This document shows, piece after piece, positions 1 to 64,000 of a DNA stretch of 64,000 bases. The DNA lies in contig JAKBGO010000001.1 of assembly GCA_021833065.1 (NCBI GenBank), forward strand, positions 1-64,000, in the 5' to 3' direction. Under the pieces are notes generated by a model. The model ran no database searches, had not been told where the DNA came from, and saw only the letters and a program-made list of their open reading frames with translations. Numbering within the stretch: position 1 is the stretch's first letter; each line of letters opens with the position of its first letter. The DNA is from a bacterium. Its GTDB lineage: Bacteria; Patescibacteriota; Saccharimonadia; Saccharimonadales; UBA4665. Both the position numbers and the translations under genes were made by a program.

Positions 1-1
1 T

Positions 2-1219
2 CCGATCTCCCCTCATTTGCCACCGGAAGAGATAGACACGGCCGCCACAATTATGAGATTTTTGGCCTTCAACCCATTGTTGTTTACGATTTCCGGGATA
101 CTTACTTCTATCCAACAGACTATGGGCCGGTTCTTTTTTTATGCCGTTGCTCCAATTTTCTACAACTTATCGATTATCGCTAGCATTTATTTGTTTAGGC
201 ATAATTTAGGATTAGTCGGCCTTGGCATTGGCGCCTTTATTGGGGCTGTAATACAGCTCATCATAGTTATCATCGGATTGTTTAAAACTAATTTTACTTG
301 GCACCCCAAAATCATATGGCGTTCCAGTGACTTCAAGAAAGTATTGAGAAACCTGCCACCACGATCTCTTGATCAAGGAATTGATCAGGTGGAAGACATT
401 GTTGAGACCCATATTGCTTCTGGCCTTGGTTCCGGCGCAATATCTAATTATTCCAATGCCTATATCTTAAGCACGGCGCCGATTCTGTTAATCGGCACGT
501 CAATTGCTACGGCTGCTTTTCCTAAATTAAATAAGCGTTTGTCGCAAAATAGACCCGATCTTTTCAGGAAAGACTTCCAGCAAATCTTAAGAACCATGAT
601 TTGGATTAGTGCACCCGTCAGTGTGGTAGCTTACTTTTGTAGGGGATATTTGGCGAGACTCATCTATACCAGTGGTGATCAACAAATTTCGATAATCTTC
701 GGGTTTTTGGTTTTTGCCATATTCGCCCGAATCATTTATTCAATTATTTCCAGATGGTTTTATTCACATAAAGACACTAAGACACCACTGATTGTATCTA
801 TTTTTGCAATTGGACTTAACATCGGATTGGCTGTTTATTTGGCTCAGGGCTCGATGTATGGAGTAGCCGGACTGGCAATCGCTCAGTCGATAGTAGCTAG
901 TTTAGAGGTCTTAACCCTTTCAATAATTATGATAATCAGGGATCATAAAATATTTGATTCCGAGTTCTTCAACGGTGTTGCCAGAATTGTTTCAGTAACC
1001 GGATTTAGCGTTATAGCCGGCTATATCATGGTCTCCATCTACCCATTGAATATAACCGATAAGGGTGTAATAACACTGGGCGGTAAATTATTCTTTATAA
1101 CAGGAGTAACATTCTTAGTCCACATTCTAATGTCGTCATTTTTCGACCTTGAAGAAGTTCGACCATTTATTAAAAAGGTTTACAAATTAGTACTAAAACC
1201 GATTAAACTAGACTTTTAA
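2..1219 (+). CDS. murJ: Lipid II flippase MurJ/MviN, 5' truncated by window edge
   Basis: Frame open to window start; polytopic membrane protein with MviN-like segments (QGIDQVEDIVETHIASGLGSGAISNYSNAYIL; AAFPKLNKRLSQNR; ISRWFYSHKDTKTPLIVS). Confidence 0.85.
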   Translation, partial: PISPHLPPEEIDTAATIMRFLAFNPLLFTISGILTSIQQTMGRFFFYAVAPIFYNLSIIASIYLFRHNLGLVGLGIGAFIGAVIQLIIVIIGLFKTNFTWHPKIIWRSSDFKKVLRNLPPRSLDQGIDQVEDIVETHIASGLGSGAISNYSNAYILSTAPILLIGTSIATAAFPKLNKRLSQNRPDLFRKDFQQILRTMIWISAPVSVVAYFCRGYLARLIYTSGDQQISIIFGFLVFAIFARIIYSIISRWFYSHKDTKTPLIVSIFAIGLNIGLAVYLAQGSMYGVAGLAIAQSIVASLEVLTLSIIMIIRDHKIFDSEFFNGVARIVSVTGFSVIAGYIMVSIYPLNITDKGVITLGGKLFFITGVTFLVHILMSSFFDLEEVRPFIKKVYKLVLKPIKLDF

Positions 1220-1224
1220 AATAT

Positions 1225-3000
1225 ATGGACAAAAGTAACATTAGAAATTTTTGCATTATAGCGCATATTGATCACGGTAAATCAACCCTGGCCGATCGCT
1301 TATTGGAAATTACTGGAACAATTTCCAAACGGGAAATGAAAAACCAGGTTTTAGATAAAATGGACTTGGAAAGAGAAAAAGGAATAACCATAAAACTAGC
1401 CCCGGTCAGGATGCAGTACAAGGGATATGAGTTTAATCTAATTGATACCCCTGGCCACGCTGATTTCAGCTATGAAGTATCAAGAAGTTTGGCTGCTTGT
1501 GAAGGGGCTATATTGGTAGTTGATGCCAGCCAAGGCATTCAGGCCCAAACTCTGGCTAATGTCTATTTGGCTATGGAGGCAAATCTCAAGATAATCCCGG
1601 TGATTAATAAGATAGATTTACCGGCTGCTAATGTTGAAAAGGTTAAGAAAGAGATTGCTGATTTGCTCGGAAAAAACGAGGAAGTAATTTTGATATCGGC
1701 TAAAACCGGACAAAATGTTGATCAGGTTTTGGATCGGATCATCTCAGATATTCCATCGCCCACAGCAACTGACAAAAACAGTCTGAGAGCTTTGGTTTTC
1801 GATTCCTTCTATGATGAATACAGAGGGGTAGTACTTTATGTCAGGGTTTTTGACGGTAATTTAAAATCCGCCGACAACATTAAATTGATGGGATCGAAAT
1901 TTGAAGGGATTGCTCTGGAAACCGGAGCCCTAACTCCCAATATGCAACCACTCGGCATTCTAAAATCCGGAGAAATTGGCTATGTTGTGACTAATTTTAA
2001 GTCAACTAAACAGGCTAAAGTTGGAGATACAATCACCCTGCTTAGTAATCCAGCGAGCGAGGCTCTCAGTGGCTACCGCGAAGTAAAGCCCTTTGTTTAT
2101 GCCGGCTTTTTTCCAGAAAGTAACGAAAAATATAATGAGCTAAAAGATGCTATCGATAAGCTTAGTTTGAGCGATTCGGCATTGCAATATTCCCTGGAAA
2201 GTTCACCTGTTTTGGGTTTTGGAATAAGAATCGGTTTTTTAGGTCTTTTGCACCTTGAAATAGTTAAAGAGAGATTTGAAAGAGAATACGGCCTAAGCCT
2301 AATAGTTACCAACCCATCGACCAATTACAGGGTTGATTTGACCGATGGCAGCACTGTCAATATTAAGAGTGCCGCCGAATTACCTGACCATGACAAGATA
2401 TCGGCCATTTATGAACCATGGGTTAAGGGAGAGATTATCGCTCCCAATCAATTCGTCGGTGCCATCATCCAGCTAATTACAAAAAACAGAGGCAATCAAA
2501 AGAATATAAACTACTTGGAGGATCGGGCAATAATAGATTTTCAGGCACCGCTTGCCAATCTTTTAACTGATTTCTATGATTCGCTAAAAAGTATTACCAG
2601 TGGCTACGGTTCTTTCAACTACGAGATTGACGATTTTAGGCAGGAAGATATTGTCCGACTGGATTTTTATGTGGCCGGTGACAGGATAGATGCTTTATCA
2701 ATTATGGTCCATAGGACTGAGGCACAGAGACTTGGCCGAGTTGTAGTTGAAAAACTCAAACAAGTAATACCCAGGCAAAATTTTCAAGTTGCGCTTCAGG
2801 CGGCCATTGGCGGTAAATTTATTGCCCGCGAGGACCTGTCTGCTTATCGAAAGGATGTTACCAGCGGACTCTACGGTGGAGATGTTTCCAGAAAAAAGAA
2901 AGTTTTGGCCAAGCAAAAAAAAGGCAAGGAAAGAATGAAACGTTTTGGTAGAATCGACATCCCGGCAGAGGCTTTTACGGTAATGCTGTCCAGGGAATAG
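1225..3000 (+). CDS. lepA: Elongation factor 4 (LepA GTPase)
   Basis: N-terminal AHIDHGKSTLADRLLE, DTPGHADFSYEV, NKIDLP; C-terminal SRKKKVLAKQKKGKERMKRFG. Confidence 0.97.
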   Translation: MDKSNIRNFCIIAHIDHGKSTLADRLLEITGTISKREMKNQVLDKMDLEREKGITIKLAPVRMQYKGYEFNLIDTPGHADFSYEVSRSLAACEGAILVVDASQGIQAQTLANVYLAMEANLKIIPVINKIDLPAANVEKVKKEIADLLGKNEEVILISAKTGQNVDQVLDRIISDIPSPTATDKNSLRALVFDSFYDEYRGVVLYVRVFDGNLKSADNIKLMGSKFEGIALETGALTPNMQPLGILKSGEIGYVVTNFKSTKQAKVGDTITLLSNPASEALSGYREVKPFVYAGFFPESNEKYNELKDAIDKLSLSDSALQYSLESSPVLGFGIRIGFLGLLHLEIVKERFEREYGLSLIVTNPSTNYRVDLTDGSTVNIKSAAELPDHDKISAIYEPWVKGEIIAPNQFVGAIIQLITKNRGNQKNINYLEDRAIIDFQAPLANLLTDFYDSLKSITSGYGSFNYEIDDFRQEDIVRLDFYVAGDRIDALSIMVHRTEAQRLGRVVVEKLKQVIPRQNFQVALQAAIGGKFIAREDLSAYRKDVTSGLYGGDVSRKKKVLAKQKKGKERMKRFGRIDIPAEAFTVMLSRE

Positions 3001-3001
3001 T

Positions 3002-3730
3002 ATGCTAAGCGATTCCCGTCTCAATCAGTTCAGCCGAGTCTTAAAAGACTATCGGCCGATTCCTGAAGCAGTTGAGTTACTAAGAGATATTAATTTTGTG
3101 GCCTTTTTTGGTCCGAGCGCATCGGGTAAAAATACTATAATAAAGGATCTGGTTGAATCTGGCTTATATTACTACATAGTTTCGGACACTACGCGTCAAA
3201 AAAGAATCAATAACGGCATTCCGGAGAAAGACGGTGTTGAGTATTGGTTTAGGGATGAAGAAGACTTCCTAAGCGAATTAAAAAAAGGGCAATTTCTTGA
3301 AGCTGAAATAATTCATAATCAGCAAGTCTCGGGAGTCAGCTTAAGAGAACTTCAAAAAGCCAGAAGCCTGAAAAAAACTGCTGTTGCCGATTTAGACATT
3401 GGCGGTATTGAAAAAGTGTTATCGATTAACGAGATGATTAAAGTTTATTTAATTCTTCCTCCGTCATTTAATACCTGGATAAAAAGACTGAAGCTTAGAA
3501 ACCCGATTGACGAGCAAGAAATAAAAAGGAGGCTAATAACCGCAGTTAGAATTTTTAAATCAGCCAGAACAATCAAAAACTTAATTATCGTAATTAACAC
3601 TAACCATAACTTAGCCTCTAAAAATATTCGTCTAAATCTGGAGCAGGGGGAGGTAATCCAACACGGTGATTCCAACGACATGTTAAACAGGTTAATACTG
3701 GAAACTGAGGATTATTTATCCATAAATTGA
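3002..3730 (+). CDS. Guanylate kinase-like P-loop protein (divergent)
   Basis: P-loop GPSASGKNT, SDTTRQKRINNGIPEKDGVEYWF resembling the GMP kinase core; extended N- and C-termini. Confidence 0.7.
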   Translation: MLSDSRLNQFSRVLKDYRPIPEAVELLRDINFVAFFGPSASGKNTIIKDLVESGLYYYIVSDTTRQKRINNGIPEKDGVEYWFRDEEDFLSELKKGQFLEAEIIHNQQVSGVSLRELQKARSLKKTAVADLDIGGIEKVLSINEMIKVYLILPPSFNTWIKRLKLRNPIDEQEIKRRLITAVRIFKSARTIKNLIIVINTNHNLASKNIRLNLEQGEVIQHGDSNDMLNRLILETEDYLSIN

Positions 3731-3755
3731 TATCATACTTGCAAAAAAAGCAAAT

Positions 3756-4073
3756 ATGTTGTATAGTGGTGGTATGAAAGAAAACATAAATAATCAAAAT
3801 CAAAAAAGTTTCTCTCAAGAAGTCAGAGAGAGAAACCAAGAAATTAATACCACTAGACACAGTGCTCTTCTATACAAAGCACTTGGAGCAACAATGCTTG
3901 TTGGAGCCGGTTATCTATATGCCAAGGGGCAATTAGAAACACCTGCAGTCTTTGGCGTCGGGGGTCTTGGTATGATTGGTTTCGGTGAACTTCAAAGTCG
4001 GGATGCCAGAAACCAACAAGAAGAGCTTGATACCCTGAGAGCTCGATTTTTAAACCGACACACAGTTAGATAG
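3756..4073 (+). CDS. Hypothetical small membrane protein
   Basis: 105 aa ORF with two hydrophobic segments; probable start at the internal ATG ~3774. Confidence 0.5.
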   Translation: MLYSGGMKENINNQNQKSFSQEVRERNQEINTTRHSALLYKALGATMLVGAGYLYAKGQLETPAVFGVGGLGMIGFGELQSRDARNQQEELDTLRARFLNRHTVR

Positions 4074-4079
4074 GTTTAT

Positions 4080-4106
4080 TTAGCACTCTTGACACAGGAG
4101 TGCTAA
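4080..4106 (+). promoter_or_regulatory. CIRCE operator upstream of hrcA
   Basis: TTAGCACTC-ttgacacag-GAGTGCTAA, perfect 9-bp inverted repeat with 9-nt spacer; TATAAT at 4113-4118. Confidence 0.95.
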
Positions 4107-4140
4107 AAATAATATAATTGATGCAGTTAAGACTGTAAGT

Positions 4141-4851
4141 TTGGTTATTTATATGACGGAGCGACAACAAAAAATATTAAACGCAATCATTGAACAGTAT
4201 GCTGAAGTGGCCAGTCCGGTCGGCAGCAATTTACTTGCGAAAGTGTTCAATGTTTCACCGGCTACTATTAGATCGGAGATGTACGATTTAGAGATGGAAG
4301 GCTACATTATGCAGCCTCATACTTCTGCCGGTAGAATTCCAACCGATAAGGGTTACCGTTATTATGTTAATTCTTTCAGCGGATCTGAAGAAGTATTCAA
4401 TAAACCAAGAGCCGAAAGGGCTATAGCATCTAGAGTATCGCATAGCGGCGCACCGGAAAGAGCAATCAAGAACGCCGTTGATACATTGGTCGAGCTGACT
4501 CATAATCTCGGGATTGCCACAATCGGCAATCAACTGTACATGAGCGGTCTCAGCAACCTCTTTGGGCAACCGGAATTTATAAACTCAGAACAGGTTATGC
4601 AAGTCGCCAGACTTCTAGACAATCTTGAGCCATGGATTAAAGAAGCCGCACCGAACGAAGCTCTAAGCGTTTACATTGGTGCTGAAAATCCAATTGGCAG
4701 GACGGCAGGTTGCAGTTTAATCATCTCTCGTTTTAGAAGCCCATATTCCGACCGTAGTTATATCGGCATGTTAGGTCCTACCCGGCAGAGCTACAAAGAA
4801 GTCATGTCCTTAGTATCAAGAGCCGGCCGAGAATTAGAAAGTATAATTTAA
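4141..4851 (+). CDS. hrcA: HrcA-like heat-shock repressor (short form)
   Basis: N-terminal winged helix (ERQQKILNAIIEQYAEVASPVGSNLLAKVFNVSPATIRSEMYDLEMEGYIMQPHTSAGRIPTDKGYRYYV); CIRCE upstream; grpE-dnaK-dnaJ downstream. Confidence 0.93.
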   Translation: MVIYMTERQQKILNAIIEQYAEVASPVGSNLLAKVFNVSPATIRSEMYDLEMEGYIMQPHTSAGRIPTDKGYRYYVNSFSGSEEVFNKPRAERAIASRVSHSGAPERAIKNAVDTLVELTHNLGIATIGNQLYMSGLSNLFGQPEFINSEQVMQVARLLDNLEPWIKEAAPNEALSVYIGAENPIGRTAGCSLIISRFRSPYSDRSYIGMLGPTRQSYKEVMSLVSRAGRELESII

Positions 4852-4879
4852 ATATTTTTATAAGGGGGTATTTGTTTAT

Positions 4880-5353
4880 ATGTCTGATAAACCGAGCGAC
4901 AAACCATCCAAACTTCAGCAGTTAAAGTCCGAAGTTGAACAGTTGACTGAGGCTCTGAAAAGAGAAAGAGCCGATGTCATTAATATAAGACGTCGAAGTG
5001 AAGAAGAGAGACTTAAATTAGCCGGTTATTATAAATCAATGATTGTCGAAAGCTTTTTGCCGGTCATAGATAATTTTGAAAGATCACTAAAGCATATACC
5101 CGAACAACTTGTCGACGATCCCTATATAAAGGGCATTAACGGTATCGTCAAACAGTTCGAAGATACTCTTAGCAATTTAGGAGTTAAACGAATCGAGACC
5201 GTAGGAAAAGATTTTGATCCTAATTTGCATGAAGCTGTTTCCATGGAAGGAGACACCGGAGACAAAGAGATCGTAACCGAAGAACTACAGTCCGGTTATA
5301 CTATCGACGACCAAGTTATTAGACACGCCATGGTAAAAGTGAAGAGACAATAA
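4880..5353 (+). CDS. grpE: GrpE nucleotide exchange factor
   Basis: LPVIDNFERSLKH, GVKRIETVGKDFDPNLHEAVSM; position between hrcA and dnaK. Confidence 0.95.
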   Translation: MSDKPSDKPSKLQQLKSEVEQLTEALKRERADVINIRRRSEEERLKLAGYYKSMIVESFLPVIDNFERSLKHIPEQLVDDPYIKGINGIVKQFEDTLSNLGVKRIETVGKDFDPNLHEAVSMEGDTGDKEIVTEELQSGYTIDDQVIRHAMVKVKRQ

Positions 5354-5359
5354 CAACAT

Positions 5360-5386
5360 TTAGCACTCTTGACACATGAGTGCTAA
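5360..5386 (+). promoter_or_regulatory. CIRCE operator upstream of dnaK
   Basis: TTAGCACTC-ttgacacat-GAGTGCTAA perfect inverted repeat. Confidence 0.95.
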
Positions 5387-5462
5387 TTATCTATTATAAT
5401 TGTATATATCTTCAACTTTGTAAGATCGAAGATAATAATCATGAATTTTAAGGAGAAAAAAT

Positions 5463-7373
5463 ATGTCTAAAATAATTGGAATTGACCTTGGAACAACCAA
5501 CTCGGCAATGGCTGTAATGCAATCCGGTAAACCGGAGATCATAACAAACAGCGAGGGTAATCGAACTACTCCGTCAGTTGTAGCCGTTAATAAAAACGGT
5601 GAGCGGTTAGTTGGTCAGGTTGCCAGGCGTCAACAGGTTACTAACTCAAAAAACACAATTTATGAGGTTAAAAGATTAATCGGTCGAAACTGGAACGATA
5701 AAGAAGTCCAACGAGATCTTAAATTAATGGGTTATGAAATCGTTAAAAGCGGTAACTCGGTTAAGGTCAAAATGGCGGATAAAGAATATAGTCCCGAAGA
5801 AATCAGTGCCATGATTCTAACTAAATTAAAGTCTGATGCCGAAAGCTTCTTAGGCGAGACTGTTTCCGAGGCTGTTATTACTGTTCCGGCATATTTTGAC
5901 GACAGTCAGAGGCAGGCAACCAAGGATGCCGGTAAAATCGCCGGGCTAGAAGTAAAAAGAATTATAAATGAACCAACCGCTGCTGCTCTTGCTTATGGTC
6001 TGGACAAAGGCACTAAAACTGATGAGAAAATTGCTGTTTATGACCTCGGTGGTGGTACTTTTGACGTTTCAATCCTGGAACTAGGTGACGGTGTATTTGA
6101 GGTAAAATCAACCAATGGTGACACTCATCTAGGGGGTGCCGATTTTGACCGAGTAATCATTAACTATTTTGTTGACGAATTCAAAAAAGAACATGGCATT
6201 GATCTTACTGATGATAAGCCGGCTATGCAAAGGCTTAGAGACGAAGCTGAAAAGGCCAAGATTGAGTTATCTAGCGCTCAAGAAGTTAATATTAATTTAC
6301 CATTTTTGACCGCAGACGCTGACGGACCTAAGCATTTTGAACATAAATTAACCAGATCAAAACTTGAGCAACTGGTCGCCGAATTAATAGACAAAACTGC
6401 TGAACCTTGCAATAAAGCACTAAGTGACGCCGGTCTTAAAGCCAGCGAAATTGATGCTGTAGTCTTGGTCGGAGGTATGACCAGAATGCCGGCAGTTCAG
6501 GAAAAAGTTAAGCAAATATTCGGTAAAGAGCCCATGAAGGGAGTTAATCCGGATGAGGTTGTTGCTGTTGGCGCCGCAATCCAAGGTGGCGTTTTACAAG
6601 GTGATGTTAAGGATGTCCTATTACTTGATGTGACCCCACTCTCTCTAGGTATTGAAACAATGGGTGGTGTTATGACCAAACTGATTGAAAGAAACACCAC
6701 TATACCAACTTCTAAGAGTGAAGTTTTCTCTACCGCAGCCGACAATCAACCACAAGTTGAAATTCATGTCGCTCAGGGTGAAAGAGAAATGATTGATGGT
6801 AACAAATCACTCGGTCGGTTTGTCCTTGATGGTATTCCACCTGCCCCTAGAGGTGTCCCACAGATCGAAGTTACGTTCAACATAGATGCTAACGGCATAT
6901 TGAATGTCACCGCTAAAGACAAGGGTACAGGAAAAGAGCAGAGTATAACTATCTCCGGTTCCGGAAATCTAGACAAAACTGAAGTTGAGAAGATGGCTAA
7001 AGAGGCTGAAGCTCATGCCGAAGAAGATAAGAAACGAAAAGAAGCGATAGAAGTTAGAAATAATCTGGACAGTACAATTTATCAAGCCGAAAAGATGGCT
7101 AAAGACAATAAAGATAAATTGTCCGAAGATGATACCAAGACCTTAAACGACGCTGTTGAGGCAGCCAAAAAAGTAATAAGTGATGCCGATGCTTCTAAAG
7201 AGACATTAGACGCTGCCCTCAAAGAATTAAACGATAAATTAATGCCAATTGGTGCCAAAATGTATGAGGCTGCTTCCAAAGAGGAAAATAAGACTGAAGG
7301 TACAACCTCTGAAGATAAGTCAAACCCCGATGAACCAATCGAGGGCGAAGTAGTCGATAAAGACGAAAAATAA
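5463..7373 (+). CDS. dnaK: Chaperone DnaK (Hsp70)
   Basis: [50 protein letters not shown]. Confidence 0.99.
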
Positions 7374-7435
7374 TCTGTTAGAATATAACGGTAAGATTTA
7401 GCAAATTTAAAACGGCAGAGGTTGATTTTCAGAAG

Positions 7436-8515
7436 ATGGCAAAAGAAGACGATTACTACGATATTTTGGGTGTTTCCAAGTCGGCCAGCGCTGATGAGAT
7501 AAAAAAAGCCTTCCGGCGTGCCGCTATTGAGCATCATCCCGATCGCGGCGGTGATGAAAAAAAATTCAAGGAAATAAACGAAGCCTACGAAGTTTTAAAA
7601 GATCCCGAAAAACGAAAACGGTATGATCAATTTGGTAAAGCCGGTGTCGGTGGCAACGCTTCCGGATTCGGTGGCGGCTTCGGAGGATTCCCGGGAGGCG
7701 GCCAAAACATTAATTTTGATTTTGGTGATTTAGGCCTTGGCGATATTTTCAGTAGTTTTTTTGGTGGACCTTCCGGTGGATCCAGACGACAACAAAATGT
7801 TGGGCGTGATATTGAAACAGAGACAGAAATTTCTTTTAAGGATGCTATTTTTGGTACCGAAGTAGAGTTGTCGCTAACCCTTGATGATGTCTGCTCTCAC
7901 TGTAAAGGAAGTTCGGTCGAGCCGGGCTATGAATTGAAGACCTGTCAAACCTGTCATGGTTCCGGTCAAGTCGTGAGTGTATCTCAAACTATATTTGGAA
8001 ATATTCAACAAGCAACCATTTGTCCTACCTGTAGGGGTGAAGGAAAGATTCCGGAAAAAGTTTGCTCCGTCTGTAAGGGTAAAGGTACTGAACTAAAAAA
8101 ACAGAAGATTAGTCTAAAAATTCCGGCGGGCGTTGATGACGGGGCAGTCATCAGACTCAGAGAACACGGCGAAGCAGCCAAAGGCGGACATAAGGGAGAT
8201 CTATACATAAATATTCGAGTTAAGGCCGATAAGAATTTCACTCGAGAAGGGGATTTAATTCTTAGTAACGAACATATCGGTATGGTTGAGGCCGCCCTTG
8301 GTACAGAAATTGATGTTTTAACAATCGACGGATACGTTCGAATGAAAATTCCGGCTGGAACTCAGAGTGGTTCGGACTTCAAACTGTCTGGTCATGGGGT
8401 ACCCCATCTAAAAGGAAACTCCAGAGGCGCTCACATCATTACGATTCATGTCGATACACCCTATCATTTAAGTAGAAATCAGAAAAAATTACTGGAAGAT
8501 TTTTTAAAGGGTTGA
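7436..8515 (+). CDS. dnaJ: Chaperone DnaJ (Hsp40)
   Basis: J domain with HPD, G/F-rich region, CxxCxGxG zinc repeats. Confidence 0.98.
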
Positions 8516-8566
8516 TTGTTTATAACCTTGAAAATTAATCTTATCCAATAGATAATACTAGGGATT

Positions 8567-8677
8567 ATGCATAAGAAGAATCAGTCGGGCTTCATTCCTC
8601 TTTTAGTAACGGTTATTACGGTAGTAGTGGTTATAATCTATTTCATTTATGTAAGAATCGCTCATTACCACAGGTAG
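8567..8677 (+). CDS. 36-aa single-TM small protein with GFIPLL motif
   Basis: Read directly: MHKKNQSGFIPLLVTVITVVVVIIYFIYVRIAHYHR*; below the ORF-track length cutoff. Confidence 0.5.
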   Translation: MHKKNQSGFIPLLVTVITVVVVIIYFIYVRIAHYHR

Positions 8678-8718
8678 TAAATCTTGTAAATTATAAACAA
8701 ATATGGTATAATTAACAA

Positions 8719-9141
8719 ATGACTAATAAAAAAATCCTAGGTCATTTAGAAGTAATTGATTTGCCGGATTTAAGTCTTACTGATATTGTTGCAAGGGTTG
8801 ATTCCGGTGCTCATGTTTCAGCTATCTGGGCTTCTAAAATTAATGAGACAAAAGATAGTCTAAAAGTTGTCTTCTTTGATGAAACCAGTCCTTACTTCAA
8901 CGGTAAAACTATCATTTTTGATCATTTCAAGTTTATTAAAATCAAAAGTTCTAACGGTCTAGTTCAGAGAAGATATAAAGTTTTGCTTAACGTTAAGGTT
9001 AATGAATTTGTGGTTAAAGAGTGGTTTACACTAGCCGATAGATCAAAAATGAAGTATTCTGTTTTGATTGGACGAAATATCCTAAAAGACAGATTCCTGA
9101 TTGACGTATCAATTGAAAAAACCAATTTAACCGATAAATAA
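8719..9141 (+). CDS. Retropepsin-like (RimB/RimK-associated) putative aspartic protease
   Basis: DIVARVDSGAHVSAIWAS (DSGA catalytic-type motif); directly upstream of rimK. Confidence 0.75.
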   Translation: MTNKKILGHLEVIDLPDLSLTDIVARVDSGAHVSAIWASKINETKDSLKVVFFDETSPYFNGKTIIFDHFKFIKIKSSNGLVQRRYKVLLNVKVNEFVVKEWFTLADRSKMKYSVLIGRNILKDRFLIDVSIEKTNLTDK

Positions 9142-9165
9142 TATTTGAAATGGAGGTAAACAACC

Positions 9166-10071
9166 ATGAATATTGTCATTTTATCTAAAGGACCAAAAAA
9201 CTATACGACAAGAAGGCTTCAAGAAGCTGCCGTTGAAAGAGGTCACAATGTTCGAGTCATTAACTATGCTAAATGCTATGTTACTCTCGAAAAGAATAAT
9301 CCAGTGGTTGTTTATAACGGAGAAGAAGTCAAAAACGTAGATATTGTTATTCCTCGAATCGCCCAGAGTTTAACTAAATACGGTTCTTCAATTGTCAGAC
9401 AATTCGAAATGCAGAATGTTTTTACTACCGCTAGTTCAATCGCAATTGTTCGCTCTAGGGATAAATTAAGGAGCATGCAATTGCTGTCTAAGGCAGGTAT
9501 TGGAATTCCAAAAACCGTCTTTGCTAGAGAAACCGCTGAATTTGAAAACGTTATAGAAAGAGTCGGCGGCAGTCCGGTAATAATAAAGGTTGCCAGGGGA
9601 ACTCATGGCAATGGTGTAGTTTTGGCGGAAACCAAAAAGGCCGCGAAAGCGGTGATGCAGGCATTCTATGTCGAAGGAGTTAACTTCCTAGTTCAAGAGT
9701 TTATTGAAGAGAGTGCCGGAACCGATATTAGGGCTTTAGTAGTAAATGGTAAGGTTGTGGCCGCGATTGAGAGAAAAAGTCTCGATGATGATTTCCGATC
9801 AAATACCCATCAAGGTGGTGTAGGCCGACCAGTCAGACTGAGCGACGAGGAAAAAAGAACTGCACAAAAAGCTGCCCGGGCTATGGGTTTGACAGTTTGT
9901 GGTGTCGATATGATGCGATCTGACCGTGGCCCATTAGTGCTAGAGGTGAATTCATCGGCTAGCATCAAAACCCCCGAGCTTATTACTAAATATGATGTAG
10001 CCGGGCAAATAATTGATTACGCCGTTCAGGCTGCCAAAGCAGGACGTAGAAAAGATAAAATAGGGGCCTAG
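9166..10071 (+). CDS. rimK: RimK-family alpha-L-glutamate ligase (ATP-grasp)
   Basis: RSRDKLRSMQLLSKAGIGIPKTVFA, FIEESAGTDIRALVVNGKVVAAIER, GVDMMRSDRGPLVLEVNSS. Confidence 0.93.
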   Translation: MNIVILSKGPKNYTTRRLQEAAVERGHNVRVINYAKCYVTLEKNNPVVVYNGEEVKNVDIVIPRIAQSLTKYGSSIVRQFEMQNVFTTASSIAIVRSRDKLRSMQLLSKAGIGIPKTVFARETAEFENVIERVGGSPVIIKVARGTHGNGVVLAETKKAAKAVMQAFYVEGVNFLVQEFIEESAGTDIRALVVNGKVVAAIERKSLDDDFRSNTHQGGVGRPVRLSDEEKRTAQKAARAMGLTVCGVDMMRSDRGPLVLEVNSSASIKTPELITKYDVAGQIIDYAVQAAKAGRRKDKIGA

Positions 10072-10119
10072 GCCTAATTCATTACAGGTCGCTTATTTTA
10101 GCACGTCGCTTATGCTATT

Positions 10120-10632
10120 ATGGCATTAATGACGTCTCTGATAATTCTTCTTTCATTAGCCTTAATAGCCTTAATTATTATCTCTGTCTTTAGAATCAAT
10201 GCTGTTTATCTATATTTTAGTTTAGCGGTCGGTTATGTACTAGCTTCTACTCTATCAGGCGATACCAATTCACTGCTTTCGCTATTTTCTTCTAATAATT
10301 CCAATAGTCATTTGAGTAATGTCAAACTTATCATATTAGCCATCCCGGTCATAGCGACAGCATTGTTTATGTTAAAAAGTATTAAGAAAAAAAGAATATT
10401 AATTAATCTATTGCCAGCTATATCTTTTGTGATTCTTGCAATTATTTTAGTTGTTCCGCTTTTGCCGATTTCGGCAACCGATAAACTGACGCAGACAAAT
10501 TACTGGATTAATTTTTCCAAAGCTAGGGATTTGTTGATTGAACTTAGCGCTCTTGTTTCGCTCGGTATTTTATTTATAGAACGAATCGGCCGAAGCAAAT
10601 TCAAGGAACACGGCTCCAGACATTTTAAGTAA
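10120..10632 (+). CDS. Hypothetical multi-TM membrane protein
   Basis: Hydrophobic ORF with several TM segments. Confidence 0.6.
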   Translation: MALMTSLIILLSLALIALIIISVFRINAVYLYFSLAVGYVLASTLSGDTNSLLSLFSSNNSNSHLSNVKLIILAIPVIATALFMLKSIKKKRILINLLPAISFVILAIILVVPLLPISATDKLTQTNYWINFSKARDLLIELSALVSLGILFIERIGRSKFKEHGSRHFK

Positions 10633-10633
10633 G

Positions 10634-11215
10634 ATGGATAACAAAAAAAGATGTTCCTGGTGCTTATCCTCAGAACTTTATATTGATTATCATGATAATT
10701 TTTGGGGTGTACCGGTATTTGACGACAAACTTATTTTTGAATTTTTGTCGCTAGAAGGAGCGCAAGCAGGGCTAAACTGGTTAACTGTTTTAAAAAGACG
10801 CGCTCAATACAGCCAGGCTTTTAACGATTTTAATATTAAAAAGGTTGCTGAATTTAATGATCAAAACATAGCTGAAATTATTCAAAATTTTGATGTCATT
10901 AAAAATCAGCTGAAAATAAAGTCGGTTATTAATAACGCGAAAATTTTAAGATATAAATTTTCAAAAGAAGGCAGTTTTAGTCAATTTATCTGGAAATACG
11001 TAAACTTTAAACCGGTTAATAATTCTTTTGTCAGCTTAAATCAAATTCCGTCTTATGATGATATTTCTCTTAGAATGAGCAAGGAATTAAAAAAACTTGG
11101 TTTTACTTTTGTTGGTCCGACAATTTGTTATGCATTTATGCAAGCAATCGGATTGGTAAATGATCATTTAGTCGATTGTTATAGATATAATGAAATAAGA
11201 TCACTTATTTTTTAG
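10634..11215 (+). CDS. tag: DNA-3-methyladenine glycosylase I
   Basis: CSWCLSSELYIDYHDNFWGVPVFDDKLIFEFLSLEGAQAGLNWLTVLKRR; FVGPTICYAFMQAIGLVNDH. Confidence 0.93.
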   Translation: MDNKKRCSWCLSSELYIDYHDNFWGVPVFDDKLIFEFLSLEGAQAGLNWLTVLKRRAQYSQAFNDFNIKKVAEFNDQNIAEIIQNFDVIKNQLKIKSVINNAKILRYKFSKEGSFSQFIWKYVNFKPVNNSFVSLNQIPSYDDISLRMSKELKKLGFTFVGPTICYAFMQAIGLVNDHLVDCYRYNEIRSLIF

Positions 11216-11696
11216 TTTCTGCCGGAACCCGCTCTTTTACAAATCGATGATAACCAAAGAACAATACCACTATCAGGCCGATTGTCACTGTTAAGAATGT
11301 GTATTTCGTATCCTGAGACGCGAAGCCTCTGATTATGCTGTAGATTAACGTGAACAATCCACCCACCAAAACACCATCAGCCAGTAGTTTTATTCGATGT
11401 TCGAAAACCAAACTGATTACTAAAAAGATTACCCCGACACAAAGTGTTATTATCGACGTATTTCGATTGTATGGCTTCATGGCGTTATCATACACTCTTA
11501 TTTGCTGGTCATAATTATTTTGAATTTGTATTTGAGACGGAGTTAATTCCTTACCTCCGTTATTAAGTTCGATGGGATATTGTGGCATCCTCGGGCTTGA
11601 GTAAAAAGTTGCTGTTCCCACGCCAACGAAAACGGCTAGCAATACCCCTAGAAATAGGGTGTAAACCAGTCGAAGTATTTTATTATCTTCACTCAT
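11205..11696 (-). CDS. Hypothetical membrane protein
   Basis: Multiple TM segments; full-length ORF. Confidence 0.6.
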   Translation of the reverse strand: MSEDNKILRLVYTLFLGVLLAVFVGVGTATFYSSPRMPQYPIELNNGGKELTPSQIQIQNNYDQQIRVYDNAMKPYNRNTSIITLCVGVIFLVISLVFEHRIKLLADGVLVGGLFTLIYSIIRGFASQDTKYTFLTVTIGLIVVLFFGYHRFVKERVPAETKK

Positions 11697-11845
11697 ATTA
11701 ATACCTCCTTGATATTACAGGCTCATTATAGTTCTTAGAAAGGTAAAACAAGTGTAACTTATTTCACACTTATCCTTCAGATCCAATTTTGATTATTTTG
11801 TTTATGGTTATATTGTGTTAACATAACCAAAAAGGATAAATAAAT

Positions 11846-12589
11846 ATGTTTTCATCAATAACTTATCAATACACAACAATGAATGGCGGTATGACCACAA
11901 CTACTTCTGGCACAACCTCGCTGTCGCATGTAATGGCTTTGTTAACGGCCTTCATGATACCAATTTTGATATTTGGCGTACTCATGATTGTATGTACGTG
12001 GTTAATTTTCAAAAAAGCTAATAAACCGGGATGGGCTTCGATTGTTCCTTTTTACAATACTTGGCTGATGTTTGAACTTGGTGGTAAACCTGGCTGGTGG
12101 TCATTATTGCTTCTAATACCTTTTGTTAACATAGTCGGGACTGTACTTTATATCATTGCTCTGATTGAACTTTCAAAAAGATTCGGAAAGCCAGGTGCCT
12201 TTGTGTTACTGTTAATATTCTTGCCAATAGTAGGTTATCCTATACTAGCTTTCGATAAATCGACCTATAACGACGGTAGCTCAATGAACCCATCATCTAC
12301 TGGTGGTGCTCAGCAAGCAGTAGGGTATAGTCCAAATATGCCTCCACAACAACCTATGGCTCAACCTCAACCAGTTGATTATCAGCAACCTGCTTTTCAG
12401 CCGACAGTTCAACCACAACCCACCTATTCTCAAACAGTAGAACCTTCTCAACCTCAACCACAGCCCAGTGTTGAACAAATGCCTTCTGATAACATGAACC
12501 AAAACCCGTCACCCTCTAACTTCAATGAAGCTAGTGGACCCCAAACGAATACTGATTTGGGTAATCCAACTCAGCCTCAAAATCTCTAG
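11846..12589 (+). CDS. DUF5684-like membrane protein with Pro/Gln-rich C-terminal tail
   Basis: KANKPGWASIVPFYNTWLMFELGGKPGWWSLLLLIPFVNIVG followed by a low-complexity P/Q tail. Confidence 0.65.
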   Translation: MFSSITYQYTTMNGGMTTTTSGTTSLSHVMALLTAFMIPILIFGVLMIVCTWLIFKKANKPGWASIVPFYNTWLMFELGGKPGWWSLLLLIPFVNIVGTVLYIIALIELSKRFGKPGAFVLLLIFLPIVGYPILAFDKSTYNDGSSMNPSSTGGAQQAVGYSPNMPPQQPMAQPQPVDYQQPAFQPTVQPQPTYSQTVEPSQPQPQPSVEQMPSDNMNQNPSPSNFNEASGPQTNTDLGNPTQPQNL

Positions 12590-12750
12590 AGCCAATAGAC
12601 TAATCACAATTTTTGTAACATCACGATAGTCGAATTATTATCAATCGGATAATCTAGACTCTAAGCTTCGCTTATTCCCTCAAAACATTTTAAAACTACC
12701 AGTAATTGTAAGCCCGTATAACTGTTTGTATCACTATTCTTTAAAACAAA

Positions 12751-12771
12751 AAGCCACGAAGACTGTGGCTT
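12751..12771 (-). terminator. Rho-independent terminator downstream of tRNA-Lys
   Basis: Stem AAGCCAC/GTGGCTT; minus strand followed by TTTGTTTT. Confidence 0.7.
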
Positions 12772-12794
12772 AAATATATCTTTAAGAAGAATTT

Positions 12795-12871
12795 TGGAGG
12801 ACCCAGTGAGACTTGAACTCACGACACCCTGCTTAAAAGGCAGGTGCTCTAACCAACTGAGCTATGGGTCC
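12795..12871 (-). tRNA. tRNA-Lys(TTT)
   Basis: GGACCCATAGCTCAGTTGGTTAGAGCACCTGCCTTTTAAGCAGG...TGGGTCCTCCA cloverleaf; CCA encoded. Confidence 0.96.
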
Positions 12872-12988
12872 GTATTTAACGTTGCTTTAACTTCTATAAT
12901 TATCCTAAAAAAATCAAAAAAGTCAATCTAAAAACAGATGAGATATTTTAAAATAATGTTATAATAACAGAGATAAAGAGAGTATATT

Positions 12989-13726
12989 ATGTCCGGACAT
13001 TCAAAATGGTCGACCATTAAACGTCAAAAAGAGCTAAAAGATGCCCAACGTGGTGCTGTCTTTACTAAAATAGCCAACGCTATTGCTATAGCTGCTAGAA
13101 GTGGCACCGATCCTGACACGAACTTTGCCCTAAGACTGGAAATTGATCGTGCTAAGGCTGCTAATATGCCTCAGGCTAATATTCAGCGAGCGATTAATCG
13201 AGTAGCAGATAAAAATGCTGCCGATTTACAAGAAGTTCTTTATGAGGGTTATGGCCCGGGCGGGGTCGCCATTTTAGTTAGTGTTACAACCGATAATATT
13301 AACAGAACTTATCCCGAAGTTCGACTGGCCTTTTCTAAGCACGGTGGAAACATTGCCGAAAAGGGTTCGGTAGCCTTTCAGTTTGATCACAAAGGGGCAA
13401 TTCAAGTTAAACAATCGGTAGATGATGTTTTATTAAAAGCCATAGAAGCCGGCGCAGACGATGTTATAGACGAATCCGGTTCTACTATAATCTATACGGA
13501 CAACAAGATGTTGGCTCAAGTCAGAGACGGGCTAAGAAACTCATCCGTCGATATTATTTCAGCTGAACTCGTTTATGTTCCAAAACAACTCGTCAAAATT
13601 ACTGAACAAGAAACTGCTGGTAAAATCATGAGACTGGTATCTGCGTTAGAGGATGTAGACGGAGTTAACGACATTTATTCCAATTATGACATCGACGATG
13701 AAGTAATGGATAGATTAAATAGCTAA
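12989..13726 (+). CDS. yebC: YebC/PmpR family regulator
   Basis: MSGHSKWSTIKRQKELKDAQRGAVFTKIANAI; YEGYGPGGVAILV. Confidence 0.96.
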   Translation: MSGHSKWSTIKRQKELKDAQRGAVFTKIANAIAIAARSGTDPDTNFALRLEIDRAKAANMPQANIQRAINRVADKNAADLQEVLYEGYGPGGVAILVSVTTDNINRTYPEVRLAFSKHGGNIAEKGSVAFQFDHKGAIQVKQSVDDVLLKAIEAGADDVIDESGSTIIYTDNKMLAQVRDGLRNSSVDIISAELVYVPKQLVKITEQETAGKIMRLVSALEDVDGVNDIYSNYDIDDEVMDRLNS

Positions 13727-13731
13727 AGATA

Positions 13732-14202
13732 ATGAGAATTATTGGCATAGATCCCGGAACAGGCATACTTGGTTTTGGTGTAATTGACGCTGATAAAGGA
13801 AAATTTAGCCTTGTTGATGCCGGTGTTATCAGAACTAGTCCAAAAGAAGATGATGCAACCAGACTGGTAACTATTTACGATGAATTGAAGTCGGTTATCG
13901 ATGATGTAAACGCAGACGTAATGGCTGTCGAAAAACTTTTTTTCTCACAAAATGTTACTACCGCCATGACAGTATCTCAGGCCAGGGGCGTAATTTTATT
14001 AATAGGCGTAAAAGCCGGTCTTAAGGTCTTTGATTATACGCCGTTACAGATTAAGCAGGCTCTAACCGGTTATGGTAGAGCTGAAAAAAAGCAAATTCAA
14101 GAAATGGTTAGAGTGATTCTTAAGCTCGATACTGTTCCTAAACCCGACGATTGCGCCGATGCCTTAGCGGCTGCAATTACACACGGTATGACTTTAAGAT
14201 AA
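13732..14202 (+). CDS. ruvC: Holliday junction endonuclease RuvC
   Basis: RIIGIDPGTGILGFGVID, MAVEKLFFSQNVTTAMTVSQARGV, DDCADALAAAITH. Confidence 0.96.
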   Translation: MRIIGIDPGTGILGFGVIDADKGKFSLVDAGVIRTSPKEDDATRLVTIYDELKSVIDDVNADVMAVEKLFFSQNVTTAMTVSQARGVILLIGVKAGLKVFDYTPLQIKQALTGYGRAEKKQIQEMVRVILKLDTVPKPDDCADALAAAITHGMTLR

Positions 14203-14225
14203 GAGTTGTGTTAAGCTAGAAGATA

Positions 14226-14807
14226 ATGATAGCTAGTTTAAGAGGGAAAATAATTAATTTATTTGAGGACAGTGTGATTGTCGATGTCTCCGGTGTCGGC
14301 TACGGAGTCTATGTTAATTTATTTGATTTAAATTCAATCTCGCCAGATCAGGAAGTAAATTTTTTTGTTTATGAACATATTCGCGAACAGGTTCATGATC
14401 TCTACGGCTTCTTAACGTTAGAAACTAAAACCTTTTTTGAGGCATTGTTAGACGTCTCCGGTGTCGGGCCCAAAATGGCTTTGAAGGTACTCGATATAGG
14501 CAAGGTTTCAGACATAAAAAAGGCAATTGCCAGTTCGAATGTCTTATACATTAAACAGGCGTCTGGAGTCGGTCAAAAAGTAGCCGAGAGAATAATAATT
14601 GAACTTAAAAACAAGGTTTTTGTTGATAACAGTGCCGACATTGAGCTTGGTAATATGATAAATAAGATTGATCAAAGCGATGAAGCGATGCAGGCTTTAA
14701 TGGCTCTTGGCTATAGTCAAAATGATGCCTCAAAGGCTTTGATGAATGTTGATAGATCGCTTCCGGTATCAGAACAAATTAAACTGGCATTAAAAGAGAA
14801 AAAATAA
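14226..14807 (+). CDS. ruvA: Holliday junction helicase subunit RuvA
   Basis: [38 protein letters not shown]; between ruvC and ruvB. Confidence 0.95.
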
Positions 14808-15856
14808 TGATTGATAGAATTGTTAGTCCTTTAAACAATGAGGATGAAGAACCAAAAGAAATTGAAATAGACAATAATCTGAGACCGCGCGACTTTGCCA
14901 GCTACATTGGTCAAGACAGGCTTAAGAAAAATCTACAATTATCGATACAGGCTGCTAAACAGCGAAGCGAACCGCTGGATCATGTATTGCTATATGGTCC
15001 TCCCGGCCTTGGAAAAACAACAATGGCAAATGTTATAGCCCATGAAATGGCCGCACAGATTAAGGTCACTTCAGGTCCGGCCATCGAAAGAGCCGGAGAC
15101 CTAGCTAGTCTGCTAACAAATTTGAGCGATAATGACATACTGTTTATTGACGAAATTCATCGAATTAATAGGAATGTTGAAGAAGTTTTGTATAGTGCCA
15201 TGGAAGATTTTAAATTGGATATCATGCTTGGTAAAGGGCCTAGTGCCAGGAGCCTGCGACTTGACCTGCCAAAATTTACAATCATTGGCGCTACCACCAG
15301 AACCGGATCTTTATCGGCTCCACTGAGAGATAGATTCGGTATTATTCATCGTTTGGAGTTTTATACCCCACAAGAAATAGAAAAAATTATTAAAAGAGCG
15401 GCTTCCATTCTAAATGTTAAAATCGACGACGAATCAGCTAAAGAACTAGCTAAACGATCAAGATTGACGCCTAGAATTTCCAATCGATTATTGAAAAGGG
15501 TAAGGGATTACGCTGAAGTCCACGGTGAGGGTAAAATTACGACCAGTATCAGCTTTAAGGCTTTGGAACTACTTGATATTGATGATTTGGGACTTGATGC
15601 TGCCGATCGAATGTTGCTTGAGGCTATTATATTAAATTACGATGGCGGTCCGGTGGGTCTTGAGACTTTAGCAGCTTTAACTTCTGAAGAAACTTCGACG
15701 ATTGAAGATTTTTTTGAGCCGTATTTAATGCAGATTGGATTATTGGAGAGAACTCCGCGTGGTCGAAAGGCGACATTTAAGGCCTATAAACACTTAAAGA
15801 TAGATAATAAAAATAAACAATCCGAAAAGGGCAGCAACCAGTCCAGTCTTGTTTAG
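14807..15856 (+). CDS. ruvB: Holliday junction helicase RuvB
   Basis: [72 protein letters not shown]. Confidence 0.98.
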
Positions 15857-16146
15857 AATGGATTGCTTCTGGCTTGCTCGAAAAGTGATTGCACTGTTAC
15901 ATTATTATTTTGTAGCTGCTGCAACTGATAGATCACCGATTGATTTAAATGTTCAGGAGTAGTTACATTTGTGGTGGCAGTAGTTTGTGAGGTACTAGCA
16001 GAAATTTGGCCGAGATTATTTATCTTAATTATTAGCAATCCATACAGAGCAAATATAAAAACCATGTAAGTAATTAAACGATGTTTATTAATAATTGCCA
16101 GAATTCTTTTGAATGGACTGAGATATTTCGTAATTGAATCAAGCAT
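15853..16146 (-). CDS. Hypothetical one-TM protein of the pilus operon (PilP-position)
   Basis: Single N-proximal TM; last gene of the pilM-N-O transcription unit. Confidence 0.5.
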
Positions 16147-16147
16147 T

Positions 16148-16789
16148 TTAAGCTCCGGGTTTTATATAAATGTTAAGTGATATATTGAATGTGACATAGT
16201 TTGGATTTTGGGAGTTGGGGGTTATTAACAGTGAGGTAACCTGAGCTGTTTGTCTATTATTTTCAAGACCTTGAAGGAAATTAATAAACTCGGAAAAAGT
16301 TGTTAGTTGGTTAGCTTGAGAAGAGCTAGCAATTGTAATGGGTAGAGTATACAAACCGGGAATGGTTGGGACCTTCACTAGTTGAGAGAGATTTGGGTTG
16401 GCGCCTGACAGAGCACTTACTGTTGGTGAAGCAGTCCCACTTGTTACTACACCAAGGTTTGAGGATGGGAATGTAATCGATCCGATTGATACATTATTAG
16501 CAGCCGCAATATTAATTATTTGTCTGACTGTTTGGGTTTGGTCTTTATTCTGGGGAACTACGGTTTGAGCAATACTGTATAGAGAAGAGTATTTCTTTAA
16601 CTCGGCTTTGGCGTTGATCAGACTCAACTGTTCTTCGTTGAGTGAGGAAATTTTAGCTTGTTGAGACGATAAAATTTGTCCCTTGGAGTTTAGTATATTG
16701 TTAATTTCATATGTCCCTAAGACTGAAAATAGCAAAGAAAGGACAAGTAGACCTATCATTCCATAAAAAATATTGCGATGGTTTATCAT
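16148..16789 (-). CDS. PilO-like type IV pilus inner-membrane protein
   Basis: N-terminal TM then coiled coil; follows pilN-like gene. Confidence 0.65.
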   Translation of the reverse strand: MINHRNIFYGMIGLLVLSLLFSVLGTYEINNILNSKGQILSSQQAKISSLNEEQLSLINAKAELKKYSSLYSIAQTVVPQNKDQTQTVRQIINIAAANNVSIGSITFPSSNLGVVTSGTASPTVSALSGANPNLSQLVKVPTIPGLYTLPITIASSSQANQLTTFSEFINFLQGLENNRQTAQVTSLLITPNSQNPNYVTFNISLNIYIKPGA

Positions 16790-17379
16790 TTAACTGCCTT
16801 CTGGTTTATTAGTAAGAACTGGTTGGTGTTATTAAACAATGCCCTGAGTGATACAGTAAATGGCAAGTTGTTATTGCCGGTTGACCCCGAGTTGTTTATG
16901 GAAACTATATCAACATTTTTAAATAGACCTCTTGAAGGATCACTTAAGTTAACTTGAATCTGGGTGGCAGTGTTGTAGCTGCTGGCGTTCGCTGTTAGGT
17001 TTATGCCAGTAGAAGTACTGTTGATGCTTAATCCTGTTAGTGCTGTATTAGACGGCATAGCGGCACCAATTGCAGTTATCATTTTGGAAAACAAAATTTC
17101 TTGAGATAGCACCTTAGTTACCAATTTAAAGGTGTTTGAAAAATTTGTTATTTGAGTATTGGTTGAGGCAATATTTTCGGAATTTAGTTTATTTTGTATC
17201 GAGTTTATTTGTGATTGGTTATTATTCCAAGAATTTTTATATAAGATAAGGCCAAGTGTCGCAATCAACATTAATCCAACTGAACCGACAATTGATATGA
17301 CCAAGTATTTTCTTAACACCCTGTTTCTTCGAGCATAGATAAAATCCTTCTTTAACTGTTCAGGTAACAGGTTAATCAT
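16786..17379 (-). CDS. PilN-like protein
   Basis: MINLLPEQLKKD start plus N-terminal TM; follows pilM. Confidence 0.75.
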   Translation of the reverse strand: MINLLPEQLKKDFIYARRNRVLRKYLVISIVGSVGLMLIATLGLILYKNSWNNNQSQINSIQNKLNSENIASTNTQITNFSNTFKLVTKVLSQEILFSKMITAIGAAMPSNTALTGLSINSTSTGINLTANASSYNTATQIQVNLSDPSRGLFKNVDIVSINNSGSTGNNNLPFTVSLRALFNNTNQFLLINQKAVK

Positions 17380-17380
17380 T

Positions 17381-18448
17381 TTAAAAGGTCTCCTTAGGAT
17401 TTGCCAAAGCTAAACCGGCAACTGTCGCATACATTGGTTTGTCGGCATCGCTTGGAGGTTGAAGACCTTTAAAACTAATAAAGTGCCACGGATCGGTATG
17501 TCTTACCGGTAGTCTAATCGAGTTGGTTAGATAGTCGCTTAGGCCGGGCATGTTTGCTCCACCACCAAGAGTTATTATCTGTCCGATTGGTCTGGAGTTG
17601 CCGTATCTTTCTTCATAATATCGATTCATTCGATTAATTTCTTTAATTACTTCCGCTAGAATCGGCTCAAGCGCCGCTTTAATTTCCGACTGTTTCTTAG
17701 ATAACTGAAGACCGTACTTGGTTTTTATCAAACCGGCCTCGGCAAGTGTTACGTTAAGCTTCTCTTTTATAGCATTAGTAAATATTTCTCCACCAGCTTG
17801 GACTGTACCAGTTACTAAGACGTGCTTGTCAAATATACTTATATCAGCTGATCTTGATCCAAAATCTATAATAACGGTCGCTATGTCACTTTGTGGATCA
17901 AGTGAAAAGAGCCTGCCCGATGAACTAAGTGTCGGTTCAATCAAAACTGTTTCAAGTCCTAATATCTCGGCAAGCCGTAGATAAGAGTCTACTATATCCT
18001 TTGGAACGGCAACGATGAATACATCTATCTCATCACTTGTTTGTCTAATAATTTCATAATCCAGATAAAGCTGATCCATTGGCACGTTAACGTACTGCTC
18101 AGCCTCCAGTCTTACCGCTTCGTTTATCTCTTTAGATTTCAAATTTGGCAGGGATATTGACCTTGTAAATGTCCTATAAGCCGGGATGGCAATAGCAACA
18201 CGTCTTGTTGTTATATCGCCGATAAGTTCCGTTTTAAAAAGTTTGGCAGCGGCTTCGGCGATTTTCTCAGCATCAACGACCACACCATCATTAATCACGC
18301 TTCTATCGAAACTGGTAAAGCCGTATCCTATAATCTTTTTTTGGTTATTGATTTGCTCAATCTGCATAACCTTTAGCGAACTTGGACCAATATCCAATCC
18401 GAAGATGGGTTTGTCGCCGAAAAAAAATGGTATTTTTGAGTTTTTCAA
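17381..18448 (-). CDS. pilM: Type IV pilus assembly ATPase PilM
   Basis: FGLDIGPSSLKVMQIE, VIIDFGSRSADISIF, ITLGGGANMPGL (actin-like fold). Confidence 0.9.
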   Translation of the reverse strand: MKNSKIPFFFGDKPIFGLDIGPSSLKVMQIEQINNQKKIIGYGFTSFDRSVINDGVVVDAEKIAEAAAKLFKTELIGDITTRRVAIAIPAYRTFTRSISLPNLKSKEINEAVRLEAEQYVNVPMDQLYLDYEIIRQTSDEIDVFIVAVPKDIVDSYLRLAEILGLETVLIEPTLSSSGRLFSLDPQSDIATVIIDFGSRSADISIFDKHVLVTGTVQAGGEIFTNAIKEKLNVTLAEAGLIKTKYGLQLSKKQSEIKAALEPILAEVIKEINRMNRYYEERYGNSRPIGQIITLGGGANMPGLSDYLTNSIRLPVRHTDPWHFISFKGLQPPSDADKPMYATVAGLALANPKETF

Positions 18449-18530
18449 TTTTATCCCACCGGTATTTTATTTCTTATAAATAGTATAACAAAAGATTTAA
18501 CATAAGCCAGATAAGTCTGTCTTTAAAAGA

Positions 18531-18557
18531 AATAATCCCGGGTATACCGGGATTATT
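18531..18557 (-). terminator. Rho-independent terminator between pilA and pilM
   Basis: Perfect 11-bp stem AATAATCCCGG/CCGGGATTATT followed on minus strand by TTCTTTT. Confidence 0.8.
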
Positions 18558-18578
18558 TAGATTGGTTAAACCTATTTA

Positions 18579-19085
18579 TTAATCTAGGTTGTGCTTAACA
18601 TCATATGTAGCTGGCGATGAACCCTCGTAGGTGGCAGTTAAAGTATATGCCGTACAAGTAGTATCGGTTGCTTCACAGTTAGCTGAGCTTCCGGTCGAAT
18701 CAACTGGGTAGTAATCGTAATTACCTGCAGAAGTAGGAGCAGTAGCGGCGTTTACTAAACAGTTAGTAGTCGAGCTTTGAACACAAGTTGCTGACGGATC
18801 AAGCAAAGCTGTTAAATCCAAGCTCTTCATGTTGGCAGCTACCCAGGTTGGGCTGTTTAAATCAGCGTATGAAGGGTAGTGTCCATTAGATTGGAAGTAA
18901 GCTTCCAAATTGGTTTGAACTGAGTTTAAGTCAGTTTGTCTCTTAGCGTTTCTAGCCTTCGCCTGAATACCCGCATAAGTTGTTATAACGATTGCCGCCA
19001 AGATACCAATGACAACAATCACAATTAGAAGTTCTACGATTGTAAATCCTTCTTGTCGTTTTTTTAGGGAGATCATGGGTCCCAC
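18579..19085 (-). CDS. pilA: Type IV prepilin (PilA-like)
   Basis: KKRQEGFTIVELLIVIVVIGILAAIVI class III prepilin signal; likely start ATG at 19076. Confidence 0.93.
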   Translation of the reverse strand: MGPMISLKKRQEGFTIVELLIVIVVIGILAAIVITTYAGIQAKARNAKRQTDLNSVQTNLEAYFQSNGHYPSYADLNSPTWVAANMKSLDLTALLDPSATCVQSSTTNCLVNAATAPTSAGNYDYYPVDSTGSSANCEATDTTCTAYTLTATYEGSSPATYDVKHNLD

Positions 19086-19185
19086 CCTCCTTTTAATATT
19101 GATCTTAATTTTAATATTGATTACTAATGTTATTTAGTTATCTATTCTGATTATAACCATAAGTGGAATTAAATCAAGCAATTTT

Positions 19186-20463
19186 TTAGCCACTTGGTAT
19201 CTGTTTGGTTAGGTTGGCAATCGGACCCATCACAGAGGCGGCAATTAATCCAACTCCCGCTCCAAGCATTACAATCATGACAGGCTCTATAATGGCCGCC
19301 AAGCCATCAATCAATACGCCCACTTCTTCTTCATAGAAATCGGCAATCTTTTCAAGCACTTCGTCTACTTGACCAGTTTCTTCTCCGACCAGCAGCATTT
19401 GAGCGACAATCGGTGGAAAATGAGGACTTCTGGAGATTGGATCGGAAAGTTGTTTGCCGTTTTGGACTTCTTTGGCTGCAGCCTTAAGTTCAGCCTCAAT
19501 CACCTTGTTGCCGATAGCCGATCCGGTGACATCCAAAGCGTCAAGCACTGTCACCCCTGCATTCATTAATGAGGCAAAAGTTCTGGAAAACCTGGCAATT
19601 GCAACTTTAAGGATAATTATTTTAACTACCGGTATTTTCAGTAACCAAAGGTGGAAGTTGTATTTTCCTTTATCGGTTTTAATGTAACGTAAGAAGTAGA
19701 AAAATCCTATCCCAAGGATTATGACGATAAAAATAAGGTTCGGAGTATCTTTAATTACCGGAATACTACTAAGACCTGGAATTAGTCTGATTATGGTTGC
19801 ATGGACTGAAGCGTTGGACATATCCAGTAATACCTGTGAGTAAACCGGTAGTTTGGCATGAGGTCCGGCCAGTGAGGTAATAATGCCCTCGATTTTGGGC
19901 ATGATAAAAAGCATGATTCCGAAGAAAGCCAAGATTGTAATCGTCAAAATAACAATCGGATACATCATGGCGCTTTTGATTTTTTTCTTAATACTGGCGT
20001 CTAGCTCGACCTGGGAGGCTAATCTTTTAAGTATTTTGTCTAAAATACCACCCTCCTCACCGGCCTTAATCATGCTGATATAGACTTCGCTGAAGACATC
20101 AGGAAACTTGGCGAATGATTCGCCCATCGATAAACCGCTCTCAACATCCTTAGTTATAAGTCCCAGTACCTCTCTTAGATAGATACTCTCACTGTCGGCT
20201 GCCAGAGCTGATAATGACCTGACCAGAGGTACTCCGGCGGTTATCATGGTTGATAGTTGTCTTGTGAATATGACCAAATCCTGAGTTTTTACTTTTTTAG
20301 CCGGTCCCAAAAGAGATGCATGTTTCTTTTTTTCAGCTTCAATCAGTAGGGGTTTCAGATTTTGTTTATGAAGCAACATTAAAAGTGCTTGTTTATTGAC
20401 TGCTTCGGCCGTGCCGGATATTGTTTTTCCTTCCTTAGTGGTCGCTTTATAGACAAAGTTCAT
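19186..20463 (-). CDS. pilC: Type II secretion/type IV pilus inner-membrane protein PilC
   Basis: FTRQLSTMITAGVPLVRSLSAL, duplicated T2SSF domains, FYEEEVGVLIDGLAAIIEPVMIV. Confidence 0.95.
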   Translation of the reverse strand: MNFVYKATTKEGKTISGTAEAVNKQALLMLLHKQNLKPLLIEAEKKKHASLLGPAKKVKTQDLVIFTRQLSTMITAGVPLVRSLSALAADSESIYLREVLGLITKDVESGLSMGESFAKFPDVFSEVYISMIKAGEEGGILDKILKRLASQVELDASIKKKIKSAMMYPIVILTITILAFFGIMLFIMPKIEGIITSLAGPHAKLPVYSQVLLDMSNASVHATIIRLIPGLSSIPVIKDTPNLIFIVIILGIGFFYFLRYIKTDKGKYNFHLWLLKIPVVKIIILKVAIARFSRTFASLMNAGVTVLDALDVTGSAIGNKVIEAELKAAAKEVQNGKQLSDPISRSPHFPPIVAQMLLVGEETGQVDEVLEKIADFYEEEVGVLIDGLAAIIEPVMIVMLGAGVGLIAASVMGPIANLTKQIPSG

Positions 20464-20477
20464 ATGCTTATTTTAAC

Positions 20478-22283
20478 CTATGCCGTTGTTGTAACCCGGA
20501 GAATCTCTTCAATCGTTGTTTCTCCTCTTAGCGCTTTGATAAAACCGTCGGTCTGCATCGGCAACATATTTTCCGCGATTGCCTTATTTTCAATGACTTC
20601 ACTCGATTCGTTGGTAACAATCATTTTCTGAACTGATTCACTGTTAGACAAAACTTCGTAAATACCAATTCTTCCTTTAAATCCGGTATGATTGCACATT
20701 TCGCAGCCATCTTCGTTGGCTTTAAACAATCTAATAATCTTTGTCGGAGTTGAGCTAAGATCGTCAAGTGGTTTTTGTTTATTGACAGTACTCATTCCGA
20801 TGCCGTCTTTTTTAGCGTCTTGTTCTAGTTCGTTAACTTTTTTAAATCCCCCCGTATTTTCGATGTTAAACAGTTTATCCAGTCTGCTTATGTAGGCATC
20901 GTCCGGGACAAAACTTTTTTTGCAGTTATAACAGAGTCTTCTGACAAGCCGCTGAGCTATCACGACCCTAACCGTCGATGCAATCAGGAACGGCTCTACT
21001 CCCATATCAATTAATCGGGGCAGACATGTGGCGGCGTTGTTGGTGTGGAGCGTTGAAAAAACCAGGTGTCCGGTCAGGGCTGCCTGAACTGCTAAATCGG
21101 CTGTTTCGTGGTCTCTTATCTCACCAAGCATAATTATATTTGGATCTTGTCTAAGAAGGGCCCTTAGTCCATTTGCAAAGGTCATGCCGGCTATAGGATT
21201 AACTTGCGTTTGATTGGCTCCAACGATGTGGTATTCGACCGGATCTTCAATAGTCGATATGTTTACGTCGGGACTGTTCAAGTGACTCAGTACACTGAAT
21301 AAAGTAGTTGATTTACCTGAACCAGTTGGACCGGTTACTAAAATCATTCCGTGGGGTTGTACTATGGCATGATTTAACTCTATTAGAGCATCTCCCCAAA
21401 AACCCAGTTCATTAAAATCCGATGCTTTTGACGATTCATTCAAAATTCTCATTACCACTTTTTCACCGTCTAGGATTGGTAGTGTCGAGACACGTAAAGC
21501 ATACATTGAGCCGTTGACCTCTACTTTGAATCTTCCATCCTGTGGTGCGCGATGTTCGTCTATTTTAAGATTGGCCAAAATTTTAATCCTGCTGATTAGC
21601 GAGTTCAGCAGTTTTCTTGGCAGTTTATTAGCTTCTTTTAGAATTCCGTCTATCCTGTATCTGATTACTACGAATTCTTCTCTGGGTTCAATGTGGATGT
21701 CGCTGGCCCCGGCTTTAATACCGTATTCAATTAGCAGATTGACTGTTTGGGCGACCGGTGAATCTTCAGCCAAGTCACTTTCATCAACGTCATCGGCTTC
21801 ATCGTCCTCGTCTTGGGATGCGATAACTTTGGTTAATTCCGAGCTTATGTTTCCTCTGTATTGACCGAGAGCAGCTTGAAGCAGGCTGTCGGTAGTAATG
21901 TAGACTCGCAGATTATTCCCCAGTTGTTTTTGTAAAAAATTCAAGGCTTGAATATCGTCCGGATCGGCCATTGCCAAAAACTTGGTGTTGTTTTCATCGA
22001 CATCAAAAACTATGGCGTTATATTGATTGGCTATTCTTTCGGGTAATAATTTTAAAACTTCAGGCTTGATGTCTTTACCGTTTAATTCGATAAAAGGAAC
22101 GTCAATTTCTTGGGCGTAGAGTTTTGTTAAATCTTTTTCGCTGACAATATTATTTTTAATAACCAAATCTTGCAGAGGCTTTTTATCGGATTTTTCTTGA
22201 TCTCGAAGAATTTTCGATTGCTCATCGGTTATTAAATGGTTTTCGAGCAATAATTTTTCAACTAAAGAGTCGGGAATTCGCAT
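20478..22283 (-). CDS. pilB: Type IV pilus assembly ATPase PilB/GspE
   Basis: GASDIHIEP, GPTGSGKSTTL, EDPVEYHI, ALLRQDPNIIMLGEIRDHETADLAVQAALTGHLVFSTLHTN, zinc CxxC motifs. Confidence 0.97.
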   Translation of the reverse strand: MRIPDSLVEKLLLENHLITDEQSKILRDQEKSDKKPLQDLVIKNNIVSEKDLTKLYAQEIDVPFIELNGKDIKPEVLKLLPERIANQYNAIVFDVDENNTKFLAMADPDDIQALNFLQKQLGNNLRVYITTDSLLQAALGQYRGNISSELTKVIASQDEDDEADDVDESDLAEDSPVAQTVNLLIEYGIKAGASDIHIEPREEFVVIRYRIDGILKEANKLPRKLLNSLISRIKILANLKIDEHRAPQDGRFKVEVNGSMYALRVSTLPILDGEKVVMRILNESSKASDFNELGFWGDALIELNHAIVQPHGMILVTGPTGSGKSTTLFSVLSHLNSPDVNISTIEDPVEYHIVGANQTQVNPIAGMTFANGLRALLRQDPNIIMLGEIRDHETADLAVQAALTGHLVFSTLHTNNAATCLPRLIDMGVEPFLIASTVRVVIAQRLVRRLCYNCKKSFVPDDAYISRLDKLFNIENTGGFKKVNELEQDAKKDGIGMSTVNKQKPLDDLSSTPTKIIRLFKANEDGCEMCNHTGFKGRIGIYEVLSNSESVQKMIVTNESSEVIENKAIAENMLPMQTDGFIKALRGETTIEEILRVTTTA

Positions 22284-22463
22284 ATTTTTTAGAAGTTTTT
22301 GTTACCTTTAAACATAAACATAATCATAACAAATTTTTCACTATATCTAAAGTAGACAACACTTATAATAAAATCCATAAATAATAAGTATTTAGATGGT
22401 AAAATATTTACTAATGGGTGGAAGTTCAGTCAGTTTATTTATCTTTAAAATGAGGGATTAAAA

Positions 22464-23480
22464 ATGAAAGAAAAAGTTGAAAAGACCGAAACAAACGACA
22501 ATAAGTCAAAAGCTTTAGCCGTAGCTCTGGAATCGATTGAAAAACAATTCGGTAAGGGCTCAATTATGAAGCTCGGCGACTATAATTCTAAATCTGTCGA
22601 GTGTATTCCCACCGGATCTCTATCATTGGATTTAGCACTTGGGGGTGGACTTCCCAAGGGTAGGATTATAGAAATATATGGTCCTGAGAGTTCGGGAAAG
22701 ACGACCCTGACCCTGCACGCTATTGCCGAGGTTCAAAAGTCCGGCGGAGTCGCAGCTTTTATTGATGCCGAGCACGCACTTGACCCTTCCTATGCTAAAA
22801 GAATAGGAGTTGATGTTGATAACTTACTTCTTTCTCAGCCAGATAACGGGGAACAGGCGCTGGAAATTGTTGAAACCTTGGTTCGGTCAAATGCCGTAGA
22901 CATAATTGTGATTGATTCAGTGGCAGCCCTAGTGCCAAAAGCTGAGATTGAAGGCGAGATGGGCGACAGTCACATGGGTCTTCAGGCTAGATTGATGAGC
23001 CAGGCACTCAGAAAATTAACCGGAATTATCTCTCGTTCCCACGTAACGGTTATATTTATTAATCAGATTAGAATGAAAATTGGAGTAATGTTCGGTAATC
23101 CGGAAACTACTACCGGTGGAAACGCTTTGAAATTCTACGCTTCGGTTCGAATGGATATCAGAAGAACATCACAAATAAAACAAGATGATGTGGTAATCGG
23201 TAATCGTACCAAAGTAAAGGTTGTTAAAAATAAAATAGCTGCGCCTTTTCGAGAAGCTGAGTTCGATATTATGTACAACCAGGGTATTTCTAAATCGGGC
23301 GATGTCCTTGACTTGGCTATAAATCACAGCATCATCGACAAAGCCGGTGCCTGGTTTTCTTATCAGGACAATAAAATTGGTCAGGGTCGTGAAGCTGCAA
23401 AGCAATATCTCGATGACAACCCGAAAATTATGGACGAGGTAGTCGATAAGATATTGTTGGCCGAATCGAAAAAAGTCTAA
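22464..23480 (+). CDS. recA: Recombinase RecA
   Basis: [57 protein letters not shown]. Confidence 0.99.
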
Positions 23481-23490
23481 AAACCAGTTT

Positions 23491-24096
23491 ATGCCAAAAG
23501 TGACCGGGATACTTGATTCTAAAGCTAACTTTTCACTATTTTCGGTTTATGTAGACGATAAATACCTGGCAGATTTATCAGTATTTAGCATTGATAAATT
23601 TGGCTTAAAAATAGGATCTGAAATTGACGACCGACTGTCTAGTCAGTTAAAAGACAGTTCATCAGTTGATATATTTTATATGCGTTCGCTAAAACTTATT
23701 TCAATCAGAAAAAGAAGCAAAAAAGAAATTAGCGATTTTTTAACAAAAAACCAATTAAGCAGAGATCTGATTGAAGAGGTAATTTCGAGGCTAATTGATA
23801 AAAATTATTTGAATGACGAAGAATTTGCCAAATCATTTATAAATGATCGAATGCTGTTAAATCCTGTCTCCTACCGTAAACTCGTCTATCTTTTAAAAAC
23901 TAAGGGTATTTCCGAAGAAGTAGTTTCAAAAATAGTTTCAAAAGAAGAGGTTAATCAGCAATCTTTGGCCAAAATTGTGGCAAAAAAACGAAAAATTAGC
24001 AGATTTAATGACGATAAAAAACTAACAAATTACTTATTGTCACAAGGTTTCTCTTATAGTGATATTAAACAATTTTTAGAAAACGAAAATCTTTAA
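23491..24096 (+). CDS. recX: Regulatory protein RecX
   Basis: RSKKEISDFL, LIDKNYLNDEEFAKSFINDR; adjacent to recA. Confidence 0.88.
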   Translation: MPKVTGILDSKANFSLFSVYVDDKYLADLSVFSIDKFGLKIGSEIDDRLSSQLKDSSSVDIFYMRSLKLISIRKRSKKEISDFLTKNQLSRDLIEEVISRLIDKNYLNDEEFAKSFINDRMLLNPVSYRKLVYLLKTKGISEEVVSKIVSKEEVNQQSLAKIVAKKRKISRFNDDKKLTNYLLSQGFSYSDIKQFLENENL

Positions 24097-24611
24097 GTGA
24101 TAGTTGCCGGGGCTGCGACCGAAACCAATTCTTCCGGTTCCTCCACTACTATCTCCTTATCATTGACCTCTACAATTTGACCTCGATCAATACTTTTAAT
24201 GGCACCGTTGAAATTTTTTAGAATGGATTGATGGACATATAGTTTCAGTATGAACATGCTCTCACTATCGAAAGCAAAGTCTTCTACCTTACCCATTTTT
24301 CTTCCCGATACAGTTTTTACTGGTTTTTTAATCAGATCATAGCTTAGTTCAATAATTTGTTTGTGTTTCACCAGTTCATCGGGCATGGTTAATGATTCGT
24401 AGTTATTGGTTATAAAATCATGCCGATATATTTCCCTGATATCTTGAGAAAGGAGAACTTTAATCTTTTTGTCAGAATAATCTCTAACATAAAAACCTTC
24501 AATTTTTAAGTTTTTTGGCTGACAAAGTATGCCGATAACCTCACCAATCGGGTGACCTTCTCTAATAGAAAGTATCTTTTTACCGATTATCGAGCTATTT
24601 AGCAGTAGCAT
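24093..24611 (-). CDS. PRC-barrel domain protein (two copies)
   Basis: SSIIGKKILSIREGHPIGEVIGIL and KKPVKTVSGRKMGKVEDFAFD. Confidence 0.65.
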   Translation of the reverse strand: MLLLNSSIIGKKILSIREGHPIGEVIGILCQPKNLKIEGFYVRDYSDKKIKVLLSQDIREIYRHDFITNNYESLTMPDELVKHKQIIELSYDLIKKPVKTVSGRKMGKVEDFAFDSESMFILKLYVHQSILKNFNGAIKSIDRGQIVEVNDKEIVVEEPEELVSVAAPATIT

Positions 24612-24689
24612 TAGCTTAATTATAAACCAAACAAGTTTGCTGATTTAATTGCTTAGCATAGTTCTAATCTATTAAAATGTATAAAAGAG

Positions 24690-25130
24690 ATGGAAAAAAA
24701 AGTATCAACCAACGAATCGGAAACCTATCAGATTGGTTTTGAAATGGGTAAGAAATTAAAAGGCGGTGAACTTATAGTTCTAGACGGTGATTTGGGTGCA
24801 GGCAAAACTACATTTGTACGAGGATTGGTAGCGGGGACAGGATCCAAATCCGATGTGTCGAGCCCCAGCTTCGTTATAAAAAATGAATACAGAGCAGACG
24901 ATTTAATCATTAACCATTTCGATTTTTATCGGCTTGCAGACCCGGGAATACTTGCCGATACTCTAAAAGAAGCCATGGTTGATGGGAGAAGTATTTCTAT
25001 AATTGAATGGAGCGACATTGTCAAAGACCTATTAGATAAAAACAAACTGATTGTTAAATTTAGCGTACTGTCGGATAATGAAAGACTGATTGAATTTGAT
25101 TTTGATGACAGTTTAAAATATTTGGTATGA
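24690..25130 (+). CDS. tsaE: tRNA t6A synthesis ATPase TsaE
   Basis: GDLGAGKTTFVRGL, SPSFVIKNEY, HFDFYRL, IEWSD. Confidence 0.94.
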   Translation: MEKKVSTNESETYQIGFEMGKKLKGGELIVLDGDLGAGKTTFVRGLVAGTGSKSDVSSPSFVIKNEYRADDLIINHFDFYRLADPGILADTLKEAMVDGRSISIIEWSDIVKDLLDKNKLIVKFSVLSDNERLIEFDFDDSLKYLV

Positions 25131-25525
25131 AGATGAATATATTGGCTTTGAAATGCGATCAACCGGAAGTTAAGATAAGTCTCTATAGAGACGGACAATT
25201 AGTCAAAGATACAAGCTGGTTGGCCGATAGAAGTTTGGCTAAGAACCTTAACAAAAAAATTGATGAAATTTTGCAGAATAATAATTCTTCTATAGATCAG
25301 CTGTCCGGACTTATCTTCTTCAAAGGCCCCGGTAGCTTTACCGGTTTGAGAATCGGAGCAGCTGTTTTTAATACCATGGCCTATAGTCTTAATATCCCGA
25401 TTGTCGGCGAAACAGGTGACAGTTGGCTGACAAATGGTTTAAAGAATCTGGAAGACGGTAAGAATGAAAAAATAATCCTGCCATTTTACGGCAGCGAAGC
25501 TCATATTACCCAAGCTAAAAAATAA
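25127..25525 (+). CDS. tsaB: TsaB-like protein (N-terminal half only)
   Basis: FFKGPGSFTGLRIGAAVFNTMAYSLNIPIVG; ATGA overlap with tsaE. Confidence 0.8.
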   Translation: MKMNILALKCDQPEVKISLYRDGQLVKDTSWLADRSLAKNLNKKIDEILQNNNSSIDQLSGLIFFKGPGSFTGLRIGAAVFNTMAYSLNIPIVGETGDSWLTNGLKNLEDGKNEKIILPFYGSEAHITQAKK

Positions 25526-25726
25526 TAAAATTTTTGACGCCCATAGACATTAGATTGTATATTATCTATGGGAGAGACTTGTTTATTTATAATTTGTTAA
25601 TCCTATATTTTCATTTTTTTATTATTTAAGCTTACATTTTTACATTTTCCTTGAATTGTTGTTATAATTTCGTTTTTCGTTAAACCCTTTTTTATACTTA
25701 CGATTCAGGGATAGGAAAGGAAGACT

Positions 25727-27235
25727 ATGTTAGAGGTGATATTAGCGGTCGTAGGACTGGCTGTTGGTTTTGGTGGAAGCCAAATTGTTTACAAGAATAA
25801 AGTTAGTTCGTCTAAGAACAGTGCCGATAAAGAGTTGGCTAAAGCTAAAACGGAGGCTGATAAACTGGTCGCCAAGGCTAAGGAAGATGCTCAAAAAGCC
25901 GTCGATGAAGCTAAAAAGGATGAGCAAGCCAGGCGCACTGAACTGCAAAATCTTGAGAAAAGGCTAGTCACCAGAGAAGAGTCACTGGATAAAAAACTAG
26001 ACGAGCTTGATAAGAGGCAGGAAAAGCTTAGGGCTAACGAAGACGAGGTAGAAAAGTTAAAGGACGAGATTAGAGACATTCGACTAAAACAACAGGACAA
26101 GTTGGAAAAAATAGCCAAACTGTCCAAGACCGAAGCTGCCGAAAAATTAATGCAGATGACAGAAAGAGACATTAAGCATGATTTGATTGGGCTTATTTCT
26201 AAACTTCAAAATGAAGCCAAAGAAACTGCCGAAGAAAAAGCCGCACTAATTATTACGACAGCCATGGAAAGAATGTCATCTGAAGTAACCGCCGAGAGGA
26301 CTATTACTTCGATGAAACTAGAAGACGAGGAGATGAAGGGTCGAATAATCGGCAAAGAAGGTAGGAATATACAGGCATTACAGAAAGCAACCGGCGTAGA
26401 TATCTTGGTTGACGATACTCCCGGATATATTGTACTTAGTAGTTTCGATCCGGTTAGAAGAGAAGTCGCTAGGCAGTCATTAGAGATGTTGATGAAGGAC
26501 GGGCGTATTCATCCCGGCAGAATTGAAGAAATCGTCGAAAAAGCTCAAAAAAATATTGAAAAAGAAGTGTTTAGAGCCGGCGAAGACGCAGCCAGAGAAG
26601 TGGGTATAGTGGGCATTCCTAAAGAAATAGTTCAGCTTTTGGGTGAATTGAAATTCAGAACTTCTTATGGTCAAAATGTCTTAAAGCACAGTACTGAAAT
26701 GGCACATATCGCAGGAATGATTGCCGAAGAACTCGGTGCAAATGTAAAAACTGCTAAGTATGCTGCTTTAGTTCACGATATCGGGAAAGCCTTGACCCAT
26801 AAGGTCGAAGGTAAACATCACCACATAAGCGGTGAAGTTTTGCGAAAGTACGGCGCTCCCGAGGAGATTGCACTGGCCGCCGAACAGCATCACGATGATG
26901 TTGAAGCAACCACCGTTGAAGCATTGATAATTCGTGTTGTCGATGCCGTGAGTGCCGCCAGGCCGGGTGCTAGAAATATATCGGCTGAGAACTTCGGCGA
27001 AAGAATGAGAGATCTTGAAAACGTTGCCAATAGCTTCCCCGGCATCGATAAATCATATGCCATCTCCGCCGGTCGAGAAATCAGAGTAATAGTTAAACCA
27101 CAATCAGTTGATGACCTGAGCGCAATTAAGCTAGCCCGCGATATTGCAACCAAAATTGAATCCACCATGCAGTACCCCGGGACTATTAAAGTAAATGTGA
27201 TTAGAGAGACCAGGGCTATTGAGTTTGCCAAATAG
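25727..27235 (+). CDS. rny: Ribonuclease Y
   Basis: N-terminal TM and coiled coil, KH (GRIIGKEGRNIQALQKATGVDILVDDTP), HD (ALVHDIGKALTH). Confidence 0.97.
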   Translation: MLEVILAVVGLAVGFGGSQIVYKNKVSSSKNSADKELAKAKTEADKLVAKAKEDAQKAVDEAKKDEQARRTELQNLEKRLVTREESLDKKLDELDKRQEKLRANEDEVEKLKDEIRDIRLKQQDKLEKIAKLSKTEAAEKLMQMTERDIKHDLIGLISKLQNEAKETAEEKAALIITTAMERMSSEVTAERTITSMKLEDEEMKGRIIGKEGRNIQALQKATGVDILVDDTPGYIVLSSFDPVRREVARQSLEMLMKDGRIHPGRIEEIVEKAQKNIEKEVFRAGEDAAREVGIVGIPKEIVQLLGELKFRTSYGQNVLKHSTEMAHIAGMIAEELGANVKTAKYAALVHDIGKALTHKVEGKHHHISGEVLRKYGAPEEIALAAEQHHDDVEATTVEALIIRVVDAVSAARPGARNISAENFGERMRDLENVANSFPGIDKSYAISAGREIRVIVKPQSVDDLSAIKLARDIATKIESTMQYPGTIKVNVIRETRAIEFAK

Positions 27236-27248
27236 TTAAAATTTTGCA

Positions 27249-28055
27249 ATGAGAATTTTGTATATTGGTGATGTTGTCGGATCGTTTGGAGTACGCGTTT
27301 TAAAGTCCAAACTAAATGAACTGAAAAATGATCAAAAGATAGATTTGATAGTCGCTCAGTCTGAAAATGTCACTAATGGTAAAGGAATAAGCGCCGCCGA
27401 TTTCAAATACTTAAAAGATCTTGGCGTTGATTTTTTTACTGGCGGTAATCATAGCTTTGTTGAATCGTCGATAAATGTATACCTAGACAATCCTTCGGAG
27501 CCGATTATCGGACCTGCTAATTACGATCATAGATCAAAAACCATAGGTGTTAAAGAACTCCAAACAAAGTATGGTAAAATATTATTCGTAAGTTTACTAG
27601 GTCAGATTGTCGGCAAAGATTCAGGGCTACTTACCGTTAATCCTTTAAAACTTATCGATCAAATTTTGGAAGAAAGAAAACAAATTGACTATTTTGCGAA
27701 GATAGTTAATATTCACGGCGACTTTAGCAGTGAAAAAGTTGTAATGGGTCATTACTTGGACGGCAGGGTAAGTGCAGTGATAGGTGACCACTGGCATGTT
27801 CCTACGGCAGACGCTCGGCTTTTGTCCAGCAAAACTGCCTATATTTCAGACGTTGGAATGACTGGAGCCCTGGATTCTTCTTTGGGTGTTAAATATGAAG
27901 TAATTATCGCTAGATGGCGTGATAATCTGAAGAATAGACATATTTTAGAAGACTCCGGTTCTTGGCAGTTAAATGGAGTGATCGTAGAGATAGACAATCA
28001 ATCAAAAAAACCAGTGCTGATTGAAGGACTGAACTTAAGAGGAGAAAATCTCTAG
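27249..28055 (+). CDS. YmdB-family metallophosphoesterase
   Basis: MRILYIGDVVGSFGVRVL, SENVTNGKGIS, FTGGNHSF, DHWHVPTADAR. Confidence 0.92.
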   Translation: MRILYIGDVVGSFGVRVLKSKLNELKNDQKIDLIVAQSENVTNGKGISAADFKYLKDLGVDFFTGGNHSFVESSINVYLDNPSEPIIGPANYDHRSKTIGVKELQTKYGKILFVSLLGQIVGKDSGLLTVNPLKLIDQILEERKQIDYFAKIVNIHGDFSSEKVVMGHYLDGRVSAVIGDHWHVPTADARLLSSKTAYISDVGMTGALDSSLGVKYEVIIARWRDNLKNRHILEDSGSWQLNGVIVEIDNQSKKPVLIEGLNLRGENL

Positions 28056-28094
28056 AGAAAAAATAGATATTAGGATATAATTGGGAATAAATAA

Positions 28095-28171
28095 CGGGAT
28101 GTGGCGCAGTTGGCTAGCGCGCGCGGTTTGGGACCGTGAGGCCGGAGGTTCGAGTCCTCTCATCCCGACCA
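28095..28171 (+). tRNA. tRNA-Pro(TGG)
   Basis: CGGGATGTGGCGCAGTTGGCTAGCGCGCGCGGTTTGGGACCGTG...CATCCCGACCA. Confidence 0.96.
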
Positions 28172-28186
28172 TTTTGTATTTCAAAC

Positions 28187-28213
28187 AAACCGCCGATTAT
28201 TCCGGCGGTTTTT
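28187..28213 (+). terminator. Rho-independent terminator after tRNA-Pro
   Basis: Stem AAACCGCCG/CGGCGGTTT then TT. Confidence 0.8.
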
Positions 28214-28296
28214 AAATTTCACTTTTTGTAGGTTAAATATCTATAATAGTAAAATAATAGTGCGCAAGATGTTATTAATATCCGAGGGGGTAATTA

Positions 28297-29508
28297 ATGG
28301 AAGAAAACAATAATTTGAAACTAGGTGGAGTTAATAGTGATCCCCCGGTAAATCCATCGAATCCGACCAAATTTTCTGGGTTTTCAGGAAACGAAATGTT
28401 CTGTTTAAAATTAATCGGATATTCCCCTGGAAATTTATTGGTTGGGAACAGCGTATTCTCTATGGGTTTTATAGGTAGTCTGGGATCGGGTATAAAAAGT
28501 TTCCTAGGCGGTGAGATTAAGCAAATTACCAATATGATATTAGAGGGCAGAAAGCTGTCGTTACAGAGGTTTGAAAACGAACTGGCTAGCGTAGGTGGAA
28601 ACGGCGCCAGTGGCGTAACCAGTGAGATTATATTTCATGATGGTAATATAGAGTTCTTAACGGTAGGATCAACTGTTCACGACGACGATAACAGTGGCGA
28701 TAGTGTTTTTACCACTTCGGCTGACGGACAGGAATTATTTTGCCAAATTGATGCAAATTATCGCCCACTGTCATTTGTCTTTGGTAACGTCGCCTATTCT
28801 ATTGGATTTGCCAAAGGAATCTTAGGTTCAATCCGTCAACTGGCTAGGGGTGAAGTAAGACAGTATAGCGATATTTTTAATACTACTAGAAATATTGCAC
28901 TTGAAAGAATAATCAACGAGGCTAAAACCAAGAATGCAAACAGTGTTATAGGAATAAGGACGAGTATTTTGCCGGTCGGCACTTCAGAAGTTCAGGAAAT
29001 GATTATGATTGGCACCGCCTCTTATAATCAACAAATAGAGTCTATTGCCGGTAGTGTCGGAGGGGTAATTACCAGTGATTTGACGGCTGAGGAAACCTGG
29101 AACATCGCTAAATTAGGTTATGTGCCGCTAAAGCTTGTTCTCGGTACTTCTGTTTACTCTCTCGGTTTCAGAGGCGGTGTAACCTCGATGATTAAAAATT
29201 TGGTAAAGGGCGAAATTAATGAACTGACTCAACTGATTTACGGAGCAAGGGAACAGTCACTTAAAAAGTTACAGGCTGAGGCTGAAGCTCTCGGTGCTGA
29301 CGATATTCTCGGAATTAAAACATATATTTATAATCTGGGTAGCGGGTTAATTGAATTTTTAGCAATCGGAACAGCAGTAAGAAAAGTTGACGGTATCTCA
29401 ACCAAAAGTGATACAATTCCACCCCAAGCGATTATTCGTGATAAAGACACTTTTACCAATACGGCAGATTTTGCCTATGGAACAAATCTCCAAAACCCAA
29501 AAAGGTAG
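28297..29508 (+). CDS. Triple YbjQ/DUF74-like domain protein
   Basis: Three ~100-aa repeats with G(N/T)SVxSxGF...GEIxQ...R..(S/A)L.R...EA...A..V.GI.T......EF..IGTA. Confidence 0.75.
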   Translation: MEENNNLKLGGVNSDPPVNPSNPTKFSGFSGNEMFCLKLIGYSPGNLLVGNSVFSMGFIGSLGSGIKSFLGGEIKQITNMILEGRKLSLQRFENELASVGGNGASGVTSEIIFHDGNIEFLTVGSTVHDDDNSGDSVFTTSADGQELFCQIDANYRPLSFVFGNVAYSIGFAKGILGSIRQLARGEVRQYSDIFNTTRNIALERIINEAKTKNANSVIGIRTSILPVGTSEVQEMIMIGTASYNQQIESIAGSVGGVITSDLTAEETWNIAKLGYVPLKLVLGTSVYSLGFRGGVTSMIKNLVKGEINELTQLIYGAREQSLKKLQAEAEALGADDILGIKTYIYNLGSGLIEFLAIGTAVRKVDGISTKSDTIPPQAIIRDKDTFTNTADFAYGTNLQNPKR

Positions 29509-29550
29509 TTTTAATAGAATAATGACAAAGCTAATAGTAGAATATATGTC

Positions 29551-30177
29551 ATGATACTAGAAATTCTAGTCATAGTCCTGCTTCTTTTAATTCTTAATGA
29601 ACTGATATTAAAAAACACCAATAAAATAACGGAATTTAATCGTAAATTTGTCCATATTAGCGTTGGTAGTTTTGTCGCATTCTGGCCATTTTTAATTTCT
29701 TGGCAAAGCATCAGATTGATCAGCCTAGCTTTTGTTGCAGTCGTTTTGATTTCCCGGAAATGGAATATTTTTAAAGGTATTCATACAGTTGTCAGGCCAA
29801 CCATGGGAGAAGTACTTTTCGCAGTAGCTGTCGGCGGACTGACCTTTATAACAAACAATCAATGGATTTATCTAATTGCCGTGTTGCAAATGAGTTTAGC
29901 AGATGGGTTGGCCGCTATGATAGGTACGAGTTTGGGCAAAACAAACAGCTATAAGGTTTTTGGGCAAATCAAAAGTATTATCGGGAGTCTAGGTTTTTTC
30001 ATATCGTCGTTTGTGCTTTTAATTATTTACGGATTGTTGAGTGCTGCTAAGCTACCATTTTATCTGATAATCAATTTTTCATTATTCTTGACTTTGATTG
30101 AAAACGTAGGAGTATACGGTCTGGATAATCTCCTGGTTCCATTACTTACAGTTTTGTTTTTAAAGACAGTAGCCTGA
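29551..30177 (+). CDS. Dolichol/phytol kinase-like CTP transferase membrane protein
   Basis: FNRKFVHISVGSFVAFWPF, RPTMGEVLFAVAVG, SLADGLAAMIGTSLGK. Confidence 0.75.
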   Translation: MILEILVIVLLLLILNELILKNTNKITEFNRKFVHISVGSFVAFWPFLISWQSIRLISLAFVAVVLISRKWNIFKGIHTVVRPTMGEVLFAVAVGGLTFITNNQWIYLIAVLQMSLADGLAAMIGTSLGKTNSYKVFGQIKSIIGSLGFFISSFVLLIIYGLLSAAKLPFYLIINFSLFLTLIENVGVYGLDNLLVPLLTVLFLKTVA

Positions 30178-30189
30178 TTTTTCTTTATT

Positions 30190-32034
30190 TTAAATAGTTT
30201 TTTTCTCAACCATTAGACTAAAACCTATGATAATTAGAACAAATATATTTATTTCTATCAGCTGCATCAATGAGCTGAGTATTAAATTGAAGTTAAATTT
30301 AATGGCGATATAAATTAAACAAATATTCAGCAATAGTGCTAGAACTACTAAAATCCTCATAGCAAGCTGAGCTTGCTTTGATAGTTTAAATGACTTTTGC
30401 AGGGGGAATAGATCATCTTGTTTAACTATAAAATCGGCGTGATGTAAGAGTGACCCCTCAACATCATTACTTGTTTCTACTACGCAGTTAGCTCTGGAAT
30501 AAATGCTTTTGTCGGTTGAATAGTTAGCTACTAATGTCAGTGGTCTGGGTTTTTGATTTGATATTAACTCAATTTTGTCTTTATTGGTTTGGTTGGAAAA
30601 GTAGTCTTTAATGTTCAGTCTTTGGGCAATCGACTTAACTCCGGAGTCATTGTCACTGCTTATTATGATTAGTTTTTTAACTTTTGACTGAAGGAATTTA
30701 ATTGCACCATAGTTATTTTGCGGGATGTCTTCCTTGAAGGTTAATATGCCGGAAAGCCTGTCGTTTAGGACAACATAGATTGCCGATGACGACAGTTTGG
30801 TTTTTTTGTAATCGGTCGGGATATTGATATCCTGATTTTTGATTATCGATTCCAGACCAATTCTAATTGAATCATTTTTCAGTTTTGCGAAAGAATACAT
30901 CTCTCCACTTTCCAGATGTTTTATTTTTATTAGCTTAAGTTTATGTCTTTTGGCTGATTCTATGATAGCCAAACTGAAGGCATCATTTTTCGTTTGACTC
31001 ATTGAAGCTGCAATTGTTAGTAATTCGTTGTCCGTTCGATCTGAGAAATTAACAATCGAATCAACAGTTTTGTTTGACGAGGTTAGGACGCCGTTTTTAG
31101 AAAAAACCAGAGTTTTGGTTTTGGCTAATAGTTCTATTGACCGCGAACTCTTAACTAGTATACCGGCATTATAGAGTGAGTTAATTATAGGCATGTATAT
31201 ACTCTTAGCTGAAATTATAAGAAGGTATGGTGAGGCAATTACTAGAATTTTAATAAGGTCTGAAAGATTTTTGTTGTAAGCGAAAAGCAGTATGGCCAAA
31301 GACAAGACCGCTAAATGGTAAGAGATTAAATTGTTTATTATTTTTTTACTGGATTTACTCTGAGTGGAAAGGGCAGTTAGTTTTATTTTTGAGATCTTCC
31401 CGATGAGAGTGTCTCCCTTGACGTTAACTACCTTAACTTCTATTTTTTCGGACAATGTTTTTGAACCTGCCAGAACCTTAGCACCTTTAAATATATTAAG
31501 TTTATGATGCGTAGAGGTAGTTGGATCCAGTGAGCTGACAGTAGCTTGATCACTTAACAGGACGACGTCAAACGGCACGACGGTCTTTTCGGCAATAACT
31601 AGTTTATCTCCCGATCTCACTTCACTAGGTAGGGTCTTGATTACTTTTCTTTTCTTAATCACGTCTAGATAAACATCAGACCCTGAATTCGATGATTCTT
31701 CGAAGTCGTTTCTTAAATAGGATAGAAGCAGACGCTCGTTAATAGGGTAAACCGCTATAAAAAATAGCAGCACGATTGCCAGGTTGTAGTATGAATTAAA
31801 AAATGATATTAGGATGGCAAGTAAAAGTAAAAAATTAATGTCTAACTCGTTAAACTTAATTTTTTTGTAGTAACTGACAATTAGCGGCACGACAATTAGA
31901 ACTAAATCAAAAAGTGATAGCCAAAAATAATAGCCTTTAAATTTAGTTAAAATAAAAACAATATCCGATATCAGGAACAGCCCGCTGACCAAAATAAAAT
32001 AGTATTCTTTTAATAAATTTAATCTTTTTAACAT
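30190..32034 (-). CDS. P-type ATPase-like protein lacking recognisable catalytic motifs
   Basis: AGILVKSSRSIELLAKTKTLVFSKNGVLTS aligns to GILIKGGEALERLAKVDTVVFDKTGTLT, with DKTG replaced by SKNG; see findings. Confidence 0.75.
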   Translation of the reverse strand: MLKRLNLLKEYYFILVSGLFLISDIVFILTKFKGYYFWLSLFDLVLIVVPLIVSYYKKIKFNELDINFLLLLAILISFFNSYYNLAIVLLFFIAVYPINERLLLSYLRNDFEESSNSGSDVYLDVIKKRKVIKTLPSEVRSGDKLVIAEKTVVPFDVVLLSDQATVSSLDPTTSTHHKLNIFKGAKVLAGSKTLSEKIEVKVVNVKGDTLIGKISKIKLTALSTQSKSSKKIINNLISYHLAVLSLAILLFAYNKNLSDLIKILVIASPYLLIISAKSIYMPIINSLYNAGILVKSSRSIELLAKTKTLVFSKNGVLTSSNKTVDSIVNFSDRTDNELLTIAASMSQTKNDAFSLAIIESAKRHKLKLIKIKHLESGEMYSFAKLKNDSIRIGLESIIKNQDINIPTDYKKTKLSSSAIYVVLNDRLSGILTFKEDIPQNNYGAIKFLQSKVKKLIIISSDNDSGVKSIAQRLNIKDYFSNQTNKDKIELISNQKPRPLTLVANYSTDKSIYSRANCVVETSNDVEGSLLHHADFIVKQDDLFPLQKSFKLSKQAQLAMRILVVLALLLNICLIYIAIKFNFNLILSSLMQLIEINIFVLIIIGFSLMVEKKTI

Positions 32035-32123
32035 TTACTTCCAATCTTTCGATTAATTATATCAGTTAAGATAATAATTATAATAGCTTCATTTCAGACT
32101 TCAATTCGTGTTAAAATTAATGC

Positions 32124-33830
32124 TTGATTATGGACAAACAAAACGATGATTTTTCACGGCCTCGTGTCAGAAGAACCAGTATCGATGGGTTTGTTGTAAA
32201 CAATAAAAACAGTTTAAATAACTCCAGGATTCAATCCAAACAGTCTCCAGCTAACCGTGATTTAAATAATTTCAGACCACCCCTTAAATCATCCCCGGAT
32301 CCAATCCGTTTAAATTCCGAATTTATCAAAGCCAAACCACAGTTAAATTCAAATAAACCAAGCCCTTCTTTAATTGGTATTAATCTGCCCAATTCTTTAA
32401 ATGGAATGACCAGTGCTTCAGATGAAAATTTAAATAAAAGATCTAAATCCAAAAAACCCAAAAAGCAACGATCGAAATTTAGGAAAATTACCCTTCGCAC
32501 TTTGATTGTATTAGGCGTGATCCTTCTGGGTGTCGGCGGATTTGTTGGTTACAAGGGACTTAAAACAATTAATAAAGTATTTCATGGCAATATAATCTCA
32601 GATTTAACAGCCCCATTCAGTTCTTCGCCGCTCAAAGGCGAAAGTGACGGCAGGGTTAATATCCTTTTGGCCGGCGACTCTGTCGATGACCCTAACCATC
32701 AAGGCGCCAGCTTGACCGACTCAATAATGATTCTTAGTCTTAACACCAAGACCAGACAAGTCTTTTTGCTTAGTATCCCGAGAGACCTCTGGGTTTATGT
32801 CCCGGGATTGTCTTCTTACCAGAAAATTAATGCCGCAAACACTGTTCTTAGGTTTAATCAATCAGGATATCCGGCGGGTGGAATGGGTGAGCTTGAACAG
32901 ATAATAACAACGCAGCTAGGAATACCGATTGACTACTACGGTTTAATTGATTACACGGCATTCAGGGATGCTGTTAATGCTGTCGGAGGTGTAACTATTG
33001 ATATTCAAAGCCCAAACCCGTACGGACTGTATGACCCTTATACTAACCTGAAATTACCTAACGGCTGGGTAACCTTAAATGGTCAAGAAGCTCTCAATTT
33101 GGCTAGAGCCAGAGGCGACGGTCCCGGTGCTTACGGATTCCCTGAGTCTGATTTCGATAGAACGGCTCATCAAAGACAGTTATTTACGGCAGTTGCCGAG
33201 AAGGCATTAACCTTAGGTTTTCTGTCTAATCCAGCTAAAATAAGCAATCTATTCAATGCTTTTGGTAATAATCTCCAAACGGACTTGACTCTTCAAAATG
33301 TTATTAGATTGATTCAGTATGTCAAGAACATAAATCTGAGTAGCGTCCAGTCATACGCTTTTGCCTATGGATCAACCAACAACCACCCTACCTCGCTTTT
33401 GCAAGGTTACGTCGATCCTGCTTCGGGACAAGATGCTCTTATTTCGACTGACGGGATAGGGGTCTATACCAGTTTGACAAATTACTATAAACAATTAACC
33501 TCTACTAATCCTCTGGTTGTAGAGTCAGCTCCGATTACAATATTAAATGCTTCAAGTCAGGTAGGTTTGGCGCAAAAAGAAGAGACTGTCTTAAAAAATC
33601 AGGGATACAATGTTATCAAGATAGCCGATGCTTCAACAACATATCCGAATTCTGTAATTGTTGATCAATCGGGTGGTCAGGAACCACTGACACTTGCAGC
33701 GCTTAAGAAAGAATTCTCTTCGCAGGCACAGATTACATCGCAGACGACTTACGGGCAAGAATCTTATGAAGCAGTTAATTACGAATCAAGTTTTGTGATA
33801 ATTCTGGGTAATAATTTTAAGTTGAATTAA
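32124..33830 (+). CDS. LytR-CpsA-Psr (LCP) family protein with LytR_C domain
   Basis: VNILLAGDSVDDPNHQGASLTDSIMILSLNTKTRQVFLLSIPRDLWV, SDFDRTAHQRQL; C-terminal ITILNASSQVGLAQKEETVLKNQGYNV. Confidence 0.93.
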   Translation: MIMDKQNDDFSRPRVRRTSIDGFVVNNKNSLNNSRIQSKQSPANRDLNNFRPPLKSSPDPIRLNSEFIKAKPQLNSNKPSPSLIGINLPNSLNGMTSASDENLNKRSKSKKPKKQRSKFRKITLRTLIVLGVILLGVGGFVGYKGLKTINKVFHGNIISDLTAPFSSSPLKGESDGRVNILLAGDSVDDPNHQGASLTDSIMILSLNTKTRQVFLLSIPRDLWVYVPGLSSYQKINAANTVLRFNQSGYPAGGMGELEQIITTQLGIPIDYYGLIDYTAFRDAVNAVGGVTIDIQSPNPYGLYDPYTNLKLPNGWVTLNGQEALNLARARGDGPGAYGFPESDFDRTAHQRQLFTAVAEKALTLGFLSNPAKISNLFNAFGNNLQTDLTLQNVIRLIQYVKNINLSSVQSYAFAYGSTNNHPTSLLQGYVDPASGQDALISTDGIGVYTSLTNYYKQLTSTNPLVVESAPITILNASSQVGLAQKEETVLKNQGYNVIKIADASTTYPNSVIVDQSGGQEPLTLAALKKEFSSQAQITSQTTYGQESYEAVNYESSFVIILGNNFKLN

Positions 33831-33832
33831 AA

Positions 33833-33910
33833 TGGGGCGAATGATGGGTTTTGAACCCACGACCTCCGGGACCACAATCCGGCGCTCTAACCTACTGAGC
33901 TACATTCGCC
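33833..33910 (-). tRNA. tRNA-His(GTG)
   Basis: Anticodon loop TTGTGGT; G-1:C73 pair encoded; CCA encoded. Confidence 0.95.
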
Positions 33911-33991
33911 ATTATATTTAACAGAGGTGATTATACCTTAAAATTACATATAAAACAAATTAAATTTAGGTTTTTCGAGGTTTAATTTATA

Positions 33992-34654
33992 ATGGTTGTT
34001 ATGATTGAAAATAAAGTTGAGAAATATAAATTTTTAGGTTTTGAGTTATCTAAGTGGGACATCATAGGTTTAATTATTGCCCTGATTTTGTTGGTATTTT
34101 CAGCTAGCGTGTCAATGAGCCACAATTTAGTCGGATGGCAAAAGACCTTATTTTACGATATCAACAACTGGCCGAATTTATTCAAAACTCCGGCTCTTAT
34201 TATCACAGAGGCTCTTGGTGCTGGTTACCCAATAGCAGTGTGTGTCTTGGTCCCTATTATTTTTAAGAATTACAAATTAGCTTGGAAGTTTTTTGTGACT
34301 GTCGGTGGTGCTGGATTAATCATGGAAATTGCCAAACATATAGTCAAAGAACCAAGACCGGTGGTTATGCTCTCGGGTCATCTACACGAAAGAGCTATTG
34401 AGACAGGTCTTACCAGTTATCCTTCCGGTCATGCTGCCGTTGCTACCGCGATGGCCCTTACTTTGTGGATGGTTTTGCCGAAAAAATGGCGGTTTTTAAG
34501 TGTGCTTTGGATTTTGCTAGTATTGATCTCAAGACTTTATCTTGGAGTTCATACGCCTCTGGATGTCATAGGAGGTTTCGCAATTGGATTTCTAGCGTTT
34601 TTGATTATCAAGGTTTTACCCAGAAGCTTTGCTAAAAAAGTCTACCTTGATTAA
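33992..34654 (+). CDS. PAP2-family phosphatase
   Basis: KEPRPV, SYPSGHAAVATAMAL, SRLYLGVHTPLDVIGG. Confidence 0.92.
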   Translation: MVVMIENKVEKYKFLGFELSKWDIIGLIIALILLVFSASVSMSHNLVGWQKTLFYDINNWPNLFKTPALIITEALGAGYPIAVCVLVPIIFKNYKLAWKFFVTVGGAGLIMEIAKHIVKEPRPVVMLSGHLHERAIETGLTSYPSGHAAVATAMALTLWMVLPKKWRFLSVLWILLVLISRLYLGVHTPLDVIGGFAIGFLAFLIIKVLPRSFAKKVYLD

Positions 34655-35124
34655 AGATAGTATTTTTCGACTATCAGCTTCTGTGAATCACTAAGCTTTT
34701 TTCCGATGGAAATTGTATCAATCCAATAATCGGTCTCTGGCAGTTGCTTATTTGGAAGGTGGGTAATATGCGGCGAATAGTTAGCGTTGGAGTATTTTAA
34801 ATCCGAAAAACTACACCCCAATTTTCCTATGACTGAAATCAGCGTTAGGTGCAAATCTCTTAATTTTCCAGAGACATCATCTACACGACTAACTAATATA
34901 TTGTTTTTGGGACCAAAGTATGCCTGATCCTTGATGTTGATGGCTATAGACCCTACATTTGAGATGTATTTTTTTACGTTGTTTAGTAGATCGTTTTCTG
35001 CTAAATTTTCTAACAAAAAGTAGGGGGTTAAGGTTATATGAAGCGGCCATTTTTCCAGGATTTTGCCTGGAATATTGTTTTCAATATCATGAAAAATTAT
35101 GTAATCGAATTCCTGGCGCGGCAT
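34651..35124 (-). CDS. 2'-5' RNA ligase-like 2H phosphoesterase
   Basis: Two H-x-T/H-type motifs: LHITLTP and PHITHLP. Confidence 0.75.
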   Translation of the reverse strand: MPRQEFDYIIFHDIENNIPGKILEKWPLHITLTPYFLLENLAENDLLNNVKKYISNVGSIAINIKDQAYFGPKNNILVSRVDDVSGKLRDLHLTLISVIGKLGCSFSDLKYSNANYSPHITHLPNKQLPETDYWIDTISIGKKLSDSQKLIVEKYYL

Positions 35125-35164
35125 AGGCTTAAATTAGATATCAATATGTGGCAAAAATATTAAA

Positions 35165-35241
35165 TGGTACCCCGAGCAGGATTTGAACCTGCGACCTTAG
35201 GCTTAGAAGTCCTCTGCTCTATCCAGCTGAGCTATCGGGGC
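35165..35241 (-). tRNA. tRNA-Arg(TCT)
   Basis: GCCCCGATAGCTCAGCTGGATAGAGCAGAGGACTTCTAAGCC...CGGGGTACCA. Confidence 0.96.
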
Positions 35242-35341
35242 ATTTTTGTAGATTATATCACGAAATCAGGTGTTTTGAGCCATTGTTCTGGAAATCCGGA
35301 CGACTAAACACTATACTGAACTAGGTATATTTAAAATAAAA

Positions 35342-36109
35342 ATGAAAATATTTGTACTATTACTTTCCTTCATCATCATCGTGGCCTTAATGGCTTGGTA
35401 TCTGATTTCTCAGGATAAAGGACCGAAAGAACCTATAAAAGCACTATGGTTGGCATTTGTTTTTGGCATATTCGGCGCCTTGGTGGCCGGTATATTGGAA
35501 AACTACCTAGTGGTGTACAAAAATACTCAACCCGGAGCCCCAGACGTCAAAATGATTGGTAGTTATTTTATGGTTGGTTTAATTGAGGAACTTGTTAAGT
35601 TTCTGCCTTTCGCTCTGTATGTTTATAAAAAAAAGTACTTCAACGAGCATAGCGACGGTGTACTTTACTTCGCCATAGTCGGGCTAGGATTCGGTTTACC
35701 GGAAAATCTTTTATACGTACTTAAATTCGGTAGCTCCACCGGCATAGGCAGGTTATTTTTAACACCATTTTTTCATGCCACAACGGTTGCGTTGGTCGGT
35801 TATTACTTATCCAGAAAAAAACTCTCAGGCGGGTCTTTCAGGCCGGTAGTCTTTTCATTATTGGCAGTTATAGTGCTCCATTCGATATATGATTTCGGTT
35901 TGTCGTCTCAAAATACAATTCTGGCTGTCATCTCGATTCTGATAACGGTTTTCTTAAGCATTAACCTGTTTATTCTTTATCATCGATCAACACAACTTGA
36001 TCAATTACAGGGTATAGCGGAAGTTGGAATTAACAGGTATTGCAGACATTGCGGCAGAAAAAACTTCAACCATCATCTTTATTGCACTTATTGCGGTTAT
36101 CATGCTTAA
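35342..36109 (+). CDS. PrsW-like intramembrane protease with C-terminal zinc ribbon
   Basis: GLIEELVKFLPF, GFGLPENLLYV, FFHATTVALVGYY; CRHCGRKNFNHHLYCTYCG tail. Confidence 0.88.
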   Translation: MKIFVLLLSFIIIVALMAWYLISQDKGPKEPIKALWLAFVFGIFGALVAGILENYLVVYKNTQPGAPDVKMIGSYFMVGLIEELVKFLPFALYVYKKKYFNEHSDGVLYFAIVGLGFGLPENLLYVLKFGSSTGIGRLFLTPFFHATTVALVGYYLSRKKLSGGSFRPVVFSLLAVIVLHSIYDFGLSSQNTILAVISILITVFLSINLFILYHRSTQLDQLQGIAEVGINRYCRHCGRKNFNHHLYCTYCGYHA

Positions 36110-36133
36110 ATAAAGTAAACTAAAATAACAAAA

Positions 36134-37012
36134 ATGTATTGTCCAAACTGTAATTCACCAATCGATGAAAGCGAGTTCTTTTGCGGAAATTGTGGCATCA
36201 ACCTTCGACCAAAAAACCCGGAATCTGATCGAATTCTTAGTACCGGTTTTGTTGAAAAAACTCTCCCTCAATATGCTAAGTTAAAGACGGTACCGAAAGT
36301 CAGTTTTTCAACCTACACCAGTTACGTCAGTTTTTTTGCTGGTTTGATTATCGCTCTCTTTGTATCACCACTATTTGGTTTATTAGCTGGTTTTGTTGGT
36401 ATAGTAAGCGCAAGTTTTATCTCTCGAAAGTTTCATCTCGTCCATAAGATTGTCGGATTTGTGTTGGCATCTCTTCTAATTATTTCTTCGATTGCTGATA
36501 TTTCATATAATTATAGCGTCTTAAAAAGAAACCAGTCTGCCAACAAGATTAACTCCAGCAGTCAGTTAATAAGTTCTACTGTTAATACTAACTGCTACAG
36601 TTTTAATTTTTCAGCTAGTCTGCATTTATCCAGCAATAATAGCGGATGTTCAATATTGGCGTATAACGGTTCGACAATAAACAATTCAACGATGTTTTAT
36701 AAAATTCTCTCAGTCGAAAACCATAACATTAATTCCACAAATTTTTCAGGCTTCATCGGGCCGATAATAATACAAGATATTAAACAAAGCATGGTTGGAT
36801 TTAATATTGTTAGTGAAAAAACGACAATGTTTGCCGGAAATTTGGCCTACGCAGTAGTTGCCAACAGTGCTACGACAAACAGTTCAGTCGTTGAAGAAGG
36901 GGTTTATCATCCGTCTTCAAGCGCTAATTTCTTTGACATTATTTATGCAAATGATTATCCTAATGTTGATCTTAGTGCTTTACAGTCGAGTTGGTCATGG
37001 AAAAAATATTAA
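36134..37012 (+). CDS. Zinc-ribbon membrane protein
   Basis: MYCPNCNSPIDESEFFCGNCGINL plus TM segments. Confidence 0.7.
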   Translation: MYCPNCNSPIDESEFFCGNCGINLRPKNPESDRILSTGFVEKTLPQYAKLKTVPKVSFSTYTSYVSFFAGLIIALFVSPLFGLLAGFVGIVSASFISRKFHLVHKIVGFVLASLLIISSIADISYNYSVLKRNQSANKINSSSQLISSTVNTNCYSFNFSASLHLSSNNSGCSILAYNGSTINNSTMFYKILSVENHNINSTNFSGFIGPIIIQDIKQSMVGFNIVSEKTTMFAGNLAYAVVANSATTNSSVVEEGVYHPSSSANFFDIIYANDYPNVDLSALQSSWSWKKY

Positions 37013-37278
37013 ACAAGAATACCAGCACACATTTTATACCAATAGTTATCCTGGTTGCAGGCATATCATTATTCGCATATGCCACCAGCTTTATATCTAT
37101 TAACTTGTCTAATTCAAACCCTATTAATCGTATTTTTTTTACGGCAGATTTCAAATTAGCGGCGAATAATAACGGGAGTTATTCAATTGTCTTAAACCAT
37201 CCTGATCGGCCGCTGAATCAATCGAACTATTTATTGCTTGGTCAAAATACTGCTTTGCAGACTTCTTTATTGCGATAA
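36997..37278 (+). CDS. Small one-TM extracytoplasmic protein
   Basis: ORF overlapping the end of the preceding gene; N-terminal TM/signal. Confidence 0.45.
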   Translation: MEKILNKNTSTHFIPIVILVAGISLFAYATSFISINLSNSNPINRIFFTADFKLAANNNGSYSIVLNHPDRPLNQSNYLLLGQNTALQTSLLR

Positions 37279-37281
37279 TAA

Positions 37282-37356
37282 TGGTGCGAGTGGCGGGAGT
37301 CGAACCCGCGTCACCAGTTTGGAAAACTGGGATAATAGCCGTTATACCACACTCGC
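37282..37356 (-). tRNA. tRNA-Gly(TCC)
   Basis: GCGAGTGTGGTATAACGGCTATTATCCCAGTTTTCCAAACTGG...CACTCGCACCA. Confidence 0.96.
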
Positions 37357-37380
37357 ATTAACAGGTTTGGATAAATTATA

Positions 37381-38907
37381 TCAAATTTCGTGCAGTATTG
37401 TTATATGAGCACCAAGACTATTCAGTCTCTCTGACAAATCCTCATAACCGCGATTTATTGTATAGACATTTCTAAGAAGGCTAATGCCACTACCAGCCAT
37501 CATGCCGATTAACAGCAGACTTGCCGGTCTCAGAGCCGGCGGGCAGATTACTTCGGCGCTCTGAAATTTAGTCGGGCCAGTGACATAAACACGGTGAGGA
37601 TCAACTAATTCAATTTGGCCGCCTATTTTAGTTAGCTCAGTGTAATAGATTGCTCGATTTTCAAACATCCAATCATGGATCAATGTTCTTCCCGAGACAA
37701 CGCAGGCTATCAGAACAAAGTAAGGGATGTTGTCCGGGTTAATTCCTGGATACAGGTTGGGATGGATTTTTTCCTCCAAAGCCTTGAGGCTACCATTATG
37801 TTGATGAATTGTTAAATCACAGAGGTCAATTATTTCGTTGCTAGCCTTGTAGCTCTCGCTTTTAGTTATTTTTAGTCCCATCTTCTCGAGTTTTAAGAGC
37901 TCAAGCGATATCCATCTATAGGGTACTCTTTTAACAGTGATTTTAGAGTTAGTTACAACAGCCGATGAAATAAAGAACATGGCTTCAATTGGATCCTCAG
38001 TTGGCGCATAAGTTACATTTCTCTTTATTTTGGTGCCAAGGCCTTTTATCTGGAGAAATGGTGTGCCGATTCCGGTTATTTCGACCCCTAGTTTTTTCAG
38101 AAAAAGAGCTAAATCCTGGACCATATAATCGCCACTTGCGCCGTGAACTTTAATAGTAGTATCTGTTCTAGCTGCTGCAAGTAAGACATTGTTGGTGACT
38201 GTATTTCCGGCTTCGTATAGAGTAATTTCGTTTGGTTTCTTTCTTTTGACTGAAATATTGTAATTACCGGTAGCGGCTTTTATGTTGACACCGAATTCCT
38301 CCAAAGCAAACAGGTGAGGGGCGACAGTTCTAGCTCCCAACTTACAACCACCGGAGTAAGGAATTTTAAAATCGCTATATTCGTGCATCAAGGCACCAAT
38401 TAGCATCAAGACTGATCTGGTCTTTTTAGCTGAAGCAACATTAATTGATGACAAATTTAATTTCTCAGGCCTTCTTATTTCCAAATCGTTTTGATTAACC
38501 CATTTTACGCTAACACCGATACTTTCTAGGACCTCGATTATCCGATATACTTCTTCGATTCTTGGGAATGCTTTAAATCTGGTTACGCCATAGTTTAGTA
38601 AACTGGCAGCCAGAAGAGCAACAGCGGCGTTTTTACTACTTTTTAGTTCAATTGAACCCTTAAGACGAGTGTTGCCCTCGATTTTCAAACTAACTTCGTT
38701 AGATGAGTTCAAATTTAGTAGCTGTTTGTTTAAAACGTCGCTTATTCTTCCTAAAGTTTCGATACTTAAATTTTGTTTGCCGCGTTCAATTCTATTGACG
38801 GCTGATTGGGATGTTGATAATTTTTTTGCGAATTCTGATTGAGTTAGGCCTCTTTCTTGCCGAATTTGAGCAATTAATTGACCAATTTTATTGTTAACCG
38901 GGTTCAT
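37381..38907 (-). CDS. murA: XRE-type HTH fused to UDP-GlcNAc 1-carboxyvinyltransferase (MurA)
   Basis: N-terminal HTH (IGQLIAQIRQERGLTQSEFAKKLSTSQSAVNRIERGKQN) then SSKNAAVALLAASLL, GGCKLGARTVAPH, PPALRPASLLLIGMMAGSG, INRGYEDLSERL. Confidence 0.92.
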   Translation of the reverse strand: MNPVNNKIGQLIAQIRQERGLTQSEFAKKLSTSQSAVNRIERGKQNLSIETLGRISDVLNKQLLNLNSSNEVSLKIEGNTRLKGSIELKSSKNAAVALLAASLLNYGVTRFKAFPRIEEVYRIIEVLESIGVSVKWVNQNDLEIRRPEKLNLSSINVASAKKTRSVLMLIGALMHEYSDFKIPYSGGCKLGARTVAPHLFALEEFGVNIKAATGNYNISVKRKKPNEITLYEAGNTVTNNVLLAAARTDTTIKVHGASGDYMVQDLALFLKKLGVEITGIGTPFLQIKGLGTKIKRNVTYAPTEDPIEAMFFISSAVVTNSKITVKRVPYRWISLELLKLEKMGLKITKSESYKASNEIIDLCDLTIHQHNGSLKALEEKIHPNLYPGINPDNIPYFVLIACVVSGRTLIHDWMFENRAIYYTELTKIGGQIELVDPHRVYVTGPTKFQSAEVICPPALRPASLLLIGMMAGSGISLLRNVYTINRGYEDLSERLNSLGAHITILHEI

Positions 38908-38987
38908 ATGATGGATTATTATATCATATCAGGTAAATTATTACAATATAGTATTATTAGACTTTAAATGAGTTAAAATAGTTAATA

Positions 38988-40268
38988 ATGACAGATGAAG
39001 AAATTAAGAAGCTAATCGAACAAGAGTCTAATCGCCAAAGAAATGGTCTCGAACTGATACCGTCGGAAAACTATGTCAGCCGCGGAGTTCTGGAAGCCAT
39101 GGGTAGTGTTTTTACTAATAAATATTCCGAGGGTTACCCTGGTAAAAGATATTATGGCGGTCAAGAGTTTACGGATCAGGTTGAAACTTTGGCTATAGAC
39201 AGAGCTAAGAAACTTTTTAAAGCCGATCATGCCAATGTACAACCCCATTCCGGCGCACCGGCTAATGAAGCCGTCTATAGTGCTTGGCTGGAACCCGGCG
39301 ATACGGTTTTAGCTATGGACTTGAGCCATGGCGGACATCTAACTCACGGTTCACCGGTTACGCGTTCCGCACATTTGTATAACTTTGTTCGCTATAAAAT
39401 GAAAGACATTACAACCGGGGAAATTGACTATGAAGAGATGACGAGACTTGCTCTTACGCACCAACCCAAACTGATTTTAGTCGGGTTTAGTTCTTATCCT
39501 CGTGAAGTAGATTATTTGAAAGTAGCTGAAATTGGTCGACAAACAAACTCGTTGTTAGTTGCCGATATTGCTCATATCGCCGGCTTAATTGCCGCAGGAG
39601 TGTTGAAAAATCCTTTTGATTTTGGCTTTCACGTAATGACCTCTACGACACATAAAACGCTTCGTGGGCCAAGAGGCGGTTTAATCTTATCCAAAGGCCT
39701 TCCGGGAAATAGTCTGAAAGCCAGTGAAAAGACGATTGCTAACATACCGAATTTAATAGACAGGGCGGTTTTTCCCGGCATGCAAGGTGGGCCTCACATG
39801 CACATCATAGCCGCCAAAGCGGTTGCTTTTTTTGAAGCCATGCAACCTGAATTCGTTGATTATGCCAAACAGATAATAAAAAATGCCCAAGCCTTAGCCG
39901 GTGAACTGGCTGAGAGGAATTTCAATCTGATTACCGGCGGTACATCCAATCATCTAATACTTGCCGACGTTAATTCGTCTTTCGGATTAACTGGCGATAT
40001 CGTTGAGAAGACTCTAGATAAGATTGATCTGACTCTCAATAAAAATGTTATACCCGATGACAGCTTGCCTCCATTCAGACCGAGCGGTATCCGGCTGGGT
40101 ACGCCCGCTGTCACTACTAGAGGATTGAAGGAAACCGACATGGCCCGAATTGCTCAGTGGATGAAAGATGCCATTGATAATCATGACAATGATTCTTATT
40201 TGAGCGGACTAAAGAAAGAGGTTAACGATTTTTCAGTTAATTTCAAATTACCTAGCGATTTAGGGTAG
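38988..40268 (+). CDS. glyA: Serine hydroxymethyltransferase
   Basis: LIPSENYVSRGVLEAMGSVFTNKYSEGYPGKRYYGG, TSTTHKTLRGPRGG. Confidence 0.98.
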   Translation: MTDEEIKKLIEQESNRQRNGLELIPSENYVSRGVLEAMGSVFTNKYSEGYPGKRYYGGQEFTDQVETLAIDRAKKLFKADHANVQPHSGAPANEAVYSAWLEPGDTVLAMDLSHGGHLTHGSPVTRSAHLYNFVRYKMKDITTGEIDYEEMTRLALTHQPKLILVGFSSYPREVDYLKVAEIGRQTNSLLVADIAHIAGLIAAGVLKNPFDFGFHVMTSTTHKTLRGPRGGLILSKGLPGNSLKASEKTIANIPNLIDRAVFPGMQGGPHMHIIAAKAVAFFEAMQPEFVDYAKQIIKNAQALAGELAERNFNLITGGTSNHLILADVNSSFGLTGDIVEKTLDKIDLTLNKNVIPDDSLPPFRPSGIRLGTPAVTTRGLKETDMARIAQWMKDAIDNHDNDSYLSGLKKEVNDFSVNFKLPSDLG

Positions 40269-41303
40269 AATTTGAGGTTCTTGAGTCAATCTAATGCCGG
40301 TTTTTTTATAGACGGTGTCAACAATGAAGTCTCGGAATTTAATCAAATTGGCTGTTGATGTGCCTGATTCGTTAATTATTACCAGAGGCTGTGTTTTCCA
40401 AGTAGCAAACCCGGTATTTTGATCATGGAAATCTTTTAACCCGGAATATTCAATTAACCAGGCGGCGGCAACTTTTACATTTTCAGTGTCTATTTTCCAG
40501 TGAGGGATTGCTTGATTGAGACTTTTTTGCAGACTGAAGAATTGCGAATAACTAATTGTTGGGTTGGTAAAAAAGGAGCCGTTATTCGGTATTACGGCTG
40601 GATCCGGTAGCTTAGAAGACCGAATATCAATAACCGCTCTCCTGATATTTTCGGGTGTTACTTCTGAAATGTTATTTTGGTTTAGGTAATCGGTAACTGC
40701 CGGATAAATTTTAGTTTTATCGGGAGATGATTTACTCAAGTTCAGAGTAATGGCAGAAATTAAATAGGGATTTTTCGGATTAGTTTTAAATATGCTTGAG
40801 CGATAGGCGAGTTGGCAATTTGATACCGGTATAATTTTAAATTTAAAGTCTTGTAGGTCAAACACCTCAACATTTATTAATGTCTGAGAAATCTCCTGTC
40901 CATAGGCGCCGACATTCTGGACTACTGTTGCTCCGGTCGAACCGGGTATTAAACTCAGCGATTCAATTCCCGTTAAATTCATCTGTACAGTTTTTGCCAC
41001 CACGCTGTCCCAGTTTTCACCGGCTCCGACGGTTACAAAAACGTTAGTTTCGTCTTCTTCGAAAGCTCTGAAACCGAGGATTTTATTAATAAGGACAATA
41101 CCAGCGAATCCTTCATCTTTCCAAATAACGTTACTGCCAGCGCCTATCATAATAATAGGTAAATTGTTTTTTTGAGCCAACTGAGCCGATTCTTCAAGAT
41201 CTTGTCTGGAACCTACTTCAATTAAGTAATTGGCGTTACCGCCAAGTCTCATTGTCGAATAATCTTTAAGTGATACGTTTTGTTTTACGTTAACCATTAA
41301 CAA
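40260..41303 (-). CDS. murB: UDP-N-acetylenolpyruvoylglucosamine reductase
   Basis: NYLIEV, IGAGSNVIW, SLIPGSTGATVVQNVGAYGQE, NNGSFFTNP, WLIEYSGLK. Confidence 0.95.
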   Translation of the reverse strand: MLMVNVKQNVSLKDYSTMRLGGNANYLIEVGSRQDLEESAQLAQKNNLPIIMIGAGSNVIWKDEGFAGIVLINKILGFRAFEEDETNVFVTVGAGENWDSVVAKTVQMNLTGIESLSLIPGSTGATVVQNVGAYGQEISQTLINVEVFDLQDFKFKIIPVSNCQLAYRSSIFKTNPKNPYLISAITLNLSKSSPDKTKIYPAVTDYLNQNNISEVTPENIRRAVIDIRSSKLPDPAVIPNNGSFFTNPTISYSQFFSLQKSLNQAIPHWKIDTENVKVAAAWLIEYSGLKDFHDQNTGFATWKTQPLVIINESGTSTANLIKFRDFIVDTVYKKTGIRLTQEPQILP

Positions 41304-41362
41304 TATTATATACGAAGAGAGGTATTGTTTACTTGATAGTTGTAATTTGAGATAATTAAGCT

Positions 41363-41938
41363 ATGGCAAAATCAAGTAATGAACAACCATACAGTGAGCT
41401 AGGAAATTTTATAAAGTCACATCGACAGAAAATTAACGAAAGCTTACAGGACGTTTCCAGCGCAATTGAAATCGAGCCAAGTGACTTGGAGAAGATTGAG
41501 CTCGGGCAAGATAGGCCCAGTGAAGATATTCTTATCCTGCTAATAAATCATTTCAACCTGAAAGACAACGAAGCATTGATGTTATGGAAGATGGCAAATT
41601 ATGATGATATTAGTTTATTGGAGAATATGCCCTATACAACCATTCCAAAAAATGATGTGGTTCAGGGGGCTAATATTGTCATGTTGATGCCGGTCGATGC
41701 CCGGGCAATCTATTCCGATAATTTTGAAGTTTTAGTCGGTCAAACCGGCTTGATTTTAAATTTTTCTCAGAACATGCCGAATAATCAGACTATTCCAGTC
41801 AGCAAAGTAGGTGTCAGCGTTGAGCAGGCTACTAATATCCTAAAGGCACTTCAAACCGCACTTTTAAACGTAAAATATAATTCTGAACCTAAAAGGATTA
41901 ATCCTCCCAAGAACCGTAAAGATTCAGACGATAAATAA
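41363..41938 (+). CDS. HTH (XRE-like) domain protein
   Basis: LGNFIKSHRQKINESLQDVSSAIEIEPSDLEKIELGQDRPSEDILILLINHF. Confidence 0.7.
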   Translation: MAKSSNEQPYSELGNFIKSHRQKINESLQDVSSAIEIEPSDLEKIELGQDRPSEDILILLINHFNLKDNEALMLWKMANYDDISLLENMPYTTIPKNDVVQGANIVMLMPVDARAIYSDNFEVLVGQTGLILNFSQNMPNNQTIPVSKVGVSVEQATNILKALQTALLNVKYNSEPKRINPPKNRKDSDDK

Positions 41939-41944
41939 TTTTAA

Positions 41945-42523
41945 ATGACTGCCCGCACCCACGATGTTGCAGCTATTACGTTTCTGGGACTGGTTTTTGT
42001 CGCATCACCGCTTCAGAAAATCTCGATAACAACATTCTTGCTTTGTGTATTATTTAACCAGATAGGAGGGGTTTTACCTGACATTGATCAACCGACGGCA
42101 CCGCTCTGGAAGAACTTACCGATTTCCCGGCCAATCGGCAGGATAGTGGACAAAACGCTGCTAGGCGGGCATCGTTTTATAACACATTCATTACTGGGTT
42201 TATTTATTTTTAGTTTACTTCTTTCATTGCTTTTCGGGTTGTTTAAGTCTACAAGTATAAATTTTAATCTTGTGCTGGTATCTTTTTTTATCGGGTATTT
42301 ATCGCATCTAGTCATGGATAGCTTCACGAAAGAAGGGGTGCCATGGTTATTACCAATAACAAAAAAGATCGGTTTCCCACCGCTTAAAAAAATGCGCATT
42401 ACAACGGGTTCATGGGTTGAACACTTAGTTGTTCTACCATTGTTAGTTATTTTTAGTCTTTTATTACTGACCAATAACTATAATTTATTACTAAATTTTT
42501 TCAGGAATTACCTGATTAGGTAA
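41945..42523 (+). CDS. YdjM/DUF457-like membrane metal-dependent hydrolase
   Basis: GGVLPDIDQPTAPLW, HRFITHSLLG, GYLSHLVMDSFTKEGVPWLLP. Confidence 0.82.
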   Translation: MTARTHDVAAITFLGLVFVASPLQKISITTFLLCVLFNQIGGVLPDIDQPTAPLWKNLPISRPIGRIVDKTLLGGHRFITHSLLGLFIFSLLLSLLFGLFKSTSINFNLVLVSFFIGYLSHLVMDSFTKEGVPWLLPITKKIGFPPLKKMRITTGSWVEHLVVLPLLVIFSLLLLTNNYNLLLNFFRNYLIR

Positions 42524-42594
42524 AAAGTACTTGTTTTTTTGAAATTTTAGTTTAATACTTATGGATATAAGGATTAAAAAGGGGAAAATAAAAA

Positions 42595-42894
42595 ATGGTA
42601 CATTTATACATCTATAGTTTCTTGGCAGGATTGTTTGCAGCCAATGGTCTGCCAAATTTTGTAGCCGGTATTTTAGGTAAGAAACACTATACACCGTTTG
42701 GTGATTCATCTTCGGCAGCTGTTAACGTAGTTTGGGGATGGGTGAATTTTGTAGTGGCAGCTATGCTTCTTTATTACGCCGGAGTTCATGCTCATCTTCT
42801 CAGGGCTTTTGGCCTTTTTGCACTAGGAGCACTACTTGGTGGCCTGTTGGTAGCTTACATTTCCACTAAAAACACCAAGCCCGCTAAAAAATAG
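42595..42894 (+). CDS. Hypothetical small membrane protein
   Basis: Multi-TM 99-aa ORF. Confidence 0.6.
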   Translation: MVHLYIYSFLAGLFAANGLPNFVAGILGKKHYTPFGDSSSAAVNVVWGWVNFVVAAMLLYYAGVHAHLLRAFGLFALGALLGGLLVAYISTKNTKPAKK

Positions 42895-42899
42895 TTGAA

Positions 42900-43733
42900 T
42901 TAAGCGTTTAGTTTGATCATTTCCAGACAGCCGTATACTACGGCTTCTTCGGGCTTGTTAGCCTGTATTAGCCGTGGTCTTGGTATGGCTGTGTCCAGTT
43001 CTTTGGCTATAGACTGATTGAGATATCTGGAGTATTTGTCGAAGAAAGTACCGATACTACCTCCAAATGTTATGACTTCGGGCTGTATTACTGGAACAAT
43101 TGTCAGCAATCCTTTGGCAATATTTTCAGCGATTTCTTTCCAGATGGACTCATCCTTAATTTCTCTGGCAAACATCCCGTAGGTTTCTACAATTGATTTA
43201 CCTGAGGCAAATTTTTCCCACTCAATTTTTTGTCCGTTGTGATCTAAAATGATTTTTCCGGGCTCAAAGCTGGCAAGCTGGCTGTCCATCTGCTGGTTAA
43301 CATAAAATGAGCCGCCGATTCCGGTTGAAATGGTCAAATACATTAAACGACTGAAACTATCTTTAAAATATGTTGACTCATATAGACCCGCCAGATTGGC
43401 GTCGTTCCCGATAAAAACAGGCTTCGAATAGATTTTATGTAAATCGATTACCGGGTTTGTATTCTCCCAAGATAAATTAACTCCCCCGTGAATGATCTCA
43501 CCGCTTAGTGAATTAACTATACCGGGCATTGCAATACCGATATAGTCAAAATCATAGAACGCTAGATTATCGATGGCTTTCTTTAAATCTTTAAGAAAAT
43601 GGTGGTAACTACTGTTAGTGACAATCTTGGTTTTACCGATTAATTTATAGTTGTGATTAAATAAGGCAACTAGAGTTTTAGTCCCACCAACATCTATCGT
43701 TAAATACATTAGCTTTATTCTAACAAAAACCAA
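42900..43733 (-). CDS. ROK-family sugar kinase
   Basis: LTIDVGGTKTLVALF, GIAMPGIV, FIGNDANLAGL, LTISTGIGGSFYV. Confidence 0.88.
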   Translation of the reverse strand: MVFVRIKLMYLTIDVGGTKTLVALFNHNYKLIGKTKIVTNSSYHHFLKDLKKAIDNLAFYDFDYIGIAMPGIVNSLSGEIIHGGVNLSWENTNPVIDLHKIYSKPVFIGNDANLAGLYESTYFKDSFSRLMYLTISTGIGGSFYVNQQMDSQLASFEPGKIILDHNGQKIEWEKFASGKSIVETYGMFAREIKDESIWKEIAENIAKGLLTIVPVIQPEVITFGGSIGTFFDKYSRYLNQSIAKELDTAIPRPRLIQANKPEEAVVYGCLEMIKLNA

Positions 43734-43778
43734 TCTGTTAGGAAAATATAAATTAAGTTATAATTAAATTTATTATTT

Positions 43779-43855
43779 GCACCCGTAGCTCAGTGGATTA
43801 GAGTGTCTGGCTTCGAACCAGAAGGTCGCAGGTTCGAATCCTGCCGGGTGTACCA
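43779..43855 (+). tRNA. tRNA-Arg(TCG)
   Basis: GCACCCGTAGCTCAGTGGATTAGAGTGTCTGGCTTCGAACCAGAAGG...CGGGTGTACCA. Confidence 0.96.
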
Positions 43856-43942
43856 TCAATACTTTTTCAAATTTTGTCTCTGTTTTTGTATTTCTAAATA
43901 TTTAGCGATTTTACCAATTTAGAGCATTTACTTCTTAAAATC

Positions 43943-43960
43943 GGTTCGAATCCTGTCAGG
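43943..43960 (+). repeat. Imperfect duplicate of the tRNA-Arg T-arm/3' segment
   Basis: GGTTCGAATCCTGTCAGG vs GGTTCGAATCCTGCCGGG in tRNA-Arg(TCG), 16/18 identical. Confidence 0.75.
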
Positions 43961-44014
43961 ACAATTCTCAAAAATTCACAACAAATCTTTCCAATGTCAT
44001 AAAATCGTGGCGAT

Positions 44015-44054
44015 TTGACATATGTTACACTTTTGGTGTACACTAAAAGTGTAA
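44015..44054 (+). promoter_or_regulatory. TA promoter with ~30-bp palindromic operator
   Basis: TTGACA at 44015-44020; TTACACTTTTGGTGTACACTAAAAGTGTAA at 44025-44054, 28/30 symmetric. Confidence 0.75.
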
Positions 44055-44070
44055 TTTAAAGGATAAAACC

Positions 44071-44343
44071 ATGACAACTACTACAGCTAAAAAATTAAGG
44101 GATAATCTTAGTGAATACCTCGATAGACTACAAAGAGGTGAAGAAATTGTCATCATACGCCACTCAGAAATTATCGGTGTTCTCAAGCCTGCACAAAACT
44201 TACATACTAATAATGGCTCTGCCTTGGCGGCAATGTTTAATCGAAACAAAGATTTTTTCAGTAGCAATAAAGCTAAAGTTAACGCATCAATACCTACCGA
44301 GGAAATATATCATCACTCTCTGGACGAGTCGTATCAGCAATGA
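44071..44343 (+). CDS. Phd/YefM-family antitoxin
   Basis: TTTTAKKLRDNLSEYLDRLQRGEEIVIIRHSEIIGVLKP. Confidence 0.88.
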   Translation: MTTTTAKKLRDNLSEYLDRLQRGEEIVIIRHSEIIGVLKPAQNLHTNNGSALAAMFNRNKDFFSSNKAKVNASIPTEEIYHHSLDESYQQ

Positions 44344-44723
44344 AACGTACACTAGTAGATGCAAATGTTTTGCTTGAAATTCTATTTGCCCGTAAGCGTT
44401 CAGACGCATCTCAGAAATTACTCAGTGATCCGGAAAAAGAGTATGCAATCAGTGCATTAACTCTTCATATTATTTGGTACATGGCTGAACGTTACAAATT
44501 ATCGGCAGAGTATATAAACGACATGCTATCGGTACTTACAGTCTTACCCTTGAGTAATCAAGTCATTGCACTCGCCAATAAGCGCTATGATAATAAGGAT
44601 TTTGAAGACTGCTTACAGGCAGCTTGTGCAGAGGAAAACGACTGCCAAGAAATAATCACCATTGACAAGCATTTTCGAGAATACAGTCATACATCATTGC
44701 CAGTTATTATTGTTAAATCATGA
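44340..44723 (+). CDS. PIN-domain toxin
   Basis: TLVDANVLLEILF, DFEDCLQAACAEENDCQEIITID; ATGA overlap with the antitoxin. Confidence 0.85.
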   Translation: MKRTLVDANVLLEILFARKRSDASQKLLSDPEKEYAISALTLHIIWYMAERYKLSAEYINDMLSVLTVLPLSNQVIALANKRYDNKDFEDCLQAACAEENDCQEIITIDKHFREYSHTSLPVIIVKS

Positions 44724-45031
44724 AACATTTCAATAAGTTAGTCAGAGATAGAATACCGGAAATTATCCGGGCAGATGGAAAAAACCCTGTTACCCATATA
44801 ATTACAGAAGACCAGGAATACTTGGAAAAATTATATGAAAAGGATATTGAAGAAAGCGAAGAACTTCGGCAGAATCCAAGTCTTGAAGAGCTAGTAGATA
44901 AACTCGAGGTCTTATTAGCAATTGGAAAAGTCTTGGGGTTTAGCCCCGAAGATATAGAACAGGCACGACTTAAAAAAGCTGATGAGAGAGGAGCTTTTAA
45001 TAAGCGTATCTTTCTTGAAAGAACTGATTAA
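44720..45031 (+). CDS. MazG-like/PRA-PH-like nucleotide pyrophosphohydrolase
   Basis: NKLVRDRIPEII, EESEEL...EELVDKLEVLLAIGK, KADERGAFNKRIFL. Confidence 0.85.
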   Translation: MKHFNKLVRDRIPEIIRADGKNPVTHIITEDQEYLEKLYEKDIEESEELRQNPSLEELVDKLEVLLAIGKVLGFSPEDIEQARLKKADERGAFNKRIFLERTD

Positions 45032-45096
45032 TCATAGTGCCTGTAATTTTAAATACAATTTAACAATTTGATCATTGTCACGTATTATTTATTCAA

Positions 45097-46224
45097 ATGG
45101 AAATCGCTCAAAATAATCAAAACGATACTCCAAGTAACCATAATCCTGAGACTAATTTAGATAACCCGGACGGTTTTTCGGATTCTTCCAAACCACCTGC
45201 CATCAATCAGAAAAACAAGACTCGCCATATCGTTTTATTAACCTTAATTATTTTACTGATTATTACTGTTTTTAGTTTTATTTTCGTATTTCTTTACAAT
45301 AATTACTCACACTCAAACAATAAGAAAAATGTAGTTACGATAAATGACCAAACCAATACCAAAGCCCCAAGCGCTACAAACGATAATGTTTGGAAATCCA
45401 GTGTCAATCCAGCTTCGCTACCATTGGGGGATGGACACGTCTCGAGCTCTCCTATGGTGGGTTATGTGGATTCTTGCACTACGAATTTCAAGGCCAATGG
45501 TGCATCTCATTCCGGTTCATGGATAAATAGTTCTAATAACACTTGGAACTCCGAGACTAAACCATCCGTAGAAGGATCCATAAACTGGCCTAGTGCCAGC
45601 TACTCAGTTTCCACTAACGGCTCTTACCGTACCATATTAACCAATGATCTACCAATGAATGAACCGACCGGACTTTTCCCTATCTCACTTACTGATCCGG
45701 CTTATTTATATGACCACAATCCCAATTCAATAGTTGCACAAAACATCGACTATGTGTTGCCTTTAAATCCGAGTGCGTCATCCGTACCAAATTGCACCGG
45801 ATTAGGCCCGATTGGAGTATTGAATGACGGAGTACTGTTATTTAATGCTCTTGATGCTTCCGGTAGAGACGCTGTTGCTCATGAAATTCAAGACCTCTGT
45901 AACGGACACCCTGATGGCAACAACCAATATCATTATCACGATATATCGATATGCATAATGAAGCAAGCTACCGGTCAATCTACTCTTGTTGGATATGCTT
46001 TGGATGGGTACGGAATCTATGTGGAGCGAGATAAAAACGGCAATCTTCCCACTAATTCAGACCTGGATGCTTGTCACGGCCGGGTCAGCGCTGTTATGTG
46101 GAACGGGAAAATGACCGATATATATCACTATGATGCGACACTGGAATATCCCTACACAATTGGATGTTTTCACGGCACCCCGATAAACACTACTCACAAC
46201 TCGAATAAGCCAATCCATCCGTAA
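45097..46224 (+). CDS. YHYH-domain membrane-anchored extracytoplasmic protein
   Basis: One TM; QYHYHDISICIMKQATGQSTLVGYALDGYGIYVERDKNG. Confidence 0.8.
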   Translation: MEIAQNNQNDTPSNHNPETNLDNPDGFSDSSKPPAINQKNKTRHIVLLTLIILLIITVFSFIFVFLYNNYSHSNNKKNVVTINDQTNTKAPSATNDNVWKSSVNPASLPLGDGHVSSSPMVGYVDSCTTNFKANGASHSGSWINSSNNTWNSETKPSVEGSINWPSASYSVSTNGSYRTILTNDLPMNEPTGLFPISLTDPAYLYDHNPNSIVAQNIDYVLPLNPSASSVPNCTGLGPIGVLNDGVLLFNALDASGRDAVAHEIQDLCNGHPDGNNQYHYHDISICIMKQATGQSTLVGYALDGYGIYVERDKNGNLPTNSDLDACHGRVSAVMWNGKMTDIYHYDATLEYPYTIGCFHGTPINTTHNSNKPIHP

Positions 46225-46262
46225 CTTTTTAAGCTTAAGAATGATGTGCTAAGATAGATTGA

Positions 46263-46619
46263 ATGACCGTGTTACTTTATATTCTAATCGGCCTAGTGTC
46301 GGGTGCATTGACAGCTATTGTTGGTACCGGCGCCGGTCTGATAATAATCCCGGCCCTTATATTCTTTGCTAATTTTACTACTAAAACTGCCATTGGCACC
46401 TCGTTAGCACTATTGTTGCCACCTGTCGGTATTTTTGCTGCCTACACTTATTGGCGTCATGGAGCTGTCAATATTAAAGCGGGAATATTCATAATACTGG
46501 GATTTTTAGTCGGAAGCTTTATTATGGCAAAATTTGCCACTAATCTACCAACTCAAATTTTATCTAGAATATTTGGTGTTGCGGCAATTGCCATAGGCGT
46601 AAAAATGCTATTTTTTTAA
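46263..46619 (+). CDS. Half-size TauE/SafE-like permease
   Basis: GLVSGALTAIVGTGAGLIIIPALIFF, TKTAIGTSLALLLPPVGIFAAYTYWRHG. Confidence 0.8.
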   Translation: MTVLLYILIGLVSGALTAIVGTGAGLIIIPALIFFANFTTKTAIGTSLALLLPPVGIFAAYTYWRHGAVNIKAGIFIILGFLVGSFIMAKFATNLPTQILSRIFGVAAIAIGVKMLFF

Positions 46620-46627
46620 TTTTTATC

Positions 46628-47206
46628 ATGAAAAAACTAATCCTGGCATCAGGTTCACCAAGCAGAAGAGAGATTCTTCTTAAGGCCGGTTATGACTTTG
46701 ATGTCGATCCTAGCAATTATGAAGAAGACATGTCGTTAAAAATGACTCCTAGTAAACTTGCCGTTTATTTATCTAAAGGTAAGGCAGATGATGTGGTACC
46801 AAGACATAGCAATTCGGTTATATTGGCGGCAGATAGTTTCGCCGTGTTTGATGATAAGGTTCTAGGAAAGCCACATACGACTCAAAAAGCCAGGGAAATG
46901 CTTTTGATGTTGAGCGGCAAGACTCACTTATTCATAACAGGATATACCGTAGTAGATTCCGATAATCTGGAAGCCTTTTCAAATTATGTTGAAACTAAGG
47001 TTTATTTTAATAATTTATCAGCTGATGTCATCGAGAGATATATTGAAGAAGAAAATGTACTTGAAGTTGCCGGTGCTTATAAAATACAGGGACTTGGCCA
47101 GAAACTAATCGAAAAATTAGAGGGAGATCTAGAAAATGTCAGTGGATTGCCTATTCGAGAAATTTCAACTACTTTAGGAAATTTCGGCATATCGCCAAAA
47201 ATGTAG
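46628..47206 (+). CDS. maf: Maf-like nucleotide pyrophosphatase
   Basis: KLILASGSPSRREILLKAGYDFDVDPSNYEE, LAADSFAVFDDKVLGKP. Confidence 0.93.
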   Translation: MKKLILASGSPSRREILLKAGYDFDVDPSNYEEDMSLKMTPSKLAVYLSKGKADDVVPRHSNSVILAADSFAVFDDKVLGKPHTTQKAREMLLMLSGKTHLFITGYTVVDSDNLEAFSNYVETKVYFNNLSADVIERYIEEENVLEVAGAYKIQGLGQKLIEKLEGDLENVSGLPIREISTTLGNFGISPKM

Positions 47207-47248
47207 TGGTAAATACTAATTGACTAATTTACAAATGTATGGTATATT

Positions 47249-47746
47249 ATGTTTATCATGCAACAAGAAACAATAAAATCAAATACAGAACTAGATCAAA
47301 AAATTAATAAAATAGCCTCAGAGCAAAGGATTTTCGGCTTAAGGTGGGGAAACATCTACTACGAGCAAAATCAACCAGATGCAGCCGAGATAGCTCTCAG
47401 AAATCCGGCTGTTTATCTTAATGAAGGTCACCCTGGAAGGCTAACCGAATCCCTCAAGAAAGAATGGTTTGATTTGCTAGACTACGGTACCGAATTGATT
47501 AGACAGATTGGTGAGAATGAGAATGATTGGGCACCGGGTACTACACCGATTGAAAAAATCCAAAGTTTTGTTCGAGATGGCAAAATACCTGAAAGATTTA
47601 AAGGAAGTATATCGGATATAATTATCTGGTCATCCGATTTATTCTCAAGGTCATTACACGAAGTACCGGGTAACCTGGACTATTATCAGGGAAACACGAC
47701 TGCTATGGACAGTTGGTCTAAGAGATATTTAGTTAGACAAGACTAG
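47249..47746 (+). CDS. Hypothetical protein
   Basis: 165-aa ORF; no recognised family. Confidence 0.55.
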   Translation: MFIMQQETIKSNTELDQKINKIASEQRIFGLRWGNIYYEQNQPDAAEIALRNPAVYLNEGHPGRLTESLKKEWFDLLDYGTELIRQIGENENDWAPGTTPIEKIQSFVRDGKIPERFKGSISDIIIWSSDLFSRSLHEVPGNLDYYQGNTTAMDSWSKRYLVRQD

Positions 47747-47889
47747 TTTTTTTTAAACTAATTTTAATTTGAAATTATTACAAATATTAACCTAATTAGG
47801 GTGCTATTATTTTGCAAAAATCCGGTGAGTTTATTGCGTAAGAATCCTCTAAACGCAGATTAATTATTTACATTAATGCTTGGATATAT

Positions 47890-49164
47890 CTATGGCTGAT
47901 ATGTGCACAAGTCCCAATTTTTGTAAGTACCGCCGTACATGCTTGGACAGGATTGCCTGGTTACAATAACCAAGTTTCTTTGATTGTTTAAAAACTTATT
48001 TTGCGATGTTTTGACTTGGTTTGCATTTACATCGAACAATAGTAATCCTGTAGCTGACCAGTATGATCCTGAGTAGTAATTGCCATTTATTATGTTATCT
48101 CTGGCCGAACCTGACGCACCCCAAGCAAATTCAATACCATTTTGAGCTACATTTTGCTGTGGTCCTCCACCGATTATGGCGTCGTTGTTAAACGAAACAG
48201 TTGTGTTTGCTTGAGTGGCCGATAAACCATTTTTAAAATAGTTAGAAACAGTCGTATTGCTAACATTTCCAGTGGCGCCGGAAGTAAAGTATATACCAAA
48301 GTAACTGTTATCAATTGTTGAGTCACTTATATCAACGTTTTTAGCACTATGTCCGTCGACCAAAATACCGTACTTGGACGCATTGACTATGCTACTATTA
48401 CCTTTTACCGTACCCGGAGTTGAGAAGTATATACCGACATCGCACCCAGATGCATCTAGATTACCCTGAAATTCGCTTGGGTTAACTAGTGCAGCGCTAA
48501 GTTCAGTAGAGTCGCTTGTTGTTACTTGAGTACACTCTGGCTGTGATAGTTTGACATTTCCTAGAGCAGGACCGTAAGCAGTGTATGTCAGACTAGTAAA
48601 TGTTAGCGTGGTTGAGTCGGAAGCCGCTGTGAAATCATATGTATTTGTCTCCCACATCATATTTCCCTCTGTGTTGTTTTTTGTTTCCGTATTAAAATAG
48701 TAATCTTTGGCACTACTGTTTCCTGCAACTACCTCAAGTGTTTTGGTGCCGCGAGTACCGTCCGGGTTACCAGATAGATCAAATGTTACTTCATACGATC
48801 TGCCGGGTAGAGTAGAAAAAGTTTGACTAATACTACCCGCATCGTTTCCACTCATATCTAAGCTTCTGGTCGTGCCTGTCGGAGCCTTCCAGTAGGTGCC
48901 TATATAATCTACACTACCGGATGTAACAGTCCAGTACGGTATGCTAGTTGAATCACCACTAGTTAGCGTTTTGTATGGACCCGGATTAATAGCTGATGAA
49001 AAATCACCATTTTGAAAGTCCGGAAAAGTTGTCGCGTTTGTTAGCCCAAATGTAAGAAAAGATAACCCGACTCCACCGGAAAGTAGGCCGATTATAGAAA
49101 TTATAATTAGGGTTTTGGTTTTGAATTTTTGTACACCTTTTTGAATACTGTACTTATAACTCAT
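47890..49164 (-). CDS. Choice-of-anchor-like plus parallel beta-helix surface protein
   Basis: N-terminal TM/signal; FQNGDFS...SIPYWTVTSGSVDYIG...GSISQTFSTLPGRSYEVTFDLSGN; repeats such as KYGILVDGHSAKNVDISDSTIDNSYFGIYFTSG. Confidence 0.75.
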   Translation of the reverse strand: MSYKYSIQKGVQKFKTKTLIIISIIGLLSGGVGLSFLTFGLTNATTFPDFQNGDFSSAINPGPYKTLTSGDSTSIPYWTVTSGSVDYIGTYWKAPTGTTRSLDMSGNDAGSISQTFSTLPGRSYEVTFDLSGNPDGTRGTKTLEVVAGNSSAKDYYFNTETKNNTEGNMMWETNTYDFTAASDSTTLTFTSLTYTAYGPALGNVKLSQPECTQVTTSDSTELSAALVNPSEFQGNLDASGCDVGIYFSTPGTVKGNSSIVNASKYGILVDGHSAKNVDISDSTIDNSYFGIYFTSGATGNVSNTTVSNYFKNGLSATQANTTVSFNNDAIIGGGPQQNVAQNGIEFAWGASGSARDNIINGNYYSGSYWSATGLLLFDVNANQVKTSQNKFLNNQRNLVIVTRQSCPSMYGGTYKNWDLCTYQP

Positions 49165-49264
49165 AACTCCTCCTTGGTTTACATTTTTAGTATAAACCCG
49201 TAAACCCTGCTACATTAAAAAAACAACACTAATGAACTGTTAATGTTAGTTGCGTTTCTCTTGA

Positions 49265-49444
49265 CTAATTTTTATCGTTCTTAATTAGATAGTTTATCGA
49301 AATATAAAATACCAATATAGATAACAGACCGGTCAGCACCTGAGCAAAACTAGTCCTTTCACCCGGCTTAAACAGATCGTGGAAGAAGCTAAAGTCCACA
49401 AAAATGAAACCAACTACCAAAACCAGATGAATTAGTCTGTCCAT
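49265..49444 (-). CDS. 59-aa small membrane protein (missed by ORF track)
   Basis: Read directly: MDRLIHLVLVVGFIFVDFSFFHDLFKPGERTSFAQVLTGLLSILVFYISINYLIKNDKN*. Confidence 0.5.
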   Translation of the reverse strand: MDRLIHLVLVVGFIFVDFSFFHDLFKPGERTSFAQVLTGLLSILVFYISINYLIKNDKN

Positions 49445-49479
49445 AACTTCATTTTACGCTTTTATTTATTTTATAACTA

Positions 49480-49701
49480 TTATTTATAAACTTTCCGAGC
49501 AATAGTTGCCGACAACCAGCCGATTACCCATCCACAAAAAACATAAAACGCGGCGTGGTTTTTGGTTTTAATATGAAACGTAAAACCTATTAGAAATAAA
49601 ATTGCCCAGACTATAAAACAAGCAATACTATAGCCCGTGTAAGTATTAAATTTCTTCATTAAACTATTCCTTTCTTTTGATTGTAAAAGAGCCCAGAACA
49701 A
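49480..49701 (-). CDS. Small 2-TM membrane protein
   Basis: Hydrophobic ORF; likely ATG start within the ORF. Confidence 0.5.
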   Translation of the reverse strand: MFWALLQSKERNSLMKKFNTYTGYSIACFIVWAILFLIGFTFHIKTKNHAAFYVFCGWVIGWLSATIARKVYK

Positions 49702-50398
49702 GGGCTATGAGTGCAAAAATAAGAACTACTATTATGTCCTTGATTAAAACGGATGACCACCCCGATGTGTTAGCCACTTGTTTCATGGCATCGACACTGT
49801 AGCTAAGAGGCATTACATCAGCGAATAATTGCAGTAACCTGGACATATTATTTCGGGCTACAAATAACCCGCAGACTAATAATTGAGGAAAAATGAATGC
49901 CGGCATGAATTGAATAGCCTGAAATTCACTTTTAGCGAAAGCACTGGTAAAAAGCCCTAGCGAAGTTCCCAGAAAAGAAGCAATCACAGCGATAATTAAA
50001 GTTTCGATGGTGCCTCCGACAACCGGTACTTTAAGTAAGCCTAGCATTACACCGGCAGCCAATAATGCCTGAAGTAGACCGATGATTGAAAACGCAAGTG
50101 CATAGCCGAATATGAAATCTGATTTTGAAATCGGCATAGTCATCAATCTATTGAGTGTGCCTGATGATCTTTCTCTTAGTGTAATAATTGATGATATCAG
50201 AAACATCATTATCATTGGGAATATTCCAAGAAGCATTGGCGCAATAGAATCAAAAATACGAGATTGACCGTCAAAGACATATTTCAGTATGGTTAGCAAA
50301 ATAGGTGGGACAATAAAAATCAGAGCTAAAGTTCTTTTATCATGCTTTAATTGATTCAAGACTCTTTTTGAAGTCGAAAGTGTTCTGATAATACTCAT
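49664..50398 (-). CDS. ABC-2 type transporter permease
   Basis: ITLRERSSGTLNRLMTMPISKSDFIFGYALAF, PLSYSVDAMK; overlaps the ATPase gene. Confidence 0.92.
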   Translation of the reverse strand: MSIIRTLSTSKRVLNQLKHDKRTLALIFIVPPILLTILKYVFDGQSRIFDSIAPMLLGIFPMIMMFLISSIITLRERSSGTLNRLMTMPISKSDFIFGYALAFSIIGLLQALLAAGVMLGLLKVPVVGGTIETLIIAVIASFLGTSLGLFTSAFAKSEFQAIQFMPAFIFPQLLVCGLFVARNNMSRLLQLFADVMPLSYSVDAMKQVANTSGWSSVLIKDIIVVLIFALIALVLGSFTIKRKE

Positions 50399-51144
50399 TC
50401 TTTGCCCCCAACTAGCTCAAGAAAGCTGTCTTCAATATTAGTGCAACCAGTTTGTTCCATGATGTTTTGAGGCGTCTGATCGGCAATTATTTTACCGTTT
50501 CTGACTAGAACTAGATAGTCGCATCTGGAGGCTTCGTCCATAGAGTGTGAGGAAATTATGAGGGTCTTACCTTGTTCGGACAAGGTCTTAAATAGTTTCC
50601 ATAATTTTTCTCTTAAAACTGGATCGAGTCCGACTGTCGGCTCATCCAGTACCAATAATTCGGGTGATCCAATCAAAGAGATCGCCAGAGAAACTCTTTG
50701 TTTTTGACCACTCGATAAATTAGACACTAAAACATTCGACTTGCTTTCCAGCTCAACCGTCTTTAATAAATCGCTTAACATGTTTTCGCTGGATTTTTTA
50801 TTAATTCCCATCATGGTTATGAAGTAGTTAAGATTTTCTTTTATTGTTAAATCAGGGTAAACCGATAGTTCTTGAGTCATATAAGCTACTCGATTTCTCA
50901 GTTGTTTTGAGCCGGCCGGTAAGCCCAAGACTGAAATCCGGCCTGATGTAATTTTCAAACTTCCAACAATTGATCTGATTAGTGTAGTTTTTCCGGCTCC
51001 CGATGGGCCGATGAAACCAATAATTTTTCCGGAGGGAAGGCTAAGTTTTATGTCGTTGAGGATTTTAATATTTTTTGCAACTGATACGTTCAATTCTTCT
51101 ATTTCGATAGCCGATACCATATAAACATAGTAACAAACTACCAC
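50395..51144 (-). CDS. ABC transporter ATP-binding protein
   Basis: Walker A GPSGAGKTT, signature LSSGQKQR, Walker B LLVLDEPTVGLDP. Confidence 0.96.
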   Translation of the reverse strand: MVVCYYVYMVSAIEIEELNVSVAKNIKILNDIKLSLPSGKIIGFIGPSGAGKTTLIRSIVGSLKITSGRISVLGLPAGSKQLRNRVAYMTQELSVYPDLTIKENLNYFITMMGINKKSSENMLSDLLKTVELESKSNVLVSNLSSGQKQRVSLAISLIGSPELLVLDEPTVGLDPVLREKLWKLFKTLSEQGKTLIISSHSMDEASRCDYLVLVRNGKIIADQTPQNIMEQTGCTNIEDSFLELVGGKE

Positions 51145-51212
51145 AAACTTTATGAATTGAATAATCTAAAAATTATTGTATAATATCGAAAACCTAATAG
51201 CAGGGGACTGAT

Positions 51213-51908
51213 ATGAAGCAGGACAAACTATATAAACCATCCAATCTAGTAATTAACAGGGATTTTATTCCAACTCGTCTACTCTCTGAGTCGGCTCAAG
51301 AAATTGGTTATGAAGCCTGGCGGCACAGATTAACTACTCGCTCAGACTATGAAATAAAAAACATGTTTAATCCTGGAAGTCTTAAGACTATTGAAAAATT
51401 TCAAAAAAATATTGCAAGGAAGATAGGTCGTTTCGTATCAGTAATAGCATTTCAATCTAACGAACCAATCGGATACGCATGGGCTGCTGATGATGTGGGT
51501 AATTTGACCCCAGCCCAACAAAGAGCAAAAACCTTAGCCCTTAAGGCTAGGGGCCGAAAGCCATATGCCTGGATTGCACAGATAAATGTCTTGCCTGATT
51601 ATCAAGGAGAGGGAATCGGTTCGGCAATGTTATTTGAAGTTTTGAAACCTTTTTCTAACGATCAAAAACCGACTGCTTATGTTTTCGATGAAAATCAACC
51701 TACTTTGAGTTGGTTCAGATCCCTTGATTTTTATGCAAGACCGGAAAAGCCCACGGATCCAAATGATCAAGCTAACGGTCCGGATTTATATTTTGGTTTG
51801 GCAGCGGATCATGTCTTGCAGTGGCGCTTAGAGGCCGAAAGCGTGGATAGTGTTAGAAAAAACCTTGGCAAGATTGTCTTACCGAACTATGTTGTCCGTG
51901 AAGCTTAA
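51213..51908 (+). CDS. GNAT-family N-acetyltransferase
   Basis: AWIAQINVLPDYQGEGIGSAMLFEVL...ENQPTLSWFRSLDF. Confidence 0.85.
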   Translation: MKQDKLYKPSNLVINRDFIPTRLLSESAQEIGYEAWRHRLTTRSDYEIKNMFNPGSLKTIEKFQKNIARKIGRFVSVIAFQSNEPIGYAWAADDVGNLTPAQQRAKTLALKARGRKPYAWIAQINVLPDYQGEGIGSAMLFEVLKPFSNDQKPTAYVFDENQPTLSWFRSLDFYARPEKPTDPNDQANGPDLYFGLAADHVLQWRLEAESVDSVRKNLGKIVLPNYVVREA

Positions 51909-51962
51909 TTAATTATGTTAATAGGACTATAATAAAAACGTTATTTAAAAGGACATTTAATT

Positions 51963-52190
51963 ATGTTATTTAGTCACTACAACGGTCATTTTAGTGTGTC
52001 AAACGGATGGGTAACTTTGCTGGCTCTCTTGGCAATTTGGGAGTTAGTATGGAAGCTAATTGCACTTTGGAGAGCGGGACGGAATAATCAACTCGGTTGG
52101 TTTTTAGCTGTCGGTATACTCAATACCGCCGGTATTTTAGAGATAATTTATCTTATTTTTTTTCAAAAAGATAATTCTTCGAGCAAATAG
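51963..52190 (+). CDS. DUF5652-like small membrane protein
   Basis: LLALLAIWELVWKLIALWRAGRNNQLGWFLAVGILNTAGILEIIYLI. Confidence 0.65.
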   Translation: MLFSHYNGHFSVSNGWVTLLALLAIWELVWKLIALWRAGRNNQLGWFLAVGILNTAGILEIIYLIFFQKDNSSSK

Positions 52191-52252
52191 TTATTAAAAC
52201 CTATAGAAAACAACTACTGAGACATAACTTCCAATTAGTTTTTCCCGACTAA

Positions 52253-52744
52253 CTATTTAAATATGAAAAGACAGAGAACTCCGGCAGGAACTTTTTGCCT
52301 GGCAACTTCCTCTCCACCTTCTTTCATGAATTGACGTTGGACATGTATATTGGTTATCCATGTCGCGCTAACTGCTATAGCTCCCATCTTTCTGATGATA
52401 TTAAGTCTATGACTTAAAAGTTCCGAGTAGATTCCTTTGCGAGAGAAATCGGGGTCTACGAACGCTCCTCCTAGTTCGAGAAGCCGAGCATTGTTACTGG
52501 GAGGCATGCCATTTAACCAAAAATCTAAACTTATTGGATTGGGGTTTTCAATAAGGCCATGACCTACTATTTTTTGATCCATGACGGCCACGTATCGATC
52601 GAGAGCATCTCTTGAATATAGCTCTGTGTCGAGGCTGTCTGGCGGATAAAAATCAGGGTTCGGTATATGCGTCGCTGCCTGAGATTTTTGATATAGCCTA
52701 ACGATTTCATCTCTATCTGATTCTGTGATTTTTCTGATTTCCAT
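52253..52744 (-). CDS. GNAT-like acetyltransferase
   Basis: MEIRKITESDRDEIVRLYQKSQ, GGAFVDPDFSRKGIYSELLSHRLNI. Confidence 0.75.
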   Translation of the reverse strand: MEIRKITESDRDEIVRLYQKSQAATHIPNPDFYPPDSLDTELYSRDALDRYVAVMDQKIVGHGLIENPNPISLDFWLNGMPPSNNARLLELGGAFVDPDFSRKGIYSELLSHRLNIIRKMGAIAVSATWITNIHVQRQFMKEGGEEVARQKVPAGVLCLFIFK

Positions 52745-52988
52745 CTAAAATCATTATATTAAAAAACCTAGAAACTAAATAATACGTCCTATAAGATTGA
52801 AAATTAGCTCAAGTTCGGTAGTATTTATCCAAATTTTAGATATTTTCCAATACCCACATTTCGGTTATAAAAGCCATTACTAAACACGGATCGCTGTGTG
52901 AATTTTTAATAACTGTCCTTTCAATAAACTATCACAACAAAGAAAGTTCAGTATTGGAGATACAGAGTAGGTCACTACAGAAATTGTT

Positions 52989-53660
52989 TCAATTTTCTAA
53001 TAGCTTATCCGGGTAGACCATATACATACGACGGTCGAGTACTTGGCCGTCCTCGTATGATGAATCAAGGGTAGGACGCAGTTCATCGTCTGGTGCTTCA
53101 GTAATTAGGACAAACCCTACTTTCGGATAAATTGTAGCTGCGGGGTTGCTTCGCCATGTTTCAAGACCGATTCCTGCCTTAGGTTCATACAAGGAATGAG
53201 TACTCGACACTACCACTTGGATGAAGTCCTTACTCAGTCCTTTACCTAACACTCTTTCTCCAAGTCGATAGGCTGAGGTAATAGGATGGTCTGGAAGCTC
53301 ATTAGAGGGCTCTATTCCGGTCCATCCGTAGCCTTCAAGTCGTGTATTAAAGTCGCAGTTGCTTAAGAGCAAGAACATAGCTCGACCGCCATTTTTCTGT
53401 AACCACCTGGCGGTTGAAGACAGACTGCCAAATCGTTTTTCCGTTGAATCATTAGGGCAATATTCTCTAATGTGATTCTGTTGACTCATGACAGCAATGG
53501 CACCGGCATAATATTCGGTTAAGCCGATTCCCACCGAAAATCCTTTTTCATGCAAGCGTCGTAAAGCATTATCGCCACGTTGTCCGATTCCTCGCTCCAG
53601 GAAGGACACTTCTTTTACATATTCACTCGGGAAATGCGGCATTATCCTACATAATAACAA
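52989..53660 (-). CDS. Putative GNAT-like protein
   Basis: AATIYPKVGFVLI near C-terminus; weak overall similarity. Confidence 0.4.
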   Translation of the reverse strand: MLLCRIMPHFPSEYVKEVSFLERGIGQRGDNALRRLHEKGFSVGIGLTEYYAGAIAVMSQQNHIREYCPNDSTEKRFGSLSSTARWLQKNGGRAMFLLLSNCDFNTRLEGYGWTGIEPSNELPDHPITSAYRLGERVLGKGLSKDFIQVVVSSTHSLYEPKAGIGLETWRSNPAATIYPKVGFVLITEAPDDELRPTLDSSYEDGQVLDRRMYMVYPDKLLEN

Positions 53661-53685
53661 AAAATGGCTACTTTATAGCAGCTAT

Positions 53686-53714
53686 TTGACAATAATAAAT
53701 GCCATGTATACAAT
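53686..53714 (+). promoter_or_regulatory. Near-consensus promoter of the VapBC-type module
   Basis: TTGACA-N17-TACAAT; ATG 7 nt after the -10. Confidence 0.75.
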
Positions 53715-53720
53715 GTATGC

Positions 53721-53972
53721 ATGAGGAATATTCAATATACTATCAGAAATATACCCTTACCAGTAGATAAGGTGATACGTAAGCGCTCAAAGCAGACCGG
53801 TAAGTCTTTTAATCAGACAGTGGTCGACTTGCTGACTTTGCAGACTTTTGGTACTACAGAAGTACCTGATAATTCTAATTTTGATTGGCTATTTAATATA
53901 AACACCTTAGATAGTAACTTTGATAAGGCTATTAAAGAAATGTCTCAGGTGGATGAGAGCCTTTGGAAGTAA
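53721..53972 (+). CDS. RHH/CopG-like antitoxin
   Basis: NIQYTIRNIPLPVDKVIRKRSKQTGKSFNQTVVDLL; upstream of PIN gene. Confidence 0.75.
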   Translation: MRNIQYTIRNIPLPVDKVIRKRSKQTGKSFNQTVVDLLTLQTFGTTEVPDNSNFDWLFNINTLDSNFDKAIKEMSQVDESLWK

Positions 53973-53975
53973 ACA

Positions 53976-54368
53976 ATGTCATCATTTACTTTGGATACCA
54001 GTGCCTACTCGGCATTCAATAGAGGAGACAAACGTCTAAAAGCTTGGTTTAACTCAGAAATCGATATTATAGTTCCGAGCATTGTAATAGGTGAACTTAG
54101 GGCGGGTTTTGCGGCAGGTAATAAACACATAGAGAATGAGAAATTTCTACAAAGATTTCTGGATAGCCCCAATGTGTACATAGAGAGCATATCTGACGAC
54201 ACAACTAAAATATATGCAGGGGTATATCTTAGTCTACGTAACAAAGGGAAACCAATTGGCACAAACGATATGTGGATAGCAGCAATTGCACTTCAATTAA
54301 ATAATGAACTTTTAACTTTGGACGAAGGGTTTGAACATATACCTGATCTTATGGTTGCCAGCATCTAA
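53976..54368 (+). CDS. VapC-like PIN toxin
   Basis: FTLDTSAYSAFNRGD, IVPSIVIGELRAGF, IGTNDMWIAAIAL. Confidence 0.9.
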   Translation: MSSFTLDTSAYSAFNRGDKRLKAWFNSEIDIIVPSIVIGELRAGFAAGNKHIENEKFLQRFLDSPNVYIESISDDTTKIYAGVYLSLRNKGKPIGTNDMWIAAIALQLNNELLTLDEGFEHIPDLMVASI

Positions 54369-54410
54369 ATTTGAGTTGGAGGGCCATCGTGTTGTCTATT
54401 GCAACCAGTT

Positions 54411-55865
54411 TTACTGCAGGCCAGCGTCTTTTAATATTGCCATCCACCCTTTAATCACAGACGCCTTGTACTTTTTCTTGACGGTAACTTTGTCGTAAAT
54501 GTTTTTGAGAGAGTCGTCAGCTTTATATTTCTTGCGAATTGCTAAGTAGCGCTCATGATCGTAGACTTTCCAAAAATTGGCCTCCTCGTAGTAGCAATGC
54601 GCATATAAGACCTTACGACCGCCAAGGCTGTGCACTTTATTTTCAATCTCACGGTTCGTGTCTATGAAAGCGTCGTAATCACCATGAAAGGCACCCCATA
54701 GGCCAACGTTTATTACGCTCTCAGACTTTAGATAGTTGGGTGCCAGCCATGCCTCCTTATCGGTTTTGAGAGGGCAGAGCCACAATGGCTCGATACCGAA
54801 CCGGCTATCAACATAATCAACGAACTCTTGCACGCTAGCTTTGGGCAAACACAGATCTTGAATAATGAATTGCTGAGATAAGTGTGCGCCGTGCAGAAAC
54901 CTGTACAAGGTGCGTGTTTTCATGAAGCTTGAAAACCAGTATCTAGTGAACCGGTTAAATGGTATATGAAACAGTTTATAGCCATGCTTGCCCATCCAAA
55001 AAGCGCCTCTATCGTAACGAAACAAGTAGTCTTGCAGGGGGATACGTTCTTTGTAGTTGCTATGTTTTGATGCGACATTTTGAGCGTGCAAATAAAACCA
55101 CTCATCACGAGCTTGGCTAAAGCGGGCAAGCGGTAACGTCAAGTCATTAGCCTTATTGCCTATCATAACAACACCTTCTTCTTTGCCAAACATGATTGCA
55201 TCGATAAATAATGGTTTGTTTTTTGCTACTAATGTCATCACGCGTGATGCTTCGGCGGCACTCTTGACTGGCACATACGCTAACTCGACAAACTTGGGTG
55301 CATCGACGAGCTGTAACTTTATTAATGTTAACACTCCCAGAGATCCGTACGAACAAGCTAAACCGTGATATAAGTCGGGGTGATTTTTGTTGCTGGCTGT
55401 CACGACAGCACCATTACCAAGCACAACTTCATATTCAAGTGCTATTTCATGCAGACAACCCCAGGCGTAGGAGCTGCTCTCTGCGGCACCACCCTGAACA
55501 GCGCCACCTATTGTAATACCGGGGAACTCGCTAACTACTGCTGGCATGAGACCAAAAGGTATGGTTGCTTGGATTAAAGCATCCAGAGGCACATTCGGCT
55601 CAACTAGCACATAGCGTTCATCTGAGTTTACCTCTAAAATGTCAGTTAAACTACTTACATCGACAGTCTTTTGTCTGTCTGCATCGCTCACTCGAGTAGA
55701 ATTGGATTCACCATGGTACATCCGCACCTGTTGCTTGGCTTTGTAGAACGCCGTCATCTGCCTCTGAACAGCGCTTACCTTTTGTTTGTGCTGACGATGC
55801 TTGGTTTTCATTTCCATCTTTACTATAACAAAAAAAATAGAGGCGATCGGCCTCTGTTTAAACAT
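54411..55865 (-). CDS. FAD-linked (DWARF1/DHCR24-like) oxidoreductase
   Basis: YVLVEPNVPLDALIQATIPFGLMPAVVSEFPGITIGGAVQGGAAESSSYAWG (FAD PCMH fold); SYGSLGVLTLIKLQLV. Confidence 0.8.
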   Translation of the reverse strand: MFKQRPIASIFFVIVKMEMKTKHRQHKQKVSAVQRQMTAFYKAKQQVRMYHGESNSTRVSDADRQKTVDVSSLTDILEVNSDERYVLVEPNVPLDALIQATIPFGLMPAVVSEFPGITIGGAVQGGAAESSSYAWGCLHEIALEYEVVLGNGAVVTASNKNHPDLYHGLACSYGSLGVLTLIKLQLVDAPKFVELAYVPVKSAAEASRVMTLVAKNKPLFIDAIMFGKEEGVVMIGNKANDLTLPLARFSQARDEWFYLHAQNVASKHSNYKERIPLQDYLFRYDRGAFWMGKHGYKLFHIPFNRFTRYWFSSFMKTRTLYRFLHGAHLSQQFIIQDLCLPKASVQEFVDYVDSRFGIEPLWLCPLKTDKEAWLAPNYLKSESVINVGLWGAFHGDYDAFIDTNREIENKVHSLGGRKVLYAHCYYEEANFWKVYDHERYLAIRKKYKADDSLKNIYDKVTVKKKYKASVIKGWMAILKDAGLQ

Positions 55866-55873
55866 AAGCGGTA

Positions 55874-55950
55874 TGGAGGGCCAGGAGGGACTTGAACCCT
55901 CGACACCCTGCTTAAGAGGCAGGTGCTCTAACCAGCTGAGCTACTGGCCC
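55874..55950 (-). tRNA. tRNA-Lys(CTT)
   Basis: GGGCCAGTAGCTCAGCTGGTTAGAGCACCTGCCTCTTAAGCAGG...CTGGCCCTCCA. Confidence 0.95.
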
Positions 55951-56032
55951 GGTAGTTAAACTTTATCAGAACTCTGTTAAATTGACTAGTGCATGAGAGA
56001 CTATCGATTCAATCTGTTAGAATATCAGTAGA

Positions 56033-56839
56033 ATGAAATATCTTAACGGACTAGTACTGGTTGACTATATTAAATCCAGACATCAACGGCAGGTTGATGA
56101 TTTAAGGATTAACCATAAAAAATACTTAACTCTAGCCATTGTTGTATCTATAGATAACCCAGTTACAGAACTTTATATTAGGTTGAAACAAAAATATGCT
56201 GAAGATATTGGGGCTAGAGCATTGCTCTATAGAACTGAAATGAATGAAATCAATGATTTGATTATTTCTTTAAACAATAATAAATCGATCCACGGAATAA
56301 TAATTCAATTGCCACTTGCGGATACTAAAAAAACAGACGAAGTTGTCTCACTAATCGATAAAAACAAAGACGTTGATGGACTATCGGCTGATTCCAAGTT
56401 TGATCCAGCTACTCCTAAAGCGATTCTGTGGTTATTAGCTGGTTATAATATCGATTTTCAAGGCAAAAAAATACTGATAATAGGGAATGGCAAACTAGTC
56501 GGCGCACCCCTCAGTAGAATGTTAATTGATTCAGAATATGATGTTCAAACTGTTGACGACACCGTTCAGGATTTAAAGTCTTTGACCTTAGAATCAGATA
56601 TTATCATTACGGCCACTGGCAGCCCTCGTCTGATAACATCTGATATGGTTAATCCTAATACTGTTATTGTTGATGCCGGAGTCGCCAGCGAGAATAACAA
56701 AACCGTGGGTGATTTAGATGATTCGGTTTATGGTAGAGACGACTTAACCATTACTCCTAAAAAAGGTGGAGTTGGACCACTTACGGTTTGTGCCCTTTTC
56801 GATAATCTTATATTAGCCGCTAAATTACTTGGTGATTAA
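56033..56839 (+). CDS. folD: Bifunctional methylenetetrahydrofolate dehydrogenase/cyclohydrolase FolD
   Basis: GIIIQLPLADTKKTDEVVSLIDKNKDVDGL, GNGKLVGAPLSRML, TPKKGGVGPLTVCALFDN. Confidence 0.93.
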   Translation: MKYLNGLVLVDYIKSRHQRQVDDLRINHKKYLTLAIVVSIDNPVTELYIRLKQKYAEDIGARALLYRTEMNEINDLIISLNNNKSIHGIIIQLPLADTKKTDEVVSLIDKNKDVDGLSADSKFDPATPKAILWLLAGYNIDFQGKKILIIGNGKLVGAPLSRMLIDSEYDVQTVDDTVQDLKSLTLESDIIITATGSPRLITSDMVNPNTVIVDAGVASENNKTVGDLDDSVYGRDDLTITPKKGGVGPLTVCALFDNLILAAKLLGD

Positions 56840-57196
56840 TTGTTTTTTTACAAGTTCCGTGACTTGTCTTGGTGTCATATCGGCTTTCAGTATAACGGCA
56901 CTTACACCGAGTTTTCTGACAGATTCAGGTATTTCTTGTTCTCCCATATTTGTTAGAACAATAACTTTTAGATCTTTTCCGAAAGAAGTTGCTCTGAGTT
57001 TTTCGAGCATCACGTCGCCGTTCATTTCAGGCATCATCAAGTCAAGTAACACAATATCCGGACGCATTTCTTCAATCAGTTCGAGACCAAGTTTGCCATT
57101 TTCGGCTATTTCAACGTCATAGCCTTCAGCCTCAAATTTAAAACGGTACATTTGAGATATAATCTGATCGTCTTCTACAATAGCGACCTTGAACAT
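56825..57196 (-). CDS. Stand-alone response-regulator receiver domain (RR1)
   Basis: FKVAIVEDDQIISQMY, DIVLLDLMMPEMNGDVMLEKL, VIVLTNMG; no output domain. Confidence 0.95.
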   Translation of the reverse strand: MFKVAIVEDDQIISQMYRFKFEAEGYDVEIAENGKLGLELIEEMRPDIVLLDLMMPEMNGDVMLEKLRATSFGKDLKVIVLTNMGEQEIPESVRKLGVSAVILKADMTPRQVTELVKKQLITK

Positions 57197-57237
57197 ATTA
57201 TATTTAAACTAACATGATTTATCTGAAAAGAAAACAC

Positions 57238-57609
57238 TTATTTTAATAAGCGTTCAACTATGTCCAAGATCTGTTGTGGAGTATGATTTGCTTTTACGAC
57301 ATAGCCTGAAATGTTCAAAAATCGTAAGATAGCAGGGGCTTCATCTTTGCCGACATTTGTTAAAATAAGAACTTTTACATCCTTACCCCAATCATGTTTG
57401 CGGATTTCCTCAAGCAGAACATCACCATTCATTTCAGGCATCATTAGATCGAGTAACACGATGTCCGGTCCAAAGTCTTCTACAGCCTTTATTCCGAGTT
57501 TACCGTTGTGAGCAGACTTAACATCATAGCCACTCAGCTTAAATTTATAAGAATACAGATTTCTTATAGGCTCTTCGTCGTCTATTATGAGTACTTTTTT
57601 GTTTTTCAT
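57238..57609 (-). CDS. Stand-alone response-regulator receiver domain (RR2)
   Basis: KVLIIDDEEPIRNLY, DIVLLDLMMPEMNGDVLLEEI, VLILTNVGKDEAP; no output domain. Confidence 0.95.
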   Translation of the reverse strand: MKNKKVLIIDDEEPIRNLYSYKFKLSGYDVKSAHNGKLGIKAVEDFGPDIVLLDLMMPEMNGDVLLEEIRKHDWGKDVKVLILTNVGKDEAPAILRFLNISGYVVKANHTPQQILDIVERLLK

Positions 57610-57615
57610 TTATGC

Positions 57616-57644
57616 TTGACATTATAGCCAAAATAAGGTAGAAT
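57616..57644 (+). promoter_or_regulatory. Plus-strand promoter of acyl-synthase/ThiF/HK unit
   Basis: TTGACA (57616-57621) N17 TAGAAT (57639-57644). Confidence 0.75.
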
Positions 57645-57649
57645 GTAAA
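57621..57649 (-). promoter_or_regulatory. Minus-strand promoter of RR unit
   Basis: Minus strand TTTACA (57649-57644) N17 TATAAT (57626-57621). Confidence 0.65.
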
Positions 57650-57667
57650 AGTTCTTTTAAAAATTAC

Positions 57668-57706
57668 ATGCACTCCAGAAAATAGTTTTTTTGGGGTGCA
57701 TTTTTA
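57668..57706 (+). terminator. Terminator-like hairpin inside the 5' leader (possible attenuator)
   Basis: ATGCACTCCAGAAAA-tagt-TTTTTTTGGGGTGCAT followed by TTTT; downstream of the promoter, upstream of the ATG at 57727. Confidence 0.65.
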
Positions 57707-57726
57707 AATTTAGAGATATTATTTAT

Positions 57727-58455
57727 ATGAGTACCACAGAATTATATAGACCTGAAATCATAACAACGTTATTCGATTCAGACCATTCCACGGATGAGTT
57801 CGCTACGGGCATTGTTGCATATGGCGACCACGCTCGTAGCGGATTGGAAAAAGAATATGCAGGCTATTTGCTTCTCAGGGGCAATGTCTATGCTTATCAG
57901 GAACATTATATGCCTGTTGAAGACCTAAATCCAGATGGAACTGAAACAGACTCAGAAGATTCAAGATCTGTTCACTTTACTGTTATCCAAAATGGCTTAA
58001 ATTCTATGGGAAAAGTAGTAGGTGCTATGCGATTGATTGTCAAATCACATGATGATCCACAAGCTCTTCCAGTTGAAATTCATTATCCTGAAGCATTCAA
58101 TAACCAGGATGTTCCATTGAATGGAATAGAGGTTTCAAGATTAATTGGTCCTGGTTTGATAAAATGGCTTCTTTTTGCAGCCGGTGTAAATTACGCAAAC
58201 GAGAATAGATTGGGTCCAGTTCTAGCGGTTGTAAAGGATTCCTTAGCGGATGCTCTAGACTCAATAGGTGTACCAGTAGTAAGACTTGCACCTCCTAAAT
58301 TTGTTGAGGAATATAATTCCTCAAAACTTCCTATATTAGTTAACGTTGATGGCTTGACCCAGACTCTTAATCGCGAAAAATCTGATGTTGTTTCCGAAAT
58401 GAAAAAAGTTGGGGAAGACTTTGTATTTTCGGGTAGAGTTGGTTTTAATAAATAA
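57727..58455 (+). CDS. LuxI/FeeM-like GNAT-fold acyl-synthase homologue (putative signal synthase)
   Basis: YAGYLLLRGNVYAYQEHYMP...SRSVHFTVIQ...GKVVGAMRLIV...GIEVSRLIGPG...LAVVKDSLADALDSIGVPVVRLAPP; likely ATG at 57727 rather than 57691. Confidence 0.6.
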   Translation: MSTTELYRPEIITTLFDSDHSTDEFATGIVAYGDHARSGLEKEYAGYLLLRGNVYAYQEHYMPVEDLNPDGTETDSEDSRSVHFTVIQNGLNSMGKVVGAMRLIVKSHDDPQALPVEIHYPEAFNNQDVPLNGIEVSRLIGPGLIKWLLFAAGVNYANENRLGPVLAVVKDSLADALDSIGVPVVRLAPPKFVEEYNSSKLPILVNVDGLTQTLNREKSDVVSEMKKVGEDFVFSGRVGFNK

Positions 58456-58476
58456 TTTTATACAGGTATATTTACA

Positions 58477-59418
58477 ATGATAACGACTAAATCACCAGAA
58501 GTTTTTAGAAACATGGGTTTCTGGAATGAAACTTTTCAACAAGCAATACTTGACACAAAAATCGCTATTGGTGGACAAGGAGGTGCGGGATTTCTATACG
58601 GGCTTGAATTAGCCAGAATAGGTGTCCAAAATTTCACTATTGCAGACCCAGAAGTTTTTGAAAGAGTGAATGGAAACAGGGTTTTGGGAGTAAATGAATG
58701 CACAATAGGACTTAATAAAGCGGAGGTTTTTGCCGAGGAAGTTCTAAAATTTAACCCAGATGCAAAGATTAATATATTAACCGATGGTGTCACGGAAGAT
58801 AATATAGAGGAATTTGCATATGGTGCAAATTTGATTTTGAATGCAACTGAATTATCTATGCCTGAACTTGGTACCATGATAGCAAGACAGGCGAGAAAAA
58901 TAGATGTTCCTGTTCTTGATATTGAATATATTGGGTATGCGGCGCAAGTTACGTCATTCCATCCCCGCAGCAAGACTACCTTCGAACGATTTATGGGAAT
59001 TGAGGGTGGCGAAAACGCACCACTTGACGAAGTTAAGGACCAAAAAATAAATACTAGTAGATTTCTTGCCTATCTTCCTCCGTATGCTGATATAAAAACC
59101 TTGATTGAAGTGCAGAACGGAGCGTCTTTACCCTCTAATATGCTAGGCGCTGGTCAAGCTACTCAACTTGGAGTTGCTGAAACATTAAAGCACATTAGGA
59201 CCAGGATTGGTCTAAATAGTACGAGGAACACAAAACCTATATATGCACCAAAGGTAAGATGGTATGATGCCTACAGTGGAGAAAGTGGTGTTTCATCACA
59301 TCCAAGAATTTCTTACTATAAACATCTAGCAAGATTAGTTATAACCAACAAACTGTTACGGAATAACGAGGAAGCAAGTTATAGCCAACACGATAGAGAA
59401 TTTCGTGGAGATGTTTAG
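58477..59418 (+). CDS. ThiF/MoeB/HesA (E1-like) adenylyltransferase homologue
   Basis: IAIGGQGGAGFLYGLELARIGVQNFTIADPEVFERVNGNR...GLNKAEVFAEEVLKFNPDAKI...LILNATE. Confidence 0.85.
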   Translation: MITTKSPEVFRNMGFWNETFQQAILDTKIAIGGQGGAGFLYGLELARIGVQNFTIADPEVFERVNGNRVLGVNECTIGLNKAEVFAEEVLKFNPDAKINILTDGVTEDNIEEFAYGANLILNATELSMPELGTMIARQARKIDVPVLDIEYIGYAAQVTSFHPRSKTTFERFMGIEGGENAPLDEVKDQKINTSRFLAYLPPYADIKTLIEVQNGASLPSNMLGAGQATQLGVAETLKHIRTRIGLNSTRNTKPIYAPKVRWYDAYSGESGVSSHPRISYYKHLARLVITNKLLRNNEEASYSQHDREFRGDV

Positions 59419-59473
59419 TCTTTCTAGCATTCATCCTAGATAATAAGAACCGCATCTCTTTTACAATTTCAAT

Positions 59474-61663
59474 TTGTCGAGTAGAATAACTCTAGTGGGC
59501 GATTTATATCTTATCTCGAATTGGATAGTAACTGTAGCATTATTGTTACTGGGTTTAATGGCTCTCTTGAGAAACTATAAGTCCAAAATTAATCTAATCT
59601 TTTTTATTTTTACACTCGCATTAGCTGTTTGGATAATGTCGAGTTATATCAGCAACGACACCACAAATAGTAAGACAATCTCTTTGTATGGTAACTATAT
59701 AGTATTTCTTTTTAGTCTAATCTCTGGTTATCTATTGGCCTGGTTTTCTATCGCACTGAGCGAAAATAGATTTGCAGAAAAGATAATAAAAATCTCTCTT
59801 TTTCCTTTATTTATTGTAGGAATTTTATGTTTTACTCCTCTTATAATTAAATCTGTACAAATACAGGGTAGTGTGTATGCGATTACGTTCGGTCCGTTAG
59901 TTATACTATATGCTCTAAGTCTTCTAGGGTTGTTAACTTATTCTCTGATTATCTTAAGAAAGGGCGTTAAAGTTTCTCGTGGTAGTAAGCAACAGCATTT
60001 AAAACTACTCTATGTTTCAATGGTGATTGCTCTTCCATTTTTAGTAATTACAGAATTTATACTTCCTACCGTAACGGGATGGTTTGGATTAACGAATGTC
60101 GGCATATTGGTAATGATTTTACCGACACTTGGTCTTTATTATAGTGTGGTTCGCCTCAAGTTATTTAATGTGAGGTTAGCAGTAGTCAGATCCATAGGAT
60201 TTATTATTGCTGTCGGTGCTATATCTTTAATCTATGGGATTATCTCTTTCATTGTAATCAAATTCTTGAATTTTAATAAAAATGTATCTTTGCAAGAATT
60301 GTTTAACGTAGTTTTTATAATTTTTTCTAGCTCAATATTCTACCCCCTACTAAGATTCTTTAGGAGGATAAGTGATAGGTTATTCTATCAAGATTCATAT
60401 AATCCACAAAATCTTTACGATGAGTTGAATAGCCTTCTTGTATCAAGCATAGACCTGAACGAGATTATAGAAAAATCTCAGGAAATAGTTAAGAAATATC
60501 TACGAGTAGTTTTTGTTGATGTTGAAATCATTTATCAAAAAAAGAATAAACCTAAATTATCAGAAAAATTTGATAATTTCAATGTTGATAATGTTTTGAA
60601 TTATTTCTTAAAAAATAAACAAGATTATTTAGTTGTTGATGAAATTGAAGAAAGTGATTTACACAAATCCAATCTAGAAAAAAATAATATTTCGGCAATA
60701 TTTCGGCTTTATTCTAAAACAAATCAAAGAATAATCGGGTACATTTTAATTAGTAATAAAAAAAGTGGAAACATACTCAGCAAAATAGATATAAAAGTGT
60801 TAGAAACGGCTGCAAACGAAATGACTATTGCAATCGAAAATGTGTTTCATTATGAAGAAATTGCTAATTTCGCCAATACACTACAGAGTAAGGTTGATAG
60901 TGCAACTTATAAATTACGACGAGCTAACGAAAAACTTCAAGCTTTAGATGAATCCAAAGACGACTTTATATCGATGGCTTCACATCAGCTTAGAACGCCT
61001 CTCACAAGTGTTAAGGGCTATCTCAGTATGGTGCTGGAAGGCGATGCCGGGAAAGTTTCAAAGGTACAGAAGGACATGTTGGATCAAGCCTACTTTAGTT
61101 CTCAAAGAATGACCTACATAATCTCCGATTTATTGAATGTATCAAGACTTAAGACTGGTAAGTTCGTGATTGAGAGATCAAAGGTAAACTTAGCCAAATT
61201 AATCGAAGAGGAAATAGCTCAATTAACTGAAACAGCTCTCAATAAAAAAATTGATTTAATTTACGATAAACCAAAGAATTTTCCCGATTTCTATTTAGAC
61301 GAAACCAAAACTAGACAGGTTGTGATGAACTTTATGGACAATGCCTTATATTACACTCCTCAGGATGGTGAAGTTAGGGTGGAACTAATAGATAAGGAAA
61401 AAACTATTGAGTTCCGGGTTACAGATAATGGTATTGGAGTTCCTAGGAAAGAACAAGTCCATCTTTTTACTAAATTTTATCGAGCAGGTAACGCTAGGAA
61501 AGTTCGTCCGGATGGAACTGGTCTTGGTCTTTATATGGCTAAGAAAGTGATTGTTGCTGAAGGCGGTTCAATAATTTTTGAAAGCCAGGAGGGCGAAGGA
61601 AGTACATTCGGTTTTGAATTTTCAAAAGATAAAATTTCTCAAAACTCAGAGGCTGATAGCTAG
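59474..61663 (+). CDS. Sensor histidine kinase with multi-TM N-terminal region (HK1)
   Basis: Multi-TM N-terminus, GAF-like linker, SHQLRTPLTSVKGYL H-box, NFMDNALYYTP, DNGIGV, GTGLGLYM; TTG start in track. Confidence 0.93.
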   Translation: MSSRITLVGDLYLISNWIVTVALLLLGLMALLRNYKSKINLIFFIFTLALAVWIMSSYISNDTTNSKTISLYGNYIVFLFSLISGYLLAWFSIALSENRFAEKIIKISLFPLFIVGILCFTPLIIKSVQIQGSVYAITFGPLVILYALSLLGLLTYSLIILRKGVKVSRGSKQQHLKLLYVSMVIALPFLVITEFILPTVTGWFGLTNVGILVMILPTLGLYYSVVRLKLFNVRLAVVRSIGFIIAVGAISLIYGIISFIVIKFLNFNKNVSLQELFNVVFIIFSSSIFYPLLRFFRRISDRLFYQDSYNPQNLYDELNSLLVSSIDLNEIIEKSQEIVKKYLRVVFVDVEIIYQKKNKPKLSEKFDNFNVDNVLNYFLKNKQDYLVVDEIEESDLHKSNLEKNNISAIFRLYSKTNQRIIGYILISNKKSGNILSKIDIKVLETAANEMTIAIENVFHYEEIANFANTLQSKVDSATYKLRRANEKLQALDESKDDFISMASHQLRTPLTSVKGYLSMVLEGDAGKVSKVQKDMLDQAYFSSQRMTYIISDLLNVSRLKTGKFVIERSKVNLAKLIEEEIAQLTETALNKKIDLIYDKPKNFPDFYLDETKTRQVVMNFMDNALYYTPQDGEVRVELIDKEKTIEFRVTDNGIGVPRKEQVHLFTKFYRAGNARKVRPDGTGLGLYMAKKVIVAEGGSIIFESQEGEGSTFGFEFSKDKISQNSEADS

Positions 61664-61712
61664 ATTTATATGGTGGGAAATAAGTACTTAATTACGGAGT
61701 TAACTTTTTAAG

Positions 61713-63878
61713 ATGTTTGCTCTTGCTAGCTTTATTTTTTCGATAGTAATAATAGTAGGTGCTGCACTGGTCGTCCTCCTTAAGTCTTATAAAAGAAGGA
61801 TTAATCAGTTCTATTTCTTGAATGCCGGATTAATCGTGGCGCTAAACTTTTTCAACTATTTGTCCCTGAAACCCGTAGACAGTTCAATAATCTATATTAG
61901 GGCAGTAATTTCACTAACAACTCTGATAATTGGAATATTTTATCTGACTTCATATTATCTTAATAGTGAAAAAATTCAATTAACCACTTTTCAAACCGTT
62001 TATTTGATCGCGACTTTTTTCGTTGCTTTAGTAGATTTGACCGACAAGGTTTTTAAATCTGTTGATTACGGGAAAGTCTTCCATCTTTATCTTGGACCTC
62101 TTGTACTTCTCTTTATACTGCATGCTACATTCACAACCATAGTGGTAGTAACAGTGGTAATCAGGCAAATCAAGCATACCAGAGGAAGGATAAGGCAACA
62201 ATATCAGTATCTCCTAATCGGTGTAGTTCCTGCCTACCTGTCGTCTGCTATAACTTCTTTTATCCTTCCGTATTATTTCCATAATGCTTCACTGATTGTT
62301 TTTACACCGGTCTACCTGGAATTAATATATGCAATGATAGGGTTGTCGATTATCTTTAATGGCTTGTTCGATCTCAGATTCTATCTATACAATGCATTGA
62401 TTAATCTTTTAATCATTGTTTTAGCTGATATATTGCTAGCAATCCCGTTTCTGCTTTTAGTTGATTGGATTTTTAGACTCAACTTATCGCTTAATCAGTT
62501 TTTATTGGCGAGCTTGATTCTTCTAATTCCCATATTCCTCTATCCCTACGTTGTCAGAATGTTTCGTAAAACCACCGGTCGTTTTTTCTTCAATGACTAT
62601 TATGACCCGGAAGAGTTTATGTCGGAATTTAATAATTTGATCATATCCAATTTCGATGTCCATTCATTGATTAGAAAAGTTTCCGACTTCATCAAAAATA
62701 ATATGAAGATAGATTTCATTGAATTCTATATCAATGATGAGGTTGCCAGTCAAAACCTGAAGAGAATCAAACAGATATCGCCAAGAGACGTTGATTTCTT
62801 AAACAGATACCTGCCTCATTCGAAAGAAACCATGATTAATCTTGAGGCCGATGAAAGATTAAGCTTAGCAAGCTATTCAAATAATAATTTCAATGACAAA
62901 ATCAGCCTGATAATTCCTTTAAATAGCTATTTTGACGGCCGAAAACGCTATATCGGCTTTTATCTTTTGTCTCACAAGAAAAGCAATCAGACATATAATT
63001 CCAAAGATTTAAGAATGATTAGTTCAATAACTGATGTTCTAATTGTTGCGATTCAAAACCTACTTCATTACGAAGAAATTCGAACCCTAAACTCAAGTCT
63101 TCAGGATAAAATTGACGCTGCCACACTTGATCTTAGAAGATCGAATGAAAAACTAAAACAACTAGACGAATCAAAAGATGACTTCATTTCTATGGCTTCA
63201 CATCAGCTTCGAACTCCTCTTACAAGTGTTAAGGGATATCTCAGTATGGTGCTCGAAGGTGATGCCGGGAAAATATCGTCTATGCAAAAAAATATGTTAA
63301 ATCAAGCGTTCTTTTCTGCCCAGAAAATGGTTTACCTGGTAGCCGATCTTCTCAATGTATCTAGAATAAAAACCGGCAAATTTATAATTGAACCAACCAG
63401 AGTAAATCTGGCTGTTTTAGTCGATCAGGAAATGAAACAATTGCTTGATACTGCTGAAGCTCGGGGCGTTGAACTGGTCTACGAAAGACCCGATGATTTT
63501 CCTGATTTAATGCTCGACGAAACTAAAATCAGGCAAGTAATCATGAACTTTATAGACAATGCGATATACTATACTCTCGCCGGTGGCAAGGCCAGGATTA
63601 TTATAAGCGAAACGGAAAAAACGGTTGAATTTAAAGTCAAGGACAATGGTATAGGTGTAACGAAATCTGAACAACCGCATCTCTTTACAAAATTTTATCG
63701 GGCAACAAATGCCAGGAAAGTTCGTCCCGACGGTACTGGTCTCGGACTGTATATGGCCAAAAAGGTTATTATGGCCGAACAAGGATCAATTATTTTTGAT
63801 AGCGTAGAAGGCAAAGGCAGTACCTTTGGATTCATACTTCCTAAGTCCAAGCTAGCGGCACCCCAAAACCAGCACTAA
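61713..63878 (+). CDS. Sensor histidine kinase with multi-TM N-terminal region (HK2, paralogue of HK1)
   Basis: Same architecture; SHQLRTPLTSVKGYLSMVLEGDAGK shared with HK1. Confidence 0.94.
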   Translation: MFALASFIFSIVIIVGAALVVLLKSYKRRINQFYFLNAGLIVALNFFNYLSLKPVDSSIIYIRAVISLTTLIIGIFYLTSYYLNSEKIQLTTFQTVYLIATFFVALVDLTDKVFKSVDYGKVFHLYLGPLVLLFILHATFTTIVVVTVVIRQIKHTRGRIRQQYQYLLIGVVPAYLSSAITSFILPYYFHNASLIVFTPVYLELIYAMIGLSIIFNGLFDLRFYLYNALINLLIIVLADILLAIPFLLLVDWIFRLNLSLNQFLLASLILLIPIFLYPYVVRMFRKTTGRFFFNDYYDPEEFMSEFNNLIISNFDVHSLIRKVSDFIKNNMKIDFIEFYINDEVASQNLKRIKQISPRDVDFLNRYLPHSKETMINLEADERLSLASYSNNNFNDKISLIIPLNSYFDGRKRYIGFYLLSHKKSNQTYNSKDLRMISSITDVLIVAIQNLLHYEEIRTLNSSLQDKIDAATLDLRRSNEKLKQLDESKDDFISMASHQLRTPLTSVKGYLSMVLEGDAGKISSMQKNMLNQAFFSAQKMVYLVADLLNVSRIKTGKFIIEPTRVNLAVLVDQEMKQLLDTAEARGVELVYERPDDFPDLMLDETKIRQVIMNFIDNAIYYTLAGGKARIIISETEKTVEFKVKDNGIGVTKSEQPHLFTKFYRATNARKVRPDGTGLGLYMAKKVIMAEQGSIIFDSVEGKGSTFGFILPKSKLAAPQNQH

Positions 63879-63885
63879 CATCTTA

Positions 63886-63914
63886 TTGACAAATAAGCAT
63901 AAAAAATATATAAT
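63886..63914 (+). promoter_or_regulatory. Consensus sigma70-type promoter
   Basis: TTGACA-N17-TATAAT, 9 nt before ATG at 63924. Confidence 0.8.
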
Positions 63915-63923
63915 ATACTTCTC

Positions 63924-64000
63924 ATGAATGGAGAAGTAATACAATCGATTTCTGTTGTAGCTGGCTTGTTGGCTGGTGGAGCTGTTGAGCAATTAGCGAT
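63924..64000 (+). CDS. 3'-truncated ORF at window edge
   Basis: MNGEVIQSISVVAGLLAGGAVEQLA..., open to window end. Confidence 0.5.
   Translation, partial: MNGEVIQSISVVAGLLAGGAVEQLA

Follow-up and report, generated by a model that had tools for sequence, protein, structure and literature searches.

A LuxI/FeeM-type acyltransferase, a ThiF-like enzyme and a membrane sensor kinase as a putative small-molecule signalling cassette of Saccharibacteria

Saccharibacteria are ultrasmall episymbionts, and a gene in one of them that resembles the synthases of acyl signals raises the question of what its enzyme would make and what would perceive the product. We addressed this question in a window of 64,000 nucleotides that opens a contig of 79,870 bases from a source genome of 664 kb (37 contigs, 84% complete), and in related loci. 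Those related contigs that contain the complete cassette and have a name are all Candidatus Saccharibacteria, and the source organism is thus almost certainly a Saccharibacterium as well. Overall, the explanation that we favour, with a probability of roughly 0.55, is that the acyltransferase, an adjacent ThiF-like enzyme and a sensor kinase constitute a small-molecule signalling cassette with the chemistry proposed below. That these genes encode a functional synthase–sensor cassette, taken as a broader statement, is quite probable.

The acyltransferase and its operon

The open reading frame under study starts with ATG and contains all of the sequence strings quoted in the first-pass annotation, and the reverse strand across it carries many stops. 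The ATG at 57727 is preferred as the start because an upstream TTG (57691) falls within the leader hairpin. The gene is present as a single copy in the source genome. Searched alone, the protein matched Acetyltransf_5 (E 8e-4, under the curated cut-off), FeeM (PF21926; 0.012, 15.9 bits versus a cut-off of 27) and Autoind_synth (PF00765; 0.21, 11.5 bits versus 24), such that the curated score for an acyl-homoserine lactone (AHL) synthase is not reached. Relatives score higher: L045 and L046 pass the FeeM cut-off with 36.4 and 35.3 bits, the Acetyltransf_5 cut-off of 22.4 is passed with 29.6 and 36.6 bits, and L046 lies just at the Autoind_synth cut-off (24.0). Profiles were likewise needed to match sequences in the PDB, as a single-protein search returned only spurious lactate dehydrogenase matches; a 21-sequence profile matched EsaI (7e-9), BjaI (4e-7), the AHL synthase 3p2f (1e-6), LasI (1e-5) and RpaI (1e-4).

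The computed structure agrees with these profile matches. Specifically, an AlphaFold model of the acyltransferase, with an alignment composed only of window and related-locus sequences, has a pLDDT of 92, and in a Foldseek comparison with the PDB ranks 1–18 were all AHL synthases (BjaI, RpaI, TofI, EsaI, LasI and MesI) and FeeM, with E values of 2e-9 to 1e-4 and no unrelated fold among them. The nearest solved structures are CoA-dependent AHL synthases. Residues R51, Y55, G71, D75, R102, E135, S137 and R138 are shared by all 21 homologues, and D78 is nearly invariant; by alignment with EsaI, we take the invariant residues to be the catalytic Arg, aromatic, Asp, Arg, Glu and Arg positions of LuxI. 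The family resemblance is far beyond chance, and we regard membership of this protein in the LuxI/FeeM-type acyl synthase superfamily, with its GNAT-derived fold, as practically certain. The first-pass annotation had proposed a LuxI/FeeM-like homologue from its Y-x-LR, VVG and E-x-S-R elements, and the fold search, the profile and the invariant residues bear this out, the conserved Arg and Glu positions being kept in 21 of 21 homologues. FeeM itself, an N-acyl amino acid synthase (PDB 2g0b), has the same fold and likely the same type of reaction at about 13% identity. The best NCBIfam match was TIGR03694 (exosort_acyl, a PEP-CTERM/exosortase-associated acyltransferase; 3e-13), yet an exosortase-system reading was rejected, since the score is far under the cut-off (49.7 versus 112) and no exosortase component was found among the neighbours identified.

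The acyl-synthase call therefore stood, but the gene is not an isolated one, and the first-pass annotation had overlooked the ThiF-like enzyme, the sensor kinase, the regulators and the variable slot that are described here. The acyltransferase is the first gene of an operon that continues with the ThiF-like enzyme and two tandem kinases (Table 1). The ThiF-like protein matches TcdA, ThiF, MccB and PaaA and possesses the adenylation-site residues; GxGGxG, D57, N65, N67, R68, K81 and E125 are invariant in seven close relatives, the acidic residue 125 thus being Glu in these. A model of the HK1 sensor (59474–60763; pLDDT 73) contains a beta hairpin between helices and gave weak PDB matches, the top ones all 7TM receptors (GPCRs) with E above 0.001. 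Both CheY-like regulators are conserved beside most kinase/acyltransferase loci and are without an output domain, which counts against the signalling cassette that we propose. With respect to the leader, the stem-loop could be an attenuator; a scan of 20 other loci showed strong hairpins ahead of the synthase in 4 (5 of 21 with the present locus), the hairpin not being consistently conserved, and an Rfam scan of the leader gave no match. Near the locus, a PIN-domain protein (PF01850) is encoded at 53976–54368.

Table 1. Features of the acyltransferase locus, in window coordinates.
Feature	Position	Strand	Remarks
FolD	56033–56839	+	Syntenic marker of the locus, context only
RR1, CheY-like single-domain response regulator	56825–57196	-	PF00072 5.7e-21
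RR2, CheY-like single-domain response regulator	57238–57609	-	PF00072 9.5e-20; divergent from operon
Sigma-70-like promoter, TTGACA-17-TAGAAT	57616–57644	+	11/12 matches, by consensus only; ahead of operon
Leader stem-loop, then T run	57668–57701	+	Located after promoter, ahead of synthase ATG
LuxI/FeeM-type acyltransferase, putative N-acyl amino acid synthase	57727–58455	+	242 aa; profile, structure, conserved residues
ThiF/E1-like adenylating enzyme, putative cyclase	58477–59418	+	313 aa; PF00899 3e-23; 21 bp after acyltransferase
HK1, multi-TM sensor histidine kinase	59474–61663	+	N-terminal membrane sensor, cytosolic middle region, HisKA, HATPase
HK2, second tandem sensor histidine kinase	61713–63878	+	Divergent membrane sensor, HisKA_7TM 8.5e-4

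Substrates and product

In terms of substrate, the position of the LuxI Trp, which is invariant there and belongs to the SAM pocket, is occupied by Tyr61 in our alignment with EsaI and is variable in relatives. MetK was found in 7 of 13 carrier genomes, including the source genome, and is missing from 6 of 12 near-complete carriers. In AHL synthesis lactonisation is intrinsic and a ThiF-like enzyme is not needed, which would leave the ThiF partner superfluous. These observations bear on the alternative that the enzyme is a true AHL synthase, converting SAM and acyl-ACP or acyl-CoA into an acyl-homoserine lactone that the kinase would perceive, which is what Bernard et al. 2020 assumed for CPR LuxI homologues. 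The nearest solved structures, the carriers that do possess MetK and the 18 CPR LuxI homologues located beside sensory kinases in that study (PMC7567580) speak for this alternative. The Tyr at the Trp position, the six near-complete carriers lacking MetK, the Autoind_synth score under its cut-off and the dispensable ThiF partner speak against it, and we consider it quite improbable. The enzyme is probably not an AHL maker, given the Tyr substitution and the lack of MetK in half of the near-complete carriers; SAM is disfavoured as the acceptor, and acylation of an amino acid with subsequent cyclisation by ThiF is the better fit.

The pairing of a LuxI/FeeM-type acyltransferase with a ThiF-like cyclase is shared with OxzAB of Pseudoalteromonas rubra and with TyzABC and TrzAS of Mycobacterium tuberculosis. 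In the latter species, TyzA N-acylates Tyr or Phe from acyl-CoA, the ThiF protein TyzB cyclises the product and TyzC, of the nitroreductase superfamily, desaturates it to give acyl-oxazolones (PMC10404671); TrzAS performs the same chemistry on Trp, and with desaturation blocked TrzS gives the saturated, ring-closed compound (PMC12856293); and cyclisation of the TyzB/TrzS type after N-acylation is ATP-dependent (PMC10404671, PMC12856293). Whereas those clusters include a nitroreductase or flavin oxidase, this component is missing from the present cassette, to which a sensor kinase is added. A nitroreductase/flavin oxidase was found neither in the cassette nor in 12 of the 13 carriers (the source genome and 11 others), the sole nitroreductase domain among the 13 lying within a 722-aa open frame (G110:C2:86184-86699). 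As the first two activities are present by homology and the nitroreductase is missing, the simplest guess for the product is a saturated acyl-oxazolone; that the cassette makes an acyl-oxazolone is a reasoned but tentative proposal by analogy. A saturated azlactone is prone to hydrolysis, which weighs against a role for it in signalling.

In a further difference from the known clusters, neither an acyl carrier protein nor an AMP-binding acyl-CoA synthetase/ligase was found in the 13 carrier genomes, although positive controls were detected. Since the source genome is 84% complete, these gene absences rest mainly on the other 12 carriers. The missing acyl-donor pathway is a point against the signalling cassette, and it is also the reason that the donor is perhaps supplied by the host. 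A host-derived donor had been put forward in the first-pass annotation, and we grade this suggestion as plausible.

Kinase adjacency, the enzyme slot and sensor co-variation

Homologues of the acyltransferase are patchily distributed: they occur in 8 of 94 genomes at the family level, in 18 of 393 at the class level and in 11 of 384 from a phylum sample. A kinase of the same family follows the acyltransferase at all 21 Saccharimonadia loci examined, and a kinase adjoins it at 8 of 8 further phylum-sample loci and at one in genome G097 (L144), which brings the total to 30 of 30 profile-detected Patescibacteria loci inspected; Uhrbacteria L070 is a case beyond these 30. Carrier genomes contain only 6–11 HisKA kinases, and the adjacency is therefore not due to chance, with the qualification that the loci share ancestry. 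The acyltransferase and ThiF are adjacent or fused at most loci, the fusion into one protein being found in four searched genomes and at locus L071; at two distant loci a methyltransferase takes the place of ThiF, and the ThiF of one slot belongs to the Rv1355c/TrzS family (7.5e-49). Related loci were gathered with ThiF as bait, the acyltransferase as bait having given none or lacked a conserved stretch.

An association of this type has in part been reported before. Bernard et al. 2020 described LuxI homologues in CPR, interpreted there as AHL synthases, of which 18 adjoin a sensory kinase; these likewise represent a LuxI-like gene beside a kinase in Patescibacteria, but the accessible portion of the paper does not mention ThiF or describe a swapped slot or sensor co-variation (PMC7567580). 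More widely, the open-licence literature yielded no paper that ties ThiF, slot polymorphism or sensor co-variation to Saccharibacteria, so that LuxI–kinase adjacency in CPR is the part already known (2020).

The kinase N-terminal region is considerably more common than the profile-detected synthase, occurring in 210 of 393 Saccharimonadia genomes, and the slot before kinases of this class is mostly filled by enzymes other than the acyltransferase. In 19 + 60 loci that were inspected, the same kinase, often at one and the same locus marked by FolD and the regulators, is preceded by one to three differing enzymes. Among 81 kinases whose loci gave no strong profile match to the acyltransferase, 69 are accompanied by a co-directional open reading frame of 150 aa or more and 35 by a member of an acyl/ThiF group, the latter by loose clustering with approximate nearest-neighbour labels. 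Other contents include methyltransferases, an ELFV dehydrogenase, UbiA, a PLP decarboxylase and LPG synthase, and several slot enzymes are without a known domain. The slots of L107, L149 and L155, in which a ~500-aa protein, ThiF and a member of a nitroreductase-family cluster precede the kinase, resemble complete acyl-oxazolone clusters in their gene content, the nitroreductase match of L155 being weak and joined to an alpha/beta hydrolase. When the remaining slot clusters were compared with the acyltransferase profile against profile, only one further candidate emerged (C10, probability 78%). A conserved kinase locus is thus preceded by an enzyme module that is exchanged between loci. A ~500-aa family (cluster C2; L107, L108, L128, L132, L134, L142 and others) is found in the slot repeatedly, in many cases together with ThiF or an ELFV dehydrogenase, and a Pfam scan of one member gave no match.

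These slot contents, which look like small biosynthetic clusters (methyltransferases, UbiA, PLP decarboxylase, LPG synthase), are what would be expected if the enzymes made a lipid or bioactive compound, such as an envelope lipid, an antimicrobial or a host-modulating metabolite, with the kinase merely regulating the genes or sensing feedback and no signal passing between cells. The mycobacterial acyl-oxazolone papers, in the parts available, show no signalling role (PMC10404671, PMC12856293), which agrees with this alternative. The specific co-variation of enzyme and TM sensor described next is more in keeping with ligand recognition, though product feedback sensing would look alike; we judge a purely biosynthetic role unlikely. 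The signalling cassette is itself weakened where several slot enzymes have no known domain and the slot labels derive from loose clustering.

The relation between enzyme and sensor was quantified across 17 full-length loci. Distances among the acyltransferases correlate with those among the TM sensors (r 0.77), also when kinase distance is taken into account (partial r 0.72, Mantel p 2e-4; leave-one-out range 0.68–0.78), and neither the correlation with the linker (0.12) nor that with the kinase given the sensor (0.10) is significant. With RR1 as the control (n = 13), the corresponding values are 0.66 for acyltransferase and sensor and 0.00 for acyltransferase and kinase. Along HK1, the correlation is 0.64–0.72 at residues 1–250 and 0.24–0.42 beyond, a region that includes a faster-evolving stretch. 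Independently of this comparison, in 75 kinases sensors behind slots of the same class exceed the identity predicted from the kinase by 4.9 points (p 0.001), and no such excess was found in the middle region. The TM sensor is therefore the part of HK1 that co-varies with the enzyme, to the exclusion of the linker and catalytic domain.

The 5′ end of the kinase gene, directly downstream of the enzymes, encodes the sensor, and block recombination could therefore yield part of this co-variation; physical linkage could contribute. In its strong form, this argument holds that the kinase senses something unrelated and that the co-variation is hitch-hiking, the 5′ half of the kinase gene recombining with adjoining enzyme genes, an idea to which the spread of the kinase family (210 of 393 genomes) far beyond the profile-detected synthase also lends itself. 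We consider it distinctly unlikely. The acyltransferase, one gene farther from the sensor, predicts it better than the nearer ThiF (0.56 versus 0.05, n = 14), ThiF adding nothing once the acyltransferase is known, and the correlation falls at the end of the TM region, not at a conserved, recombination-prone block. Taken together with the swapped slot, this leads us to infer, at the level of sequence, a polymorphic synthase–receptor system.

A proposed pathway and possible exchange with hosts

The substrates, product, product sensing and output of the signalling cassette would be as follows. With a CoA thioester, taken or received from the host, as the probable acyl donor, the acyltransferase would acylate the amino group of an amino acid. 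In a second step, the ThiF-like enzyme would adenylate the carboxylate of this N-acyl amino acid and cyclise it, most likely to a saturated acyl-oxazolone (azlactone), the saturated form being suggested by the missing nitroreductase partner. The adjacent kinase would read this product via its N-terminal membrane domain and pass the signal on to the CheY-like regulators that diverge from the operon. Across the class at large, the enzyme module is swapped before the conserved kinase locus, and lineages would therefore make and sense different molecules. The CqsA–CqsS and LuxM–LuxN systems similarly place a small-molecule synthase beside a multi-TM kinase receptor; their enzymes are unrelated to those here and the synthase is fixed, whereas the enzyme module before the Saccharibacterial kinase locus varies. 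We know of no kinase coupling for FeeM. The cassette looks unusually broad and its diversification appears fast.

If correct, this proposal would give Saccharibacteria a small-molecule signalling of their own, class-wide and diversified by enzyme swaps before one kinase. It would assign acyl-oxazolone-type chemistry to CPR genes earlier read as AHL synthases, offer a natural series of synthase–receptor pairs and render episymbiont–host communication testable in existing co-cultures. A more far-reaching version, which we put forward as speculative and somewhat short of even odds, is that Saccharibacteria carry a polymorphic chemical-communication locus in which the co-varying sensor has as its ligand the product of the swappable module, in this lineage a saturated acyl-oxazolone. 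Near-minimal genomes would in this way possess lineage-specific pheromones, and exchange of the enzymes would extend to Microbacteriaceae, a family that includes a known host.

With respect to such exchange, the acyltransferase–ThiF pair occurs without a kinase of this type in Leucobacter, Agreia and Cryobacterium and twice in Acetobacterium dehalogenans (L048, L052, L055, L057-L069; mainly Leucobacter among the Microbacteriaceae). That these bacteria keep the enzyme pair without the kinase counts against the signalling cassette. In the ThiF tree, each of the two Acetobacterium copies has a Saccharibacterial sequence as its sister, at full or near-full support. The Microbacteriaceae sequences group in a single clade amid Saccharibacterial ones, with moderate support for its position; the nested copies suggest transfer. 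Leucobacter aridicollis is a known host of Saccharibacterium TM7i (PMC11452946), which makes an exchange of enzymes between Saccharibacteria and their hosts plausible as an interpretation of the tree. Separately, ThiF adjoins a FeeM-type gene in a Bacteroidetes MAG (L074) and a methyltransferase–FeeM fusion in a Nanoarchaeota MAG (L075).
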